From: Acidobacteriota bacterium
Lineage (GTDB): Bacteria; Acidobacteriota; Terriglobia; Acidiferrales; UBA7541
Length of the DNA stretch: 64,000 bases
Direction: 5' to 3'
Assembly: GCA_003223245.1 (NCBI GenBank)
Contig: QHYI01000106.1
Span: forward strand, 34,924 to 98,923
The translations under genes and the position numbers were made by a program. Positions 1 through 64,000 of the stretch are shown piece after piece. The notes beneath the pieces are model-generated. The model did not search any database. It saw only the letters and a program-made list of their open reading frames with translations, and had not been told where the DNA came from. Position 1 is the first letter of the stretch. Each line of letters starts with the position of its first letter.

Positions 1-2556
1 AACGACTATGCCAACGGCTCTCCTGGCAGCGCTCTCGGAGTCAATTTGGGTGTCGACGCGGTTGAGCAGTTCACCGTGCTCACCAGCAATTACCCAGCAC
101 AGGTTGGCCGTTCTTCCGGCGGAGTAGTTGGAGCAACCACGCGGTCCGGCAGCAACACTTTTCATGGCGACCTGTTCGAATTCATCCGCAACAGCGCGCT
201 GGACGCCAGGAATTTCTTCGACGCCGCTACAAAACCGCCGTTTCGAAGAAATCAATTTGGAGCTTCCGCGGGCGGCCCGCTCTGGAAGGACCACACTTTC
301 ATTTTTGGAGACTACGAAGGCCTGCGGCAATCTTTGGGCGTCACCCAGGTGGATACGGTTCCATCGTTAGCGGCACGCGCAGGGAATTTATCGACCGGAG
401 CTGTACCCGTCGATCCTGATGTCCTTCGCTTCGTCAATGCCTTTTATCCTCTACCGAACGGTGGATTGCTCGGACCTGGGGACACTGGGATTTACACCTT
501 CTCGGGGCAGCAAGTAACGCCGGAGAATTACCTTACGACTCGGCTCGATCACAAATTTTCCGCTAATGACAGGCTGTCCGGGACCTACATGTTTGACAGC
601 GGAACCGTCCGCCAACCCGATGAACTGAACAACAAGCGCACCGGCTACGATTCGCGCCGGGGATTGTTTACCGTCAGTGAAGCCCATACATTTAATGTCC
701 GGCAACGGAACTCTTTGCGACTCGGTATCTATAGAGTGGTTGCCTCCACGGGCCTAACCTTCCCGTCGGGAAATCCCGCCGCTGCTGATCCCTCTTTCGC
801 TACAGTTCCCGGCCACAATGCTGCGGCTGTGACTGTGCCGGGAATCACCGCGTTCACCGGAGGTATCGGCGCGCCCACAAACTATCTTTTCCACTGGACT
901 ACGATTCAGACGTATGACGATTTCACCTGGTCCCACGGAATTCACTCCTTCACATTCGGCATGGGCGTCGAGCGCATTCGCGATAACGAACTTGGGGTGA
1001 GCAGTCCAAACGGTGAGTTCCTTTTCGATTCGCTCTCCGGTTTCCTCACCAACAACCCCATCTCCCTAAGCGCGGCCATCCCGACCGCAGTCAGCCCGCG
1101 CGGGATTCGTCAAACTATCGTGGGAGCCTATGCCCAGGACGATTGGCGCTGGCGCCCGAACTTCACCATCAATCTGGGGCTTCGCTATGAAATGTCCACG
1201 GTAATTACGGAAGTTCAGGGCAGGCTGACTGTTCTCCGCAACATTACCGACGCAACTCCTCACTTGGGAGATCCCCTGATTTCCAATCCCACGCTTCTGA
1301 ACTTCGAGCCGCGCACGGGATTTTCCTGGGATCCTTTCCGCGATGGCAAGACCTCCGTTTCCGGCGGCTTCGGTGTCTTCGACGTCTTGCCCCTGCCTTA
1401 TTTATTTCAAATGAATGAGCTCTTTTCGGCCCCGTTTTTTGAATCCGCAAGCGCAAGCAATCCCGGAAAGTTTCCAAGCGCGGCTTATGCGGCGCTCACG
1501 GTCTCAACGAATACCTTCCGGCAAGCGTTCTTTGAGCCGCATCCCGGCCGCAATTATGTGATGCAGGGGAACCTCACGCTGCAACGCCAACTCGCCACCA
1601 ACACCAGCCTGAGGGTTGGGTATGTGGGCTCGCGCGCCATCCACCAACCGTTCCGCACAGAAGAGGCGGATATCGTTTTGCCCGTGGCGCTTACTTCCCA
1701 AGGCTATGTTTGGCCAGTGCCTATGGGAAGCGGCACGCGCCTGAACCCTAACGCAGGGCGAATCACCGCGGGCTTCTGGGATGGCCGCGCCTACTACGAC
1801 GCGCTCCAAGTGCAGCTCAAGAAGAAGATCGCCCGGAACTCTCAGTTGGCTGGCTCTTACACCTGGGGAAAGACGATCGACACGGGGTCGGGAAGCATGG
1901 TCGGAGACGAATACACCAACTCAATCTCGAGCCCGTTATTTTTCAATCTCCGGCTTAATCGAGGCCTGGCGGATTTCAACGTGAGCCATAACCTGAGCGC
2001 GAACTACACATGGGAGCTTGGCACACCGAAGTGGAAATCGGGTTTCGCAAATTGGGGACTAGGAGGATGGCAGGTTGGAGGAGTTTTTGAGCTGAGTACA
2101 GGCGTTCCCTTTACGCCGGGCTTCGCCGGGGACCCGCTCGGCGTCTCCGGCACAGACCCAAGCGTTGATGTGCCTGATTTGATTGCTGGGGCGGGCTGCG
2201 GTTCTCTCGTGAACCCCGGGAATCCCAATCACTACGTCAAAACGCAGTGTTTCACGGTTCCGGCGGCCCTCAACCTGCGCGGCAACCTGGGACGAAACAC
2301 GCTGATTGGCCCCGGCCTGGTGAATTTCGATTTTTCATTATTCAAAAACAATTTCATCAAGAGAATCTCCGACGCATTCAACGTCCAGTTTCGCGCGGAG
2401 TTCTTTAACATCGTAAACCACGCCAATTTCGCTCCGCCCCTGGATAACCGAAACGTCTTCGATGCCGCCGGGAATCCCATCGGCAATGCAGGTTTGATCA
2501 CTGCGACGCAAACGCCGTCACGCCAAATCCAGTTTGCGGTGAAACTTATTTGGTGA
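1..2556 (+). CDS. TonB-dependent receptor, Oar-like (5' truncated by window)
   Basis: This outer-membrane receptor/transporter is open from base 1, so the N-terminus (signal peptide, regulatory domain, start of plug) lies outside. The first visible residues, NDYANGSPGSALG, match the plug of the complete receptor at 5416-8844 almost residue for residue. The plug continues with GVDAVEQFTVLTSNYPAQ and SGGVVGATTRSGSN. A long beta-barrel follows and ends in the aromatic C-terminus QIQFAVKLIW, typical of outer-membrane barrels recognised by BAM. About 851 residues are present. It is a paralogue of the second receptor but lies on the opposite strand. The substrate is not readable from sequence; acidobacterial members of this family are usually guessed to take up oligosaccharides, peptides or siderophores. 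The family call is secure, the substrate unknown. Confidence 0.93.
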   Translation, partial: NDYANGSPGSALGVNLGVDAVEQFTVLTSNYPAQVGRSSGGVVGATTRSGSNTFHGDLFEFIRNSALDARNFFDAATKPPFRRNQFGASAGGPLWKDHTFIFGDYEGLRQSLGVTQVDTVPSLAARAGNLSTGAVPVDPDVLRFVNAFYPLPNGGLLGPGDTGIYTFSGQQVTPENYLTTRLDHKFSANDRLSGTYMFDSGTVRQPDELNNKRTGYDSRRGLFTVSEAHTFNVRQRNSLRLGIYRVVASTGLTFPSGNPAAADPSFATVPGHNAAAVTVPGITAFTGGIGAPTNYLFHWTTIQTYDDFTWSHGIHSFTFGMGVERIRDNELGVSSPNGEFLFDSLSGFLTNNPISLSAAIPTAVSPRGIRQTIVGAYAQDDWRWRPNFTINLGLRYEMSTVITEVQGRLTVLRNITDATPHLGDPLISNPTLLNFEPRTGFSWDPFRDGKTSVSGGFGVFDVLPLPYLFQMNELFSAPFFESASASNPGKFPSAAYAALTVSTNTFRQAFFEPHPGRNYVMQGNLTLQRQLATNTSLRVGYVGSRAIHQPFRTEEADIVLPVALTSQGYVWPVPMGSGTRLNPNAGRITAGFWDGRAYYDALQVQLKKKIARNSQLAGSYTWGKTIDTGSGSMVGDEYTNSISSPLFFNLRLNRGLADFNVSHNLSANYTWELGTPKWKSGFANWGLGGWQVGGVFELSTGVPFTPGFAGDPLGVSGTDPSVDVPDLIAGAGCGSLVNPGNPNHYVKTQCFTVPAALNLRGNLGRNTLIGPGLVNFDFSLFKNNFIKRISDAFNVQFRAEFFNIVNHANFAPPLDNRNVFDAAGNPIGNAGLITATQTPSRQIQFAVKLIW

Positions 2557-2637
2557 AATGACGCCCGGTGATTATTTCGCGGGCTGATTTTGGCAGGTGG
2601 CGCTTTTGGAGCAGCGAATGGTCTTCGGAGACAAAAG

Positions 2638-4116
2638 CTAGTGCAGAACCAAAGTATTGATGCGTTTGGGCACTTCACCGACCGGAATCACGTTTAACAG
2701 TTTGCGATTCGTTGCATCAATCAGGGACACCGACCTAGCCCCCGAGTTAGAAACATAAAGAAATCTGCTATCGGGAGTGAAGGTGATCCACTCGGGCACC
2801 GAGCCGGTGGGAGCGTGGTTCGGCGGATAGACATGGGGCAAGGAGCAGTAACCCATGAGCTTGAGGTCGAGCAGCGAATACTCGAAGACCGCATTGGCAA
2901 CGGTGCTTCCCACCCAAAGCGATTTTCCATTGGGAGCAACCCCGATGCCGTGAGAGGGAGTGTTCAAGCGCACCTCGGCAGCCCCATAACCGCCCGGCTG
3001 GGCGGGGAATTTCACGCGAGCGACTTCCGCATGCTTGGCGAAATCGACCACGGCAAATCCATTGAGGTTGGAAAGCTGCACGAAGATGCGCTTCGTCGAG
3101 CCGTCGGGATTCGTGTCGAAAGCCATCGGGCGCACGCCATTGTCGAATTTGACTTCCCAAGCGACCTGGTCGGTTTGCAGATCGATGACTGTTACAGATT
3201 TGGATTCGATAGAGCCGGCAACGGCGTATTTTCCGTCGGGCGTGACGTAAATGTTGTGGATGCTTCTGTTGATGGATATGGTTTTTGCGAGCGTAAGGGA
3301 AGATGTGTCAATCACGTCGACGGCCCCAGGAAGCGTGCGGATGCCCACCAGCACGCGGCGCCCGTCCTTGGTTATGGTTAGATTGTTTGGGCGGCCGCTG
3401 AGCGGAATTTTCTTAACGATTTCTCCGCGCTCGCGGTTGATGACGTCAACTACGCTTTCCGATTCATCGCTGACATACACGCGCGAGCCATCCGGCGAAA
3501 AGTTGATGCCGTGCGGCAGCTCAATGCCGCGGATCACTTGAACAACACTATTCGTAGCCGGATCGACCACGTCCACGGTGGCTCCCGCGCTGTTGGTAAC
3601 GTAGATCAACGACCCGCTGTTCGAGTTGCCGCCGGAACCCGTACGAGCACCGCGGACCCACTCGGCGAGGGTGAGCCAATCAGGGTCGTTTTGCGACTCG
3701 AACTGCCTGCCACCGGAGTGGAACGCGTCGCCACCCGCTTCCGGAGCGAGTGGATGAATCAAGAGCAGGCTGGAACGTGGATCACCAGGGGCCACGAGCC
3801 GGGTTACCGTCTCGAAGTTTCGCCGCGATTGTTCCTCGGTCCACTTCGTAGCTCCCTCCGGCAATCGTTCAAGGTGAAAAACCCTATTCGGATCCGAGTG
3901 GCAAGCGTAACAACGAGCGTGACCGGGGCGCTCCTTCAGGAAAATGGGTTGGACTTTCGATTGGAAAAAGTTGAAATCGAAAACGTCCTTCGAAGGAGCA
4001 GAAGCTGTCGCCTGCGATGGAGTGCTGGGGCCGGCCAATACATTTATGGCGGGACGGAGGCTTGTCGCAGCAACAATCAGAAACACTCCGAGCCGAGCCC
4101 TTCGAAAATTCAACAT
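2638..4116 (-). CDS. Exported YVTN beta-propeller protein with N-terminal c-haem motif
   Basis: 492 residues. An N-terminal hydrophobic signal (about 8-29) is followed by a cytochrome-like segment with a CxxCH haem motif (CYACH, C69-H73) in the context FFQSKVQPIFL, as in planctomycete-type cytochrome domains. From about residue 165 the protein is YVTN/YncE beta-propeller repeats (for example IYVTNSAGATVDVVDP, RVYVSDESESVVDVIN, LYVSNSGARSVSLIDA). It is probably periplasmic or surface-exposed; the propeller may bind a ligand or partner and the haem may carry electrons. It lies convergent to the truncated receptor and upstream of another propeller gene on the same strand. The start ATG is preceded by a GGTTGGGAAA tract, a weak ribosome site. 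The domain calls are firm, the role unknown. Confidence 0.85.
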   Translation of the reverse strand: MLNFRRARLGVFLIVAATSLRPAINVLAGPSTPSQATASAPSKDVFDFNFFQSKVQPIFLKERPGHARCYACHSDPNRVFHLERLPEGATKWTEEQSRRNFETVTRLVAPGDPRSSLLLIHPLAPEAGGDAFHSGGRQFESQNDPDWLTLAEWVRGARTGSGGNSNSGSLIYVTNSAGATVDVVDPATNSVVQVIRGIELPHGINFSPDGSRVYVSDESESVVDVINRERGEIVKKIPLSGRPNNLTITKDGRRVLVGIRTLPGAVDVIDTSSLTLAKTISINRSIHNIYVTPDGKYAVAGSIESKSVTVIDLQTDQVAWEVKFDNGVRPMAFDTNPDGSTKRIFVQLSNLNGFAVVDFAKHAEVARVKFPAQPGGYGAAEVRLNTPSHGIGVAPNGKSLWVGSTVANAVFEYSLLDLKLMGYCSLPHVYPPNHAPTGSVPEWITFTPDSRFLYVSNSGARSVSLIDATNRKLLNVIPVGEVPKRINTLVLH

Positions 4117-4223
4117 TTTCCCAACCTAATTTCGCTACGTCTTATATTATCGCAGTCGCTCCGCAAAAAGGACGATGCGCCTCGTGGCCACTCGTTGCGG
4201 TCGCTCTGGAGCGCGCAAACAGG

Positions 4224-5270
4224 TCAGCGCCCGTAGACCAGCAGGCGAAAAGTTCCTGAGACCGGCATAGGCTGAGGATGCGGTTGCTCCGCAGTCGGCT
4301 CGGGAGCAGGGCCGAAGTCCGCTGTGTCGACGAAGATTCGGTGTGTTTTGGGGTCGAGCGCCGCGTTGCGCGCCCCAAATTCGGTTTTGACGGTTTCGAC
4401 GGCACTGAATTTATCGGGTGTGTCCTCATGAAAAATATGCAACGTTCCTTCACGCGTTGCGGTAAAGAGCAGACCCGTTCCCGGCTCGTAAATGTTCGTA
4501 TCAACACCGGCGCCGATAGGAAATGTTTGGATCACTTGGCCCGTTTCGGCGTCCATGATTGCCAGAAGCTTGTTGCGCCCTCCGACAAAAAGCCGTTGGT
4601 GCTTGACGTCCATATCCATCGCCGTAGCTTCTTCCGCAGGGGCTATGGGCCAGCGGGACTTAATCGTATCGGTACGCGCGTCAAGGGTGACAACTTCGTT
4701 TTTGTCTTCGATGTTGTCATAGATCATTCCCTTGCCGTCGGCCACGGCATATTCAGGACGCCCGCCCATCGGAATTGTGGCGACCACCTTGTCCGTGGAC
4801 GGGTCGATCACAGACGCATCGTTGGTTTTCCCGTTCATGGTGAAAACGTGCTTCGACGCGGGCTCGTAAATAATGCAGTCTGGATTGCCGCCCGTCTTGA
4901 TGTGTCCTGTAACCTTGAGCGCTTTGATGTCAAAAACGACAACTTCATCAGCCCCGCCATCGCTGATAAATCCCTTCCCTAGATGAGGGACGAGGGCGAT
5001 GCCGTGAACACGCTTCAGGTCCGCGATGCTGCCCACGATTTTGCCGGAGTCGGCTTCGACGATTTTGACCTCGGTGTTGTGCGACATATACAGGCGCCGC
5101 GAAGGAGGATCGAAGGTTAGGTAGTCCCAATACTCTTTTCCCCCCGGCGCCGGGCCGAGATCATACTTGGTGATGAGGTGATAGCCGCCACCTCGAGGGC
5201 CGGCGAGCAGCAAAGAGCCGCACAATGCGGCAGGTCCACAAAGAGCCAGGAGAAGCCTTGGTTCCTTCAT
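4224..5270 (-). CDS. Exported YncE-like beta-propeller protein
   Basis: 348 residues from the ATG at 5270, chosen because GGGAGGAAAGTG sits immediately upstream and the protein then begins with a signal sequence (MKEPRLLLALCGPAALCG). An in-frame upstream start at 5366 would place about 30 non-signal-like residues in front. The mature part consists of YncE/YVTN-type blades (RRLYMSHNTEVKIVEADSG, GMIYDNIEDKNEVVTLDART, HQRLFVGGRNKLLAIMDAET) making one propeller. It probably acts in the periplasm. It is next to the cytochrome-propeller gene on the same strand (107 bp apart) and just downstream of the complete TonB receptor. This mix of receptor and propellers recurs to about 15 kb. No catalytic residues are evident; a binding role is inferred. 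Confidence 0.85.
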   Translation of the reverse strand: MKEPRLLLALCGPAALCGSLLLAGPRGGGYHLITKYDLGPAPGGKEYWDYLTFDPPSRRLYMSHNTEVKIVEADSGKIVGSIADLKRVHGIALVPHLGKGFISDGGADEVVVFDIKALKVTGHIKTGGNPDCIIYEPASKHVFTMNGKTNDASVIDPSTDKVVATIPMGGRPEYAVADGKGMIYDNIEDKNEVVTLDARTDTIKSRWPIAPAEEATAMDMDVKHQRLFVGGRNKLLAIMDAETGQVIQTFPIGAGVDTNIYEPGTGLLFTATREGTLHIFHEDTPDKFSAVETVKTEFGARNAALDPKTHRIFVDTADFGPAPEPTAEQPHPQPMPVSGTFRLLVYGR

Positions 5271-5415
5271 CACTTTCCTCCCTGGACAAGCATCTGTTCG
5301 GTTCAACCGATTCTCTCTTGGGCCAGAAGCCGCACCGGCAAAGAGAATTCGCCACTGCAAAGTCACGGCCAGCCGGACAGCTCTTCTGCCTTGGATTCAT
5401 TCATCCAGGAAACCG

Positions 5416-8400
5416 CTAGAAAATGAATTTCAGTGCGAACTGAATCTGGCGCTCCGGAACCGTCGTCCTGACGAGGACTCCAGCCAGGCCGCTGAGGGTG
5501 CCTGTTCCGTCGAAGATGTCGGTATTGCCGTCGCCCACCTGGGGAGGGGCGAAGTTTGGGTGGTTCAGAATGTTGAAAATCTCCATACGGAATTGCACGT
5601 TGAAGTTTTCAGAGATTCGCCTCATGCGGTTGTTCTTGAATACTGAGAAATCCAAATTGGTGATTCCGGGACCAATCAAACTGTTGCGCCCGGCATTCCC
5701 GCGAAGGTTAAAGCATGCCAGAGGGTCGAGATTTGGAGTTGAGGCGATTGTCGCCCCTAGGCTGGGCGGAGCGGGATCGCAGTTTGCATTCCAAAAGTTC
5801 TGATCCGGCGCTGCCGGAACAACCAAGCATTGCGTTTTGATGTAATTGTTGGGATTGCCGGGATTCACCAGCGAGCGGCAGCCCGGCCCACCCAGGCGGT
5901 TCGGGAAGGCAAAATCATCGCCGCTCAGTGTGTTGGCGGGGTCGGAACCGGTTCCCCAGGTCGGCGTAAGAGGTACACCGTCACTCACCGTGAGGATAAG
6001 ACCGAGTTCCCAACCGTCCGTCGCCCATCTGGCCGGTCCTCCGAATGACTTTGCCGTCGGCACCTCCCACGTGCCATTCACAACCAGCGTGCGACCCACA
6101 TTGAAGTCAGAGAGGCCGCGAGTCAGTCGCATATCAAAATAGTTCAAGCTGGAGATGGAGTTGCCAAAGGCGTCGCCCGCTAGCGTTGCGGAACTCGTGT
6201 CCATGCTCTTTCCCCACGTGAACGTGCTCTGCATCTGAAAGCCGTGGCTCATGCGCCGGGCCAACTGCAACTCCAGCGCATTGTAATAGGAACGCCCCTG
6301 ATAAAACATTCCACGGATAGAGCCGAAAGCCGGGTTGATGGGATTTGGGGAAACGCACTGCGAAGGATCGCTTCCGTTAGGATCAGTTTGATTGCATTGC
6401 GCCGTATAGATATTTCCAAGAACATCTACTTGGGGCCAGAGATAGCCGGCCGAAGCCTTTGTCGGAATAATGAGATCGGATTCATCGACGCGGAACGGTT
6501 GATGCACGCCGCGCGACCCGACATACGCAACCATTGCCGCCAGGTTCTGGGCGAGCTGATATTGCACGTTCAGGTTCCACTGCATGACATAATTGCGCTT
6601 CGGATGGGAATCAATAAAAGTGGTGCGCAGCCTGTTCCCGGCGATCAGACATGGGTCTACCAGGGGGAAAGTGAGCGCAGTTCCAGACGGACATGCTGCA
6701 GGAGGGGGCGACGACGCTTTTATGGTGGTGTACTGAAAAAAGGGTATGGCCTGAGTCTCCATCAAAATGAACTGGTACGGGAGCGGCAAAACGTCGAACA
6801 AGCCGGCGCCGCCGCGGATAGCCATTTTCCCATTGTGGAAAGGATCCCAAGCGAAGCCGATGCGCGGTTCAAAATTATGCAAAGTGGGGTTCGCAAACAA
6901 AGCGCCAGTGCCGGAGCAGCTTCCCGCAACCATTACGCCGCAGATGGGCAACGGGTCAGTGAGGTGCCTTAGGTTGACAAGCTTGCCATGGATTTCCGTG
7001 GGCACGGTGGACATTTCATAGCGCAACCCCAAATTCAACGCCAGGCTTGGCTTTGTGCGCCAGTCATCCTGCACATAGCCTCCGAAAATGTTCTGGCGGA
7101 AATCGCGCGGCGTCAGAGAACTGGCGATGCCGCCCTGAAACTTGGTTACCTGTCCTTGCAAGAAAGACGGCAGGTCCACAAAGTTCCAGATTCCATTGGG
7201 GTCGGTAAGCGCGGTCGCCTGCAGCAACATGCGCTCAAAGGCGAAACCAAATTTGATGCTGTGCGTGCCTCGGTTGTAAAAGGCATCGTCGTAGCCCTGA
7301 AAGGAATTCCAGCGGTAGAAATAGGTCGGAAGCCCACCCACGCCGCCGGGCATGTCGGTCGGCCCGCCTCCGATGTGAACGAAAGCAGCGTCGCGGCCGG
7401 AGAAGGCCGCCAGACTCGGGTCGGATGCCGCGGGATTGATGGCCCCCAGGCTCTGATTATTGTTCACCGTTTCATGGTTGTACCCGAAGCGAACCGCGTT
7501 AACGAACGTCGGCGTGAAACTGTGATTTTCCTCGACGGCAACAATCTGCCGCGAAGTCAGGCTACCCAGCAGAACGTTGCCAAAGGGGTCGGGCGATGAA
7601 TACGGCGTTCTGTCGAATAGGTAGGTGCCGAACATACTGTCTTTCTCTGAGAACTTGTGATCCGCACGAGAGGTAACAAAATTTTCGTTGATAACTTGCT
7701 GAGCAGAGAACACGAAAGGACAGACATCCTGGGGGCAGGCTGCGGGGACAGGGTAGAGCGCCAGATATTTGGCGGCCGCCGCCGAAACTGTCACGTTTCC
7801 AGTGGCAAGGATTCCATTGCGCGCGTTTGGGGAAGGCACGGAATCCAAGTTGGCTATGCCTTTGGACTGCCGGATCCCTTCGTAATCGGCAAAAAAGAAA
7901 GTGCGGTTTTTAACGAGAGGCCCGCCAACCGCGCCGCCAAACTGATTGCGCCGGAAGGGCGTGCGCTGTCCAGCTTCAAAGAAGTTCGCGGCGTCTAGCT
8001 TGTCATTCCGAAGAAACTCGTAGGCGCTCCCGTGAAAGCTGTTGGTACCCGACCGGGTGATGGCATTGACCACACCCCCTGACGTCTTTCCGTACTCCGC
8101 GGAATAGTTGCTAGTAAGAACGGAGAATTCCTGAATGGCGTCCACACCGAGGTTTCCGCCAAGCACGCTGCCCGGAGCACCATTGGCATAATCGTTGAGG
8201 CTCACGCCGTCCAGGCGGTAATTGTTCTGCTGCGGCCGCGCGCCGGAAATGGTCAATTGCTGGCCGAATCCGCGATTGCCGCGATCCGAGCCTGTCTGGA
8301 AGCCGGGTTGAGTCTGAATTGTGTCGACACCGGGCTGCAAGGCGGCCAAGTCCGTCCAGCTCCGCCCGTTCAACGGAAGTTCCCGCATGGTGTTCGCAGT

Positions 8401-8844
8401 GACCACAGCGCTGATGTCCGAACTGGCAAGCTGAACTGCTGGAGCTTCGGTTGTGACCTCGACGACCGTCTTGGCGGCGGAGCCTACGCGCAGGGTGAGG
8501 TTGCAGACTTGCTCAGCGCCGACCGTTAGCGTAATTCCTTTAAGAACCTCGGTATCGAAGCCGTTCGCCGTGACCGTGATTTGATATTTCGCCGGTAGCA
8601 GGTTGGGAGCGGTAAAAAAACCGTCCGAGTTGGTCATGACGGTAGTGGTAATTCCCGTCGCCACGTTGGTGATGGAAACTTGGGCCTGTGGTATCAGTTT
8701 CGTCGAGGGATCGGTTATGGTGCCAGAAATCGTTCCCCCGGCTACCTGGGCCCACACCGCCACGGTAGAAAGGATTCCCAGGATCAAAAAAGCGGATAAG
8801 CTACGGCCGGACGAATACACTGCGGCACGGCTTCGAAAGGACAA
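5416..8844 (-). CDS. TonB-dependent receptor, Oar-like, complete
   Basis: 1142 residues. The start is TTG at 8844, preceded by GGAGGTGACCCC. Domains in order: signal peptide (about 10-33, ending VWAQ); carboxypeptidase-regulatory-like/Cna-B fold (about 35-115, GGTISGTITDPSTKLIPQAQ and LTVGAEQVCNLTLRVG); plug (about 125-290, with LPLNGRSWTDL and NDYANGAPGSVLGG); and a large beta-barrel to the aromatic C-terminus QIQFALKFIF. It imports an unidentified substrate with TonB-ExbBD energy. It is paralogous to the receptor at 1-2556. A two-component pair lies directly upstream on the same strand. The promoter region contains a palindrome shared with a second locus, so it is probably controlled by that system. 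Confidence 0.95.
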   Translation of the reverse strand: MSFRSRAAVYSSGRSLSAFLILGILSTVAVWAQVAGGTISGTITDPSTKLIPQAQVSITNVATGITTTVMTNSDGFFTAPNLLPAKYQITVTANGFDTEVLKGITLTVGAEQVCNLTLRVGSAAKTVVEVTTEAPAVQLASSDISAVVTANTMRELPLNGRSWTDLAALQPGVDTIQTQPGFQTGSDRGNRGFGQQLTISGARPQQNNYRLDGVSLNDYANGAPGSVLGGNLGVDAIQEFSVLTSNYSAEYGKTSGGVVNAITRSGTNSFHGSAYEFLRNDKLDAANFFEAGQRTPFRRNQFGGAVGGPLVKNRTFFFADYEGIRQSKGIANLDSVPSPNARNGILATGNVTVSAAAAKYLALYPVPAACPQDVCPFVFSAQQVINENFVTSRADHKFSEKDSMFGTYLFDRTPYSSPDPFGNVLLGSLTSRQIVAVEENHSFTPTFVNAVRFGYNHETVNNNQSLGAINPAASDPSLAAFSGRDAAFVHIGGGPTDMPGGVGGLPTYFYRWNSFQGYDDAFYNRGTHSIKFGFAFERMLLQATALTDPNGIWNFVDLPSFLQGQVTKFQGGIASSLTPRDFRQNIFGGYVQDDWRTKPSLALNLGLRYEMSTVPTEIHGKLVNLRHLTDPLPICGVMVAGSCSGTGALFANPTLHNFEPRIGFAWDPFHNGKMAIRGGAGLFDVLPLPYQFILMETQAIPFFQYTTIKASSPPPAACPSGTALTFPLVDPCLIAGNRLRTTFIDSHPKRNYVMQWNLNVQYQLAQNLAAMVAYVGSRGVHQPFRVDESDLIIPTKASAGYLWPQVDVLGNIYTAQCNQTDPNGSDPSQCVSPNPINPAFGSIRGMFYQGRSYYNALELQLARRMSHGFQMQSTFTWGKSMDTSSATLAGDAFGNSISSLNYFDMRLTRGLSDFNVGRTLVVNGTWEVPTAKSFGGPARWATDGWELGLILTVSDGVPLTPTWGTGSDPANTLSGDDFAFPNRLGGPGCRSLVNPGNPNNYIKTQCLVVPAAPDQNFWNANCDPAPPSLGATIASTPNLDPLACFNLRGNAGRNSLIGPGITNLDFSVFKNNRMRRISENFNVQFRMEIFNILNHPNFAPPQVGDGNTDIFDGTGTLSGLAGVLVRTTVPERQIQFALKFIF

Positions 8845-8852
8845 GGGGTCAC

Positions 8853-8870
8853 CTCCACACTTTGGTGGAG
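8853..8870 (-). promoter_or_regulatory. Hairpin overlapping the receptor's ribosome-binding site
   Basis: On the minus strand CTCCAC and GTGGAG form a 6-bp stem with loop CAAAGT. The 3' arm overlaps the GGAGG ribosome site of the receptor gene that starts at 8844. The structure is seen in the sequence; an effect on translation is inference. Confidence 0.4.
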
Positions 8871-8873
8871 CCT

Positions 8874-8915
8874 ATTGTATAGCCCTCGGCTGTGCCTTAA
8901 TCCAAGATTAATTTC
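8874..8915 (-). promoter_or_regulatory. Receptor promoter with palindromic operator
   Basis: On the minus strand a perfect inverted repeat TTAATC-TTG-GATTAA (8897-8911) lies exactly 17 bp upstream of a -10-like TACAAT (8874-8879). Its proximal half therefore occupies the -35 position, where class-II activators of the OmpR family bind. The surrounding 20-mer GAAATTAATCTTGGATTAAG is repeated exactly at 13674-13693 in the same orientation. The palindrome begins at the stop codon of the histidine-kinase gene. That the neighbouring response regulator binds here is inferred. Confidence 0.6.
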
Positions 8916-10324
8916 CGTTCAGGTGAATCTTTTGGAGGAATTTCCACAGCTTGTGACGCAGGCAAAAGGATCGTAAAGGTGGAACCCGAGCCCAGCGTGC
9001 TTTGACATGCAACGGATCCGCCCTGTGCGCGAACGATGGCCTGCGCAATCGCCAGCCCGAGCCCGCCGCTGTGTAGTTCACCGTTTCCCGGCCGCGCGGC
9101 GCGGTAGAAACGCTCAAAAAGGAAAGGCAGATGCTCGCGCGCGATTCCAATACCTTGGTCCTCGAAGCAAATGCGAATTGCACCACCGTTTTGCACGAGG
9201 CTGACACGCACCTGTGAATCGGAAGGGGAATACTTGATGGCATTGTCCAGAAAAATCAAAAACAGCTCATGGAGAAAGGCTTCATCACCAACATAAGCAA
9301 CCTCCTGGTTCAGGTCGCGCACGATGGAAATATTTTTGGCCCGCGCGCGCGGAGCAACCAGTCCACAAGTGTCCTCCAAAACTTCATTGATATAGAGCGG
9401 CTCGTTTTCCAGATGCAACTGTCCCGCATCCGCCATCGACAGCGTAAACAACCCTTCTACGATGCGCGTCAGTTTCTTTAATTCGTCGTCAATCGCCGCA
9501 AGCGTCTTTCGGTATTCATCCGCCGTACGAGGCTTGGAGAGGATCAACTCCGTTTCCCCGTGAAGGACGGCGAGCGGCGTGCGCAATTCGTGAGAAGCAT
9601 CCGTAACGAACTGACGGAGTTGGCGCACGGCAGAATCGACACTTTGCAAGAGTTGATTGAAGGTCTCCGCCAGACGGCCCAGTTCGTCGTGCGGTGAAGT
9701 GATGGGCAAGGGCTCCCAGAATCCGTGCCGATCGGTGACCCTTTTGGCCATAAGCTTGGCGTGACGCGTCAGTGCCTTTATAGGTGCCAGGCTCCTCCCC
9801 ACGTAGAAGGCGGAAATCGCAGCAGTCAGAAGCAGGCTCAGCGGAAATAGTAGTAAGGCAATGCTTCCAAAAGAATCCAGTAAGCGATTCGTTCCGAACG
9901 TGGGAATCGCAACCGCTAGGAACCGCTTTCCTGAAGCTTGCTCAAAAGGAATGAGGGCAACCCGCACCGACTCCGAATTTCCAACGGAACCTATTCCGAA
10001 TACCGGATGCAAATCGTCGAGCTTTAGTTTTTTTAAGTCGATTGGACTGCTCAAGTTTCTTGAGCGTTGCAGTACTTTCCCGGTGCCATCGAGAACCTCG
10101 AAGAACTGCCCCGGAATGTCCAAGCGTTCGACATCGCGCGCATTCGGCTCAGAAGCAATATCAGCAAGTATGGGGAGAGAAGTCTCCAATAACTGGCGGT
10201 TGAGCTGCGCCGGGATGGCGCGGGCAAGCAGGGCCCAAAAGGCAAGGTACGAAGCAGCGAGCAGTACACCCACCACAGAGCAAAAGAGCAGCATCATCCG
10301 GGAACGGAACGTCTTTGCTCTCAT
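8897..10324 (-). CDS. Membrane sensor histidine kinase (EnvZ/QseC-like)
   Basis: 475 residues. The first membrane segment is at about 10-35, a periplasmic sensor region at about 36-150, and a second membrane segment at about 153-175. A HAMP linker follows (about 180-235), then HisKA with H-box TDASHELRTP (phosphorylated His about 245). The HATPase domain has an N-box (FLDNAIKYSP), G1 (DQGIGIA), F-box (LFERFYRA) and G2 (GGLGLAIAQAIV). It autophosphorylates and passes phosphate to the regulator encoded immediately upstream; the reading frames overlap by 4 bp (10321-10324), so the two are translationally coupled. All catalytic boxes are intact. The signal sensed is unknown; position next to TonB receptors and propellers suggests an envelope or nutrient/metal cue. 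Confidence 0.95.
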   Translation of the reverse strand: MRAKTFRSRMMLLFCSVVGVLLAASYLAFWALLARAIPAQLNRQLLETSLPILADIASEPNARDVERLDIPGQFFEVLDGTGKVLQRSRNLSSPIDLKKLKLDDLHPVFGIGSVGNSESVRVALIPFEQASGKRFLAVAIPTFGTNRLLDSFGSIALLLFPLSLLLTAAISAFYVGRSLAPIKALTRHAKLMAKRVTDRHGFWEPLPITSPHDELGRLAETFNQLLQSVDSAVRQLRQFVTDASHELRTPLAVLHGETELILSKPRTADEYRKTLAAIDDELKKLTRIVEGLFTLSMADAGQLHLENEPLYINEVLEDTCGLVAPRARAKNISIVRDLNQEVAYVGDEAFLHELFLIFLDNAIKYSPSDSQVRVSLVQNGGAIRICFEDQGIGIAREHLPFLFERFYRAARPGNGELHSGGLGLAIAQAIVRAQGGSVACQSTLGSGSTFTILLPASQAVEIPPKDSPERKLILD

Positions 10325-10998
10325 GATTCCAAAGCTCCCAGCCGGTAGCCAACCCCGCGAATCGTATGGATGAGCTTTGCAGGCCGGTCGTGGTCGATCT
10401 TCTGACGCAAGCGGTTAACATAGACCTCGACGAGATTTGTTTCGCTATCGAAATGGCGATCCCAAACATGTTCAACGATCTCACTTCGCGTAACGAGTTC
10501 AGGCGCGCGGAGAAGCAAGAGCTCGAGCAGCGAGAATTCTTTGCTCGTAAGGGGAATCACTTCCTTTCCACGGTTGGCACGGCGGCGGTGGCGGTCGAGT
10601 TCGAGGTTGCCATATCGAAGCCTGGCGTTGCCGGTATGGAACCCGCGCCGCACGAGCGCCCGGACACGGGCAAGAAGTTCCGAGAGTACAAAAGGTTTTG
10701 TGAGGTAATCATCGGCTCCGGCATCAAGACCCTCGACCTTTTGCTCGACGAGGCCCCGGGCAGTAAGCATTAGCACGGGCGCCTCAATACCCCGCTGCCT
10801 CAGTTCGCGGCACACTTCGATACCGCTCATGCCCGGCAGCCGGACATCCAGAAGGATCGCGTCATAGGACACGTCCGTGGCAAGCTCCAGCGCTTTCTCG
10901 CCGGACTCGGCTACGTCCGCCGCATAAGTATTTTCGCGCAGCGCCCGCGCGAGGAAGCTCGCAACTTTACGTTCGTCTTCCACCAATAAAATGCGCAT
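10321..10998 (-). CDS. OmpR/PhoB-family response regulator
   Basis: 225 residues. A receiver domain (1-115) has acidic pair E7/D8, phospho-acceptor D51 (ILLDVRLPG), T79 in MLTA, and K101 in YLTKPF. The DNA-binding winged helix (about 128-222) contains LTSKEFSLLELLL, VYVNRLRQKID and IRGVGYRLG. It forms an operon with the histidine kinase (4-bp overlap). OmpR-family dimers bind repeats near the -35 element, and such a site (8897-8911) lies at the promoter of the next downstream gene, the TonB receptor. A second exact copy lies at 13674-13693. Direct control of both is a reasonable but untested inference. Confidence 0.95.
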   Translation of the reverse strand: MRILLVEDERKVASFLARALRENTYAADVAESGEKALELATDVSYDAILLDVRLPGMSGIEVCRELRQRGIEAPVLMLTARGLVEQKVEGLDAGADDYLTKPFVLSELLARVRALVRRGFHTGNARLRYGNLELDRHRRRANRGKEVIPLTSKEFSLLELLLLRAPELVTRSEIVEHVWDRHFDSETNLVEVYVNRLRQKIDHDRPAKLIHTIRGVGYRLGALES

Positions 10999-11091
10999 AC
11001 GTCTTGTTTACTATCACGAACCGGGCTTTTTGCGCGAGTGAATGATGGGCGGCGGGTTGGGGCTTGCTGGACATCGTACGCACATCGCTCG

Positions 11092-12441
11092 TCACCCTCC
11101 GCCTCCCTTTATGTCGTTGCGAATCACCTGCCCGCCCTTCATCACAAATTTTATGCGTTCGAGTTCCGTAATGTCCTTCAGCGGGTCCCCGGTCACCGCA
11201 ACGATATCGGCGAATTTCTCTTTCTCAATCGAGCCGATTCGGTCCTGCCAACCCATCATCTCCGCCGCTACCGTCGTGGCTGTCTGGATCGCCTGCGCCG
11301 GAGTCATGCCGTATCTGACCAGATAGGAGAATTCGGCAGCCTGCGTCCCGTGAGGGAAGGGTCCTACCCCAGATCCAAATGAGATCTTCAACCCCCGGGA
11401 AATCGCCAGCCGGCCGCTTTTCTCCCGCATCGCTTCCAGGCTGTACCTCCCCCCGGTCGCTTTGGCATCTCGCAGCGTGTATTCGGAAAGAGAGTAGTGA
11501 TAGGCGGTCAGTTCGAGGTACAGCCCCTTCTTCTTCATCAAGTCCGCTGTGGGTTCGTCCAGATCGATGGCGTGTTCAATCGTGTCAGCGCCCGCTTGAA
11601 CACAGTTGCGCAACCCCTCCCCTCCGAAAGCGTGGCAGGCAGCCTTTTTGCCGTGGCGATGGGCCTCGTCCACGATGGCGTCGACTTCTTCCTTTGTGAA
11701 CGTTGGATTGCTGAACAACTCGCCGTTTGGCTCGAATTCGTAGTCGGAAGTGGAATGAAACTTGATCCAGTCCGCACCGTAGTGGATTTGTTCCCGAACC
11801 GCTTGGCGAGCAGCCCAAGGATTGTCCACGGTCTGGTAATTTCCGGGCAGGCTTACCTCCGGCGAACCCAAAATCCCTTCGCCGGTGGCCACCAGTCCCA
11901 TCGTTGAAACTTGCATGCGCGGACCTTGGAAATAACCGCGATTAATGGCCCTCTTGATGTCGACGTCTGCGTAGCCTCCGCCGTGACTCATCAAATCGCG
12001 CAGCGTTGTGAATCCCGCCCGAAGATCCTTTTGCGCGTTGGCGAGGGCGAGAAGAGTTCTGTATTCACGGGTGTCATTAACCGGGCTGGCAAACGGCGGT
12101 CCTCCCGGCTTGATTCCATCCAAACCAAATCCGAACACGTGCGTGTGCCCGTCAATCAACCCAGGGAGAACCGTTGCTTTGCCGAGATCGATGACTTGCG
12201 CCCCGGCAGGAATTTGCACTTGGTCAGCGGGTCCCACTGCCGAAATCTTCTCACCGTCCACAAGAACGATCTGATTCTCGAGGATTCTGCCTGACTTGCT
12301 GTCAAACAAGCGTCCTGCACGAATCGCCACGGGTTGCGAGCTTTGCGCGCGCACGGGTAGCGCAATGGCAGCCAGCAAAGCGATAGCTGCAGTATTGCAG
12401 GCGCAGGATTTCAGCAAGACTTTTGCAAAATGCGGTCTCAA
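11092..12441 (-). CDS. Exported amidohydrolase (imidazolonepropionase/Xaa-Pro dipeptidase-like)
   Basis: 449 residues from a TTG at 12441. That start is chosen because GGAGGAGG lies 7 nt upstream; the longer GTG reading would translate the ribosome site itself. A signal sequence (about 9-31, ending PVRAQ) implies periplasmic location. Metal-site features of the amidohydrolase superfamily are present: HTHVFGFG, the Lys segment DWIKFHS, KKAACHAFGG and DTIEHAIDLD. The C-terminal part is GMTPAQAIQTAT. Family members hydrolyse cyclic amides or Xaa-Pro/Arg dipeptides; the substrate here is not decidable. It lies between the two-component operon and a propeller gene on the same strand, so a role in processing material taken up by the receptors is possible. 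Confidence 0.85.
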   Translation of the reverse strand: MRPHFAKVLLKSCACNTAAIALLAAIALPVRAQSSQPVAIRAGRLFDSKSGRILENQIVLVDGEKISAVGPADQVQIPAGAQVIDLGKATVLPGLIDGHTHVFGFGLDGIKPGGPPFASPVNDTREYRTLLALANAQKDLRAGFTTLRDLMSHGGGYADVDIKRAINRGYFQGPRMQVSTMGLVATGEGILGSPEVSLPGNYQTVDNPWAARQAVREQIHYGADWIKFHSTSDYEFEPNGELFSNPTFTKEEVDAIVDEAHRHGKKAACHAFGGEGLRNCVQAGADTIEHAIDLDEPTADLMKKKGLYLELTAYHYSLSEYTLRDAKATGGRYSLEAMREKSGRLAISRGLKISFGSGVGPFPHGTQAAEFSYLVRYGMTPAQAIQTATTVAAEMMGWQDRIGSIEKEKFADIVAVTGDPLKDITELERIKFVMKGGQVIRNDIKGGGG

Positions 12442-12538
12442 GATGGTTCCTCCTCCGAGCACGCTTTCGTTTTGTTAAACAAACAGATTGCACACCCCGG
12501 GATTCGCCCGTACTCCGCGGTGTCTAACCCAACTGGTT

Positions 12539-13549
12539 CTAGTGAACTTCAAAAACCAGGATTTCCGCGTTCTCGGTCCCGTGTTGCGGAACGGCTACAA
12601 AATATCGGTTCAGCTCGGGAACCAGCAAGGATGTCCTTCCCAGGGGCCCAGTGGGCACTTTCGCGAGCAGCTTGTAATGATCAGGGTCGCTTTGTTCGTA
12701 CACGTGTACGTTCCCGTCGGCAGAGGCGTACAGACGGCGGCTGGCCCCATCGTAAATGAGGTCATCCACTCCCTTGGTAATCGGCAGGGCCGTGAGTTCC
12801 TTGCCGGAAGTCGCATCAAACACGACGATATCTCCGGCACGGCACGCGATAAACAAACGATGATTCGCCTCGTCCAGGGCCATGGCGACATTGGTTTTGC
12901 TCTTAGTGACGGGCCAGCTCGCCACGATCTCGCGTTTATTCCGGTCGATGACTTCAACCTGGTTCTTGGCCTTGTTATTCACGTACATTCTCGGGCTGGA
13001 CTTTTCAAGCCTCATGGCTTCGAGCGTATCGCCATCGACTTTCATGTCCGCCACCTTTTTCCCCGAAGTCGTATCCACCACGCTAATCATGGAGTACGTT
13101 TCGTGGACGTCGCCGCCGCCATTGTCAATGTAGAGGAGTTTTGTTTCCGGGTCGTATCCAATCGAATCCGCATCCAGCAGCAGCTTCACGGTTGAGAGCA
13201 ACTCATAATTGGTGCTGTCAAAGATTTTCAGTTCCCCAGCTTCCCCGTCCGTCACGTACAAACGATGCACGTCTTCCCGGTCGAGGATCGCGTGGGGTTT
13301 TTCAATGCCGCGAATGGTATGAATCAGCTTCCCGCTCTGCACATCGAAAACAAGAACCGCTTTGTAGCCTTCTGGCGTTGCAAACAACCGGTTGGTTTTC
13401 ACGTCGATGGCAAAGTGATCGAAATTTCCTTTGATGTCCGAGGACAACTTAAAGGTCTGCACGAGTTTCAAAGGAGCGGGATCTTGAGCCCGCGTCCCGC
13501 CTCCCAAGGCAGCAGACATCGTCGCCAGGATCAAAAGTCGTTTCCTCAT
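12539..13549 (-). CDS. Exported YncE-like beta-propeller protein
   Basis: 336 residues with a signal peptide (MRKRLLILATMSAALGGG, then TRAQ) and ATG preceded by GGGAGACAAA. The mature protein is a single propeller of YncE-like blades (NRLFATPEGYKAVLVFDVQ, RLYVTDGEAGELKIFDS, HRLFIACRAGDIVVFDAT). It is clearly paralogous to the divergent gene at 13955-14980: both share a PLKLV...GxFDHFA opening, KTNVAMA(L/F)DEANHRL, and end (A/D)E(I/V)xVxEV. It is likely periplasmic; ligand unknown. The 20-bp near-palindrome at 13674-13693 lies 125 bp upstream, in the same orientation as at the receptor promoter. Confidence 0.88.
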   Translation of the reverse strand: MRKRLLILATMSAALGGGTRAQDPAPLKLVQTFKLSSDIKGNFDHFAIDVKTNRLFATPEGYKAVLVFDVQSGKLIHTIRGIEKPHAILDREDVHRLYVTDGEAGELKIFDSTNYELLSTVKLLLDADSIGYDPETKLLYIDNGGGDVHETYSMISVVDTTSGKKVADMKVDGDTLEAMRLEKSSPRMYVNNKAKNQVEVIDRNKREIVASWPVTKSKTNVAMALDEANHRLFIACRAGDIVVFDATSGKELTALPITKGVDDLIYDGASRRLYASADGNVHVYEQSDPDHYKLLAKVPTGPLGRTSLLVPELNRYFVAVPQHGTENAEILVFEVH

Positions 13550-13673
13550 TTTGTCTCCCTGTTAAAGCAAGTTGGATTTTAATCCACTTGGATTGCAAGA
13601 GTGGCTCTGCCCTGGAGCGCAAGCACACTGTGGAACAGCACGTCAGAGCATAATTCATGGCCACTCACGCCAA

Positions 13674-13693
13674 CTTAATCCAAGATTAATTTC
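13674..13693 (-). promoter_or_regulatory. Second copy of the 20-bp palindromic operator
   Basis: This is an exact copy of the receptor-promoter 20-mer (TTAATC-TTG-GATTAA core at 13675-13689), in the gap between two divergent propeller genes. The orientation relative to the minus-strand propeller is the same as for the receptor. A -10 17 bp further on is weak (TGAATT). The remaining 13550-13954 gap holds no other gene I can support. Confidence 0.55.
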
Positions 13694-13954
13694 TATTTAG
13701 CCGCAACTGAATTCCAAACGATTGTATCGTTACAAATCAAGGGTTTCGGCACGCACTGGGCCGCAGGCGCCTTCTCTCCGGTGGTAAGCCGATGTTGACT
13801 CCGTTGCCGAGCGTCCCTGAGTATGACGGGGCACGACAAGGTGAAAAAGAAGCCAGCGTTTTGTGTCATCGTCGGGTAGGTTACTATTTCTAGCTCGGCA
13901 CTGACCTTCTCAAGGGCAGGCTCTTCACGGGGCCAAGCGGTCTTGGAGGACTCG

Positions 13955-14980
13955 ATGAGGCATCGGAAGATTTTCACATTCATGCTGGTTGTTTCATTCC
14001 CCGCGCACGTTACGGTCACGGCTCAAACCAAAGAGCCGTTGAAGCTCGTGGCGACCATTCCCTTGCCGGGACTCAAGGACGGCGATTTCGACCATTTCGC
14101 CCCCGACCCCGACGGCCACAGGCTTTTTCTCACCGACGAAGAGAATGACAAGGTCGACGTGCTCGATACCGCCACGAATACGCGCATCCACACAATCGAA
14201 GATGCAAAAGCACCCCACGCCATTCTGTATCGAAAGGACTTGAAGAAGCTTTTTATAGTGGAGGGCGATGCCTCGGCTGTCAAAGTCTATGACAGCGAAA
14301 CGTATAAACCCCTTGGCGAAATCAAAGTATCCATTGACGCCGATTCAGCCGCTTACGACCCCGCGACACACTACCTTTATGTCGTGAATGGCGGCAGGGA
14401 GGCGCATACTTCGTATTCTTTGATCAGCATCGTTGACACAGATGCTTCCATGAAGCTCCGCGATCTCAAAATCGATTCCAATCGTGTAGAAGCCCTCGTG
14501 TTGGAAAAGTCCGGACCCCGGCTGTTTTGTAACATCACCGGGCAAAACGCTGTCGGTGTTTTTGATCGCAACAAAGGCTCCCATTTGGCCACCTGGCCTT
14601 TGCCGCCGGGCGATAAGACCAACGTCGCCATGGCCTTCGATGAAGCGAATCATCGTCTCTTGGTGTCCACGCGAAATCCAGGAAGATTGCTCGTGCTGAA
14701 TTCGGACACCGGCAAGGTTGTCGCCGAGCTTCCGTCTGTTGGAATGGTCGACGATGCCGCTTATGACGCGAAATACAAGCGGATCTATCTTGCCGGAGAT
14801 GGCTACGTTGATGTCTTTCAACAGCAGGACGCCGATCACTATTCCCTCCTCGGAAAAGTACAAGGAAGCTTCCGCGCAAAGACCGGTATTCTTGTGCCGG
14901 AGCTGGGCCGCTACTATCTGGCCGTGCCTCACCATGAAGGCAAGGATGCAGAAGTGCGGGTGTACGAGGTACAGCCGTAG
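13955..14980 (+). CDS. Exported YncE-like beta-propeller protein, divergent paralogue
   Basis: 341 residues from the ATG at 13955 (GGAGG five bases upstream; the TTG at 13943 would overlap that ribosome site). There is a signal sequence to about residue 23 (VTVTAQ), then propeller blades such as HRLFLTDEENDKVDVLDTAT, KLFIVEGDASAVKVYDSET and HYLYVVNGG. It is paralogous to the minus-strand gene at 12539-13549 along its length, which implies a duplication with inversion. Both flank the shared operator copy. It is likely periplasmic and binding rather than catalytic. Confidence 0.88.
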   Translation: MRHRKIFTFMLVVSFPAHVTVTAQTKEPLKLVATIPLPGLKDGDFDHFAPDPDGHRLFLTDEENDKVDVLDTATNTRIHTIEDAKAPHAILYRKDLKKLFIVEGDASAVKVYDSETYKPLGEIKVSIDADSAAYDPATHYLYVVNGGREAHTSYSLISIVDTDASMKLRDLKIDSNRVEALVLEKSGPRLFCNITGQNAVGVFDRNKGSHLATWPLPPGDKTNVAMAFDEANHRLLVSTRNPGRLLVLNSDTGKVVAELPSVGMVDDAAYDAKYKRIYLAGDGYVDVFQQQDADHYSLLGKVQGSFRAKTGILVPELGRYYLAVPHHEGKDAEVRVYEVQP

Positions 14981-15399
14981 GAACTCTTCAATACGGATCA
15001 TGCAGAGGCTCATTCCCTCTCCTTTGAGTGGAGCGGTCCGGCCTCGGTCATCCACTTAGCCAGATTACGCCCCGCCGATGGCCCGTGTCGGGCGAGAAGG
15101 TAGAAACCTGTACGCGCCGCGTGTATCTTGGGGGAAATCAGCGCCTAGTCACTTAATAGTCCAGGAGCGCTTGGTCACTCTCGCGCCGAAACAACCGGGA
15201 AGCAATCATCAAATGTCGCGTTTGCGAAGGGAGCGCGCGGAGACAATCAGGGGGCAAGCGGACCATAGCACCAGGGATGCGGCTCATTGACGATGTCGTC
15301 CCCCAGGCTCTCCAAGAAGGTAGTCGTCAGGTAGCTCTAGTTGCCGGGCAACCAAACTGGACATTCCGGCCACTTAATTACAATACTTTTGGGGGTGAA
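14981..15399 (+). other. Intergenic region, no gene supported
   Basis: About 420 bases. Short open frames here have no ribosome site, no recognisable motif and irregular codon use. I see no RNA gene, repeat or strong terminator. Confidence 0.5.
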
Positions 15400-16237
15400 A
15401 TGTTGCGGTTCTATCTAACACTAGCACTGGTCTTTTCCATATCCTTCGTTTGCGCTGAACCTTCAGGTGCAGAAGGGAACGGGAAACCTCTACCTTCAGT
15501 GCAAGCAAATCAAGCGGTACCTCCAGATACCCAAACCGACGCGCAGAATCCGCCACCGACGCAGCCCGGCGCTTCCGCGCCTGCTACCGATTCGAACCAA
15601 TCCAATACCAAGCCTGCTGATCAGCCGACTTCGCCCTCGAAACAGCAACCGAGCCGCATCCTTGGCGTTATGCCCAATTTCCGCGCCGTCAGCGCGGGCG
15701 TAATCCCGCCTCCGCCCACGCCGAAGCAGGCCTTTGTGATCGCCACGAAGAACTCCTTCGACTACTCCTCCTTCATCTTCGTGGGATTGACGTCCATGAT
15801 TGCCGAGGGCTCGAACGCGCACCCGCAACTCGGAAAAGGTGTGCCGGGCTTCGGCAGATACTACTGGCGGGGCTTTCTCGACAAGACCGACGGAAACTAT
15901 CTGGTTATCTTTGCCTTGCCCACCGTGTTTGATCAAGACGAACGGTATTACGCCAAGGGGCAGGGCGCTTTCTTGAAACGCTTCTCTTATGCAGTCACTC
16001 GCATCCTGATTACTCCCAATTATTCCGGGCATAGCACATAGCAGCTTCAATGCTTCCGAACTGTTGGGCCGCGGCATGGCCCAAGCTATTTCCATATCCT
16101 ACTACCCAAGCAAGGGGCGGACTGCGGGGGCGATCAGCGGAAAGTACGGATATGCACTCCTGCGAGACGCCGCGACAAATGCCCTCCGGGAGTTCTGGCC
16201 GGACATCGCCGTCCACCTCCTCCACCGGCACCCGTAA
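15400..16237 (+). pseudogene. Exported protein of unknown function, frameshifted by a 7-bp duplication
   Basis: The ATG at 15400 follows GGGGGTGAA and opens a signal peptide (MLRFYLTLALVFSIS). A Pro/Gln/Thr-rich low-complexity linker follows (to about residue 85), then a conserved-looking domain (RILGVMPNFRAVSAG, FVGLTSMIAEGSNAHPQLG, GFGRYYWRGFLDKTDGNYL, FDQDERYYAKG). The frame hits TAG at 16039-16041. A second frame resumes directly (SFNASELLGRGMAQAISISY ... REFWPDIAVHLLHRHP) and ends at 16235-16237. The shift is explained by a tandem CATAGCA duplication (16030-16043): removing one copy gives GHSSFNASELLG in one frame of 278 residues. I know this arrangement as an acidobacterial exported family without assigned function. 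It is either a pseudogene or an assembly error. Confidence 0.75.
16030..16043 (+). repeat. Tandem CATAGCA x2
   Basis: Two perfect head-to-tail 7-base copies that put the surrounding gene out of frame. Slippage or a homology-driven assembly error would both make this. Confidence 0.85.
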
Positions 16238-16499
16238 CCTAAGTCTTGACGGAGAGACTTACGGGACAGCCTTTTTCGGGCCCAAATCCGTGCTTCCCCC
16301 ACTCTCGCGGTTCTTAGCATCGATGGAACTGAAGAGTTCTTACTCAACTTCGCGAGCTACGCACGCGCCTTGGGTCAGCCAATGAGATTTTCCGCCCTTG
16401 TCGATTTCGAGATCCGAAATAGGGTCAATCAGCATTGAACGGTTGGAAGCAAGCAAGAGCGGGTTCATCTCCCCCGATGGGCCTTTGAGGGCGAGCAGC

Positions 16500-16682
16500 C
16501 TAATCGCGGCTCTCGGCAAGGACAATCTTGACTGCCCTGGCTATCCACCGCTCGGCCGTTTCACGATCAACGCCGCACATGTTCATGAATGCTTTAATGC
16601 TGATGCGGACTAAATCAATCGATGTTTTCCGCATCATCTCGTCAGGATTGAGGTGATTAGGTGGCTCGGTCTTTCGTTTCAT
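16500..16682 (-). CDS. Hypothetical small protein (doubtful)
   Basis: A 60-residue frame beginning MKRKTEPPNHLNPDEMM and ending TAERWIARAVKIVLAESRD. The composition is protein-like (amphipathic helix near the C-terminus), but there is no clear ribosome site and I do not recognise a family. It lies in a gene-poor stretch (16238-17307) that otherwise contains only short frames. Confidence 0.28.
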   Translation of the reverse strand: MKRKTEPPNHLNPDEMMRKTSIDLVRISIKAFMNMCGVDRETAERWIARAVKIVLAESRD

Positions 16683-16899
16683 TCATCGCGTACTAGTGGC
16701 GACTCACGGAGCTAGGAAAGGGCAGGGCGTCGCCAGGGCATTACAAGGAGGTGTTAGGTTGCAACCTAGTGGTTACCGGTTAGGTAACGGTCAAATCTTG
16801 GCACCACGCGGGTGAGCAGCGCAATCAGGCGAAAACATGAATGTGAAACAGGTGAAGCGCCGCGATTAAGCCCAGGGTAAGGCGAGGAAGCGATGGGGT

Positions 16900-17085
16900 C
16901 TATCCCGGAAATTCGTCTTGAAACCTGAGATGACCCCAAAGTAGCAAAAGCAAACAGAGCCACGCGGCCCACGCAATCGCCTTGTTAATTGGTGGCCAAG
17001 ATTCGGTGTTCTTCCACTTGCTTCTATCCATCTGAGCATTTTCCCGCAGACCTTCTTGAACGTCGCTTTGAATTCTGCCTTGCAT
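16900..17085 (-). CDS. Small putative membrane protein (doubtful)
   Basis: A 61-residue frame with a charged N-terminal half (QSDVQEGLRENAQMDRSKW) and one hydrophobic segment near the C-terminus (AIAWAAWLCLLLLLWGHL). That layout resembles a single-pass membrane peptide. The ribosome site is weak and the family is unknown. Confidence 0.3.
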   Translation of the reverse strand: MQGRIQSDVQEGLRENAQMDRSKWKNTESWPPINKAIAWAAWLCLLLLLWGHLRFQDEFPG

Positions 17086-17307
17086 TCCACTTTCGACATT
17101 GTTTTTGCCTTAATGAGGCCGCATCCCGCTTAAATGTCCTTGCTAGTTCTCAGAGGCTCGTTCAAGTCACCGCCCGGTGAGAGGGTCTGTGCTCCCCGGT
17201 TCGCTGGAATTCGTCGTCCCCGTCCGGCCATCTTTTGGGCAGTGAGCAGAACCAATTTACGATATCGTTCGTCAATCCGGGCGCATAAAGCTACAGTCAA
17301 CCCCTCC

Positions 17308-17772
17308 ATGCGAATACCAGGGTTTGCCTCATTGGATCTGAATACCCTTTGTCGTAATCAAATAAACCTCACCATCACTCGTTCTCGCTGGATCACAGGA
17401 GCTATCGTCGTGCAGGCGCTGTGGGCACTGGCTCTGATGGGGCTTGTGGTTCTTCTGCTCGTAATGACACGGACAGCCGGTCCTGATGCCTCCGCAGGGC
17501 TAAAGACCGCTGCTGCAATCCTCCTCGTGCCTGCCCTCGTCGCAATCTCTTCGTGGTACGGGTTGTGGAAGCAAGCGCTTTGGGGATGGTGGCTGCCGCT
17601 ACTCACGGACCTCGCCCTGCTAGCAATGTTCGTCTATAGCATGGCGGACGACGGCTTGAGGAATATTGATTGGGAGATGGCAGGAATGACTGTTACTTCC
17701 GCGATTGCTCCAATATTCCTGCTGATTCCCGTGGTAAGAAGATTCTATTGGCATGTCCCCTCAACGCGATGA
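17308..17772 (+). CDS. Four-helix membrane protein of unknown function
   Basis: About 154 residues from ATG 17308. The open frame extends to 17134, but the upstream part is Arg/Pro-rich and not protein-like. Four hydrophobic segments are visible: GAIVVQALWALALMGLVVLL, AAAILLVPALVAISSWYGL, WWLPLLTDLALLAMFVYSM and SAIAPIFLLIPVV. No catalytic motif is apparent. The start is uncertain since no good ribosome site precedes 17308. It stands alone between gene-poor flanks. Confidence 0.55.
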   Translation: MRIPGFASLDLNTLCRNQINLTITRSRWITGAIVVQALWALALMGLVVLLLVMTRTAGPDASAGLKTAAAILLVPALVAISSWYGLWKQALWGWWLPLLTDLALLAMFVYSMADDGLRNIDWEMAGMTVTSAIAPIFLLIPVVRRFYWHVPSTR

Positions 17773-18245
17773 ACCGTAGGTTCTCGCAAATTTCCACAAC
17801 GACCCATCCTATTTGAGACCCGTCGGTCTCCCAATGAGTACAGCCAGGACGTGGAAGTGTACACACGATTCTGGTATTCCGCGGTCGAAGGCTTGGATTT
17901 TTCAGCCCTCATGTGCTTTGTAGTTGGGTACGGCGTATGAGCGTTGAACGCTGGCTGGGAAGAACCTGCGCGATTTTTATTCCCGCTTGGTTCGCACTCG
18001 ATACCTGGATCAATCGCGATTATTCCAATTGCTGCCGCCTTCGAAACCGCGTCGAGAAGTTCGAGTTGGGTGTTTGGGTCTGGACGTATCTGATGATTCG
18101 CTCACAGTTCACCCATTTTACCGCGCAGCGCAAAAATCGCATGGACCCGATCACGTCAATTCCCAACTTAGTGCTCGGCAACGCCTGCGAAGCACTCGAA
18201 AACCTCGCCGGGACGGCGGAACTGGCGGACGCGCCGGACTAAAGG
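17773..18245 (+). other. Intergenic region, no gene supported
   Basis: About 470 bases up to the tRNA 3' end. Open frames read into or through the tRNA and look non-coding. I find no terminator, repeat or mobile-element feature. Confidence 0.5.
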
Positions 18246-18322
18246 TGGAGGCGCGGGCCGGATTCGAACCGGCGAATGATGGTTTTGCAGACCATTCCCT
18301 TGGACCGCTTGGGTACCGCGCC
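18246..18322 (-). tRNA. tRNA-Cys (GCA)
   Basis: On the minus strand the acceptor GGCGCGG pairs with CCGCGCC. The D-arm is CCC-AAGCGGTCCAA-GGG, the anticodon stem ATGGT/ACCAT closes loop CTGCAAA with anticodon GCA, and the T-arm is GCCGG-TTCGAAT-CCGGC. The discriminator is U73, the identity element of tRNA-Cys, and CCA is encoded (18246-18248). A good promoter lies just upstream. The cysS gene is 5 kb away on the same strand. Confidence 0.96.
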
Positions 18323-18333
18323 TCAACAAAGTG

Positions 18334-18362
18334 ATTATATTCCACGCAAGGGCTAGGCCCAA
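18334..18362 (-). promoter_or_regulatory. tRNA-Cys promoter
   Basis: Minus strand TTGGGC (18357-18362), a 17-bp spacer and a perfect TATAAT (18334-18339), about 12 bases ahead of the mature tRNA 5' end. Confidence 0.7.
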
Positions 18363-18451
18363 AAGTTATGCCCATTGCGCCCTTTTCTCGACTATTTGCG
18401 CCTATTTGAATTTCCTTAAGCCATCGATACCTCGTATCGCCGCTCATTAGC

Positions 18452-18496
18452 AGGGATTTTGCAGACCCCTCCCTTGGGCCGCTTGGGTACCGCGTC
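18452..18496 (-). pseudogene. Decayed second tRNA-Cys, 5' half only
   Basis: On the minus strand GACGCGGTACCCAAGCGG is followed by a D-arm as in the real tRNA-Cys. An anticodon stem GGGGT/ATCCC then closes the same loop CTGCAAA. The stem differs from the intact copy by compensatory changes (one G-U pair), so it once folded. No T-loop (TTCRA) and no matching acceptor 3' strand follow. A TATAAT lies about 30 bases upstream, so it may be transcribed. It is 130 bases upstream of the intact gene, in the same orientation. Confidence 0.7.
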
Positions 18497-18585
18497 AAAT
18501 CCTTACGAAACTAAGATCAGCAATTATAGCAAATCTTCGGAATCTCCCTGGACATCCCCTGGCTCGCCGTTTTGTAGGAAGATCC

Positions 18586-19608
18586 TTACTTCTTCTCTGT
18601 TACCGCGGGCACTCTGGCCTCCCTCAAAAATCTCGCGGATTCTTCCGGTGGCGTCGGATTGATGTAAAACCCCGTTCCCCACTCGAATCCCGCCACTTTA
18701 GTCAGTTTCGGGATAATCTCAATGTGCCAGTGATAGTGATCGTTGATTTCTTCTCCGATCGGCGACGTGTGGATCATGAAGTTATATGCGGGCCGGTCCA
18801 GCACTTCATCCAGCCGCATCAGTGTGTCTTTCAGCATGCGCGCCAGGCTAGCGTAAATCGAGCTCTGATTATTTTCGTAGGATGAGCTATGCACTTTCGG
18901 GAGCAGCCACATTTCAAACGGAAACCGCGGCGCGTACGGCGCTAGCGTGATGAATTGCTCGTTTTCGCCGATCATGCGCTCGCCGGTGTCTCGCTCCTGC
19001 CTGACGATGTCGCAGAAAATGCAGCGTTCTTTTTCGTCGTAATAATGCCAACAGTTGTCCACTTCCTCCCGCACGCGCCGCGGCACAATCGGCAGCGCGA
19101 TCAATTGCGAGTGCGGATGCTCTACGGTCGCTCCCGCCGCCTCGCCATGGTTCTTGAAAATTAAAATATAGCGGAACCGCCTGTCGTTCTTCAGGTCCAG
19201 CATGCGATCCCGGTATCCCCACAGCACGTCTTCCACTGCCCGTTCGGGAAGTGTCGCGAGCGTTGCGGCGTGGTCCGGCGATTCAATCACCACTTCGTGC
19301 GCGCCGATTCCATTCATCTTGTCGAACAGTCCCTCGCCTTCGCGGTCGAGATCGCCCTCGATTCCCAGCGCCGGGAACTTGTTCGGCACCACGCGCAGCT
19401 TCCAGCCCGATGTGTTCGCGCCGCCCCCGTTTCTGCCATACACAAGCACTTCGGGCGGAGTCTTGGCCTCATTTCCCGCGCAGAACGGGCAATTTTTCGG
19501 CTCTTTCGCGATTACGCTCTCGCGCAGAAAATCGTTCGGCCGCTTTCCGCGCTCTGTCGAAATAATCACCCATCGACCCGTGATGGGGTCTTTGCGTAAC
19601 TCCGGCAA
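18586..19608 (-). CDS. galT: Galactose-1-phosphate uridylyltransferase
   Basis: 340 residues. It exchanges UMP between UDP-glucose and galactose-1-phosphate in the Leloir pathway (cytosolic). The active-site motif HPHSQ is at about 164-168, H166 being the covalent UMP acceptor. Zinc-type cysteines C40/C43 (NCPFCAGNE), the N-terminal PITGRWVIIS and the C-terminal YHWHIEIIPKLT (second Zn/His site) are also present. Length fits the family. The ATG opens MPELRKDP; TCAAATGATTTTGAGAGGAGAGAG precedes it on the coding strand with a GAGGAGAG ribosome site. Confidence 0.93.
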   Translation of the reverse strand: MPELRKDPITGRWVIISTERGKRPNDFLRESVIAKEPKNCPFCAGNEAKTPPEVLVYGRNGGGANTSGWKLRVVPNKFPALGIEGDLDREGEGLFDKMNGIGAHEVVIESPDHAATLATLPERAVEDVLWGYRDRMLDLKNDRRFRYILIFKNHGEAAGATVEHPHSQLIALPIVPRRVREEVDNCWHYYDEKERCIFCDIVRQERDTGERMIGENEQFITLAPYAPRFPFEMWLLPKVHSSSYENNQSSIYASLARMLKDTLMRLDEVLDRPAYNFMIHTSPIGEEINDHYHWHIEIIPKLTKVAGFEWGTGFYINPTPPEESARFLREARVPAVTEKK

Positions 19609-19761
19609 CTCTCTCTCCTCTCAAAATCATTTGATTCTGGGTGGTTCCTGGAGGTAACTGCGCACAACTGTTCTGCCCACTTCGTCCGAACCCCCTGGCG
19701 TTCCAGACTATCATCTCATGCCGCGACACTGTTCGGCACAGTCATTCCCATCCTGTTAATG

Positions 19762-21591
19762 TCATTGGCGCTCGAACGTGTATTCGCCGGAAGGCGTCCG
19801 CTCTTTCAGACTCTTCGCCTGCCCGTTCTCCAGAACAAACTCGTAGATGTCATCGGCGAACAGCGGCGTGCGGAATTGCATTCCCTTAACGGGGATGAGC
19901 TTTTGCGGCGGCGCGCCGGGGAAAGCAATCAAGAGCCCCGTTCCAGGTTGATAGCGCACTTCAAACTTAACCTTGCTTGGCAGCAGGTACACGCCGGCAA
20001 GCTTTTCCAGGAGACTCGGATCGAGATTTTCGGGCTTGCGGGTGAACACCGCTTCCGCTTGGTCGAGCGAAATCATCGCGGTATCAATGTCACCCTGGGG
20101 ATTCGTCCGGAAATTCACCGAAAACTTTCCGTACTGCTCGTCATCAGGCGTGTCAAACCGGTCGTAATGGAAATGGCTCATCGGGAAGTGAAATTCGTGA
20201 AAACCAAATTGCAATTGATCGCCCTGCAATCCGATTTTTAGAATGCCGTAGGCGGGATTCTCGTATTCGCCCACGTAGTCACCGAGAGCGTGCGATGGTT
20301 TTGTGTTTGGCACGCGATCTCCGCCGGCCTTCGCGCGTGCTTCCGTCCCCGCTTTCTTGTTCGCAAGCCGCTGCTGCAATTGCCGCTGGCTCCATGGCGT
20401 TTGGTCCATACCCAAAAGCCGCTCATACACGTCGTAGCTGATGATGTTGTAGAGCGGCGCGCTGTGATCGGTCTGAACGAGCACGATCACTCCGATTTTG
20501 TCGTTGGGCATGAAGGAAATCTGCGAGTGGAAGCCCGGAAGGTCGCCACCATGAAATGTTAGGAGCTTGCCGCGATAGGACGCGGTCTCTCGCCCCATTC
20601 CATAGGCAGCGTTCAGCAATTCCCAGTAGCCCAGAGCCTCGCCGGCAGCATTGGGCAAGGCGATGGCGGGTAGCTGCGTAGCTTTTAGCACTGTGGCGGG
20701 CAGCACCTGCTTTCCGTTGTATTTCCCGTCGTTCATCAGCGCAATCAGCCAGTGCGACAGTTCGTCGATATTGGAAATAATCGCGCCGGCCGGAGCCACG
20801 CCTTCGGTGTCCTCATAGTAAGGAATTTTGTACAGCTCAAAGGAATCCCGCTTTTCGCGGAACGCCACGCCGTAATCCGGTTGCTTCGTCATATCCGCAA
20901 TGGCGTAACACGTCGTATTCATGCCGAGCGGCGTGAAGATTCTCTCGCGCACGAAATCTTCCCACTTCTTGCCGGACTTGATTTCAATGATCTGTCCTAC
21001 AGCAGCGAACATCAGGTTGTTGTAAAGAAACGTCGTGCGCATCGGCTGCTGCGGCTCCAGATACTTCAGCCTCTCGAAGAGCTCTTTTCGCGTGAATGGC
21101 GACTTGAACCAAATCAAGTCGTGCCGCGTCACGCCCGTGCGATGTGACAGCATGTCGCGCAGCGTCACGTTGCTGTTGAGCTCGTCGTTGTAAAACTCGA
21201 TCTCCGGTACCGATTCGCGTATCGGCTTGTCCCAGGTCAGTTTCCCTTCTTCTACGAGCATCCCCGCCGCCACCGCCGTGAATAATTTCGAGTTTGACGC
21301 AATCGGCTGCAACGTTTTCGGTGTGAACGCCAGCTTCTTCTGGTAATCCCGATAGCCGTAGCCCTTCGCGTAAACCAGCTTGTCCCCCACAACAATTCCT
21401 ACGCCGACACCTGGCGTGTTCCAATCCTTCAGCGTCTGCTCCAAGTAGGCGTCAAATCCCTGCAGCTTCCTCGCAACATCCGCGTCCTGCGCTCGCGCAC
21501 CAACTCCAAGAACGATCAATACAAACGCGAGCAAAGTTACGCGAACAAAATTCGCAAAGGAATTGGGACGAGACTTGCTTTCACGAATCAT
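19762..21591 (-). CDS. Exported beta-lactamase-family serine hydrolase
   Basis: 609 residues from ATG 21591 (AGGAG seven to eight bases upstream). A signal/anchor segment is at about 14-33 (VRVTLLAFVLIVLGVGARAQ). The serine hydrolase (class C beta-lactamase/DD-peptidase fold) has SxxK in IASNSKLFTA, the YxN-type element FLYNNLMFAAVG, and a His-Gly motif FHGGDLPGF. A C-terminal extension (about 430 onward) with GDYVGEYENPAYGIL resembles the DUF3471-type domain seen in such hydrolases. It probably acts in the periplasm on peptides or peptidoglycan-related esters/amides; the substrate is unknown. Flanking genes (galT, aminotransferase) give no functional hint. Confidence 0.9.
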   Translation of the reverse strand: MIRESKSRPNSFANFVRVTLLAFVLIVLGVGARAQDADVARKLQGFDAYLEQTLKDWNTPGVGVGIVVGDKLVYAKGYGYRDYQKKLAFTPKTLQPIASNSKLFTAVAAGMLVEEGKLTWDKPIRESVPEIEFYNDELNSNVTLRDMLSHRTGVTRHDLIWFKSPFTRKELFERLKYLEPQQPMRTTFLYNNLMFAAVGQIIEIKSGKKWEDFVRERIFTPLGMNTTCYAIADMTKQPDYGVAFREKRDSFELYKIPYYEDTEGVAPAGAIISNIDELSHWLIALMNDGKYNGKQVLPATVLKATQLPAIALPNAAGEALGYWELLNAAYGMGRETASYRGKLLTFHGGDLPGFHSQISFMPNDKIGVIVLVQTDHSAPLYNIISYDVYERLLGMDQTPWSQRQLQQRLANKKAGTEARAKAGGDRVPNTKPSHALGDYVGEYENPAYGILKIGLQGDQLQFGFHEFHFPMSHFHYDRFDTPDDEQYGKFSVNFRTNPQGDIDTAMISLDQAEAVFTRKPENLDPSLLEKLAGVYLLPSKVKFEVRYQPGTGLLIAFPGAPPQKLIPVKGMQFRTPLFADDIYEFVLENGQAKSLKERTPSGEYTFERQ

Positions 21592-22018
21592 GAGGACACT
21601 CCTGTTCGAGGCTCCTAGGGCGATTGGCATCAGCATTGTATAGCCTCATCCTGATATCGCAAGAAGTTCCGTCCGACGCTTACATGTTGCGATCTATTGA
21701 GGACCACCTGTGTTTAAAACTGCCAAGGACAGAAGCTCGTGCGTAGCAACCGCGGCCAGCACGGGCGCCGCATTCTTCAGTCCCGGCTTCTAAGGTCCGG
21801 GCTGAAGGCGTCTTTGTGCAGGCGCACAACGGGAGCAGGCCGGGGCGGTTTTCGATGGCTAACACGTCGAAGCGAAACGCTGCGCAGTGCGCACCACCAC
21901 GCGCTGCTTTTCTAGGGTCACGCTGAGTTCCGGCAAAGCGGTCGCGTCTTCATTCACCGTGCGCGCGCACCTCCAGAAACGCTAGGGTCTCTCCATCGTA
22001 GCCGACCGAGCTCCGGTT

Positions 22019-22060
22019 CTTCTCTGTGAACTCTGTGTCCTCAGCGACCTCTGTGTTAAA
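22019..22060 (-). repeat. Dispersed CACAGAGG-type repeat
   Basis: On the minus strand this reads as runs of (C)ACAGAG(G/T) units (TTAACACAGAGG, GGACACAGAG, TTCACAGAGAA), reaching to the stop codon of the aminotransferase. A related sequence occurs in-frame inside smc at 28671-28708. The rest of the 21592-22055 gap shows no gene. Confidence 0.55.
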
Positions 22061-23405
22061 TGGTTTTTTCGACTTCGCGGAAGCACTCTTCCATCGTGCG
22101 AATGGCGAAGTCCGCCTGCTCTTCGTCAATCAGCAGCGGCGGCGACATGCGAATGGTGTTCTCGCCGGCGCTGAGCGTCAGCAGTCCCTTGTAAAACGCT
22201 TTGTTGACCACCGCATCGCGCAGGTCCACCGCCTTCTCCTTGGTTTTCTGATCGCGCACAATTTCGGTGCCGATCATCAAGCCTTTGCCGCGCACATCGC
22301 CAACAATTTTGAAGTGCTTGGGCCAATCGTGAATGCGCCCGAAGATGTAATCGCCCATCTTGCGCGCGTTTTCGAGATAGCGCTGCTCGATGAGCTCGAG
22401 AGTGGCCACTGCCGAAGCAATGCATACAGGGTTGCCGCCATACGTTGTGCCGTGAGATCCCCGGCCCCAGGTCATTACGCTTTCCTTGGCCACAAACGCG
22501 CTCAAGGGCATGCCGCTGGCAATGCCTTTTGCGATGCAAACGATGTCCGGCTCGATTCCTGCGTGCTCATAGGCCCACCACTTTCCGGTGCGGCCCACGC
22601 CGGATTGCACTTCGTCGACGATCAGCATGATGCCGTGGCGATTGCAGATACGCTGCAATTCCTGCAGGAAAAATGTCGGCGCTGGAATGAAGCCGCCTTC
22701 TCCCTGAATCGGCTCGATGATGATGGCCGCGATTTCATCCGGCGCGAACAAGCGCTTGAACATTTGCTGTTCGAGGAGTTCTAAAATTTCCGTGCCGCAG
22801 GTTTCCGCGGTGTGACCGTGTGGGCAGCGATAGGCATACGGAAACGGAATGTGCTCCACGCCGCCGAGCAGCGCGCCGAAGCCTTTCCGCTGCGTATTTT
22901 TCGACGCCGTCAGCGAAAGCGAACCAAGCGTGCGCCCGTGAAAGCAGCCGTAAAACGCCACGAGCTTGTCGCGCTTCGTGGCGTAGCGTGCCAGCTTGAT
23001 CGCGCCTTCCACGGCTTCCGTGCCGGAATTCCCAAAGAACACTTTCTTCGCTTCTTTTCCGGGCATGGTAGCGACAAGCCGCTCCGCAAGCTGCGGCAGG
23101 TGATGGTGATAAAAATCCGTCCCGGAAATGTGAATCAGCTCTGCGGCCTGTTTCTGGATGGCTTCCACTACTTTCGGATGGCAATGTCCTGTCGAGCACA
23201 CCGCGATGCCCGCGGCAAAATCCAGGAACGAGTTTCCGTCGACGTCTTCGACGATGGCGCCGTGGCCTTTCTTGGCTACCAGCGCATATTCACGAGTGAG
23301 CGACGGCGACATGAATTTGGCGTCGGCGGCGATGACTTGCTGCGCTCTCGGGCCGGGCAACGCCGTGACGAGGCGAGGCGTTTTTACTTCTAAAGTCGTT
23401 GGCAT
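22056..23405 (-). CDS. Class-III PLP aminotransferase (acetylornithine/4-aminobutyrate type)
   Basis: 449 residues from the ATG at 23405 (GGAGGAAGAA directly upstream; an in-frame start 36 codons earlier lacks one). Fold-type I features: FGNSGTEAVEGAIKLAR, FHGRTLGSLSLT, EPIQGEGGF, IVDEVQSGVGRTGKWWA, and the Schiff-base Lys in CIAKGIASGMPLSA (K about 293). It transfers an omega-amino group to 2-oxoglutarate. 4-aminobutyrate, acetylornithine and lysine-epsilon enzymes share these motifs, so I give no symbol. It stands upstream of galT/hydrolase genes and is not in an arginine operon. Confidence 0.9.
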   Translation of the reverse strand: MPTTLEVKTPRLVTALPGPRAQQVIAADAKFMSPSLTREYALVAKKGHGAIVEDVDGNSFLDFAAGIAVCSTGHCHPKVVEAIQKQAAELIHISGTDFYHHHLPQLAERLVATMPGKEAKKVFFGNSGTEAVEGAIKLARYATKRDKLVAFYGCFHGRTLGSLSLTASKNTQRKGFGALLGGVEHIPFPYAYRCPHGHTAETCGTEILELLEQQMFKRLFAPDEIAAIIIEPIQGEGGFIPAPTFFLQELQRICNRHGIMLIVDEVQSGVGRTGKWWAYEHAGIEPDIVCIAKGIASGMPLSAFVAKESVMTWGRGSHGTTYGGNPVCIASAVATLELIEQRYLENARKMGDYIFGRIHDWPKHFKIVGDVRGKGLMIGTEIVRDQKTKEKAVDLRDAVVNKAFYKGLLTLSAGENTIRMSPPLLIDEEQADFAIRTMEECFREVEKTI

Positions 23406-23611
23406 TTCTTCCTCCAAGAGAAAAATTGGTTGGAGTGAATCAAGACTGCGAAGGGAAGAAGCGGGCGCAAAAAATTGCTGTTCGGTCTCCGAAGATTCCG
23501 GAACGGCCCGCAAAAAAACTTAAGCTAAGTCCACGCCGAAGAGGTTTGGCCGCAGGGCGGCCGGCGGGAAGAAACCCGGGAGGTAAGGGGGCCGAGTTTT
23601 GAAATTCAAGG

Positions 23612-25051
23612 TCACTTGCGTTTCCAGCGGACGGTGCCGTCCTTGGTGTCTTCCACGATTATACCACGGTCCGCGAGGTCCCTGCGGATGCGGTCCGCAG
23701 CGGCAAAGTCGCGTTTCTTCTTTGCTGCGGTGCGGTCGGCAACGAGTTTTTCAATGTCTGCGTCACTCAGGCCAGCTTCGGCGCTGCCATAACCGAGTAC
23801 TTGCAATTTGGCAGCGTCGTTATCTTCTAGAACGGAGAAGACGCTGTCGAAAAAGACCAAGAACAGTTGCGCCGCGTCGATATCGCCCTGGCGAAACTCG
23901 CCTTTGTCCATGGCAATATTTGCGTCGCGGACCAAATCAAATAGAGCAGCAAGGGCGCGCGCAGTGTTCAGATCATCGGAAAGTCCGTCATCAAACTCCA
24001 CGTGCGCTTTGAAGATGCGTTCGGACATGCCCTCTTGCTTGCCCGGCGGAAATTTTCCTTGTTTCAATCGATCGGCAAAGTTGCGCAATCGTTCGACGGA
24101 GTTCGTAGCCTGCGTTAAGCCAGCGAAGGTGAAATTAAGCTGCTTGCGATACGGCACGCTGGCCAAGGCGAAACGCAACGCGCTAGGCTTGTAGCCTTTG
24201 GCGAACAAATCGCGCAGCGTAAAAAAGTTGCCGAGCGATTTGGACATTTTTTCCCCGTCGACGAGCAAATGCTCGGCGTGGAGCCAATAGCGGGCGAAGG
24301 GCTTTCCAGTGGCCGCTTCGCTCTGGGCAATTTCGTTTTCGTGATGCGGAAAGGCGAGATCGATGCCGCCGGTGTGAATGTCTAGCGTTTCGCCGAGGTA
24401 TTTCATGGCCATAGCGGAGCATTCGATGTGCCAGCCGGGGCGGCCGGGTCCGATCGCGGTCTCCCAAAAGTGCTCGCCGGGTTTCGGAGCTTTCCACAGC
24501 GCAAAATCGCGCGCGCTTTCTTTCTCGTAGCGGTCGTTGTCGACACGCGCACCGGCTTGAATGCCAGTGAGATCGATTTTGGAGAGTTTTCCGTAGTTTG
24601 GAAATTTGGCGATCCGGTAGTAGACGGAGCCTTCGCTGGAATACGTGAAGGTTTTCTTTTGGAGACGCTGGATCAACTTCACCATGTCGTCGATGTGGTC
24701 CGTGGCGCGGATCCAGTGCTCGGGGGCTTCGATGCCGAGCGTTTTGCAGTCGTCGAAGAAAGCCTGCGCGAATGTGTCGGTGTACTCGCGAATATTTTTA
24801 CCGGCCGCGGCAGCGTTGGCGATGATGCGGTCGTCCACGTCGGTCAGGTTCATGACGTGTTTCAACTTGTAGCCGCGCAACTTGAGGAAACGGCCAAGGA
24901 TGTCCTGAAAAACGAAGGTGCGGTAGTTGCCGATGTGCGCGTAGTCGTAAACGGTTGGACCGCAGGTGTACATGCGCACTTCGCCGGGCTTTTGCGGGAC
25001 GAAGGGTTCGAGTTTTCCGGACAGCGTGTTGTGGAGCTGGATTTCGGCCAT
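23612..25051 (-). CDS. cysS: Cysteinyl-tRNA synthetase
   Basis: 479 residues from ATG 25051 (MAEIQLHNTLSGK). It charges tRNA-Cys in the cytosol. The class-I signatures are HIGN (variant HIGH, in VYDYAHIGNYRTF) and KMSKS (DGEKMSKSLGNF). Zinc ligands are in the expected places: CGPTVYD, WHIECSAM and FPHHENEIAQSE. The C-terminal anticodon region ends KKKRDFAAADRIRRDLADRG. Length is normal. The cognate tRNA-Cys is 5 kb away on the same strand, probably by chance. Confidence 0.96.
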   Translation of the reverse strand: MAEIQLHNTLSGKLEPFVPQKPGEVRMYTCGPTVYDYAHIGNYRTFVFQDILGRFLKLRGYKLKHVMNLTDVDDRIIANAAAAGKNIREYTDTFAQAFFDDCKTLGIEAPEHWIRATDHIDDMVKLIQRLQKKTFTYSSEGSVYYRIAKFPNYGKLSKIDLTGIQAGARVDNDRYEKESARDFALWKAPKPGEHFWETAIGPGRPGWHIECSAMAMKYLGETLDIHTGGIDLAFPHHENEIAQSEAATGKPFARYWLHAEHLLVDGEKMSKSLGNFFTLRDLFAKGYKPSALRFALASVPYRKQLNFTFAGLTQATNSVERLRNFADRLKQGKFPPGKQEGMSERIFKAHVEFDDGLSDDLNTARALAALFDLVRDANIAMDKGEFRQGDIDAAQLFLVFFDSVFSVLEDNDAAKLQVLGYGSAEAGLSDADIEKLVADRTAAKKKRDFAAADRIRRDLADRGIIVEDTKDGTVRWKRK

Positions 25052-25331
25052 CGGCGCTCGGTGTTCTTTCTTGGTAATTGGAGAAGCAATGGATTGTATC
25101 TGGAACAGGGGCAGAGGAGGAAGCAAGGATGTAACGAAGTAAGCAGGTCAACTATTCAGCGCGTTGGGTGGGAACTTTGGCTTTTGGGGATGCGTACTGA
25201 TTGCTAGGCGGCAGCTGGAGAACAGGGGCGCGCTGAAGCGTTCCTTCGACTGCGCTCAGGACAAGGCTGCGCCCGTACAATTGTTTGGCGAGGCGTTTGG
25301 CAGGGACTAACCTTGGCGGGGAGCGGAAAGC

Positions 25332-27797
25332 ATGGAAACCTTTTTCCGGGACGTAGGATACGGGACTCGTTCGTTGTGGCGTGACAAGGGCTTCGCGCTG
25401 ACTGTGCTGCTCACGTTTGCGGTGTGTATTGCGGCCAATGCGGCGCTGTTTGCCATGGTGAACTCCGTCATTTTGCGGCCTTTGCCGGTGGCGGGCGCCA
25501 ATTCCATCCTGATTATGTCCAACGATTACCCGAATGCGGGATTTACCGGCGGCAACTACAGCAGTTCGGGAGATTATTACGACCGGCTTCGTGAGATGAC
25601 GGTATTCGAGAGCCAGGCGTTGTTCCAAGGCCGCAATCAAACCGTGGAGATAAATGGATCGCCCCAGCAGATTCGGGGCATGCTGGTGACGCCATCGTGG
25701 TTTCCCTTGCTGCGCGTTTCCCCGGTGATTGGGCGACCGTTCACGGAAGAAGAAGGCGAAGTCGGGCGGGACCAGGAAGTGATCCTAGGTTACGGGCTTT
25801 GGGAGGAGCTGTACGCCGGAGACAAAGCGGTCCTTGGACGCACGCTGCGCATCAGCGACCGGCCGTACACCGTCGTGGGCGTGATGCCGCCCAAATTCAA
25901 TTTTATTGAGCCCGAGGTTCGGCTGTGGATGCCGCTCGCGTTCACGGCCAAAGAGAAAACCGTTCATCACAACAATAACTGGTTTCACATCGGACGTTTG
26001 AAACCCGGCGCCACCATGCAACAGGCTCAGGCGCAGGTGAACTCCTTGAACCAGGAAAACCTCGGGCGCTTTCCGGAAATGAAACAGGTCTTGATCAACG
26101 CGGGGTTCCACACCACGGTAAAGCCTCTGCAGGACATGCTGACCGCCGGGGTGAAAGGGACTCTTTATTTGTTGTGGGGTGGCGCATTTGTCGTGCTGCT
26201 GATTGGCGGGCTGAACATCGCCAACTTGGCGTTGGCGCGGCTCGCGACGAGGCGGAAAGAAATCGCCACGCGGATCGCGCTGGGAGCAGGACGAGCGCAG
26301 CTCGTGCGCCAGTTGCTGTTGGAAAATTTGGGGCTCGCGTTACTCGGGGGCCTGGGCGGGATTGGTCTCGGGGCGGTCGTATTGCGTGGGCTGGACGCCA
26401 TCGGGCTGGAGAAATTCCCCCGCGCCGAAGAAGTCCAGATGGACAGCACGGTTGTGCTTGTTTCGCTTGGCCTATCCCTGGCAGCCGGACTTTTTGTGGG
26501 GCTGTTTCCGCTGGCTAGCGCTTCCGGAATCCGCATTGGCGACACGCTGCATGAGGAATCCCGGACCAGCACTGGCGGAAAAAAATCACGGCGCGTGCGG
26601 CAGTTGCTCGTCACCGCACAGGTTGGCTGTGCGTTCACCCTGCTGATGGGGGCCGGACTGCTCCTCGCGAGCTTTCGAGCATTGCTGCACGTCGACCCGG
26701 GGTTCAACCCCAATGGCGTGGTGTCCGCGTCGATTTTCTTGCCAAAGGCCAAGTACACCAATGATGACGCCTTGCGCGGCTTCATGAACCGCGCGCTCGC
26801 GGCTCTGCGCGCCATCCCCGGAGTTTCTAATGCTGGCGCGACGATGTCCATACCCTTCGGTAACAATCACAGTGACAGCGTGATTCTGGCGGAGGGCTAC
26901 CAGATGAAGCCGGGCGAGTCGCTCATTTCTCCCTTGTACATTACGGTGACGCCCGGCTATTTCGAAACCATGGGCATTTCGCTGATTCGCGGACGCGCTT
27001 TCAATGATCACGACAATGAAACGTCTCCCCACGTAATTATTGTGGACGAGCGCCTGGCGCGGCATTTTTGGCCGAACCAGGATCCCATTGGCCGGCGAAT
27101 GTACTTTCCCAGCAATCCCAACGACCTCTTGAAAGTGAACGAAAAGACCCAGTGGTATACCGTGATCGGGGTTACGCGCACGCTGCGCTACGAAAAACTG
27201 GATGACTCCACCGCGCGGGTGGGCGCGTACTACCTGTGCAATGCTCAAGACCCATCCGGCTTTTTTACGTTTGCCCTCAAAACTGCCGGCGACCCGGCGC
27301 CCGTTGTTCGCGCGATGCGCGCGGAAATCTCGCGGATTGATCGGGACTTGGCGCTCTTCGACATTCATTCCATGGGGGAGCGCATTGATCTTTCGTTGTC
27401 CTCACGCCGGACTTCCATGCTGCTGGCCAACGCCTTCGGCGGAGTCGCGTTGTTTCTGGCGTCGCTGGGAATTTATGGCGTGCTGGCGTATCTGGTGGCG
27501 CAGCGCACCCGCGAAATCGGCATTCGTGTGGCGCTCGGCAGCACGCGAAGCGGCATTCTGCGGCTGGTTTTGCGCGAGGGATTCAAACTCGTGGCCCTGG
27601 GATTCGTTTTGGGGATTGTTGGCGCGGCCTCCTTGCAAAAGGCGGTGGCCAGCCAAATTTACGGCGTCCACGCTTTCGATCTGTTCGTGTTAGCGGGAGT
27701 CATGGCCTTGCTTGCCAGCATTGCGTTGCTCGCTTGCGCCGTCCCGGCCCGACGCGCCATGAGCGTGGATCCTGTAGTTGTGCTTCGATATGAATAA
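25332..27797 (+). CDS. Orphan MacB/FtsX-type ABC permease (acidobacterial duplicated type)
   Basis: 821 residues. There are two MacB-periplasmic-core plus FtsX modules in one chain. The first has a membrane segment at about 21-45 (ALTVLLTFAVCIAANAALFA), a periplasmic core with GRPFTEEEGEVGRDQEV, and FtsX helices at about 275-400. The second repeats the plan (LRVDPGF-type HVDPGFNPNGV, TPGYFETMGI, final FtsX helices from about 690). The motif RTREIGIRVALGSTRSGILRLV is characteristic. No ATPase gene is adjacent, as is usual for these orphan permeases. Likely role: export or membrane mechanotransmission with an ATPase encoded elsewhere; cargo unknown. Confidence 0.92.
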   Translation: METFFRDVGYGTRSLWRDKGFALTVLLTFAVCIAANAALFAMVNSVILRPLPVAGANSILIMSNDYPNAGFTGGNYSSSGDYYDRLREMTVFESQALFQGRNQTVEINGSPQQIRGMLVTPSWFPLLRVSPVIGRPFTEEEGEVGRDQEVILGYGLWEELYAGDKAVLGRTLRISDRPYTVVGVMPPKFNFIEPEVRLWMPLAFTAKEKTVHHNNNWFHIGRLKPGATMQQAQAQVNSLNQENLGRFPEMKQVLINAGFHTTVKPLQDMLTAGVKGTLYLLWGGAFVVLLIGGLNIANLALARLATRRKEIATRIALGAGRAQLVRQLLLENLGLALLGGLGGIGLGAVVLRGLDAIGLEKFPRAEEVQMDSTVVLVSLGLSLAAGLFVGLFPLASASGIRIGDTLHEESRTSTGGKKSRRVRQLLVTAQVGCAFTLLMGAGLLLASFRALLHVDPGFNPNGVVSASIFLPKAKYTNDDALRGFMNRALAALRAIPGVSNAGATMSIPFGNNHSDSVILAEGYQMKPGESLISPLYITVTPGYFETMGISLIRGRAFNDHDNETSPHVIIVDERLARHFWPNQDPIGRRMYFPSNPNDLLKVNEKTQWYTVIGVTRTLRYEKLDDSTARVGAYYLCNAQDPSGFFTFALKTAGDPAPVVRAMRAEISRIDRDLALFDIHSMGERIDLSLSSRRTSMLLANAFGGVALFLASLGIYGVLAYLVAQRTREIGIRVALGSTRSGILRLVLREGFKLVALGFVLGIVGAASLQKAVASQIYGVHAFDLFVLAGVMALLASIALLACAVPARRAMSVDPVVVLRYE

Positions 27798-28346
27798 GGC
27801 CGAAGTTCGCGTGATAGTCGGTTACTAAAAGATGCACTTTAAGGCTATTTCGTGATGGCAGAGAGTTTCAATTATGACGAATAGTTTCTTCGTTACTCCC
27901 ACTGTGGACTCCACCGAAAGGCGCGTGCTGCATCGCAAGCCAGCCTGCCGCTAACGGTTGTAATTCAAAGGAGAAACTCCGGGATTGTGGCCATGGCAAG
28001 AAGGCCACAAGGCGTAGCGTAGGGCTAGACACCATAGGACCATCATGTTAAGGTTTTTTCCTGTACCGCCATCCTTGCGCCAGGCGGCTGGGCTCTGAAC
28101 AGGAACCTGCCAAACGTTTTCGAGACGGCCCTTATCCGGCCGGCTTTGCGGGCGGTCCCAGGGTGTGGGACCGACCTGACGCCCGAAAAACCCTCCCCTC
28201 GAGGCAGACGAAGCCGTCTCTTATTGCGTGTGGATTTTTTTGAACTTCGGAGCAGCATATAGATTCCGTGGAAAAGAAGCAACTCCCGGCGGGGCACCGG
28301 GTCCAAAATTAGGATGCACGCGCGATAAGGAACCAAAGGGGACACC
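27798..28346 (+). other. Intergenic region with hairpins upstream of smc
   Basis: 549 bases with no supported gene. Two hairpins stand out: TGTGGCC/GGCCACA with a 10-base loop (about 27985-28008), and CGGTCCCA-GGGTG-TGGGACCG (28153-28173) enclosed by CGGG/CCCG (28149-28185). No U-run follows either, so they do not look like simple terminators. A structured leader or small RNA is possible, but I match no known family. Confidence 0.3.
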
Positions 28347-31300
28347 TTGCTTAAGCTGCGAAAAGTCGAAATCGTAGGCTTTAAGTCGTTTTGCGAACGC
28401 ACTCTGGTGACGTTCAGCGGGTCCGGGACCACGTGTATCGTCGGACCGAACGGCTGTGGCAAATCGAACGTGGTGGACGCGATTTCCTGGGTGCTGGGCG
28501 AGCAGAGCCACAAGTCTCTGCGCGCGGAACGCATGGCGGATTGCATCTTCAATGGAACAACAAAGCGCCCGCCGCTCGGCATGGCGGAAGTGACCATCAC
28601 GATGGAAGACCCGGAGCTGGCGGAAGCGGCGCGGTTCGTGTTGGAAGGCGCGGCAGCGGGAGAAAAGAAAGGTTTCACCACAGAGGGCCCAGAGAACACG
28701 GAAGAAGATGCCGCGACGTCAGCGGCGGCACCCGATGGGCCGCAGCTGGGCCAAGTTGCGGCCGGAGCGGATTCGCAGACAGAGAACGCGGAAGAGTCGG
28801 GCGGCAAATTCAAGAAACTATTCAAAAGAAAGAAAAAGAGCCAAGAAAAACCGACGCTTGCGACAAAGCCAGGCGAAATCATGGTCACGCGGAGGCTGTA
28901 TCGCTCGGGGCAGAGCGACTACCTCATCAACGGGCGCGTGGCACGGCTGCGCGACATTCAGGAAATGTTCATGGGCGTGGGGCTGGGACCGGATTCCTAC
29001 GCCATCATCGAACAGGGACGCATCGGGCTGATTCTTTCCACCAAACCGATGGAGCGGCGCGCGATCATCGAAGAAGCCGCGGGCGTAACGAAATTCAAAA
29101 CCAAAAAGCGACTGGCGGAAGCGAAGCTGGAGTCGTCGAAGGTGAACCTGGCCCGCGTGAACGACATCGTCGTTGAAGTAGAGAAGCAGCTCGGCTCGCT
29201 GAAGCGGCAGGCGGCGAAGGCGCGGCGGTATTCGGAGATTCGCGAGCAGATGCGCGGGATCGTGCGGCAGATGCTGGCGGGCAAAGCGCGGGAACTGGAT
29301 GCCGCAGCGGAAACAATCACGAAGCAACTGCAAGAATTGAACGCGGCAGAAACGCAGCGCGCAACCGCCATCCAGCAGATGGAGGGCGAACAGGACCGGC
29401 TGAATCAGCGGATTTACGAACTGGACGCGGAAATCCGGCAGAACCAAAACGTGCTAAACCTGACGGCGCTCGAAGTAGACCGCAGCGAGAACAAAATTGC
29501 GTTTAACCGCCAGCGCGCGCAGGAACTGGCCGGGCGTCACGCGCAGATGGATGCGGAACTGAAACAAGCGCGCGCGCAGGCCGCGGAGTGGGAGACGCGC
29601 AGCGCGACGCAGGTGCAGGCAGTGACGCTGCTGCGCGAAGAATCCGGCGCACTGAATGGGCGCGTCGAAGAACTTTTGCAGCGCGCGGAACAACGTGCGG
29701 CGCAGATTCGCGATAGCGAAGGGCGTATCGAGGCATTGCGGCAGCGGGCGTCGGAAGCGGGCGAAAGCCTGCTGCGGCTGCACGGCGAGCAAAAGCAATC
29801 GGAAGAAGCGCTGGTGCACCAAACCGAGGCGCTGCGGAAACTGGAGGCAAACGAACACGAAGTACTGGAAACCTCCATGCGGGCACGCAATGACGCGGAA
29901 CGCGCGGCTCATGAATTGGAAGCTGTTTCGGGGCAGCTCAGCGTGTTGAAGCAAAGCTCCGCGGAATTGCAGGCAAAAATCGGAGCGCTGCGCGGGCAGC
30001 GCGATGGCTTGACGAAAGAAGCGGACGCGCTGCGCGACTCGCTGGCGAGCGTGCGGGCGCGGCATTCGACGCTGACGCAGATTTTGAACGACCGGTCGTA
30101 TACGGCTGAGGCGGTGCAAAAACTCTTTGCTGCGAACGCGCGTGGCGGCGGGCAACAGTTCCGCGCCGTGGGTGTACTGGCCGACTACGCGGAAGTCGAA
30201 GAAAAGCATGAGGCCGCGATCGAGCAATTTCTGCGCGATGAGCTGGAATTTGTCGTCGTCGAAACTTTCGACCACGCACGCACGGGCATTTCCATGCTGC
30301 GCGATGAAGTGGGCGGCCGCGCGACGTTCTTCGTGGACTCCCTGCGCAACCTGCGGCTTGAAAATGAGTACGAACCGATTGCGAATTTCCAACCCGAAGA
30401 CGGCATAATCTCGCGGATGGACAAGCTGGTGGAATTCCGCGATCCGCTGGGAGCGGCGGCAAAGCAGTTTCTGCCACGGTTGCGTTCGGCATATTTGACC
30501 GACAGCGCGGCAGCAGCGGAAAAATTGGCCCGGGAGAATCCGCAGTACGCGTTCGTCACGCCGGACGGAACTAGTTATCAGGGGCGCATGGTGACCGGCG
30601 GACGTCCAGACGAGGCAGGGCCGCTAGGCATGAAGCGCGAATTGCGCGCGCTGAGTGCCGAGGTACTGCAACTCGAACACCAGATGAACGGGAAGCTGAC
30701 CGCGCTCGGAGAGGTAGCAGCAGAACTTCGCGCGACGGAACAGGCGCTGGAAGAAACCAGGGCGAAGCAGCGCGACGTGGAACGCGAAGTGATTTCCGCG
30801 CAGCACCGGCACAGCCAGATGCAGACGGAACTGGCACGGCTGGGAACCGAGTTGGTCCTTTGCCAGAGCGAGTTGGCGCGCGTCCGGAAAGAAGCAGAAG
30901 ACGCCTGGCAGCGCGCGGAACGCGCGAAGCACGAGCACGCCGCGGCCGCGCTCAATCGCGCGGAAGCGGAAGCCGAGAGCGCGCGGCTGGCGGAAGAACT
31001 GGTCGGACTGCGCGGTTCAGTGCAAACCGAGCAGCAGGAGTTAGCCACGGCGCGAGCCGGGCTGGCGGCGATTAACGAGCGACTGACGGCGGCAGAAGCT
31101 CTGGCGACGCGGCTTCGCGAAGAGCGCGCGGACATGGAACGCCGCGAGATGACGCTGCAGCAGCAAGTCATGTCCATTAGTGAAGAGACCGCGGCGCTCG
31201 CGAAGCAGAGCGAAGAATTGACGCAGCAACTCGAAGGTCTGCGCGCAGAAAAGCTGCGGCTGGAAGCGCGGCAGAAGGAACTGGAGCAAGAGTGGGAATC

Positions 31301-32207
31301 GGCGCGCACTCGCGTGACGCAAACCGAAGATCACCTTCGGATGGCGCGGCAAGAGCTGCAAGAGCTGCGCGAGCAGAAAAATCACGCCGAAGTGGAAGGC
31401 GCGAAGAACGAGTCGGACCGGGCGCATCTGCGCGAGACGTGCATGAGCGAAGTAAACGCGCAGCCGGAAGATTTGGTTGCCACGGAAACAGCGTTCATGA
31501 GCGGCGATGAACTTGCCGCAGCGGAAGCAAACTATCACGAAATGAAGCAGCGCATTGAGGGTATGGGCGCTGTAAACATGATGGCGCTTGAGGAGTTCAA
31601 CGAGTGCGAGCAGCGGTTCACCTTCCTAACGCGGGAGCGCGATGACTTGCTGAAATCGATTGCCGACACGCAGCAAGCCATCGTGGAATTGGACCAAGCC
31701 ACGAACGAGAAGTTCGAGCACGCGTTCCAAGCGATCAACAAGAGTTTCTCCGATGCCTTCCATGCGATTTTCGGCGGCGGCATGGCGGAGATGCGCTTGA
31801 CCGAGCCAGACAGTTCGGGCGATGCCGGCATCGACATTGTAGCCTCGCCTCCAGGAAAGCGGCTGCAAAACGTGCTTCTGCTTTCCGGCGGCGAGAAGGC
31901 CATGACGGCGCTGGCGCTGCTCATCGCGATTTTCCGCTACCAGCCGAGCCCGTTCTGCATCCTGGACGAAGTCGATGCCCCTCTGGACGAAGCGAATGTG
32001 GGCCGGTTCACGAAATTGATCGGGGAGATGAGCAGCCAGACGCAGTTCATTGTGGTCACACACAACCGCAAGACCATGGAAATCGCTCCCGTGCTTTACG
32101 GAGTAACGATGCAGGAGCCGGGCGTATCCAAGCTAGTCAGCGTGCGCTGGGAAGAAACCGGGAACGAAAATCCCGATACGAATGCATCGACCGCTTCCGC
32201 GGCGTAA
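28347..32207 (+). CDS. smc: Chromosome segregation ATPase SMC with unusual N-domain insertion
   Basis: 1286 residues from TTG 28347 (AAAGGGG upstream). The N-terminal ATPase part has Walker A GPNGCGKS (33-40); the C-terminal part has the signature LLSGGEKAMTALALL and Walker B FCILDEVDAPLDEANVGRF. Long coiled coils (about 260-560 and 750-1100) flank a hinge (about 585-745, FRAVGVLADYAEVEEKHEAA, ATFFVDSL). SMC dimers with ScpAB compact and segregate DNA. Unusual: about 85 residues (91-177) are inserted between EVTITMEDPE and the conserved IMVTRRLYRSGQSDYLING. The insert is Glu/Ala/Lys-rich with a basic KFKKLFKRKKK stretch, and its DNA contains a dispersed CACAGAGG-type repeat. The frame stays open and all motifs are intact, so the protein is probably functional. 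Confidence 0.96.
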   Translation: MLKLRKVEIVGFKSFCERTLVTFSGSGTTCIVGPNGCGKSNVVDAISWVLGEQSHKSLRAERMADCIFNGTTKRPPLGMAEVTITMEDPELAEAARFVLEGAAAGEKKGFTTEGPENTEEDAATSAAAPDGPQLGQVAAGADSQTENAEESGGKFKKLFKRKKKSQEKPTLATKPGEIMVTRRLYRSGQSDYLINGRVARLRDIQEMFMGVGLGPDSYAIIEQGRIGLILSTKPMERRAIIEEAAGVTKFKTKKRLAEAKLESSKVNLARVNDIVVEVEKQLGSLKRQAAKARRYSEIREQMRGIVRQMLAGKARELDAAAETITKQLQELNAAETQRATAIQQMEGEQDRLNQRIYELDAEIRQNQNVLNLTALEVDRSENKIAFNRQRAQELAGRHAQMDAELKQARAQAAEWETRSATQVQAVTLLREESGALNGRVEELLQRAEQRAAQIRDSEGRIEALRQRASEAGESLLRLHGEQKQSEEALVHQTEALRKLEANEHEVLETSMRARNDAERAAHELEAVSGQLSVLKQSSAELQAKIGALRGQRDGLTKEADALRDSLASVRARHSTLTQILNDRSYTAEAVQKLFAANARGGGQQFRAVGVLADYAEVEEKHEAAIEQFLRDELEFVVVETFDHARTGISMLRDEVGGRATFFVDSLRNLRLENEYEPIANFQPEDGIISRMDKLVEFRDPLGAAAKQFLPRLRSAYLTDSAAAAEKLARENPQYAFVTPDGTSYQGRMVTGGRPDEAGPLGMKRELRALSAEVLQLEHQMNGKLTALGEVAAELRATEQALEETRAKQRDVEREVISAQHRHSQMQTELARLGTELVLCQSELARVRKEAEDAWQRAERAKHEHAAAALNRAEAEAESARLAEELVGLRGSVQTEQQELATARAGLAAINERLTAAEALATRLREERADMERREMTLQQQVMSISEETAALAKQSEELTQQLEGLRAEKLRLEARQKELEQEWESARTRVTQTEDHLRMARQELQELREQKNHAEVEGAKNESDRAHLRETCMSEVNAQPEDLVATETAFMSGDELAAAEANYHEMKQRIEGMGAVNMMALEEFNECEQRFTFLTRERDDLLKSIADTQQAIVELDQATNEKFEHAFQAINKSFSDAFHAIFGGGMAEMRLTEPDSSGDAGIDIVASPPGKRLQNVLLLSGGEKAMTALALLIAIFRYQPSPFCILDEVDAPLDEANVGRFTKLIGEMSSQTQFIVVTHNRKTMEIAPVLYGVTMQEPGVSKLVSVRWEETGNENPDTNASTASAA
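28671..28708 (+). repeat. CACAGAGG-type dispersed repeat within smc
   Basis: The in-frame stretch containing CACCACAGAGG and AGAGAACACGGAAGA encodes FTTEGPENTEE and resembles the intergenic repeat at 22019-22060. It lies inside the SMC insertion. Confidence 0.5.
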
Positions 32208-32353
32208 GCAGACGCAGTTGCGTTCTCGCGAGGATTGGCAAAAACAGAAGACCGCCTGAAAATCTTTCTTAGCATTTTTTATTCATCGCATAAAGTTTCC
32301 CTATCGCATTTCCATGCAATTCCGTTTCGCACAATTTTCCACCGCCGACGGGT

Positions 32354-32381
32354 TTGACTTCGTAGCTCGGTGCGTTAGAAT
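32354..32381 (+). promoter_or_regulatory. purC promoter
   Basis: TTGACT (32354-32359), a 16-bp spacer and TAGAAT (32376-32381), about 30 bases ahead of the purC start. Confidence 0.6.
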
Positions 32382-32411
32382 GCGGAACGCCGAGTCGGGG
32401 AGTTTTTTGCT

Positions 32412-33314
32412 GTGCCTTCTGCTTCAGCCATGAAAGTCCTACGGGAAACTCAGTTCGACGGACTCACGCCGAGCGTGCGCGGAAAAGTGCGCGACATTTA
32501 CGATTTGGGCGACAAGCTGCTCATCGTCGCCACCGACCGTCTCTCGGCGTTTGACGTGATCCTGCCAACACCGATTCCCGAAAAAGGACGCGTGCTCACG
32601 CAGATTTCCCTTTTTTGGTTCAGCCTTCTGAAAGACGTCATCCCTAATCATGTAATTAGCGCCACGGAATTTCCCCCGCCGTTTGACCGATTCAAGGAAG
32701 AATTGGCGGGGCGCTCGATGTTGGCGAAAAAAACGAAGCCCTTGCCGATTGAATGCGTGGTGCGCGGTTACGTGTCAGGCTCGGGCTGGAAAGATTATCG
32801 AACGACGGGAAAGATCTGTGGCATCGTGCTGCCCACAGGCTTGCTCGAATCGGACCGATTGCCCGAACCAATTTTTACCCCCGCGACAAAAGCAGTAACT
32901 GGACACGACGAGAATATCGCTTTCGAGCAAGTAGTAAAGATGATCGGCAAGGAACTTGCTGTGGCCGTTCGCGCCGTTAGCCTGGAACTGTACCGGCGCG
33001 CCGCTGCGCATGCCGAGCCCCGCGGAATTATCGTGGCAGACACCAAATTCGAGTTTGGTTTGTTGAACGATGAGCTGATTTGGATAGATGAAGCGCTGAC
33101 GCCAGATTCGTCGCGCTTTTGGCCCGCCACGCGCTATCGCCCCGGCGGACCGCAGGCGTCTTTTGACAAGCAGTTTGTGCGGGATTATCTCGAACGGATG
33201 CGCTGGTCGAAGACCCCGCCCGGACCAGAGCTCCCACCGGAGGTGGTCGACGCCACTCGCGAGAAATACCGGGAGGCGTACCGCATTCTGACTGGCCATG
33301 AATTGACGCAGTAA
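32412..33314 (+). CDS. purC: Phosphoribosylaminoimidazole-succinocarboxamide synthase (SAICAR synthase)
   Basis: 300 residues. ATP-dependent ligation of aspartate to CAIR in purine synthesis. Motifs: [28 protein letters not shown] (N-terminal nucleotide lobe), [22 protein letters not shown] and [13 protein letters not shown]. The GTG at 32412 is nine bases after GGGGAG; the ATG at 32430 has no ribosome site, so GTG is preferred. Length fits the single-domain bacterial/yeast-like long form. It is followed by a Fis-type HTH gene on the same strand. Confidence 0.95.
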
Positions 33315-33353
33315 CGGGGCCCATGCATATACATCCCTGCGGAGCGTGTTATC

Positions 33354-33581
33354 GTGAAAGACCAATTAGAAGGGCTCGTCAATCAAATGGTGGAGCGGGG
33401 AATCTACTTTGACGAAGCGATAGAAGAGTTCGAGAAACGATTTATCAAGCGCGTGTTGGACCGTGCGAACGGCAACCGGTCGCGCGCCGCCCAGCTCCTG
33501 GGGATTCACCGCAATACGTTGAGCCGCAAAATCGAGGAATACAAGCTGGACACGAACGGGCACCGGCGGCGGCCGCGCTGA
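33354..33581 (+). CDS. Fis-type helix-turn-helix DNA-binding protein
   Basis: 75 residues from GTG 33354, with GGAG nine bases upstream. The C-terminal half is a Fis/NtrC-type HTH (NRSRAAQLLGIHRNTLSRKIEEY). The N-terminal half is helical (LEGLVNQMVERGIYFDEAIEEFEKRFI). There is no AAA+ domain, so it is a stand-alone nucleoid or regulatory factor. It follows purC by 40 bases and is probably co-transcribed with it. It ends ahead of a hairpin that serves as terminator on the opposite strand. Confidence 0.85.
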   Translation: MKDQLEGLVNQMVERGIYFDEAIEEFEKRFIKRVLDRANGNRSRAAQLLGIHRNTLSRKIEEYKLDTNGHRRRPR

Positions 33582-33595
33582 AGGCAGTCGGTTCT

Positions 33596-33632
33596 AAAAG
33601 GAAAACGGCTCCTCAGTATCTCGGAGAGCCGT
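33596..33632 (-). terminator. Rho-independent terminator of the TPR gene
   Basis: Minus-strand ACGGCTC/GAGCCGT stem (33605-33632) with a 14-base loop, followed by TTTTCCTTTT. It lies 28 bases past the stop of the gene at 33661-35001. Confidence 0.6.
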
Positions 33633-33660
33633 CTCGCTGAACTACAAGCTCGGGAACCGC

Positions 33661-35001
33661 TTAGTTGGACCGGCCGCTCGGCTTCCGGGTGGGCCGACGC
33701 ACGGGCCGCTTGGGAGCCTTCTCCTTGGGAATATCTTCTTCCTTCACTTTGGCCTTATCCCAGTGGAGAAAGAAGGGATTGGGATCGTAAGAGACCAAAG
33801 TTCCCGTAAAGTGGACGGCGCTATCTTTTTCAACGCGCGCTGCCTCGGGCTGGCCAACCACTTTCACGTCCATGTTTGGATCTTTCGCGGCATCAAACTC
33901 CGCATCGCTAGTCACAAAGGCGATCTTCAGCACGAGAGGATCGCCAGGGACAACTTCGATGACCTTGCCGGGAACTTCCGGAAATTCCAGACCGCATGCG
34001 GCAAGCCAAGTCAGCTTGCTCTTCTCGCCTCCCGCCTTCAGGTCATTGAAAACCGAAGCGATGGTCATGTCCTTCTGAACCGCGCTGATGTCCGCGGCGC
34101 TCGGCAAGGAATAGGTACTGGGACGATCGGTAGAACTGCCTGCGAGTTGCAGCAACTCGTTCAATTCACCGTCGACCAGATTGTCGCAAATGTTCCCGCC
34201 CTGATAGTTTGCGATCTGCCCTTTTAGATACTTCTTGATCTGATCGGCTTGCTTCTGGGTAGCGCTCTTGGAGGTTACCGACTTTGCGAAGTACCAGAAG
34301 GCGTCCATCCACTGCGGCGGTGTCATGGCCATGTAGGCCTTCCCGAGGTTGTAATTGGTGCTCAAGTCGTCCGGATTCAGAGCCAAGACCGCCTTATAGG
34401 ACTGTATCGCCGATGGATAATCCTTGACCGCCATTGCCGCGGTGGCAGCCGTGTAGTTGAAGAGAATCATGGGCTGCTGCTTTTGCTTCTTAAATTCGTC
34501 CTCAGAAATGTTATCGGGCTTCTTGACCTCGTCCAGAGTCTTTAGGCCCAGCAAAGCCGCCTCCCGAGCCTTGGCTGCTCCTGCAGTCTGGTCCGCTTGG
34601 GGCAGGCTGGCGTAGGCAAGCGCCCTGGCGTAAAGCATCTGGTAACGCACCACCGGCTCCGCCTTATCTCCGAGCGCCACGAGCTTGTCCGCGTAATCAA
34701 TCACCTTTTGCGGATTCTTCAGCTGATTGTAGGCATTGACGTACAGGGGATAAACATAAACGAGGAGCGCAGAATTCGGGTACTTCGCAACAAAATCATC
34801 CAGACACTTGACCTGTGTCGCCGGCACTTTTTCGGCCGCGCAAGCCTGTTCCGCGTTGTACTCGACCAGCGTGTATGCCGGAGCCTTTGTTGTGTCTTGC
34901 CCCGATGCCGGCGCTTGCGCGCGCAGGCTCGTCGAATTTCCTAGAATTAGACAAAGCACCGCTACCGGCGCGATACCCATGCACTTTCTTTTTCCATTCA
35001 T
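33661..35001 (-). CDS. Exported TPR-containing protein
   Basis: 446 residues from ATG 35001 (GAGGAG eight bases upstream; an in-frame start at 35079 would translate this ribosome site). A signal peptide (about 5-27, ending SLRAQ) is followed by TPR-like helical repeats: YVYPLYVNAYNQLKNPQKVI, AMAVKDYPSAIQSYKAVLAL and LSTNYNLGKAYMAM. A C-terminal beta-rich part follows, then a basic tail (KAPKRPVRRPTRKPSGRSN). It is likely a periplasmic scaffold. It is a single gene between a convergent and a divergent neighbour; function unknown. Confidence 0.85.
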   Translation of the reverse strand: MNGKRKCMGIAPVAVLCLILGNSTSLRAQAPASGQDTTKAPAYTLVEYNAEQACAAEKVPATQVKCLDDFVAKYPNSALLVYVYPLYVNAYNQLKNPQKVIDYADKLVALGDKAEPVVRYQMLYARALAYASLPQADQTAGAAKAREAALLGLKTLDEVKKPDNISEDEFKKQKQQPMILFNYTAATAAMAVKDYPSAIQSYKAVLALNPDDLSTNYNLGKAYMAMTPPQWMDAFWYFAKSVTSKSATQKQADQIKKYLKGQIANYQGGNICDNLVDGELNELLQLAGSSTDRPSTYSLPSAADISAVQKDMTIASVFNDLKAGGEKSKLTWLAACGLEFPEVPGKVIEVVPGDPLVLKIAFVTSDAEFDAAKDPNMDVKVVGQPEAARVEKDSAVHFTGTLVSYDPNPFFLHWDKAKVKEEDIPKEKAPKRPVRRPTRKPSGRSN

Positions 35002-35300
35002 TACGGTTTCTCCTCGCTGAGATTCCGTGCGTCCAATTATGGTTCCGGTGCAACCCGGAATTCTTTCACCGGGAATCATTCTGTCTCAGAAAACCCTGGG
35101 ATTATAGGAAAAGGCGCACTAAATCCGCAAGCAGTTATCCTCCACGACCTCCACGAAGTTCCTGATGATTTTTCTTTGTGCCGCGGAGTCACTTCTCAAT
35201 TACGTTCGCTGCGGCGAACAGCATAGCCGCCGTCATCGAAATCGCTGATGATAAGATGAGTGTCGCACAAAAAGAGTGGCCCGCGCGAGGAAGAATTCTC

Positions 35301-35961
35301 ATGCCTGCAATAAATACCGTAAATGACAGACCAGGGGAAAAGAAGGGGCTCTCGGAAAGCGTCGCACTGGTGACCGGCGGCAGCCGCGGCATCGGCCGCG
35401 CGATCGCATATCGTCTGGGAACGTTGGGAGCCGCAGTAGCGATTTGCGGCCGGGACCGCGCGGCACTGGAAAATTCTGCGGCCGCTCTCGAGAAGCTCGG
35501 CGGGCGGACGTTGTTCCAGGTGACGGATGTCACTAACGCAAAGGGCGCACGAGAAAACCGAGGCGGATTGGGACCGCGTTCTGGATACAAACCTCAAAAG
35601 CGTGTTCTTGGTTTCGCGGGCGGTAGTGCCTTCGATGGCGCGGCGCGGTTCTGGGGACATCATCAACATCAGCTCCCTGGCGGGCAGAAACACCTTTGCT
35701 GGCGGCGGGCTTTATTGCGCTTCCAAATGGGGCCTGCTGGGCTTGTCAGGCTGCATGATGGAGGATTTGCGTGAACATGGCATCCGCGTGAGCGTGGTTT
35801 GCCCAGGCAGCGTGGCCACGGAGTTTTCCGGCAGCCGGCCAAAAGACCCGGCGAAGGCTTTGACCCCGGAAGACGTGGCCCACGCCGTGGAGACGATTGT
35901 GACGCAAGGGCCAGGAAGCTTTCTGAGCGAGATCCAGCTGCGGCCATTACGCAAGGCGTAG
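35301..35961 (+). pseudogene. Short-chain dehydrogenase/reductase, disrupted by internal deletion
   Basis: The ATG at 35301 follows GAGGAA. The Rossmann start is intact (ESVALVTGGSRGIGRAIAYRLG, then AVAICGRD). After LFQVTDVTNAKGA the frame shifts. The continuing SDR sequence lies in another frame (HEKTEADWDRVLDTNLKSVF, IINISSLAG, YCASKWGL, VCPGSVATEF) and ends at 35961. About 35-40 residues that normally carry the NNAG motif are missing at the junction (around 35540). The catalytic Ser and YxxxK survive. A single deletion whose length is not a multiple of three explains both faults. An NAD(P)-dependent oxidoreductase function is presumably lost. Confidence 0.75.
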
Positions 35962-36001
35962 AGGCCCAGGCGCACGATTCGCCGACACGGTTGTTTTCCC
36001 A

Positions 36002-36032
36002 TTGACAATAGTCGTTTACACGAGTATTTTCA
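36002..36032 (+). promoter_or_regulatory. marR-type promoter with overlapping operator
   Basis: TTGACA (36002-36007), 17 bp, TATTTT (36025-36030). The spacer is a near-perfect inverted repeat ATAGTCGT-TTAC-ACGAGTAT (36008-36027). The symmetry extends to 13-base arms (36003-36015 and 36020-36032) with 11 of 13 positions matching. A bound MarR dimer would cover both promoter boxes, so autorepression is likely. Confidence 0.7.
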
Positions 36033-36037
36033 TTTTG

Positions 36038-36499
36038 TTGAACTCCAAGAACAAGCCTGCGCGTCCGCCTGCTTCATTGGAAGAACGAATCTTTCTCGCC
36101 TTGCTGAAGGCCGCTGACGCCCTGGGCCAGGAAGCCGAGCAATTGACGCGCTCCGCCAACCTGACCGGCACGCAGTACAACGTGCTGCGTATCCTGCGGG
36201 GCGCCGGACCCGAAGGCCTGGCCTGCCGCGCGATTGGCGAACGGATGATTACGCACGACCCGGACATCACGCGGCTTCTCGATCGCCTGGAAAAGCAACG
36301 ATTGATCACGCGCGAACGGCAGAAGGATGACCGCCGCGTCGTAAAGACCCGGATTACACCACGCGGTCTGGAACTCTTGAAGCCGCTGGATCAGCCTATG
36401 CGGGATTTGCACAAGCGGCAGTTCCGGCACATGGCGGGAAGCCGTCTGAAAACTCTTTATGACCTGCTGGAAGAAATCCGCGTCGTTCCGCAGAACTAG
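36038..36499 (+). CDS. MarR-family transcriptional regulator
   Basis: About 153 residues. Winged-helix MarR core: LTGTQYNVLRILRGAGPEGLACRAIGER, DPDITRLLDRLEKQRLITRERQKDDRRVVKTRITPRG (the DxRxxxxxLT-like wing), then a dimerisation helix. A TTG at 36002 is excluded as start because it is the -35 box. TTG 36038 (or 36035) lies at the predicted transcription start, implying a leaderless or nearly leaderless mRNA. It probably represses itself through the palindrome and may control the broken SDR gene upstream and the nitroreductase downstream. The ligand is unknown. Confidence 0.88.
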   Translation: MNSKNKPARPPASLEERIFLALLKAADALGQEAEQLTRSANLTGTQYNVLRILRGAGPEGLACRAIGERMITHDPDITRLLDRLEKQRLITRERQKDDRRVVKTRITPRGLELLKPLDQPMRDLHKRQFRHMAGSRLKTLYDLLEEIRVVPQN

Positions 36500-36696
36500 C
36501 AACTTTCGGGTGCACGCTTCCAACTCCAACCCAAAGAAGGAAGGAAAAGCAACAGGAACCGGGCACGTTTGTCCAATCGCAGTCGTCGCTCTCATCGCGG
36601 CGGGGCTTTCGCGGGCGGGTTCGCGTGTGTCTACCGCATGCACCACCTCACAGGTTTCGCTCATCTAAACTGTGCCCAGAACAAGAGGAAACGAAC

Positions 36697-37302
36697 ATGC
36701 ACAACCCCGCGCCAAGCGATCATTCCATCCACGAACTGATTCGCAATCGCTGGAGCCCGCGTGCCTTTGCGGACAAACCGATTCCGGCTGACGTTCTCCG
36801 GAGCCTGTTTGAGGCCGCGCGTTGGGCGCCCTCCAGCTACAATGAACAGCCTTGGGCCTATATCGTGGCGACGAAAGAAGACCAGGTAAATTTCGGGAAG
36901 CTCTTGGGAACTTTGGTGGAGTTCAACGCGGGTTGGGCGAAGAATGCGGCCGCGCTTGCGATTGCCGTTGCCAAACTGGCCTTCACCCACAACGACGCGC
37001 CTAATCGCAACGCACAATACGACACCGGGGCCGCCACAGCTTTGTTAGCCGTAGAAGCCACGGCGCGCGGCCTGGTCGTCCATCAAATGGCCGGCTTCGA
37101 CGCGGAAAAAGCACGCAAGACTTTCGCTATCCCCGATGGTTGGGAGCCTCTTGCAGCCATTGCCATCGGCTATCCGGGAAGTCCAGATTCTCTGCCCCCC
37201 AAACTGAAAGACCGCGAGGTGGCGCCGCGGACGCGCAAGCCCATCCGCGAATTCGTCATGACCGGCAGTTGGGGGCATACTGCTCCCTTCGTCGCAAAAT
37301 AA
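36697..37302 (+). CDS. Nitroreductase-family flavoprotein
   Basis: 201 residues from ATG 36697 (AAGAGGAAACGAAC upstream). FMN-dependent NAD(P)H oxidoreductase fold: NRWSPRAFADKPIPADVLRSLFEAARWAPSSYNEQPW binds FMN phosphate and substrate. DTGAATALLAVEATARGL and GWEPLAAIAIGYPG complete the core. It reduces nitroaromatics, quinones or related electrophiles. It lies 197 bases after the MarR gene and overlaps no other gene; a xenobiotic or oxidative-stress regulon under the MarR protein is plausible. Confidence 0.9.
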   Translation: MHNPAPSDHSIHELIRNRWSPRAFADKPIPADVLRSLFEAARWAPSSYNEQPWAYIVATKEDQVNFGKLLGTLVEFNAGWAKNAAALAIAVAKLAFTHNDAPNRNAQYDTGAATALLAVEATARGLVVHQMAGFDAEKARKTFAIPDGWEPLAAIAIGYPGSPDSLPPKLKDREVAPRTRKPIREFVMTGSWGHTAPFVAK

Positions 37303-37316
37303 TCGAGAAAGCGGGA

Positions 37317-38135
37317 ATGCACCCAGCGTTGCAGCGCGCCTTCGAGTTCCTCATCCATCACGGACATTCCGTGCTGTTTGCGTGGGTTCTTGTGGAACAG
37401 CTGGGCGTGCCCATCCCGGCCATGCCTTTGCTGCTTGCGGCCGGCGCGCTGGCCGGAAAGGGACACCTGAATTTCTTCGCCTGCGTTTTGTTCGCCGTGC
37501 TGGGAGCTTTAGCTTCCGATTCCCTATGGTTTCAGCTGGGCCGCCACAAAGGCATCAAGATTCTGCAATGGCTCTGCCGGATTTCCCTCGAGCCGGATTC
37601 CTGCGTACGCCGAACAGAGGGAATCTTCTCCAAGCAGGGAGCGCGCTCGCTGGTTGTGGCCAAGTTTCTTCCCGGCTTGGGACTGGTCACGCCCCCGCTG
37701 GCCGGAATTTTCCGCATGCGCTTCCGGCGCTTTCTGCTGTTCGACGCCATCGGATCGACGCTCTGGGCGGGCGTGTTTCTCGCGGCTGGTTATGTTTTCG
37801 CCGGTCAGATTGAGCGCCTAGCGGCGCGGCTGGCTTCGCTTGGCGGATGGCTGCTGGTAGTTGTGCTTGGCGCATTCGCCGCTTACATCGTGTACAAATT
37901 CATTGCCCGCCAGCGCTTCTTGCGCGAATTGCGCATCGCGCGCATTACTGTGGATGAATTAAAGCAAAAACTCGACGCCGGCGAGCAAATCACTATCGTC
38001 GATCTCCGTCATTCCATGGATTTCGACGCCGCGCCGGAAGTCATTCCTGGTGCCGTGCATATTGAGGCCAAGGAACTAGAGGGAAAAAACAGCCGCCTGC
38101 CCCGCAACGGCGAAGTCGTTCTGTACTGTACTTGA
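37317..38135 (+). CDS. DedA-family membrane protein with truncated rhodanese domain
   Basis: 272 residues from ATG 37317 to an in-frame TGA. The DedA/SNARE-associated (VTT) domain spans about 1-200: EQLGVPIPAMPLLLAAGAL, FQLGRHKGIKILQWLC, and the FLPGLGLVTPPLAGIFRM motif with several membrane helices. A rhodanese domain starts at about 215 (ITVDELKQKLDAGEQITIVDLR) and is cut at VVLYCT by TGA 38133-38135, although coding continues in frame to 38264. DedA proteins act in lipid flipping and membrane homeostasis; DedA-rhodanese fusions are known. The DedA part should be functional even if the protein is truncated. Confidence 0.85.
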   Translation: MHPALQRAFEFLIHHGHSVLFAWVLVEQLGVPIPAMPLLLAAGALAGKGHLNFFACVLFAVLGALASDSLWFQLGRHKGIKILQWLCRISLEPDSCVRRTEGIFSKQGARSLVVAKFLPGLGLVTPPLAGIFRMRFRRFLLFDAIGSTLWAGVFLAAGYVFAGQIERLAARLASLGGWLLVVVLGAFAAYIVYKFIARQRFLRELRIARITVDELKQKLDAGEQITIVDLRHSMDFDAAPEVIPGAVHIEAKELEGKNSRLPRNGEVVLYCT

Positions 38136-38264
38136 CCGAACGAAGCCACCAGTGCCCGTGTGGCGCTGCTGCTCCGAAAAAATGGCATCAAGCGCATCCG
38201 GCCGCTGCAGGGCGGCCTGAACGCCTGGCGCGAGCGTGGCTACCCCCTGGCCACCTCGCCGTAA
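38133..38264 (+). other. In-frame continuation of the rhodanese domain after TGA
   Basis: Codons after the TGA read PNEATSARVALLLRKNGI then RPLQGGLNAWRERGY, ending TAA 38262-38264. This is the standard C-terminal half of a rhodanese. In an ungapped comparison with the usual CxxGxRSxxAA loop, the TGA falls at the catalytic-cysteine column (S, A and R/A follow in register), the expected codon being TGC or TGT. Nonsense mutation, sequencing error or selenocysteine are the options. Confidence 0.7.
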
Positions 38265-38350
38265 CTTCATCTTGGAACGATTTAAAGTGCGGCAGCCTTG
38301 CTGGCTCTTCGTGCCGAGGCCAGAGTCCGCCGGTCACCAGTCAGTTCACG

Positions 38351-38905
38351 CTACAACCGCGGCAGAACGATGCCGCCCTGTGCCTGGTACTTCCCTTTTT
38401 TATCCTTGTAGCTGACTTCGCAATCTTCATCCGACAAAAAGAAAATCACCTGGCACAATCCCTCGTTGGCATAAATCTTGGCCGGCAGCGGCGTGGTGTT
38501 GCTGATTTCCAGGGTCACGAAGCCTTCCCACTCCGGCTCGAAGGGCGTCACATTGACGATGATCCCGCAGCGCGCGTAGGTCGACTTGCCCACGCACACC
38601 GTCAGCACATTGCGCGGAATGCGGAAATATTCCACCGAACGCGCGAGCGCGAAGGAATTGGGCGGAATAATACAAACGTCGCCCTTGAATTCCACCAGCG
38701 ACCGCGAATCGAAATGTTTCGGATCCACGATCGTGGTGTTCACGTTGGTAAAAATCCGAAACTCGTCGGCCACGCGGATGTCGTAGCCGTATGAAGAGAC
38801 TCCGTAACTGATCACGCCATCGCGCACCTGGCGATCGGTAAACGGCTCGATCATTTTGTGCTCCAGCGCCATGCGCCGGATCCAGCGGTCTGGCTTGACG
38901 GACAT
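38351..38905 (-). CDS. dcd: dCTP deaminase
   Basis: 184 residues from ATG 38905 (GGGAGGAAGG directly upstream; an in-frame start at 38968 has none). It converts dCTP to dUTP for dTMP synthesis. Motifs: [52 protein letters not shown] (triphosphate binding) and [14 protein letters not shown] with the catalytic Glu. The C-terminal [16 protein letters not shown] is typical. The trimeric fold is shared with dUTPase. It is divergent from the HU gene, 160 bp apart. Confidence 0.95.
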
Positions 38906-39008
38906 CCTTCCTCCCGAAAGATAACTGCGAAGATTTTTCCAAAGATGGCTGCGAATTCGGCGCAACACGCGGCGCCAAAAGCGTTCAGTGTAGACGACCC
39001 CTCACGCC

Positions 39009-39038
39009 TTGACAACCCGCCCCTGCTACCTCTAGCAT
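39009..39038 (+). promoter_or_regulatory. HU-gene promoter
   Basis: TTGACA (39009-39014), an 18-bp spacer and TAGCAT (39033-39038), 26 bases before the GTG start. Confidence 0.6.
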
Positions 39039-39064
39039 CTGCCTCGGAAGTGCGGGAGGATCGC

Positions 39065-39352
39065 GTGATTAAGCTGGATCTGGTAAACGCGGTAGTGGCC
39101 GCGACAAACATCAGCCGCACGAAAGCCGAACAGGCTGTCGAAACGATTTTCGAATCGCTCAAGCAGGCCCTTGGCCGCAGTCAACGCATCGAACTCCGCC
39201 GCTTCGGTGTTTTCAGCGTTAAGCCCCGCAAAACCGGAATCGGCCGCAATCCTCGCACCGGCGAAGAGGTTAACATTCCCCCGGGAAAAGCCGTGCGCTT
39301 CAAGCCGGGCAAAGAACTGCAAGGCAAAGACGACGAAAAGAAACAGGCCTAG
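39065..39352 (+). CDS. HU/IHF-family nucleoid DNA-binding protein
   Basis: 95 residues from GTG 39065. GGGAGG sits five bases upstream; the open frame extends further but would read through the promoter. The HU fold has a helical N-terminus ([31 protein letters not shown]) and the beta-arm motif [39 protein letters not shown]. It bends and compacts DNA. HU versus IHF cannot be decided from one gene. Confidence 0.92.
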
Positions 39353-39485
39353 CTTCTCTTTCAGGGCCTTGGGGCAAAGACGGCAATCCCAGCAGTACAC
39401 CCTCCCCGATTTTCCCCGCTAGCGTGAACCTGTCCATCTATGCTGTACTATCCATGCCGCGCTTAATTGCTGCGCCAACCACTTC

Positions 39486-40502
39486 GTGACTCCATCACCG
39501 CCACTGCCACAGAATCTTCCTCCTGCGATGCCCGCCAGCGCGGATTGGAGCTCCGATCTTGTCCGCCAGTGGTATTACGCGCAGATTCCGCCGCGTCCTT
39601 CGACAAAGTCGCTGGTTCTCGCGGTTGTACTTTTTTCTCTTACCTTGTGCACCTGCCTCGTGGCGGGCACACAGTTTGCCGTAGCATATGCGCACAATGA
39701 AGCCGTATCCATCGATGAACTATTTCTCGCCTTCACCCTTTTTTATAAAAATCCCGCTGGCCTTTTGACGGGGCTGCCGTTTGCCGGAACCTTGCTGGGG
39801 ATTCTGCTGGCACACGAACTCGGGCATTTCTTCGCCTGCCGCTATCATCATCTGCACTCGAGCTACCCGTTCTTCATTCCCTTCCCTAACCTGGCCGGCA
39901 CGTTTGGTGCATTCATCCTGATTCGTTCCCCAATGCGCACCAATCGCGCGCTGTTCGACGTGGGCGCCTCCGGGCCAATCGTGGGCTTCCTTTTCGCGAT
40001 TCCCGCGCTGGTCTATGGTGTTTTGTATGCCAGGGTCGTGCCCGGCCTTGCCAATCCCGCGCATGCGGAGTTGATTTATGGAACGCCGCCGCTGATGCGT
40101 CTTCTCGAATCGGCTTTTCATCCAGGGGTTTCGCCCGACGCCTTGCTCCTGCCGCCCATCGGTCGTGCCGCGTGGGTTGCTCTGTTTGTCACTTCGCTTA
40201 ATCTCATTCCGGTAGCCCAACTTGACGGCGGCCACATTTTGCGTTCGCTGAGCGTGCGCGCGCACCGCGTTTTGTCTCTGGCGCTGCCTATTGGGCTGCT
40301 CGCCTTGGGCTGGCTTCATTTTTGGGAGGGATGGTATATCTGGGGCGCCTTGCTGCTGGTCATGCGCTTTCTGCGCATCCCTCCGATTTACGATCCGGCC
40401 CCATTGGATGCCCGGAGACGTCTGGTTGCGTTTCTTGCCCTCGTCATTTTCTTGCTGTGCTTCATGCCTTCCCCGATTTCTATCCCTCAAGGTTCTTCTT
40501 GA
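39486..40502 (+). CDS. Site-2-protease-like membrane metalloprotease (M50)
   Basis: 338 residues with several membrane helices. The zinc motif HELGH is at about 110-114 in a hydrophobic segment; the second site NLIPVAQLDGGH (D about 247) supplies the third ligand. The arrangement fits intramembrane M50 peptidases of the type that lack a PDZ domain. It may cleave membrane-bound regulators. The GTG at 39486 is used; an ATG 14 codons later is possible. The APC permease follows within 70 bases and is probably co-transcribed. Confidence 0.9.
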   Translation: MTPSPPLPQNLPPAMPASADWSSDLVRQWYYAQIPPRPSTKSLVLAVVLFSLTLCTCLVAGTQFAVAYAHNEAVSIDELFLAFTLFYKNPAGLLTGLPFAGTLLGILLAHELGHFFACRYHHLHSSYPFFIPFPNLAGTFGAFILIRSPMRTNRALFDVGASGPIVGFLFAIPALVYGVLYARVVPGLANPAHAELIYGTPPLMRLLESAFHPGVSPDALLLPPIGRAAWVALFVTSLNLIPVAQLDGGHILRSLSVRAHRVLSLALPIGLLALGWLHFWEGWYIWGALLLVMRFLRIPPIYDPAPLDARRRLVAFLALVIFLLCFMPSPISIPQGSS

Positions 40503-40568
40503 CGGCTTCGAATCTCCGGTTATGATGCGTGCGGCTTGCTCGCACGCGGTGTCGCGGCAAGCTCCTCG

Positions 40569-41912
40569 ATGATTGAACTCATCCGCACCCTTCGTCTGCG
40601 CGATCTCTTCCTTCTCTTCATTGGCTCCGTCATTGGCTCCGGCATCTTTCGAACGCCAGGGCCGATTCTGCGTCAGGTGGGCGGTTCGGTGGGCATGGCG
40701 CTGCTCGTGTGGATTGTCGGCGGCGTTCTGTCCCTTCTCGGCGCACTGACGTACGCGGAGCTTGCGGCGAGCAATCCGGAAGCGGGAGGTCTTTACTGCT
40801 ACATCCGCGACGGATTCGGCCGCGCTCCGGCTTTTTTATACGGATGGTGTCTATTCCTGGTAATTGCCAGCGGCTCGGTCGCTGCGCTAGCTCGCGTATT
40901 CAGCGAATATTTCGCGCAAGTAATCCCCATTTCGCCCATAGCGCAAACCTTCGTTGCTGTAGTCGTGATTGCCATCGTGACGTTCGTGAACGTTTGGGGC
41001 ACGCGCAAGAGTTCCGATTTACAAAACTGGACCACGCTCGTCAAAGCGGGAGTCATTGTGGTTCTGAGCGTGGTGCTCCTTTCTCTGGGCCATCACGCCA
41101 GCGAAGTCGTCCCGGCAATGGGCGCCACGCAGCATGGAGCAAGCCTGTTCTCAAGTTTTGGCTTGGCCATGATTGCCGTCTTGTGGGCTTATGAAGGCTG
41201 GCAGTTCGGCACCTATAGCGCGGGCGAAGTGATCGATCCACAGAAAGCGTTTCCCCGCGCGTTTCTGCTCGGCTCTCTTGTCTTAATCGGGCTTTATCTC
41301 CTTGCGATCGCTGCGTATCTCATCGCACTCGGCCCTGCTGCGACCGGCGTAAGCGATACCATCGCGGCAGCTTCAGTAACCGCGGTCCTCGGTTCGTGGG
41401 CAGGCAGGATTGTCGCACTCACGATTCTCGTTTCCACGTTCAGCGCGGCCAACAGCGTAATTCTCACGGCCCCGCGCGTTTTCTACGCGATGGCGCACGA
41501 CAATCTGTTCTTCAAAAAGCTTGCCGTCGTGCACGTCAATTTTCGTACTCCGGTGTTTGCGATTGTCGCGCTGGGAGTATGGTCCGCGGTGCTGGTTTGC
41601 GCCGGGCAATTAGGCCAATTTCAGAAATTGATTGAGGGCGTGATCTTCATTGGCTGGATTTTCTATGGCTTGGGCGCGGCGGCGATTTTTCCTATTCGTC
41701 GCGCCAATGGCGACCGCCTAATTCCTTACCGCGTTCCGGGATATCCGTGGACGCCGATTCTTTTTGTCCTCGCGGCTGCCGCTATCGTCGGCAATGCCGT
41801 GTATCTCGCGCTCCGCGATCCCGCGCAATTTCAGAACCTCACCGCTGCCATCATTTTGTTTGCGATGGGGCTTCCGGCCTACCTGTTCTGGCGCAAGCGC
41901 TCGCCCGCGTAG
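40569..41912 (+). CDS. APC-superfamily amino-acid permease
   Basis: About 447 residues from ATG 40569. Around 12 membrane helices; the first carries the conserved GSVIGSGIFRTPG loop. Other landmarks are TYAELAASNPEAGGLYCYIRDGFG (helix 2-3), FVNVWGTRKSS, WAYEGWQFGTYSAGEV and FSAANSVILTAPRVFYAMA. It resembles LAT/serine-threonine exchanger-type permeases; the substrate is a guess (amino acid or polyamine). The start lacks a strong ribosome site, which suggests coupling to the protease gene upstream. Confidence 0.9.
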   Translation: MIELIRTLRLRDLFLLFIGSVIGSGIFRTPGPILRQVGGSVGMALLVWIVGGVLSLLGALTYAELAASNPEAGGLYCYIRDGFGRAPAFLYGWCLFLVIASGSVAALARVFSEYFAQVIPISPIAQTFVAVVVIAIVTFVNVWGTRKSSDLQNWTTLVKAGVIVVLSVVLLSLGHHASEVVPAMGATQHGASLFSSFGLAMIAVLWAYEGWQFGTYSAGEVIDPQKAFPRAFLLGSLVLIGLYLLAIAAYLIALGPAATGVSDTIAAASVTAVLGSWAGRIVALTILVSTFSAANSVILTAPRVFYAMAHDNLFFKKLAVVHVNFRTPVFAIVALGVWSAVLVCAGQLGQFQKLIEGVIFIGWIFYGLGAAAIFPIRRANGDRLIPYRVPGYPWTPILFVLAAAAIVGNAVYLALRDPAQFQNLTAAIILFAMGLPAYLFWRKRSPA

Positions 41913-42159
41913 CGCTGCTGCCCGCAAAAAGCCCCAGATTTCTTGACCCTAACAAAAGAGGCAGGGCCGCGAAGCCTTCGGTTGCGCCGTTCGTTATGAG
42001 ACAACCACCTTTTCGTAACGAGAGGGAGAACCAGAAAGGAAATCTGTTTTTCTTGGTCGGGGGAGACGAGCGGCGTAGTCCATCAGTGGTTGTACTTTTG
42101 GATGCAGTGGTACTTTCCGGCTGTTGCTTGGTGCTTGAATTCGCTCTTTAATTACGCGA

Positions 42160-43680
42160 ATGGATCGATTGCTCTCAGCTGCCGGGCAACTTTTTCGCGC
42201 CACGAAGAGACGGATCCTGGTCCTGGGATCGTTCTTTCTGCTGGCATCGTCAAACGCTTCCGCGCAAAAGGTTCCGCTCGACCAAACAGAGATTCTCGGC
42301 CGCCTGGCCGCCGGCAATACACCTAGCTACATCGCTCATCTCGTCAAAACCAGAGGAGTCGGTTTCTCAGTTTCCCAAGAGTTCCTTTACCGAGTAAAGC
42401 TCGCGGGTGGAGAGGGGATTCTTGCCGAACGACTCTTGTCGGCGGAACAATCCGGCCAGCCACAGTCGGTGTCCATGACGGAGGCGCGCTTCGATCGTTT
42501 GGCCAGGTGCGCTGAACTGCTGCACGTCGGCGCGACCGATTTGGCGCAGAAGGAGTGCCGGATCTCCATCGAGGAAAACCCTAACAGCCCGTGGCCCTTG
42601 CTAGCCACCGCCCGTCTCTTGCAACACTACGACCTGACTGGGAATTCCGTTGAAACCTCCGGAGAGAGCCCCGAAGAACGGAGAGAGCTTCTCCGGCGCG
42701 CTGCCGCGCTCGGACCTAATTTAGCAATGATTCACCAGGCACTCGCTATGACCCTCGATTCTGGCCAAGCTTCGGCGGAACTTGAAAACGCCAACAAGTT
42801 GGACGCGGAGCAATTGGAGCTTAGCGAAACAACCGCGTGGGAAATCCCGCGCGTTGGTTACGTTCGCGGGGAGGACGAGGATTCGGATCCGGCGGCCTCT
42901 TCTAACGAACTACCCGTGATTGACCCCGAAACCGCGCGTCATTTGGAGGTTGATCCTGACCTGGCCAGCAATCACCGCAGGTTGGCTCTCAGATATCTTC
43001 AAGTTGGCGATTTCGAAAAGGTGGAAAACGAATTTGCGGAAGCTATCCGGCTGGAGCCGGACAATCCTGCGATTCGGAGTGATCTGGCCGTTTACTACCT
43101 TTCCCGGCACAACCGGGAGCAAGCTCTGGCGGAACTCCGAGAGGGTGTTCGCATCATGCCTTTTGGGATCGTGCAGCGCATTTTTCTTGCGGAAACGCTC
43201 GAATCTTTTGGATACACGCGCGAGGCCGTTAACGAATTGCAGAATCTCACCTCCAGGTATCCTGCAGCCACGGCGGCAAGTGCATCCTTGGTGGAACTCT
43301 ATTTGGAACAGAAGAAGCCGCAAGCGGCGATCGAGGAGCTCCACCGTTCGCTTAAGGCGTCTTCCCTGATCTATAGGGATCAGGACAAGTTTGTGGAGGC
43401 GCGTTACACGGATTTGACCCGTTTGGCCCGTCTGCTGGAGGAAAGTCGCGAACTTGACGCGGCCGCCGAGCAGTATCTGTTCCTGCTGCGCTACGCGCCA
43501 GACTCTGCGGTGCTGCACAATGATTACGGAAACGTCTTGCTAGAGCAGCGCAAGCTGGACCAAGCGGTTGACGAATACAACGAAGCGATCCGCCTAGATC
43601 CCGGCCTTTCCAGTGCCCAGGACAATATCGGAACCTGTCTGGCTATGAAGAAGAACCTCGATACGTCGATTGCGCAATAA
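42160..43680 (+). CDS. Exported TPR-repeat protein
   Basis: 506 residues. A signal segment (about 19-36, ILVLGSFFLLASSNASAQ) is followed by many TPRs, clearest at ASNHRRLALRYLQVGDFEKV, AIRLEPDNPAIRSDLAVYYL and AVLHNDYGNVLLEQRKLDQAV. An acidic linker (GEDEDSDP) lies at about 230. It probably scaffolds partners in the periplasm. It heads, about 0.7 kb upstream, the same-strand group of copper and haem proteins, but a link is only positional. Confidence 0.85.
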   Translation: MDRLLSAAGQLFRATKRRILVLGSFFLLASSNASAQKVPLDQTEILGRLAAGNTPSYIAHLVKTRGVGFSVSQEFLYRVKLAGGEGILAERLLSAEQSGQPQSVSMTEARFDRLARCAELLHVGATDLAQKECRISIEENPNSPWPLLATARLLQHYDLTGNSVETSGESPEERRELLRRAAALGPNLAMIHQALAMTLDSGQASAELENANKLDAEQLELSETTAWEIPRVGYVRGEDEDSDPAASSNELPVIDPETARHLEVDPDLASNHRRLALRYLQVGDFEKVENEFAEAIRLEPDNPAIRSDLAVYYLSRHNREQALAELREGVRIMPFGIVQRIFLAETLESFGYTREAVNELQNLTSRYPAATAASASLVELYLEQKKPQAAIEELHRSLKASSLIYRDQDKFVEARYTDLTRLARLLEESRELDAAAEQYLFLLRYAPDSAVLHNDYGNVLLEQRKLDQAVDEYNEAIRLDPGLSSAQDNIGTCLAMKKNLDTSIAQ

Positions 43681-44388
43681 GATTCGGCCTTCAGCGAATG
43701 ACAGTTTGCTCTCAGTCAAAGACGGCAGCCGCCAGGTAAACTTCTGCAGTTACTTGTAAAGAGTTTGTAAATTCGTACTTTAGAGGCGACCCTCTTTGCG
43801 TTAGAGCATAGAGCCTTCTTCTCCAGCACCCCACACTGCCCCGCGTAGTTGTTCATTGTCTCTGGAGTGGATCGAGAACTTGCGCCGCAAGCTGACAGGC
43901 AAATGAACGACGCAGGCTTCTCTTCCCCACGGCCCGTTGAGGATTTGAACCTGGGAAGAATCGTGAACGTGGTTTGGGAATACTTGGAAGATTCCTAGTT
44001 CGTTAGAAAGTGATCCGGGGTGTAGTCGCTCTGCACCCCGGACCGGAAGCAGGCGCACTTTGCAGAGAGCGCTTACCTCAGCCTTCTCCTTTGAGGGATG
44101 GCACGTAGCTTTCTGCGCGCCATGGCACCCGACGAGGAGGGCTGGCAGTGATCATAACTCCCTTCAGTGTGAACCTGCGAGGCGACTTGTCTCAGCCGTA
44201 TACCCCGTCGCGTTCCACTTTTCTTCTCAGACGTGAAACTCATGGCCTTCCCATGCGCTATCGCGAGTTAGTTCCTGGGACTTATTGGACAAATCGAAAG
44301 CGCACCATCCGCCGTAGGGTTTTGGGATTTCTGCCCTTGCTTCGTATAGCTGGCCGCCGCCAAGGGGCGGGCGCGCCTTGGAGGTTCT
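43681..44388 (+). other. Intergenic region with strong hairpin
   Basis: About 700 bases without a supported gene. A 9-bp perfect stem TCCGGGGTG/CACCCCGGA with an 11-base loop lies at 44014-44042. No U-run follows on either strand, so it may be an RNA structure or protein site rather than a terminator. Short frames on both strands show no recognisable family. Confidence 0.35.
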
Positions 44389-44700
44389 ATGACCACAAAA
44401 GTGAGAAATCTATCGGTGATTTTGGCGGTTTTTGCCGTGCCCTGGGGAGTAGCCACCGTGAGATTGTCTGGCCGCGCAACTCGGCCTCATCAAGGAAAAA
44501 ACATTAGCGCGGGGCTGGAGACCGACGCCGCCTACCGTGACGGCATTTTCTTGGGCGAACTGGATGCTCGACAGGGGAGAAGCCCCAAGCCGAGCGTCGG
44601 CCGCTGGAATACCGAGAAGGACCGCGCTTCTTTCAAAGTTGGCTATGAAAAAGGCTACCGGGAGGCTCTGAAGTCGAAAAATTCCCAGCCCGGACGCTAG
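44389..44700 (+). CDS. Small exported protein of unknown function
   Basis: 103 residues from ATG 44389 with GGAGG four bases upstream, a strong start. There is an N-terminal hydrophobic segment (about 9-25). The rest carries two similar units, AAYRDGIFLGELDARQGRSP and DRASFKVGYEKGYREAL, each an (A/F)xxGxxxG(Y/E) helix. Such repeats resemble a small acidobacterial exported family that I cannot name. It is probably the first gene of the cupredoxin/cytochrome group (69 bases to the next start). Confidence 0.7.
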   Translation: MTTKVRNLSVILAVFAVPWGVATVRLSGRATRPHQGKNISAGLETDAAYRDGIFLGELDARQGRSPKPSVGRWNTEKDRASFKVGYEKGYREALKSKNSQPGR

Positions 44701-44769
44701 CACTGTCGACAAGGTTGAAAGAAACGATCCCAATTGTTTTCGGAAAAAATCTCAAAGGAGTCCCTCACC

Positions 44770-45525
44770 ATGAGAGTCAAAGCTTTACCTTTTTTCTTTG
44801 CCGCAACCGTTGCTCTATTCCTCGCGGGACGCGAACCGGCCCGCGGTCGTCCTCCAGCTAACGACAATCCCGCTCCGGGAACGGCAGTCGTAAAAGGCAC
44901 CGTGAAGTTCGTGGGCCAGCGGCCTACGTCGACGCATATAAGCATGAATGCAGATCCGAGTTGCGCCAAGCTCCATCCTGGCGGCGTGTCCGCGGAGGAT
45001 GTTTTGGCTGATCCCAACGGCGATTTGGAGAACGTCGTCGTTTTTGTCTCCGAAGGATTGGCGGATCGCGCCTTTGATCCCCCGTCCCAACCCGCCACCA
45101 TGGAGCAGAAAGGGTGCATGTACACGCCTCATGTCGTTGCTCTGCGTGCGAATCAGGAGCTGGACATTACGAATAACGATTCAACCACGCATAACTTGCA
45201 TCCCACTCCCGCCAACAATCGTGAATGGAACAAGGCGCAGGCTCCGGGTACGCGTTTGGACGCCACCTTTGCTCGCGAAGAGATCGCCATTCCCATGAAG
45301 TGCAATGTACATCCCTGGATGCGCAGTTATATCGCCGTCTTCAAGCACCCATTCTTTGCAGTCACGGACAAGGGTGGAACTTTCGAGCTGAAGAATCTCC
45401 CGCCGGGCAATTACACCATCGAGGCGTGGCACGAAAAACTTGGTACCTCCACGCAGAAACTCACCGTGGGCTCCGGCGACACCAAGGAATTGGATTTCGT
45501 CTTCAAGTCGCCCGCAGGCCATTGA
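44770..45525 (+). CDS. Exported cupredoxin-like copper protein
   Basis: 251 residues from ATG 44770 (AAAGGAG nine bases upstream). Signal peptide about 1-24. A cupredoxin-type fold has a likely type-I copper site: His141 (TTHNLHP), Cys178, His181 and Met184 in MKCNVHPWM. A C-terminal Cna-B/carboxypeptidase-regulatory-like element follows (GGTFELKNLPPGNYTIEAWHEKL). It resembles methylamine-utilisation-type or plastocyanin-like periplasmic proteins. It may pass electrons between haem proteins encoded downstream. The ligand spacing C-x2-H-x2-M is as expected for blue copper proteins; the redox partner is inferred. Confidence 0.82.
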   Translation: MRVKALPFFFAATVALFLAGREPARGRPPANDNPAPGTAVVKGTVKFVGQRPTSTHISMNADPSCAKLHPGGVSAEDVLADPNGDLENVVVFVSEGLADRAFDPPSQPATMEQKGCMYTPHVVALRANQELDITNNDSTTHNLHPTPANNREWNKAQAPGTRLDATFAREEIAIPMKCNVHPWMRSYIAVFKHPFFAVTDKGGTFELKNLPPGNYTIEAWHEKLGTSTQKLTVGSGDTKELDFVFKSPAGH

Positions 45526-45696
45526 GTCGCGCCATTGCGCCTTGTGTCCTTCGCTCTATTGGCAGAAACGGCAAACCGCAATACGGAATCATCGAAGCGG
45601 GCACGCAATCGGTTGAGACTTGATGAAAGTCTCAGCCGTTTTCGCGCCCTCTCGGTGTGTTGGAGAGTTGCAGTACGACATCTTCCAGGAGGCGCA

Positions 45697-47136
45697 ATGT
45701 TGCCTGGGTTTCTAGCATCGCTTAAGGGTCGTGTCTTGCGGCTTGCATCCTTCATTCTCGGTGGATTTCTAATTCTTTCTTTGTCGCTCCTTGACAATCC
45801 TTGCGCTTCCGCTTCGCTGATTCCAGCTGGCAAGCCGCACGCTATTCCGGCGTTCGCGCGAAAGTACAGTATGCCCTGCTCCTCCTGCCACGAGGCTTGG
45901 CCGAAGCTCAGCCCGTTTGGGCAGCAGTTTAAAGACAACGGCTATCAGATGGGCAATGAGCGCGACACCCCCATCTATCAGAGCCCTTCCTATTGACCGG
46001 TGACCTTCCGCATCACCCCGAACTGGCATCGCGAAGGCACAAACCGCGTCGCCGTAGACGGATCAACTCCCGGATCCACCGTGGAAGCTCAGGTCACTAC
46101 GCATGGATTCGACTGGAGCGGTTTGGATTTTCACACCGCGGGCACGTTAGCGAAGAATATTTCGTTTTATGTCCTGCCCTCCTCGGACAACACCGGCGCG
46201 TTTCACTTTGAAGCCGTATGGGGCCGCCTGGACAACTTGGCCGGCAGCCCCTGGCTCAACATCAAGCTCGGCAAGTTCGAGCTCGACAACCTGCACTCCG
46301 AGAAGCGCATTGTTACCCTGAGCAACTCCGGCGGCTTCTACCAGAACTATCATTTTCAGCCCCTGGTCTCTCCTGGCAGCGCAGCCAGTCCCGGGGCTGT
46401 GACCGAGTCGCTGTACGCCTTCGGGATTGGCGATAACCAAGTCGGTGTGGAATGGATGGGCCACTCCGCAAACGACCGCACCCGGGTTTCGGCTTCCCTG
46501 CTCAGTTCGAACGACGGCCAGCCGGGCTTGCCGACCAGCCGTGGGTATGATGGTTACTTTGCCGCAAGCCAGGCCTTCGAGATCGGCGACTTGGGACTGC
46601 AACGTGTGGGAGGATTCGCCTACCTCGGCCAGGTGCCCACTTTTCCCCAGTTCACACAGCAGGGCGTGGGAGTGCCGGGAACGGGGATTGGAAACAAGAG
46701 TTTTTATCGCGCAGGCGGAATCGGCATGTGGTACGTCAAGAAGCTCGATGTCACTACGATTTACTTTCACGGCTGGGACAACGCCTTCCTGGGATCGAAT
46801 ACGCCAGCGAACATGCCTCTCGCAGCCGGGGCGCAAGCGCCAACCTGGAACGGTGGCTTGGTCGAGACGCACTACAACTACAATCCTCAACTCATCCTAA
46901 TCCATCGCTACGAACTCATCCGCATGTCCCGCCAGGTGTTTGCAGCCAACCCGGGAAACTTCGGCGATATCGATGCCCTGACCGGCGGGTTTCGCTATTA
47001 CCCGTTCATTTCCAGCCGGGCAGGCTTCGCGTTTCACACCGAATACTCGGTAAGCCGGCAGCGAGGCGCTGCGCCTGTTAGCGGCCGCGACCTGACTTCC
47101 AGCAGCTTTTTCTTTGGCTTTGATTTTGCCTATTGA
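45697..47136 (+). pseudogene. c-haem/beta-barrel outer-membrane protein, interrupted by TGA
   Basis: ATG 45697 follows AGGAGG. The first 99 codons give a signal sequence (to about 40) and a CxxCH haem site (CSSCH, 61-65) in the context ARKYSMPCSSCHEAWPKLSPFG. TGA at 45994-45996 interrupts QSPSY-PVTFRITPNW. The frame then stays open to 47136 with amphipathic beta-strands and an aromatic end (SSFFFGFDFAY), as in outer-membrane barrels. The TGA replaces a likely Trp (TGG). A restart at GTG 46000 would lack the signal peptide and haem, so without readthrough the protein is lost. Intact, it would be a porin-like cytochrome suited to electron passage across the outer membrane. Confidence 0.7.
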
Positions 47137-47147
47137 GGTGGATGACA

Positions 47148-48818
47148 ATGCGCGTACGCAAAGCAAATAAGTTCGCCCTGGTGGTTGCCACCATGCTGGC
47201 GGTGGCTTGGTCCTCGCCGGCTCAGGAATCCCATATCGGCAAATGGACGGGGCATGCCAGCGCCGGGAAACAGCTTTACTATCGCTATTGCTGGGGTTGT
47301 CACGGGGTCCGCGGCGACGGCAACGGCGAGAACGCCCCTTACCTTAACGTTCTCCCCCGCAACTTTGTGGCGGGAACGTTTAAGTGTCGCTCGACGCCCA
47401 CCGGCACTCTGCCAACCGACGAGGATCTCTTCGAGGCTATCACGCGCGGCTTCTATAACACCTATATGCCGTCCTGGAAGGCGTTGACCAACCAGCAGCG
47501 CGCCGACCTGGTGGCCTTCATCAAGACCTTTTCGCCACGCTGGCAGAACGAAAAGCCGGGCACGCCCATCAGCATGCCGCCGGAACCGGCCTTGACGGTG
47601 GACAGCATCAAACACGGGAAAGAACTCTTCGCAAAAATGGAATGCTGGAAATGCCACGGCCAGGAAGGCCATGGGGACGGTCCTTCCGCCGCCACACTGA
47701 CCGACAACAACGATCAGCCGATCCGTCCTTACAACTTTTCCGAGGGTTCGCGCTTTAAGTGCGGCGAGACCAACCAGGACTTGTACAAAATCTTTATGAC
47801 GGGTTTGGATGGAACGCCCATGCCTTCCTTCGCCGATAACCTCAAGACGGAAGAGGCCTGGGACTTGGTGCACTTCCTCCGTACTTTACAAGTCCACCAT
47901 AACAGCCCGGAACTCGCTCTTTGGCGGAACACCGAGCAACCAGGGTTGAAGCCGACCAATCCTGGTACCTCCGGAGGCGCGCCTCCGGAGAAAGCAGAAA
48001 CTGTGTCTGCCCCACCCCCGCCCGGCGCATCTTCACCGGCCGCGCAAGGTGCGTCCGCTCCGAGCGCGTCTGACCCGGCGCCCGCCGCAGCGGGGAAAGC
48101 GGGGAAAGCGAGGGCGGGCGCCACGAATCCGGCCCCGGCACCGCCTGCTGCAGAGCCGCAGCCAGCCACAACCCCGGCCAGTGGGTCGGCGAAGACAAGT
48201 GCCGCAAATCCAGCCCCGGTCCAGCCTGTTGGGGAACCCAAGCCGGGCACAATCACATCTGGTGGAGGGGCGGAGTCGGCCAGCGCAAATCCGGTCTCGG
48301 CACAGGCCACGGTGTCACAGCCTCAACGTGAGTCACAGCCTTCTGGCAATGTCGGCACGATTAACAGAGATATGGATGATGTGGGGAGGGTGGTTAATCC
48401 GCCCCCGGATCCGAGGTCAACCGTGCCGAGAAGCGCGCTGTCGCGCACCTCGGCAACGGTTTACACCGCACCGGCCCTCGACAACCCGCGGCGCGTGGAA
48501 TTGCTCAATCTGGCGGTAACGGACGAAGCAGGAAAGATTTCTGTAATCATGACGCTGAGTGGCCCAGTTGTACCTCAACTAAAGTGGCTCGATTCGCCGG
48601 CCCGCGTTGTCGTGGATCTGCCCAAAACAGTTATGGCAACCTCCCAGCAGCGCATTGACGTCGGTAAGGGCGGCGCGAAAAGGGTGCGTCTGGGCATGGA
48701 CGCGCAGGTTCCGCCCACCACCCGTGTAGTTGTGGATCTGACCGAGCCGCTGGCTTACCAGATTGTCCCAGGCGGTGACAACACTTGGATTCTCGAGCTG
48801 CACCCGCAAAACAAATAA
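47148..48818 (+). CDS. Dihaem c-type cytochrome fused to an AMIN domain
   Basis: 556 residues from ATG 47148 (GAGGTGG six bases upstream, overlapping the previous stop). Signal about 1-27. Two cytochrome-c domains: CWGCH (48-52) and CWKCH (166-170), with distal Met candidates in YNTYMPSW and GTPMPSF. A Pro/Ala-rich linker (about 265-440) contains a 27-residue tandem repeat. The C-terminus (about 447-556, RRVELLNLAVTDEAGKIS, ARVVVDLPKTV, RVVVDLTEPLAYQI) is an AMIN domain, which in PilQ and amidases binds the cell wall. Cytochrome plus AMIN is an uncommon union; it would tether a soluble dihaem to peptidoglycan near the outer membrane. It is in an operon with the barrel gene. Confidence 0.88.
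   Translation: MRVRKANKFALVVATMLAVAWSSPAQESHIGKWTGHASAGKQLYYRYCWGCHGVRGDGNGENAPYLNVLPRNFVAGTFKCRSTPTGTLPTDEDLFEAITRGFYNTYMPSWKALTNQQRADLVAFIKTFSPRWQNEKPGTPISMPPEPALTVDSIKHGKELFAKMECWKCHGQEGHGDGPSAATLTDNNDQPIRPYNFSEGSRFKCGETNQDLYKIFMTGLDGTPMPSFADNLKTEEAWDLVHFLRTLQVHHNSPELALWRNTEQPGLKPTNPGTSGGAPPEKAETVSAPPPPGASSPAAQGASAPSASDPAPAAAGKAGKARAGATNPAPAPPAAEPQPATTPASGSAKTSAANPAPVQPVGEPKPGTITSGGGAESASANPVSAQATVSQPQRESQPSGNVGTINRDMDDVGRVVNPPPDPRSTVPRSALSRTSATVYTAPALDNPRRVELLNLAVTDEAGKISVIMTLSGPVVPQLKWLDSPARVVVDLPKTVMATSQQRIDVGKGGAKRVRLGMDAQVPPTTRVVVDLTEPLAYQIVPGGDNTWILELHPQNK
48126..48350 (+). repeat. 81-bp tandem repeat encoding the cytochrome linker
   Basis: Three imperfect units begin at 48126, 48207 and 48288, exactly 81 bases apart. 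Each starts AATCC(G/A)G and encodes NP(A/V)...-type Pro-rich 27-residue units. The third is shorter and more diverged. Confidence 0.75.
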
Positions 48819-48978
48819 CTGCCATCCAGTCCCGCCTTCCCGTCGCGATAGAGACAACAGCCTCGGGCAGTCATCGGCGACGCGGCAGAATGTTACCGAC
48901 GCCGACAGGTTCCGGCATCAAATAACAATTGGAAAGGTGGCTGACTCTCAGTGTCAAGAAAATCAGAAGTGTGTGCTC

Positions 48979-50043
48979 TCAATCTTTCGGCTGCATGCGA
49001 TTCAGGATTTCCTGTGCCACTTCGCGCACTTCCAGGGCACGTTGACTTGCAGGGCCGCTAGGGTCGAGTCGCAAATAAGTGTCGAGGTCCTGGATCTGCT
49101 CACGATAATCCTGCCGGCGCGAGCAGGAATCCGCAAGCACTAGGTAAGCGTTGGCCAGGTTGGGATCCCGCAGCAGAGCCTCCCGCGCGCTTTTTTCCGC
49201 CTCGTCCACCCGGTTCAAACGCAGGAGCGCCATGCCCAGGATGACATAACCATCCGGTGAATTCGGATCGATCTGCAATCCTCTCCGAATGTTGGTCTCC
49301 GCCGCACGGGCGTCTCCCTGCAAATAATAGATATACCCGATGCCAAACTGGGCCTTGGCGTACCGTCCGCCACTCACATTGATGGCCGCTTGAAAATTTT
49401 GCATCGCTTCCTGCCGGCGCCCTAGACTCGTCTCCGCTACGCCTAAATGATAGAGGGCTTCAAAGTATCCGGGAAACGCGCGGATAGCCTTCGTAAAGTG
49501 GCTCAAGCTCTGCACAAATTCCCTCTTTGCCAGGCTCATCAGCCCCTTCCGGTATTCCTCCTGGGCTTTGCCAGGAATCATGAGCTCCCTGACGGACACG
49601 GTATTAGCATCCGGCGAGGCAGGCGGAGGTGTAGAGGAGACTAGGTGCAGCTCCAGCTGAAGAGCGGCCCCGTCCAGCTGAGCAGTGGCATTCAAAGGCT
49701 GGTAACCCTGCTCTTCAACGACAATCTCGTAGAGACCACTGGGTAGACCCGGGACCTCAAAATGGCCATCATAATCGGTCAGCACGCTGCGAAAGATTCC
49801 CGAGTCGTGCGATTTCAAACCGACGGCTACCTGGCTCGCAGGCTGATTGTTGCTCAGCAAATACACCGTGCCGGAGATTATGCCTTCGCACTTTGCTAGG
49901 TCATGCTCTTGAGCGTTAGCCCGCGCCCCCAAGGAGAACAACGCAAAGCCCAGCAGAATCAGGGAAATTCTGCTGAATCGAAGAACCTGTAGAACCCTAG
50001 TTCTTGTAATTGCATCCAGAAAACGGAACCGTTTGCACTGCAT
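48979..50043 (-). CDS. Exported TPR protein with N-terminal Cna-B-like domain
   Basis: 354 residues. Signal/anchor segment about 25-44. A carboxypeptidase-regulatory/Cna-B-like domain spans about 54-135 (GIISGTVYLLSNNQPASQVAV, GHFEVPGLPSGLYEIVVEEQGY). TPRs follow (about 160-330: QSLSHFTKAIRAFPGYFEALYHLG, ADAAETNI-like ARAAETNIRRGLQIDPNSPDGY). It probably is a periplasmic or surface binding scaffold. It is convergent with the cytochrome-AMIN gene, so it may or may not belong to that cluster. Confidence 0.85.
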   Translation of the reverse strand: MQCKRFRFLDAITRTRVLQVLRFSRISLILLGFALFSLGARANAQEHDLAKCEGIISGTVYLLSNNQPASQVAVGLKSHDSGIFRSVLTDYDGHFEVPGLPSGLYEIVVEEQGYQPLNATAQLDGAALQLELHLVSSTPPPASPDANTVSVRELMIPGKAQEEYRKGLMSLAKREFVQSLSHFTKAIRAFPGYFEALYHLGVAETSLGRRQEAMQNFQAAINVSGGRYAKAQFGIGYIYYLQGDARAAETNIRRGLQIDPNSPDGYVILGMALLRLNRVDEAEKSAREALLRDPNLANAYLVLADSCSRRQDYREQIQDLDTYLRLDPSGPASQRALEVREVAQEILNRMQPKD

Positions 50044-50520
50044 CTCGACCTGCAGCGCACTTTTGAGGCGGGTACCCCGGGAATTTGGCGGTTAGGGAGT
50101 CCATTATTGCGGCCGCGAGAACCCTGCCGCAAACCGGGACTTGGTTTGGCAAAGGCTTCCCGGTTCCGCATCGCACCGGATCTCCCTGATCTCAACCGTC
50201 GCGTGCGCGGACCTTGATAGGGAGATAAGCATTGCTCGTACCAAGAGCCGTCAGTCTTCTCACCCTCTTTCTTCGCAACCGGGGGCCAGAGCTTTTGCAA
50301 AAACCTTGCGCCTGCCCGATGCAAGTATCTCCTTTTGTTTCAATCATCGTGCGCGAATCCCGTTTTCTTCATAATTACGACCCTGGTAGCCACTTAGGCA
50401 CTGACAGGCCAAGATAGCACCTGTCTTCAGGCCAAAAATCGTCTCAGGCGGTAACTTCGCGTGCACTCTTTGGCTCAATTTGGCTCAATGTGAGAAATGC
50501 AGTTCCTATCAGGCAAATGT
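50044..50520 (+). other. Intergenic region, no gene supported
   Basis: About 480 bases. The only feature is a short tandem TTGGCTCAAT x2 near 50469-50489, just before the end of the MetX-like gene. No RNA or terminator is recognised. Confidence 0.45.
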
Positions 50521-51642
50521 CTACTCCTGCTTCGCAGGCTCCTGCAACGTTTCACTATGAACCGACCCTGGGTCGGCTAAGAAACGCGCGACCGTTGGCC
50601 CTACAGAAATGCAGCTTGGGCTGAGGTGCCCGCAAGGCGAATCCAATTTCACCAGAGGAGCGCCCGCAGCCGCAGCGAACTCCTCGGCAGGCTCCGGCGT
50701 CACCATGTGATCTTCGGGCGAAACAACGACCAGAAGCTTTGCATGCACCTTGGCGGCTGCTTGTTTTAGTGTTGTTACGCCAAGTTCCTTGGGAATATCG
50801 AGCGCCATAATCGCTTGGCGCTGGCGAATGCGGTCGCACGCATTCCCGCCGTTGCCCTTGGCGGCATTCCGTATCTGTGCGAGAAGCTCGTCAAGCCCGT
50901 CGGGCTTGGTGTGCGCCACGCGATAGGCCGGCGAAGTCAGATTCATCGAGCCAATTTCCTCAACCAAGCCGAGACTTCGATCCATTGGCCTGGTGGGATT
51001 GCCGTGATTCCAGGCGGGGTCGAGTTCGATGGCATCGATCTGCGCGGTCCACAGCAGCTTGTCATAGGAAGTGGATTGCGGTGAGCCCACAATGGGGATC
51101 AGCAGATCCATGAAGTCGGGATAAGCCACGCCCCATTCAAAAGTCTGCATGCCGCCCATGGAGATACCCATGACGGCGCGCAGACCTGACAGGTGCAGGA
51201 CGTCTGTGGCGAGGCGGTGCTCGGATTCCACCATGTCGCGAATGGTGAATTCTGGAAACTTCAGCAGCGGCTGCTTTGTACTGTTCGACGGCGAGCTGGT
51301 TACGCCATCGCCGATGGCATCCACGAGGATCACAAAATAGCGGGTGCTATCCACCCATTTGTCAGGCCCAACCGACGGCAACAAGTCTTGCGATCTGCCG
51401 CCCAGCCAACTCGGCCAAAGGATCGCGTTGGACTTTTCGGCGTTGAGCTTGCCGAGCGTGCGGTAGCCCAGGCGGAAATCGTGAATGACGCCGCCATTTT
51501 GCAATCGGAAGTCTCCCATTTCGGCAAATTGCTGCGCCCCTTCCGCCTGCGCCGGTTGCGCAGTTTGAGCCGCGGAAGAAACTGCCCAGGACAGAGCTAG
51601 GAGAAGCGGAGTCAATAATGCGAATCGAATTGGAGTTTTCAT
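50521..51642 (-). CDS. Exported alpha/beta-hydrolase, homoserine O-acetyltransferase (MetX)-like
   Basis: 373 residues from ATG 51642 (MKTPIRFALLTPLLLAL), chosen since it opens a signal peptide ending SSAAQ. The alpha/beta-hydrolase core has nucleophile elbow GISMGGMQTFEW, catalytic Asp in VVSPEDHMVTP and His in DSPCGHLSPSC. The sequence FRLGYRTLGKLNAEKSNAIL and the final layout resemble MetX. True MetX is cytosolic; the signal peptide argues for a secreted acyltransferase or esterase with another substrate, so I give no symbol. Confidence 0.85.
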   Translation of the reverse strand: MKTPIRFALLTPLLLALSWAVSSAAQTAQPAQAEGAQQFAEMGDFRLQNGGVIHDFRLGYRTLGKLNAEKSNAILWPSWLGGRSQDLLPSVGPDKWVDSTRYFVILVDAIGDGVTSSPSNSTKQPLLKFPEFTIRDMVESEHRLATDVLHLSGLRAVMGISMGGMQTFEWGVAYPDFMDLLIPIVGSPQSTSYDKLLWTAQIDAIELDPAWNHGNPTRPMDRSLGLVEEIGSMNLTSPAYRVAHTKPDGLDELLAQIRNAAKGNGGNACDRIRQRQAIMALDIPKELGVTTLKQAAAKVHAKLLVVVSPEDHMVTPEPAEEFAAAAGAPLVKLDSPCGHLSPSCISVGPTVARFLADPGSVHSETLQEPAKQE

Positions 51643-52324
51643 TGGTAGGCAATACCCCTTTGCTACCCTATCCCCGTCTCCCGGCTTCGTTTCAAATCGT
51701 CGAGAGAGGTTGCAGGAATTGCATACAAGCACTTCATGATGGTCCAAATCCTTCGGGAACGAATGGAGGTTACTGCAGCACAGAAATGATACCTCGGGAC
51801 CGCTTTACGGTCGAGCATGGTGAACGCAATACTGCGCTATCTCTAAAGGGCGCGGGTTCGTTTGGAAGCCCCGTTCGGGTGCCTCATCGGCGCGGGTCGC
51901 CGTTTACCCTTGCGTGGAATTTCCACATGCGAATGCGAGTATGTAATTGACGGCGGCTGGATTTTTCTTGGAACATGGTGGGCACGTTAGCTTTTCGGGC
52001 TCCCTCGCGTTCTCGTCTTCTATCGGGCCAGTAAGGTTGGGAATGATGTCCAAGCTCTTGCAGCTTGTTTTCCATCAGGCGTACTTGAATCAGCGATTCC
52101 CGCATATGGCGCAGTCGATCCAAGCGTTGGTTGAGCTCGGTGAGCGACGGGCGCGGCTTGAGGAGATGCGCAGAGATTACTGCCGACACTTCGAGTCCTC
52201 AGGATGGACAGGGCCAGAAGCCAAGGAGGAACAGGATCGACAGACGTAAACGCGACAAATAGGTCTGATTCCGCCACACTCGGCCAAAGAAAAAAGCCCC
52301 GTTTACGATGTTTGCCTCCGCTAG
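51643..52324 (-). other. Gene-poor region; one doubtful ORF
   Basis: A minus-strand frame at 51884-52189 (LTELNQRLDRLRHMRESLIQ and following) has a helical, protein-like first half, but no ribosome site or family and a non-coding-looking end. No other gene is supported. Confidence 0.3.
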
Positions 52325-52606
52325 ATTGCGAGCCTCCACGATTCTCATGACGAATTCCTTCTTCGGTCCGAGTACGAAGCCTCTCTTCGGTTCGCCGCCG
52401 ACATTTACGACGGCAAGGTGCTCGTCGATGGCCTCGGGTCGCCTGGTCTTCCCTTCAATGTCGGCGACGAGCTCGTCTCCGTGGACGACGTCAGCGTCGC
52501 CACGCGGATCCATGTCCTCCAGCCCTATTCCATCAATGCCAGCGGCAATCGCCGATCGATGAGCGAGGGACGACGGAAGCGACTGTTATGCGGACATTTC
52601 TTCTAA
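52325..52606 (+). pseudogene. Fragment of an S41/PDZ-type peptidase
   Basis: No start is visible. A TAG (52322-52324) precedes a frame reading LRSEYEASLRFAADIYDGKV, then GLPFNVGDELVSVDDVSV and IHVLQPYSINASGN, after which it becomes unrelated. GDELVSVDDxxV is the PDZ-like turn, and YSINASGN is like the segment after it in S41 peptidase-like proteins. Both ends and the catalytic domain are missing. I take it as a decayed remnant. Confidence 0.5.
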
Positions 52607-52711
52607 GCGGTGCTTCCTCTTAACGATAAGGATACTCACCCTGTATTTTCTGCACTGGTTATGGCAGTCACTTCTATACTTTTTCTATGGCCCTCATTCC
52701 GGAAAACAACT

Positions 52712-54448
52712 ATGTTTCGACATCTTGACATCGTCATTGCTTTTCTCGTCCTCATGCTTGTCGCCAGCCTGTTCATCACCGCGGGCACGCAGGTCATCGT
52801 CAGCTTGCTAGGCCTGCGCGGGGCCAATTTGCGGCGCAGCCTGGTGGATCTGTTCGAAACCGCCTGTCCCGGTGAGGAAGCGAGGCGCTGGGCAAAGGAA
52901 ATTGCCCGGAGAGTCCTGCGTCATCCCACGATTTCTGACTCGATCTTTTCGCGCTTTTCCCTTCGCGCAGGCCAAGTCCCCTTCACCCCGGAGACCGCAG
53001 GAAAGCTGCAAGGCATCAGCGCTTCCATTCCCCTGTTGCCGTGGGTCATGGGTGCGGTTGGAGGCTTCTTCCTCACGCCAATCGCAATGGCTCTTGCCAA
53101 GCATTGGTTCGCAGATATTTGCCGATATTCGGACTATTTGGCGGGCTATGTTTCAGCAATCAATTTCTGCCAGCATCCGTGGCGCACCGGGGCGCTTGTA
53201 GGAGCGATTCTTGGCGGGCTGCTCAGCCGCTGGCGGCTGGCTACTTCCCTCCGTGTAGAAGAGCTGCCCGCCATCCTCGAAAAGCTCGCCGAACCGCTTC
53301 CCGGAACCTTGCCCGATCCTGCCCAGCGCGCAATGCTCATGATGGCGTGGAGCGCTTACGAACCGGGAGCCAAGTCGAGGCCAGGAGAGCCGCAAGAGGG
53401 TGGGCTTGTGCGCTCGAAGCCCTATTTTGATGAGGGTCTTGTCCGCCGCGCCTCGGAGACGTCGTCGCTGCTTAATGAACATCTCTCCGCTGCAGAGGAT
53501 TTCGACGAAGGCATCGTTCGCCACGCAGAGCCAGTCGAAACGGAGGGAAGCGTCGCCGTCGCAGTGGAAAAGGCGACCGCACCGGCGAAGGAACCCGAGC
53601 CGGAATGCCCTGCTGCCGCCGGAGCATTAACCGCGGTCGCTACGGCGTCCGAACCGCGCTTGGAAGGGCTCCGGGCGTGGTTCGATCATGTCATGGACAG
53701 GGCCTCGCAGCGCTTCACCTTCCAAGCGCGCCTTGTAACGATCATACTTTCGTCTATTTTCGTCTTTGCCGCGCACTTTGACGCCGTCCGGCTGCTCCGG
53801 TCGATGTCAGAAGGCGCTGAATTGCGCGCACGATTGGCTGCCACTGCGGAAGCCCTGGACCGACACGCGGGGCAACTCTCACGTTCCAAGGACGGCGCTC
53901 ACACCGTTGTGCCCGACGTCTACCGCAAGGCCATGGTTTCGATCTTGCGAACCGCCCCCGCCATCCCTGAGCCGGCACCGGTAAGGCGGAAAGGACGGGG
54001 CAAAGACCGAGAAAAAATGGCGGCCATGGCGGCTCCCGCCGAAGATCGCGTTACCGCTGAAGCGAAATCCAAAGCGCTGCGCGACCTCGAAACGGTACCC
54101 GGATTTACCAGCCGTGAGGAAGCAGCGTCTTGGCTTCGCACGACCTTGGATGGAAATTCCGCGCGCGAGACTCTGGCGGCCGTGTATCAACACGAAGTCA
54201 ACGCCGAGCTGGTCAGCGATTCTGACAAGCTCATTGACCAGTCCGCTTCGCTAAAGAGCGAACTCGCGCGCTCTGAGCTCAAGCTCTTCCAGGACGAGCG
54301 ACTCTCTCCGCTATCCTCGAGCGAAGTGCCGGGCCTTTTGATCACGATAGCCTTTCTCAGCCTGGGCGCGGCGTTTTGGTACAACACACTGAAGAACCTC
54401 GCGAGCCTTCGCCCTCAATTGGCGACCCGACAAGATCGCGAGCGCTAA
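52712..54448 (+). CDS. Large multi-segment membrane protein of unknown function
   Basis: 578 residues from ATG 52712. An N-terminal helix (LDIVIAFLVLMLVASLFITA) is followed by a short soluble stretch (NLRRSLVDLFETACPG). Further helices are at about 140-165 and 195-210, and a long acidic/Ala-rich linker runs about 260-360. Another helix lies at about 380 (IILSSIFVFAAHFDAVRLL), then coiled-coil-like sequence, and a last helix near the C-terminus (GLLITIAFLSLGAAFWYNTL). I recognise no domain. The layout, N-helix plus NLRRSL-type start, recalls uncharacterised envelope proteins. The start lacks a good ribosome site (52610 also possible). Confidence 0.7.
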   Translation: MFRHLDIVIAFLVLMLVASLFITAGTQVIVSLLGLRGANLRRSLVDLFETACPGEEARRWAKEIARRVLRHPTISDSIFSRFSLRAGQVPFTPETAGKLQGISASIPLLPWVMGAVGGFFLTPIAMALAKHWFADICRYSDYLAGYVSAINFCQHPWRTGALVGAILGGLLSRWRLATSLRVEELPAILEKLAEPLPGTLPDPAQRAMLMMAWSAYEPGAKSRPGEPQEGGLVRSKPYFDEGLVRRASETSSLLNEHLSAAEDFDEGIVRHAEPVETEGSVAVAVEKATAPAKEPEPECPAAAGALTAVATASEPRLEGLRAWFDHVMDRASQRFTFQARLVTIILSSIFVFAAHFDAVRLLRSMSEGAELRARLAATAEALDRHAGQLSRSKDGAHTVVPDVYRKAMVSILRTAPAIPEPAPVRRKGRGKDREKMAAMAAPAEDRVTAEAKSKALRDLETVPGFTSREEAASWLRTTLDGNSARETLAAVYQHEVNAELVSDSDKLIDQSASLKSELARSELKLFQDERLSPLSSSEVPGLLITIAFLSLGAAFWYNTLKNLASLRPQLATRQDRER

Positions 54449-54485
54449 CCGGTGGCAAATCTCTAAGGGGAAAGATCGGCGCAGC

Positions 54486-54734
54486 TTAGGTTTCTCTCAA
54501 TTGCTGAATAATCTGCTCAAATTTTGAGAAATCATCGGCGACGGCGGACTTTTGCTCCGCCACGTAATGCGCCCGCTTTTGCGCCAACAAAGCCTTGTAT
54601 GCCGGCGCATGCTCGCAAAGCACATCCCGAACGGCCTCCAGTTCGGTGGTCAAGGAATAGAGCACGGTGTTCTGTCGCTGCAAGTTCTCAAAAGCGCAGA
54701 GCAAAATGGCGCGGACTTGCTTCTCATCAAGCAC
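54486..54734 (-). CDS. Small helical protein of unknown function
   Basis: 82 residues from GTG 54734, preceded by GAGGTG five bases away. All-helical: AILLCAFENLQRQNTVLYSL, TTELEAVRDVLCEHAP and FSKFEQIIQQLRET. No signal peptide or known motif. It lies 126 bases downstream of another small minus-strand gene and may share its transcript. Confidence 0.6.
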   Translation of the reverse strand: MLDEKQVRAILLCAFENLQRQNTVLYSLTTELEAVRDVLCEHAPAYKALLAQKRAHYVAEQKSAVADDFSKFEQIIQQLRET

Positions 54735-54860
54735 AATGGCACCTCATTTGGCTTTCATGAATCCCGGCCATCTCCCCGGCGAGCGGGATGGGAGCTTGAA
54801 TGTCTTGTGTTCCGACCCGAACGATGTATTTTCAGGGATTTGCGGGAATATCGAGTTGTA

Positions 54861-55061
54861 TTAGTCTTTTCGAACAGCGCCAAATCGGCTTTTGGACCTG
54901 TTGTGGACCTTTTTGGGACTAGACAGTTGGTCGAGTTGACCACGGATTTTCTTCGCCAGCTGCTCGATTTTCTGCCTCTTTTTCTGCTCGTTCAGTTCAT
55001 CGCGGACCAGGGTGCGAATGTGGTCATAGACTTCATGGCCGAGTTGGATTCTGATTGTCAT
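54861..55061 (-). CDS. Small basic coiled-coil protein of unknown function
   Basis: 66 residues from ATG 55061 (MTIRIQLGHEVYDHIRTLV). GGGGTGGTGAACCA upstream is a weak ribosome site. A charged coiled-coil centre (RDELNEQKKRQKIEQLAKKI) and a basic tail (NRSKSRFGAVRKD) suggest nucleic-acid or protein binding. Unknown family. Confidence 0.5.
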   Translation of the reverse strand: MTIRIQLGHEVYDHIRTLVRDELNEQKKRQKIEQLAKKIRGQLDQLSSPKKVHNRSKSRFGAVRKD

Positions 55062-55132
55062 TGGTTCACCACCCCTGCAAGACAGCAATGGCTCTTACAT
55101 TGCCAGGGCCGTGGAACCCCATGCTGTCTGCA

Positions 55133-55243
55133 CTACTGGCTTGAGGACGCTTTATCCGGACTGGGCTGCGGGAGCGCTTCCATCTTATCAAACGGCCGGT
55201 TCTCGTCAATCTTTTCGATCAGTAAGACTTCCGAGTTGGTCAT
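55133..55243 (-). CDS. Possible 36-residue peptide
   Basis: Reads MTNSEVLLIEKIDENRPFDK and then a Pro/Ser-rich end. The composition is protein-like and it lies 71 bases upstream of the preceding small gene on the same strand. No ribosome site is visible; a TGA bounds the frame 14 codons upstream. Confidence 0.35.
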   Translation of the reverse strand: MTNSEVLLIEKIDENRPFDKMEALPQPSPDKASSSQ

Positions 55244-55390
55244 CAAGCAGAGCGATTGGTTAGTACCGCTTATGCCCGTCGTGTGTCACATTTTTGTTGT
55301 CAGATTTCTGTTGCTTTCCAAGAATAGTGAGAGCATTCTAAGCAAAATCATTCGCCACAGAATTTAGTTGACAAGACTGAAAGCAAACCT

Positions 55391-56119
55391 ATGAGCCAGC
55401 CCTCATCGCGCATAGCAGAATTATTCCGAAAGACTGGCATCAGTTTGCTGGTGGCAGCGTACGCGTTGGCGCTCTACACTTCGCTGGCCGCGCTAGCCTC
55501 CGCCGTCGCGCAAGCGCAACTCGGTGCGACCATGCTTGCAGCATCCGCCGCTCCTTGGCCTGTAATGTTGGCATGCACCCTGGAGGTCAACGGCCTGGTG
55601 TTGGCGGTCATCCCGATTCGCTGTGGCGAAAAATGGGCCATCTGGCTTTCCGTCGTAATACTGCTCACTCTCCTGGCGACTCGCGCCGCCACTGACGCGC
55701 GCTGCTTGCTAGCGCTCCATCCGCATGAGCGCGGTTGCCAGACCTTCGTGATCTCAATGGTTCTCGGTTTGGTTGGCCTCGCATTGGCCACATCTTGCCA
55801 GCCCACGGTCCGTGGAACGAGCATTCAAAGTATCGGATATCGAAGAGAAGAGCGTCGTCCTGGAGGGTTTCATCTGCAGATCTCAAGCACGGCGCGCGCT
55901 TTGGTCATGGAATCAGCTTTGACGGAAAACGTTAGTTCTCGCGGCATGCGCGTGCGAACACGCCATTCCTGGAAGCCAGGTACCGAAGCCCTGGTCAAAT
56001 CGCCGGTTCGCGAGCTCTGGGCGCGCGCTAGAATCGTCTACTGTCAGTCCCTCCCCAGTCGTTCCTTTGCGGTCGGATTGGAGTTTCAGGTTCGCCCGCA
56101 TACCCAGGCCCAGGTGTGA
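55391..56119 (+). CDS. Membrane protein with C-terminal PilZ-like domain
   Basis: 242 residues. Four hydrophobic segments lie in the first 140 residues (ISLLVAAYALALYTSLAALA, WPVMLACTLEVNGLVLAVIP, AIWLSVVILLTLLATRAAT, FVISMVLGLVGLALATSC). The C-terminal part (about 150-235) has RREERRP (RxxxR) and ENVSSRGMRV ([D/N]xSxxG), the two c-di-GMP-binding motifs of PilZ, then WKPGTEALVKSP and SFAVGLEF. It probably senses c-di-GMP at the membrane; the output is unknown. Confidence 0.78.
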   Translation: MSQPSSRIAELFRKTGISLLVAAYALALYTSLAALASAVAQAQLGATMLAASAAPWPVMLACTLEVNGLVLAVIPIRCGEKWAIWLSVVILLTLLATRAATDARCLLALHPHERGCQTFVISMVLGLVGLALATSCQPTVRGTSIQSIGYRREERRPGGFHLQISSTARALVMESALTENVSSRGMRVRTRHSWKPGTEALVKSPVRELWARARIVYCQSLPSRSFAVGLEFQVRPHTQAQV

Positions 56120-56177
56120 CGCATCGCTGCTGATAAAACGGGGGCCGGTAAGTAATTCTACTCTGCCCTGGCTCCGA

Positions 56178-56564
56178 CTAGCGCGGTGGAATCTGCTCTG
56201 GATCGATGGTTTGATCCAAATAAATCCAGAGGACGCGAGAGAAAAGCGTGATCGTAGGCGCCAGGGGCAGGAACAACACGACTGCCACAATGACATCCTT
56301 CGTTAATGCCCAAGCTGTGATCGCCCACACCGCTACGCTGAACACTGCAACAATTCCCAGCCCAACGCCGTAGCTGATGTACATAGCTCCCAGGAAATAT
56401 CCCGGTTCACGGTCAAATAGCAACTCGCAAACCGGGCAACGCAAATGCATTTTGGGGAAGCCACGAAAAATCGAACGGAGGAAAATCGTTCCCAGGCGAC
56501 AGCGCGGACACCGCTGGGCCAGTATGTCTTGCAAGGTTAGCCACGCACCTCTTCTCGTTGCCAC
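56178..56564 (-). CDS. DUF983-family membrane protein
   Basis: 128 residues. It begins with a zinc-ribbon-like pair CPRCRLGTIF and CPVCELLFDREPGYFLGAMYISYG, followed by two membrane helices. This is the usual DUF983 layout, of unknown function. A terminator-like hairpin lies 170 bases upstream on the same strand, so transcription may be subject to attenuation or start after it. Confidence 0.85.
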   Translation of the reverse strand: MATRRGAWLTLQDILAQRCPRCRLGTIFLRSIFRGFPKMHLRCPVCELLFDREPGYFLGAMYISYGVGLGIVAVFSVAVWAITAWALTKDVIVAVVLFLPLAPTITLFSRVLWIYLDQTIDPEQIPPR

Positions 56565-56734
56565 AGATCCATATGTTATCGCTTCTCATTCCTTGCTCAT
56601 GGACTCTTTCCCTGCGTCCTATGGTTGCTTGGCGAGGCGCCTGGCGGCAACTTTTGAAGTGGTGGTGCTTGGTAAGGCGAGCTAATCGCACATGTTGCGT
56701 GGGCGGCGTCCTGGCCGGCACTACCAATAGCACC

Positions 56735-56770
56735 AAGAAAAAAGAAGCCGGGCGCGAGGCCCGGCTTCTT
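56735..56770 (-). terminator. Strong rho-independent terminator
   Basis: Minus strand: a perfect 12-bp stem AAGAAGCCGGGC/GCCCGGCTTCTT, 5-base loop, then TTTTC. No protein gene ends here on this strand; the transcript it would end comes from 56771-57048. Confidence 0.8.
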
Positions 56771-56776
56771 GGTTGA

Positions 56777-56960
56777 GGGCACAGCATTCCGGCTGCTGGC
56801 CGGAATCTGCGATGTCCTGCCCCTCCCCTACACAAGCGCGGAAACGGCCTTCTTGGGCGGTTCCATGACCTCCGTCACCGGTAAGCTGGGCAGTTGGTGT
56901 AGAATGCACGCCGCCCGGGAACTCCTCGAGTCAAAACCAGCATTGCTTGGTGAAGACTGC
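56777..56960 (-). ncRNA. Candidate structured small RNA or leader
   Basis: Directly upstream of the minus-strand terminator is an 8-bp stem ATTCCGGC/GCCGGAAT with loop CAGCA (56786-56806). It is extended by CAG/CTG and GGGCA/TGCCC pairs with a bulge. No ORF with a family match fits; the best tiny one (MEPPKKAVSALV, ribosome site GGAGG) is 12 codons. It may be an independent sRNA or an attenuator leader of the DUF983 gene. The 5' end is uncertain. Confidence 0.35.
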
Positions 56961-57048
56961 CGGATCATCGCACTAGTTTAGTTAGCGATTGCCGAGCGGG
57001 AAGGTTCCACTGCGAGGCCAGAGTTCCTGCGGCTCCAGGAGAAAGACC

Positions 57049-60000
57049 ATGCACAACGAGCAGACAAATCTGAACCTTGCGCCGAACGCGCGGCGGCTTT
57101 TCCACCTGGGCGCGGCGCTGGTGCTGTTCTTCTTTTGCGCCACGGGAATTACACGAGCGCAATCGCACAAACCTCTGCTCCTGCGCGATCCGTCCATCTC
57201 TAAGGCGCAAGTCGCATTCAGCTACGCGGGCAGCATCTGGGTGGCCAACCGCGACGGCAGCAATCTGCGCCGGGTGAGCAGCGGCGGGCACGAGGGAAAT
57301 CCTTCGTTTTCGCCAGACGGTTCGCAGATCGCTTTTACGGGCAATTACGACGGAACGCGCTCGGTGTATGTCGTGCCGGCCACAGGCGGCGAGCCGCGAA
57401 GGCTCACCTATCACCCCGCCGACGGCGAAGTGCTGGGATGGACACCGGATGGGAAGCGCATCCTGTTTAATTCGTTCCGAACCGCATTTGCCGGCGGCGT
57501 GATTCAGCTTTTTACCGTGCCGGTGGAAGGCGGTTTCGCAACGCGAGTGCCGTTGGTCCGAGCTGCGGAGGGTTCTTTTTCGCCCGATGGCGCGCGCATC
57601 GCGTACGTGCCGAATATGCAGTGGCAGAGGGCCTGGAAAAAGTATCGTGGCGGGCAAACAAAACCGATTTGGATTGCTAGCCTTGCGGATTCGAGCGTGC
57701 AAGCAAAAATACCGCGGGAGAATTCCAACGACTGCAATCCCATGTGGGTCGGCGACATGGTTTATTTTCTGTCCGACCGGAACGGACCGGTGACTCTGTT
57801 CGCGTACGACTTAAAGTCGCAAGAGGTGAAGCAGGTCGTCAAGAACGACGGATTCGACATTAAGTCGGCTTCGGCGACGTCCGACGCCATTGCCTACGAG
57901 CAATTTGGCTCACTGCATTTGCTGGACCTGAAATCGGGAAACGACCGCGTGTTGGACATCCGGCCGGAGGCCGACCTCGCCGAAGTGCGCCCGCATTTTC
58001 TGAAAATTGAGCCGCGGAGGATTCGCTCCGCGGCTATCTCGCCGACGGGCGCTCGCGCGGTGTTCGGCGTGCGCGGCGAGATTCTGACGGTGCCCGCGGA
58101 AAAGGGCGACATCCGCAATTTAACCAACACGACTGACGTTGTGGAACGTGATCCGGCGTGGTCGCCCGACGGAAAATCGCTCGCCTATCTTTCCGATGAG
58201 TCAGGCGAATATGCGTTGCACATCCGCGACCAGGGCGGCCAAGGAGAGGCTCGCAAGATTAGTCTGGGCAATCCGCCGACTTTTTCTTATTCGCCGACGT
58301 GGTCGCCGAATTCCAAGAAAATCGGATACACCGACAAGCGGCTGAACTACTGGTACGTGGACCTCGAGAAGAAGACGCCCGTAAGAGTGGATACCGACAT
58401 GTACACGGATCCCGGTCACAGCTTGCTGATGGTATGGTCCCCGGACAGCCGCTGGATCGCCTACACGAAACAGCTGACGAGCCATCTGCATGCGGTTCTT
58501 GCGTATTCGCTCGAACAGGGCAAGAGCTACCAACTTACCGATGGAATGAGCGATGCGCTTTACCCGGCGTTCGACAAGGGTGGCAAATATCTGTACTTCA
58601 CCGCGAGCACGGATGCGGCGCTGAATACCGGCTGGCTGGACATGACCAGCCTGCAACGGCCGGTGACGCGGAGTGCCTACGTCATTGTGCTGAAGAAGGA
58701 TCTTCCTTCGCCGCTGGCACCGGAAAGCGATGAAGAAAAGGCTGAAGAGGCGGAGCAGGGCAAAGACCAGAAAGCGGACACAGACAAAGAGAAGGATAAG
58801 GCAAAGGAAGAAAAACCAGCGAACGTCGAGATCGATCTCGAAGGAATCAGCCAACGCATCCTGGCTTTACCGATTCCCGCACGGAATTATTATGGGCTTG
58901 CGGCGGGCAAGGCTGGCGTGCTCTTCCTGGGCGAGGGACCGCAAGTCGACCCCATCGATTTTGACGACGGTGGCCCGACGACGAAAATCCACAAGTTCGA
59001 TCTGAAGACGCGCAAAACGGAGCAGATTCTGGACGGCGTGACCGCTTTCAATCTTTCTTTTAACGGCGGAAAAATGTTGTACGCCAAGCAGAATCAGTGG
59101 TTTATTGCACCGGCGGAAAAGCCCGCCGATGGGCCTCCTCAGCCGGGCCAAGGCGGGCCGCTGAAGCTCGATGGCATGGAAATTTATGTCGATCCGCGAG
59201 CCGAGTGGAAGCACATGTACGATCAGGTGTGGCGCGACGAACGGGACTTTCTCTACGACCCCGGCTTGCATGGGCTCAATCTGGAAGAGGTCAAGAAAAA
59301 ATATGAACCGTTCCTCGAAAACATTGCGACGCGTGACGATTTGAATTACCTGTTCACGGAGATGCTGGGCAATATCACCATCGGACACATGTTTGTGGGC
59401 GGAGGGGACCTTCCGGAGCCGAAGCGCGTCAAGACCGGGCTTCTTGGAGCGGACTACTCCCTGGAGAGCGGCCGCTACCGCTTTACGCGCGTTTATGACG
59501 GCGAAAACTGGAATCCGAAGCTGCGCGCGCCGCTGACGCAACCGGGCGTGAATGTGCACGCGGGGGATTACTTGCTTGCGGTCAATGGCCGCGATGTTCG
59601 GCCGCCCGCCGATGTCTACAGCTTCTTTGAAGAAACCGCCGGCAAGCAGGTGGTGCTGAAAGTAGGCACAAAGCCGGACGGCAGCGGGTCGCGGGAGGTG
59701 ACCGTCGTGCCCGTGGACGACGAATCCGCACTGCGGAATTATGCGTGGATTGACGGCAATCGCCGAAAAGTGGACGAGCTCACGGGCGGCCGCGTGGCTT
59801 ACGTCTATCTGCCCGATACTTATGCAGGCGGCTTCACCAACTTCAATCGCTACTATTTTGCGCAAGTCGGCAAAGACGCAGCTATCATCGACGAGCGCTA
59901 CAACGGCGGCGGAGACATCGCGGACTACATCATTGATTATCTCCGGCGACCGCTGCTGAGTTACTGGAACATGCGCGAAGGCAAAGACATCACCACGCCC

Positions 60001-60411
60001 ATCGAGGCGATCTTTGGGCCCAAGGTGATGATCATCAACGAAATGGCGGGCTCGGGCGGTGACGCTTTGCCTTGGATGTTCCGCAAGACGGGCGTTGGGC
60101 CGCTGGTGGGAAAGCGCACGTGGGGCGGTTTAGTGGGACATTACACAAATCCCGTCGACTTGTTGGACGGCGGGTTTACGGGAACTCCCAATTTGGCTTT
60201 CTACAATCCCAATGGAACTTGGGACGTGGAGAACCATGGCGTGCCGCCCGATGTGGAAACCGAATTGGAACCGCAAGCCGCGCGCTTAGGACACGACTCG
60301 CAGTTGGATAAGGCGGTCGAAGTGGTGATGGATTTGTTGAAAAAGAATCCGCCTCCGCCCGCGCCGCACCATCCGGTGTTTCCGAATTATCAGAAGGCCG
60401 GCACAAACTAG
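57049..60411 (+). CDS. Tricorn-type S41 protease, exported
   Basis: 1120 residues from ATG 57049 (AGGAG seven bases upstream). A signal/anchor segment (about 18-37) is followed by WD40/PD40 beta-propeller blades (GNPSFSPDGSQIAF, DPAWSPDGKSLAYLS, SPTWSPNSKKIGY) to about 560. Next come a very charged linker (Glu/Lys/Asp, about 565-605), the tricorn core (LEEVKKKYEPFLENIATRDDLNYLFTEML), PDZ (about 860-910) and the S41 catalytic domain with INEMAGSGGDALPW (Ser about 1002). Tricorn proteases degrade oligopeptides; archaeal ones are cytosolic, whereas this one appears exported. It ends 170 bases before convergent priA. Confidence 0.93.
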   Translation: MHNEQTNLNLAPNARRLFHLGAALVLFFFCATGITRAQSHKPLLLRDPSISKAQVAFSYAGSIWVANRDGSNLRRVSSGGHEGNPSFSPDGSQIAFTGNYDGTRSVYVVPATGGEPRRLTYHPADGEVLGWTPDGKRILFNSFRTAFAGGVIQLFTVPVEGGFATRVPLVRAAEGSFSPDGARIAYVPNMQWQRAWKKYRGGQTKPIWIASLADSSVQAKIPRENSNDCNPMWVGDMVYFLSDRNGPVTLFAYDLKSQEVKQVVKNDGFDIKSASATSDAIAYEQFGSLHLLDLKSGNDRVLDIRPEADLAEVRPHFLKIEPRRIRSAAISPTGARAVFGVRGEILTVPAEKGDIRNLTNTTDVVERDPAWSPDGKSLAYLSDESGEYALHIRDQGGQGEARKISLGNPPTFSYSPTWSPNSKKIGYTDKRLNYWYVDLEKKTPVRVDTDMYTDPGHSLLMVWSPDSRWIAYTKQLTSHLHAVLAYSLEQGKSYQLTDGMSDALYPAFDKGGKYLYFTASTDAALNTGWLDMTSLQRPVTRSAYVIVLKKDLPSPLAPESDEEKAEEAEQGKDQKADTDKEKDKAKEEKPANVEIDLEGISQRILALPIPARNYYGLAAGKAGVLFLGEGPQVDPIDFDDGGPTTKIHKFDLKTRKTEQILDGVTAFNLSFNGGKMLYAKQNQWFIAPAEKPADGPPQPGQGGPLKLDGMEIYVDPRAEWKHMYDQVWRDERDFLYDPGLHGLNLEEVKKKYEPFLENIATRDDLNYLFTEMLGNITIGHMFVGGGDLPEPKRVKTGLLGADYSLESGRYRFTRVYDGENWNPKLRAPLTQPGVNVHAGDYLLAVNGRDVRPPADVYSFFEETAGKQVVLKVGTKPDGSGSREVTVVPVDDESALRNYAWIDGNRRKVDELTGGRVAYVYLPDTYAGGFTNFNRYYFAQVGKDAAIIDERYNGGGDIADYIIDYLRRPLLSYWNMREGKDITTPIEAIFGPKVMIINEMAGSGGDALPWMFRKTGVGPLVGKRTWGGLVGHYTNPVDLLDGGFTGTPNLAFYNPNGTWDVENHGVPPDVETELEPQAARLGHDSQLDKAVEVVMDLLKKNPPPPAPHHPVFPNYQKAGTN

Positions 60412-60584
60412 TGTCGTGTAACCGTCGCGCCCTCCGATTGAGGATCGCAAAATACCGAGCGGTGAGAGCAAGGGGAAAAGCGGCAGCGGGGCTGCCGCAC
60501 TCCAAAGGGCATGCTCGCAATATTTTGCGAGACTCAATAGGAACGCTCTAAAGCGCGCCCCTCCAAGAAAAGCTTCAAAAAGCT

Positions 60585-63038
60585 TCATAAAAGGCTGAGG
60601 GGATCCATATCGACAAGGACGGCGGTTTGGGGAATTTCTTTGGCGTCGCAATAGGCTAATGCACGGCTGAGAAGTTTCGTCAGCACGGAGCGTTTGTGAG
60701 ATTTCAGCAGGAATTGGAAACGGTGCTCCTTTTTTAAGCGCGCCAGAGGCGCGGTTGCCGGGCCCAGTATGCGGACTTGCTCTCCGTCGTGCGGCGAAAA
60801 ATACTCAGAAAGCTGGTGAGACCAGCGAATCGTTCTTTCCAGGCTGGTGTCGCGCACAATCACGTTCGCGAGCGAAGTGAATGGCGGATAGGCCATTAGG
60901 CGGCGGAAGTGCAATTCGCGTTCAAAAAAGGAAGCGTAATCCTGCTTGACGGCGTCTTGAATCGCGTAGTGCTCGGGATAAAAAGTTTGGATGAGCACGC
61001 GGCCGGGAAGTTCGCCGCGTCCCGCGCGGCCGGCGACTTGCGTTAAGAGCTGAAAGGTTCGCTCGGCGGCGCGGAAATCGGGCAAGCTGAGCGAGGAATC
61101 GGCGCTGACGACGCCAACGAGCGTCACGCGTTGAAAATCGTGGCCCTTGGCAAGCATCTGCGTGCCGACGAGAATGTCCAGCGTGCCGCCGGCAAATGCT
61201 CCAAGAGTTTCCTGATATTGGTGCTTGGTGCGCGCGGTGTCGCGGTCCAGACGCGCGATGCGCGCGCCGGGAAATTCCTTGCGCAAGCGCTCTTCCAAAT
61301 GTTCCGAGCCTTCCCCGAAAAAATAAACGTATTGGGACTGGCATTTCGGGCAAAGTTTGGGGATGGTTTGAATCGAGCCGCAGTAGTGGCACTCAAGGCG
61401 GTTGCGCTGCTTGTGATGCGTCATGGAGATACTGCAATTGACGCATTGCACCGACGCGCCGCAACTGCGGCATAACACAGACCAGGAATACCCGCGGCGG
61501 TTGATGAGCACGAGCGCCTGCGTTCCATTCGAAAGACATTCTTGAATGCCCGCGTGCAATTTCGAGGAAATGGGGCTCGTCTGATGCGTTTGCTGGAATT
61601 CTTCCCGAAGGTCGACAATTTCCACGCCGGCGAGGGAGCGGTCGGCGACGCGGGAAGCCAGCGTCAATAATTCATATTTGCCGTTGCAAGCGTGGTGGTA
61701 GCTCTCCATCGACGGCGTGGCGGAGCCGAGCAGCGCCACGGCGTTTTCCATCTTCGCGCGCACGATGGCCACGTCCCGGCCATGATAGCGAGGCGTTTCC
61801 TCCTGTTTGTAGCTGGTTTCCTGCTCTTCGTCGACGATGATCAGGCCGACGTTTTCGAGCGGGGCGAAAATCGCGGAGCGCGTGCCCACCACGACGCGCG
61901 CTTCGCCGTTTCGAACGCGCCACCATTTGCCCGCGCGCTCCACGTCGCTCAGCGCAGAATGCAAAACCGCCACGCCTTCGAATCGCGCGCCAAACCACGA
62001 ACGGCATTGCCGGCCGATCCAGAGCGTTAAAGCGATTTCAGGCACGAGGACAATGGCAGTTTTTCCGCGCGCGAGCGTGTCTTGCACAGCGCGCAGGTAG
62101 ACTTCCGTTTTGCCGCTTCCAGTGACGCCATGAAGCAGCTGCACGCCGAAAGCACCCAATTCGAATCGTGCGCGGATGGCTTGCAATGCGCTCTCCTGTT
62201 CGGCATTCAGTTTGTGAGCCGGAGGCGTGTAGCCGGCGTCAAAGGGGTCCTCGGCAGGATCGAGTGGCTCCTCCCAGTTTTCCAGCAAGCCGTCGCGCAG
62301 CATGCGGTCGATCAAAGAGCGCGTAACATTCGCAAGCCCTAACAGCTGGGGCAAAGGAAGCGGGCCACGCTCCGTTTCCAGCAGCGTGCGAATTCGCTCC
62401 TCTTTTTCGGCCAGTGGTTTAGCGGATTCGCCAGAGGCGGGCGCCGCCTTCCACGCGATTACGCGCTGCGTTCTTCGCTTTTTCGATTGAATACTTTGGC
62501 GAATTTCGAGGAGACCGAGACGCTGGAGCTTGTGGAGCGAGGAAACATCGACGTCTAACTTCGCCTGAGATCTCCAGACAATTGCGCCCTTCTTTTCATT
62601 CAGCATCGCAAGAAATGCCACTTCCGGGGCCACTAAACCGTGAGATAGTTCGCCGCCACTCAAGCTTTCTGAGGCCTCGCGTCCAGCCTTGGTCAAGACG
62701 ATTTGCCGCTGTGATTTCAGCTCGGTGAGCGGAGGGAGCATGGCGCGAAGGACTTCGCCGATGGGGGCATGGTAATAGCTGGCAATCCAGTTTGCGAGTT
62801 CGATGAGCTTCGGCGGCAGGGCGGGAAGGAGATCGAGTACACGCGCGATTTCGCGAACTTTCGTGCCTTCCGGGGCGGTCTCAACGAATTCAACGACAAC
62901 GCCAACGAGCGACTTCTTGCGAAAAGGGACAAGCACGCGGCTCCCTAGTTGCACCGTTCCCCGCATGGGCTCCGGCACCACGTAGGTGAAGGTCGAGCAC
63001 AATGGGACCGGCAAGGCTACGTTGCAGAGGGAATTCAT
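60585..63038 (-). CDS. priA: Primosomal helicase PriA (replication restart)
   Basis: 817 residues. The N-terminal DNA-binding domain starts VALPVPLCSTFTYVVPE. The DEAH-type helicase has Walker A GVTGSGKT (304-311) and Walker B IIVDEEQETSYKQE. Two zinc-binding clusters follow, CRSCGASVQCVNCSI and CHYCGSIQTIPKLCPKC. Helicase motifs V/VI include DILVGTQMLAKGHDF and QVAGRAGRGELPG. It reloads the replisome at stalled forks. Length is slightly longer than E. coli PriA, owing to the 110-260 region. It is convergent with the tricorn gene. Confidence 0.95.
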   Translation of the reverse strand: MNSLCNVALPVPLCSTFTYVVPEPMRGTVQLGSRVLVPFRKKSLVGVVVEFVETAPEGTKVREIARVLDLLPALPPKLIELANWIASYYHAPIGEVLRAMLPPLTELKSQRQIVLTKAGREASESLSGGELSHGLVAPEVAFLAMLNEKKGAIVWRSQAKLDVDVSSLHKLQRLGLLEIRQSIQSKKRRTQRVIAWKAAPASGESAKPLAEKEERIRTLLETERGPLPLPQLLGLANVTRSLIDRMLRDGLLENWEEPLDPAEDPFDAGYTPPAHKLNAEQESALQAIRARFELGAFGVQLLHGVTGSGKTEVYLRAVQDTLARGKTAIVLVPEIALTLWIGRQCRSWFGARFEGVAVLHSALSDVERAGKWWRVRNGEARVVVGTRSAIFAPLENVGLIIVDEEQETSYKQEETPRYHGRDVAIVRAKMENAVALLGSATPSMESYHHACNGKYELLTLASRVADRSLAGVEIVDLREEFQQTHQTSPISSKLHAGIQECLSNGTQALVLINRRGYSWSVLCRSCGASVQCVNCSISMTHHKQRNRLECHYCGSIQTIPKLCPKCQSQYVYFFGEGSEHLEERLRKEFPGARIARLDRDTARTKHQYQETLGAFAGGTLDILVGTQMLAKGHDFQRVTLVGVVSADSSLSLPDFRAAERTFQLLTQVAGRAGRGELPGRVLIQTFYPEHYAIQDAVKQDYASFFERELHFRRLMAYPPFTSLANVIVRDTSLERTIRWSHQLSEYFSPHDGEQVRILGPATAPLARLKKEHRFQFLLKSHKRSVLTKLLSRALAYCDAKEIPQTAVLVDMDPLSLL

Positions 63039-63150
63039 GCGCTGTGTAGTGTATCAGTCAAAAGAAGTTCAAGAGTGGGGTTCAAGAGAAAACGGCGCGC
63101 TTTCGCACGGTTTAGCGGATATTTCCGGCATTCTGCGGACCGCAATGGCT

Positions 63151-64000
63151 TCAACGACTGATCAGAAAAATCCCGCCAAAGATTGTTGCGATTCCCGTCC
63201 ATTGCCAGCGGGAAATGTGTTCGCGAAGGAAAATGGCTGCGAGCCCGACGGTGACCGCGCCATAAAGCGAACCCAAGACGCTGATCACAGCCACCTGCTC
63301 CATTTGCATGCCACGATTGCTCAAGACAAACGCCAGAGTATCAAACGTGCCCATGCCGAGAGCCATCCAGCGCACGCCCCCGCGTGGAAGCCGCATGGGC
63401 TGCGCCGCCGAAAAAATCACCGAGGCTGTCAGGAAAGCCCCGGTCAAGCGAATCATCCATACGGCCTGTATGGCGCCAACACGAGGAATCACGCGAACGC
63501 CAAGCAGCCAAAATAAGACACCGAATCCCACGGCGGCCGCAATCGCCAAACCGATGCCGCGGGTATTGGTCTTTGCGGGCTGCTTGGAATTTTCGCCGGG
63601 CACGCGTTCTCCACCTGCAACCACAGCCACGCCACCGAGAATCAGAACGATGGCGGCAAGTCGCGCGGCGGAAAGATGGTCTCCGCCGAGCCAGGAAAGA
63701 ATCAGCGTCAGCGCGGGATAACTCGCGGAAAGAGGCGCGACGACAGCCATCTTCCCGATTTCAAACGCACGGTACAAGGAAAGCGTGCCGCACGCGTTGA
63801 GAAGACCCGCCAGCAAGCCCCAAGCCCAGGGCTGCCACCCGGAACCGTCGGCCAGATGCCCCCAACCGCCGAGCCAGCGCAGCGAGAGCGTAAGGAGGAG
63901 AAATCCCGTGAATTGCATGTAAAACATGGTGCGGAGCGTGCCGATGCGATGCGTAGAAAAGCGCGCGACAAAGTCAGCGCCGCCCCAGGTTAGTGCCGTA
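63151..64000 (-). CDS. EamA/DMT-family transporter (5' truncated by window)
   Basis: At least 282 residues; the frame is open through the window edge (ALTWGGADFVARFSTHRIG precedes the first Met at 63927), so the true start lies outside. Ten-helix drug/metabolite-transporter fold in two EamA repeats: GLLAGLLNACGTLSLYRAFEIG, APLSASYPALTLILSWLGG, and ISVLGSLYGAVTVGLAAIFLREH. Substrate unknown. Confidence 0.88.
   Translation of the reverse strand, partial: TALTWGGADFVARFSTHRIGTLRTMFYMQFTGFLLLTLSLRWLGGWGHLADGSGWQPWAWGLLAGLLNACGTLSLYRAFEIGKMAVVAPLSASYPALTLILSWLGGDHLSAARLAAIVLILGGVAVVAGGERVPGENSKQPAKTNTRGIGLAIAAAVGFGVLFWLLGVRVIPRVGAIQAVWMIRLTGAFLTASVIFSAAQPMRLPRGGVRWMALGMGTFDTLAFVLSNRGMQMEQVAVISVLGSLYGAVTVGLAAIFLREHISRWQWTGIATIFGGIFLISR

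Follow-up and report, generated by a model that had tools for sequence, protein, structure and literature searches.

The locus described here raises the question of whether its genes encode a path for electrons across the outer membrane and, if so, whether that path resembles a known one. It lies in a window of 64,000 nucleotides, the whole stretch of DNA analyzed, from an Acidobacteriota bacterium (contig QHYI01000106.1). A sequence-only reading had proposed an envelope-spanning route built from five same-strand genes, for a TPR scaffold, a small exported protein, a blue-copper-like protein, a haem-bearing outer-membrane barrel, and a wall-tethered dihaem cytochrome, as a set that it did not recognize. 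All five plus-strand genes are present. However, a sixth gene at 48979-50043 is on the minus strand, so the range 42160-50043 is not same-strand throughout.

Genes of the core unit

The features of the region are as follows.

42160-43680, plus strand: TPR protein (TPR repeats by Pfam), a local neighbour outside the conserved unit
44389-44700, plus strand: small gene of 103 amino acids, a local neighbour outside the conserved unit
44770-45525, plus strand: cupredoxin, core gene (ligand conservation, model, VIA-align, Pfam CarboxypepD_reg)
45190-45192, 45301-45303, and 45319-45321, plus strand: copper ligands His141, Cys178, and Met184, which with His181 form the set identified by alignment
45697-47136, plus strand: putative Cyc2-like fused monohaem cytochrome-porin, core gene (motif, model, haem-head profile match)
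45841-45909, plus strand: Cyc2 signature, comprising AIPAFARKY (45841-45867), the haem site CSSCH (45877-45891), and PKL (45901-45909)
45994-45996, plus strand: in-frame TGA inside the barrel gene (sequence)
47148-48818, plus strand: dihaem cytochrome c, core gene (Pfam, alignment A4, match to PDB 6h5l_B)
about 48516-48782, plus strand: AMIN domain at the C-terminus of the cytochrome (Pfam)
48979-50043, minus strand: carboxypeptidase-regulatory and TPR protein (Pfam), outside the unit

The core unit consists of three genes, which in the window run in the order cupredoxin, one-haem outer-membrane barrel, dihaem cytochrome, with no adjoining oxidase. The TPR repeats of the proposed scaffold are confirmed, but its gene accompanies the trio in only 2 of 32 fetched type-A relatives (L039 and L041; some contigs are short). 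The small gene adjoins the trio in the same two of 32, again with some short contigs, and in L054 it is present several kilobases away on the other strand; its product matched nothing in Pfam or NCBIfam up to E 0.1. Both genes were therefore rejected as parts of the path.

In the copper protein, residues 107-191 form a cupredoxin domain that interrupts a transthyretin-like/carboxypeptidase-regulatory domain. Its four ligands are invariant in all 30 homologues of alignment A3, which omits L034, L036, and L063, where no cupredoxin was found. This ligand pattern (His, Cys-x2-His-x2-Met) and the cupredoxin fold are together those of a type-1 copper protein. Pfam makes no cupredoxin call for 44770-45525, and Foldseek with the model (pLDDT 80.4) gave no match under E 0.001. 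VIA-align of Foldseek's matches was clearer, and aligned model residues 107-191 with plastocyanin, amicyanin, and purple cupredoxin. The invariant ligands and the modelled fold thus bear out the earlier description as blue-copper-like, although Pfam is silent.

Cyc2 proteins are defined by the motifs AXPXFAR[Q/K][T/Y], CXXCH, and PXL and by a length over 365 residues (PMC8406198). A motif of this type occurs once in the six frames of the window. It is found in the window copy and 32 of 33 aligned barrels, a shorter form (P.FAR[QK][TY]...C..CH) in 33/33, and the strict motif in 67 of 80 listed named loci. The 33 barrels are 462-502 residues long, beyond the minimum of at least 365; the window barrel reaches its 479 residues only when the TGA is read through. 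Its model has PorB (Z 25.2), OprP (Z 23.0), and OprO (Z 22.8) among its best matches, and these are the porins named for Cyc572 and Cyc2. DSSP assigned 19 strand pieces of at least three residues to the model, some broken or short, where 16 strands are expected of Cyc2, and the haem head was modelled at low confidence.

Searches beyond close relatives reached mainly the head of the protein. Its 59 columns match six Cyc2-like proteobacterial plasmid proteins by profile (E 1.5e-14), none of them a functionally proven Cyc2, whereas the barrel part gave no profile alignment to these proteins. A tblastn match to Methylocystis was also obtained (E 1e-6). There were no matches for the barrel profile among PDB sequences up to E 1, for the 33 barrels in Pfam up to E 0.01, or for the six Cyc2-like proteins in NCBIfam. 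Since it combines the Cyc2 motif with a porin model, the barrel looks like a Cyc2-like fused cytochrome-porin, a recognized kind of protein through which iron-oxidising bacteria take in electrons at the outer membrane. The haem-bearing barrel of the sequence-only reading is supported accordingly, and a conduit unlike any known was rejected because the published motif is present.

The third core protein has haem sites at 47289-47303 (CWGCH) and 47643-47657 (CWKCH). Pfam finds two cytochrome c domains and AMIN, and the protein has a Pro/Ala-rich linker. The whole dihaem region matches PDB 6h5l_B (E 4.3e-70), a 'conserved hypothetical cytochrome protein' from Kuenenia that is not known to carry AMIN and has a different partner. 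The AMIN domain suggests that the window cytochrome is probably held to the cell wall, and the two haem sites and a predicted tether, as ascribed to it, are both present here. The tether does not extend to relatives: a tblastn search of 120 loci from relatives, 107 of which yielded the cytochrome, gave no AMIN match at E up to 1e-3, and the domain was seen in the window copy only. Beyond the last haem, tails of more than about 155 residues were otherwise restricted to the SPOR tails of L056 and L059, which represent one relative lineage and whose contigs recur as L110 and L129. Wall tethering was therefore rejected as a family trait. Alignment A4 of the cytochromes omits L055, which has an in-frame TGA, and L056, which has an open frame without the first haem.

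Conservation and linkage to oxidase genes

The named-locus counts refer to 80 listed loci, of 91 confirmed, which are mostly acidobacterial with some Gemmatimonadetes and Chloroflexi bins. The 32 fetched loci (L034-L065) overlap with them (e.g., L036/L074), so the counts are not independent. A few of the genes in the family count of 36/89 are incomplete, lying at contig ends. Open reading frames were called by a simple script that takes the longest open frame, rather than by a gene finder. Linkage was counted only in loci with contig room (75, 68, and 56 of 80 for the three linkages below), within distance limits set by the analyst. The dihaem cytochrome lies 3' of the barrel in 72/75 such loci, a cupredoxin is adjacent in 65/68, and coxB-coxA come next in 40/56. 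A single run of barrel, dihaem cytochrome, cupredoxin, and coxBA on one strand is likewise found in 40/56; this includes L108, which has two genes between barrel and cytochrome and was scored without an adjacent cytochrome or cupredoxin and with an oxidase. A motif that occurs once in six frames, linked in this way in dozens of loci, is beyond chance. Thus the trio is syntenic, as proposed, and the TPR and small genes are not conserved with it.

The order in relatives is barrel, dihaem cytochrome, cupredoxin, coxB, coxA, coxC, coxD, with the gene for the copper protein closest to coxB. Pfam identifies the oxidase genes as COX2, COX1, COX3, and COX4, and in L035 a CuA site and oxidase motifs are visible. 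The same kinds of part, in the same order, make up the rus iron-oxidation operon of Acidithiobacillus ferrooxidans (cyc2-cyc1-cup/acoP-coxBACD-rus), so the set, which the sequence-only reading did not recognize, is a recognizable one. There are also differences. The window copy is cupredoxin-first and lacks the oxidase. The dihaem part matches 6h5l_B, and its 18 listed PDB matches do not include Cyc1 (1h1o). The cupredoxin sits inside a transthyretin-like domain, some loci have AMIN or SPOR cytochrome tails, and no rusticyanin-like gene was recognized after coxD in the loci examined.

Other known systems are less similar. With Cyc2 of Mariprofundus and Acidithiobacillus the barrel shares the motif-bearing head, the length, and the porin fold, but its barrel part has diverged. 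Cyc572 of Leptospirillum, compared by description only, is also a cytochrome-porin, whose closest solved fold is PorB, and acidobacterial homologues of it are already in a similarity network; unlike the trio, its genes are reported as unclustered and its oxidase as cbb3-type (PMC10654088). MtrAB, MtoAB, and PioAB also use an outer-membrane barrel for electron transfer, but there the barrel has 26 strands and encloses a decahaem cytochrome that is a separate protein. Here a single CXXCH is fused to the barrel in 40/40 fetched relatives and the other cytochrome is dihaem; with one haem only in the barrel, an Mtr-type conduit was rejected.

The proposed path and competing explanations

A path across the outer membrane made of the copper protein, the barrel, and the dihaem cytochrome is well supported, and only the TPR and small genes drop out of the route first envisaged. 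Motifs, synteny, and models together make it somewhat probable that the three core genes encode a Cyc2/rus-type route by which electrons are taken in. In many relatives an oxidase follows the trio in rus order, so the likely direction is inward, and the electrons probably pass from Fe(II) to O2. We infer the donor, direction, order of transfer, localisation, and use of the tether as follows. A donor, most likely Fe(II), would hand an electron to the one haem near the N-terminus of the barrel protein, which would be placed at the periplasmic mouth of the pore. The periplasmic dihaem cytochrome would receive it and pass it to the type-1 copper protein, and this in turn would supply a CuA-type cytochrome oxidase that reduces O2. 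In the rus system, transfer from dihaem cytochrome to cupredoxin is known, and the cupredoxin copurifies with the oxidase.

Several observations weigh against the intake path. Profile alignment to proteobacterial Cyc2-like proteins fails outside the head, 13 of the 80 listed named loci lack the strict motif, 16 of 56 lack the oxidase, and A. ferrooxidans uses other periplasmic carriers. RuBisCO was found in 1/36 genus genomes, so there is no sign of Calvin-cycle autotrophy. The low-confidence head model and the in-frame TGA also count against it.

The TGA lends some weight to the explanation that the window copy is decaying, with a barrel pseudogene in a remnant of the trio, which we consider a serious possibility at somewhat below even chance and which is compatible with any function in relatives. 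The position holds W in 20 and F in 12 of 32/32 aligned relatives. No COX1 match is present on the window's contig, a 3.1-kb contig (C78) holds scrambled cupredoxin, coxB, and cytochrome pieces, and a TAA splits a further copy outside the fetched set (G016). Breakage of the barrel is not universal, however: the gene is open in 40/40 fetched relatives, including the syntenic L039 and L041, and in 74 of the 80 listed named loci, with three cut at contig ends and three broken like the window copy. In the window the barrel frame has no other interruption, and the genes on either side of it are intact. A sequence error is also possible, since a frame change disrupts a coxA elsewhere in the assembly (C93). 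With no adjoining oxidase and an in-frame TGA, the window copy may have impaired function; alternatively, the TGA may have arisen as an error of assembly.

An inward path with another donor, such as Mn(II), an organic reductant, or a reduced soil mineral, is unlikely. The sequence does not fix the donor, and PMC9040806 considers Cyc2 in a Nitrospirota lineage that oxidises Mn(II), but every functionally characterised Cyc2 oxidises Fe(II) (PMC8406198). We regard as quite unlikely an outward path, in which periplasmic electrons would exit via the barrel haem to Fe(III) oxides, humics, or like acceptors. A dihaem cytochrome and a one-haem barrel are reversible in principle, and the window resembles the 16 loci without oxidase. 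Against this stand the oxidase directly 3' in the 40 others and the single haem at a closed-pore mouth, which suits a small soluble donor over a solid acceptor (the argument made for Cyc2; PMC8406198).

Cupredoxin-like proteins can deliver copper to oxidases, and the copper protein lies nearest coxB, but it is very improbable that the unit serves assembly or protection (by copper delivery or by sensing of haem or oxygen) and not the respiration of an outside donor. Such a role would account for neither the dihaem carrier nor a barrel in the outer membrane whose haem site is conserved.

Implications for Acidobacteria

Taking the intake path together with the comparisons above, we tentatively suggest, at less than even confidence, that uncultured Acidobacteria carry a rus-like operon in which consecutive genes encode the complete chain from Fe(II) to O2. 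Its periplasmic carriers would differ from the Acidithiobacillus type (a 6h5l_B-like dihaem cytochrome and a cupredoxin placed within a transthyretin-like domain) and would have been independently assembled or have diverged beyond recognition, with AMIN or SPOR fixing to the wall in some lineages. In some lineages a second barrel operon feeding a Rieske/cytochrome b complex would also give separate downhill and uphill intakes, in hosts mostly without RuBisCO. No description of the operon was found in the open-access literature searched, and it may be published elsewhere.

If the proposal is true, aerobic Fe(II) oxidation becomes a testable trait of a group of uncultured Acidobacteria, mostly from soil and peat. 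The combination of barrel, dihaem cytochrome, cupredoxin, and coxBA would be a compact marker that separates probable respiratory use of Cyc2-like proteins from lone Cyc2 matches. A second, differently built rus plan would also let one ask which parts are essential.

Components of the conserved unit

The window represents bases 34924-98923 of contig C75, in an assembly of 237 contigs (6.31 Mb, 95.8% complete). A sequence-only reading had proposed that five same-strand genes, for a TPR protein, a small exported protein, a copper protein, a barrel, and a dihaem cytochrome, could form an electron path across the outer membrane. The five plus-strand genes are present, but the end of the proposed range is a minus-strand gene. 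The main features are as follows.

44770-45525, plus strand: copper protein (cupredoxin), with ligand residues and a structural model
45697-47136, plus strand: Cyc2-like one-haem barrel, ATG start at 45697
47148-48818, plus strand: dihaem cytochrome with two CXXCH motifs, a linker, and an AMIN domain
48979-50043, minus strand: gene at the end of the proposed range

The barrel had been placed in a set of no recognised kind. It is instead Cyc2-like, and its motif, length, and predicted porin fold agree with Cyc2 membership. From the chosen ATG, which follows a good ribosome-binding site, the head sequence reads AIPAFARKY-SMP-CSSCH-EAW-PKL. PMC8406198 gives the Cyc2 consensus as AXPXFAR[Q/K][T/Y], CXXCH, and PXL, the first of which it describes as exclusive to Cyc2. 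A six-frame scan of the window turns up the complete motif a single time. Its strict form is found in 32 of 33 aligned barrels (a shorter form in all 33) and in 67 of the best 80 of 91 confirmed named loci. The AlphaFold model built from 33 sequences (pLDDT 73.7, pTM 0.72) resembles PorB (7de8; Z 25.2, rmsd 3.1, 304 residues), OprP (2o4v; Z 23.0, rmsd 3.3, 316 residues), and OprO (4rjw; Z 22.8, rmsd 3.3, 315 residues). Published work names OprO and OprP for Cyc2 (PMC8406198) and PorB for Leptospirillum Cyc572 (PMC10654088). Model confidence is low in the haem head, and DSSP yields 19 strand pieces, so we do not claim exactly 16 strands.

In profile comparisons, these barrels align with six Cyc2-like plasmid proteins by their heads alone (59 columns, 98.3%, E 1.5e-14), and with a second barrel type of the family over the full length (E 4.6e-36). 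The plasmid genes (L154-L159) are from Methylocystis, Acidithiobacillus, Caballeronia, Paraburkholderia, Ideonella, and Polymorphobacter; a c-type cytochrome gene is next or next annotated downstream in five of the six, and upstream in Paraburkholderia.

In the copper protein, His141, Cys178, His181, and Met184 are invariant in all 30 aligned homologues. The Cys-x2-His-x2-Met spacing is that of amicyanin, which also matches weakly by sequence (E 0.02). Residues 107-191 of the model (pLDDT 80.4) match purple cupredoxin (5fc9; Z 10.4, rmsd 1.9, 81 residues), plastocyanin (1bxu; Z 9.9, rmsd 2.3, 83 residues), and amicyanins (Z 9.0-9.4). The flanks of this segment, when joined, match transthyretin-like domains such as that of duck carboxypeptidase D (1qmu; Z 11.2, rmsd 2.0, 81 residues), and therefore the cupredoxin appears to be inserted into such a domain.

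Across 31 aligned sequences, the dihaem cytochrome shows two CXXCH motifs and two invariant methionines (Met107 and Met225). The haem part matches PDB 6h5l_B (E 4.3e-70), and Cyc1 of Acidithiobacillus ferrooxidans (1h1o) is absent among the 18 PDB matches listed. A weak match to NCBIfam cytochrome 579 (42.6 bits, cut-off 280) gives only a hint of likeness. The proposed wall tether through AMIN probably applies to the window copy alone, in which a Pro/Ala-rich linker leads to the AMIN domain: tblastn finds no AMIN match in 120 loci of relatives. The cytochrome of one relative lineage (L056/L059) ends in a SPOR domain. AMIN and SPOR are both cell-wall domains, so tethering of this carrier may have arisen separately in two lineages. 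In one relative (L055:7875-8753, genome G057), an in-frame TGA interrupts the cytochrome gene where glycine is otherwise conserved.

Linkage and distribution

The barrel type occurs in 36 of 89 genomes of the window's family at E 1e-40 or better, some copies being partial, and is rare phylum-wide (7 of 247 genomes at E 1e-30). Synteny in relatives, whose absence the sequence-only reading had named as refuting, is kept for the trio of cupredoxin, barrel, and cytochrome. Among 32 fetched relatives (L034-L065), the cytochrome adjoins the barrel in every one and the cupredoxin was located in 29; L036 and L063 stop at contig ends, and L034 has none in 19.5 kb. For the best 80 of 91 named loci, which overlap with this set, only loci with contig room were counted: the cytochrome is adjacent in 72 of 75, of 68 loci, 62 have the cupredoxin downstream and 3 have it upstream, and coxB and coxA follow in 40 of the 56 that offer 6 kb or more. 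The relatives' oxidase genes belong to Pfam COX2, COX1, COX3, and COX4_pro. At locus L035, a full CuA site (CTQLCGLGHYNM) is visible in CoxB, and CoxA contains GHPEVY along with a pair of His residues.

Of the 32 fetched relatives, only L039 and L041, where the entire neighbourhood is shared, have the TPR and small genes with the trio, and so two of the five proposed path genes fall outside the conserved unit. Nor is the barrel always broken, an outcome that had been named as counting against the path. All 40 fetched relatives, eight of them with the second type, have an open frame, as do 74 of the best 80 of 91 named loci; three more are cut at contig ends and three are broken (L138, L146, L152). 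In the 89-genome search, one copy is split with a TAA (G016) and another is reduced to two fragments of ∼60 residues (G018). Two divergent genes of ∼300 and ∼440 codons with no firm Pfam family lie upstream of the barrel (L035:10575-12895 and similar) in 42 of 69 loci with room among the best 80 of 91.

The closest of the named matches listed are bins with titles such as Acidobacteria (gp2, gp13, gp1 isolates), Candidatus Acidiferrum typicum, and Terriglobia. Eight contigs among the named loci listed are titled Gemmatimonadetes or Chloroflexi (L123, L124, L128, L140, L141, L142, L144, L149). Their GC content is 0.62-0.68, versus 0.55-0.60 in seven acidobacterial loci measured, which hints that the barrel type has spread between phyla. 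Most carry oxidase genes where the contig allows.

The second Cyc2-like barrel, with head AIPAFSRKY, is found in genome G030 (L069:8675-18799) and in the window's own genome (L066:722-10811, contig C143). In all 8 loci of this type, the next gene encodes a cupredoxin (CNVHPEM). In L069 there follow an FeS flavoprotein, a Rieske protein, cytochrome b pieces (the C-terminal match slightly below the Pfam cut-off), a multihaem cytochrome c, and a cytochrome c. Here the barrel gene is joined to those of a bc-type complex, perhaps an "uphill" arm.

Irregularities of the window copy

The window order, cupredoxin, barrel, cytochrome, is common to L039 and L041, and COX1 has no match on the window's contig. 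The barrel frame contains an in-frame TGA (45994-45996); the window copy may be decaying, or the TGA may be an assembly error. Elsewhere in the same genome, a barrel and cytochrome pair on contig C87 is open. Contig C78 (L173, 3138 bases) carries scrambled pieces of cupredoxin, coxB, cytochrome, c5, and c2 genes, and coxA on C93 (L172:5812-7559) is split between two frames by a frame change; either decay or assembly error could account for both. The window's SMC protein (28347-32207) and primosomal helicase PriA (60585-63038) genes are ordinary neighbours.

FastTree places the window barrel with L035-L038, L040, L042, and L044 (support 1.0), whereas the cytochrome (0.97) and cupredoxin (0.996) cluster with L039 and L041. 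This conflict suggests that one of the lineages has swapped its barrel gene.

Proposed electron flow

Trio linkage, motifs, and modelled folds are shown directly. The sequence-only reading had picked out a real unit and guessed at its broad role. In relatives the genes run barrel, dihaem cytochrome, cupredoxin, coxB, coxA, coxC, coxD, which equals the order of the A. ferrooxidans rus operon, given in PMC2754497 as cyc2, cyc1, cup, coxB, coxA, coxC, coxD, rus. The relatives' operon follows this rus plan with different periplasmic carriers. In A. ferrooxidans, dihaem cytochrome c4 reduces AcoP, the cup product, and AcoP copurifies with the oxidase (PMC5982212). By analogy with this system, we infer the donor, direction, transfer order, and localisation of the path: the barrel haem would take up electrons, in all likelihood those of Fe(II), which would pass to the dihaem cytochrome and then to the copper protein, and reach O2 through the oxidase. 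Flow is likely inward. Of 36 genomes of the genus, one has RuBisCO. Organotrophs may use the path as an extra energy source.
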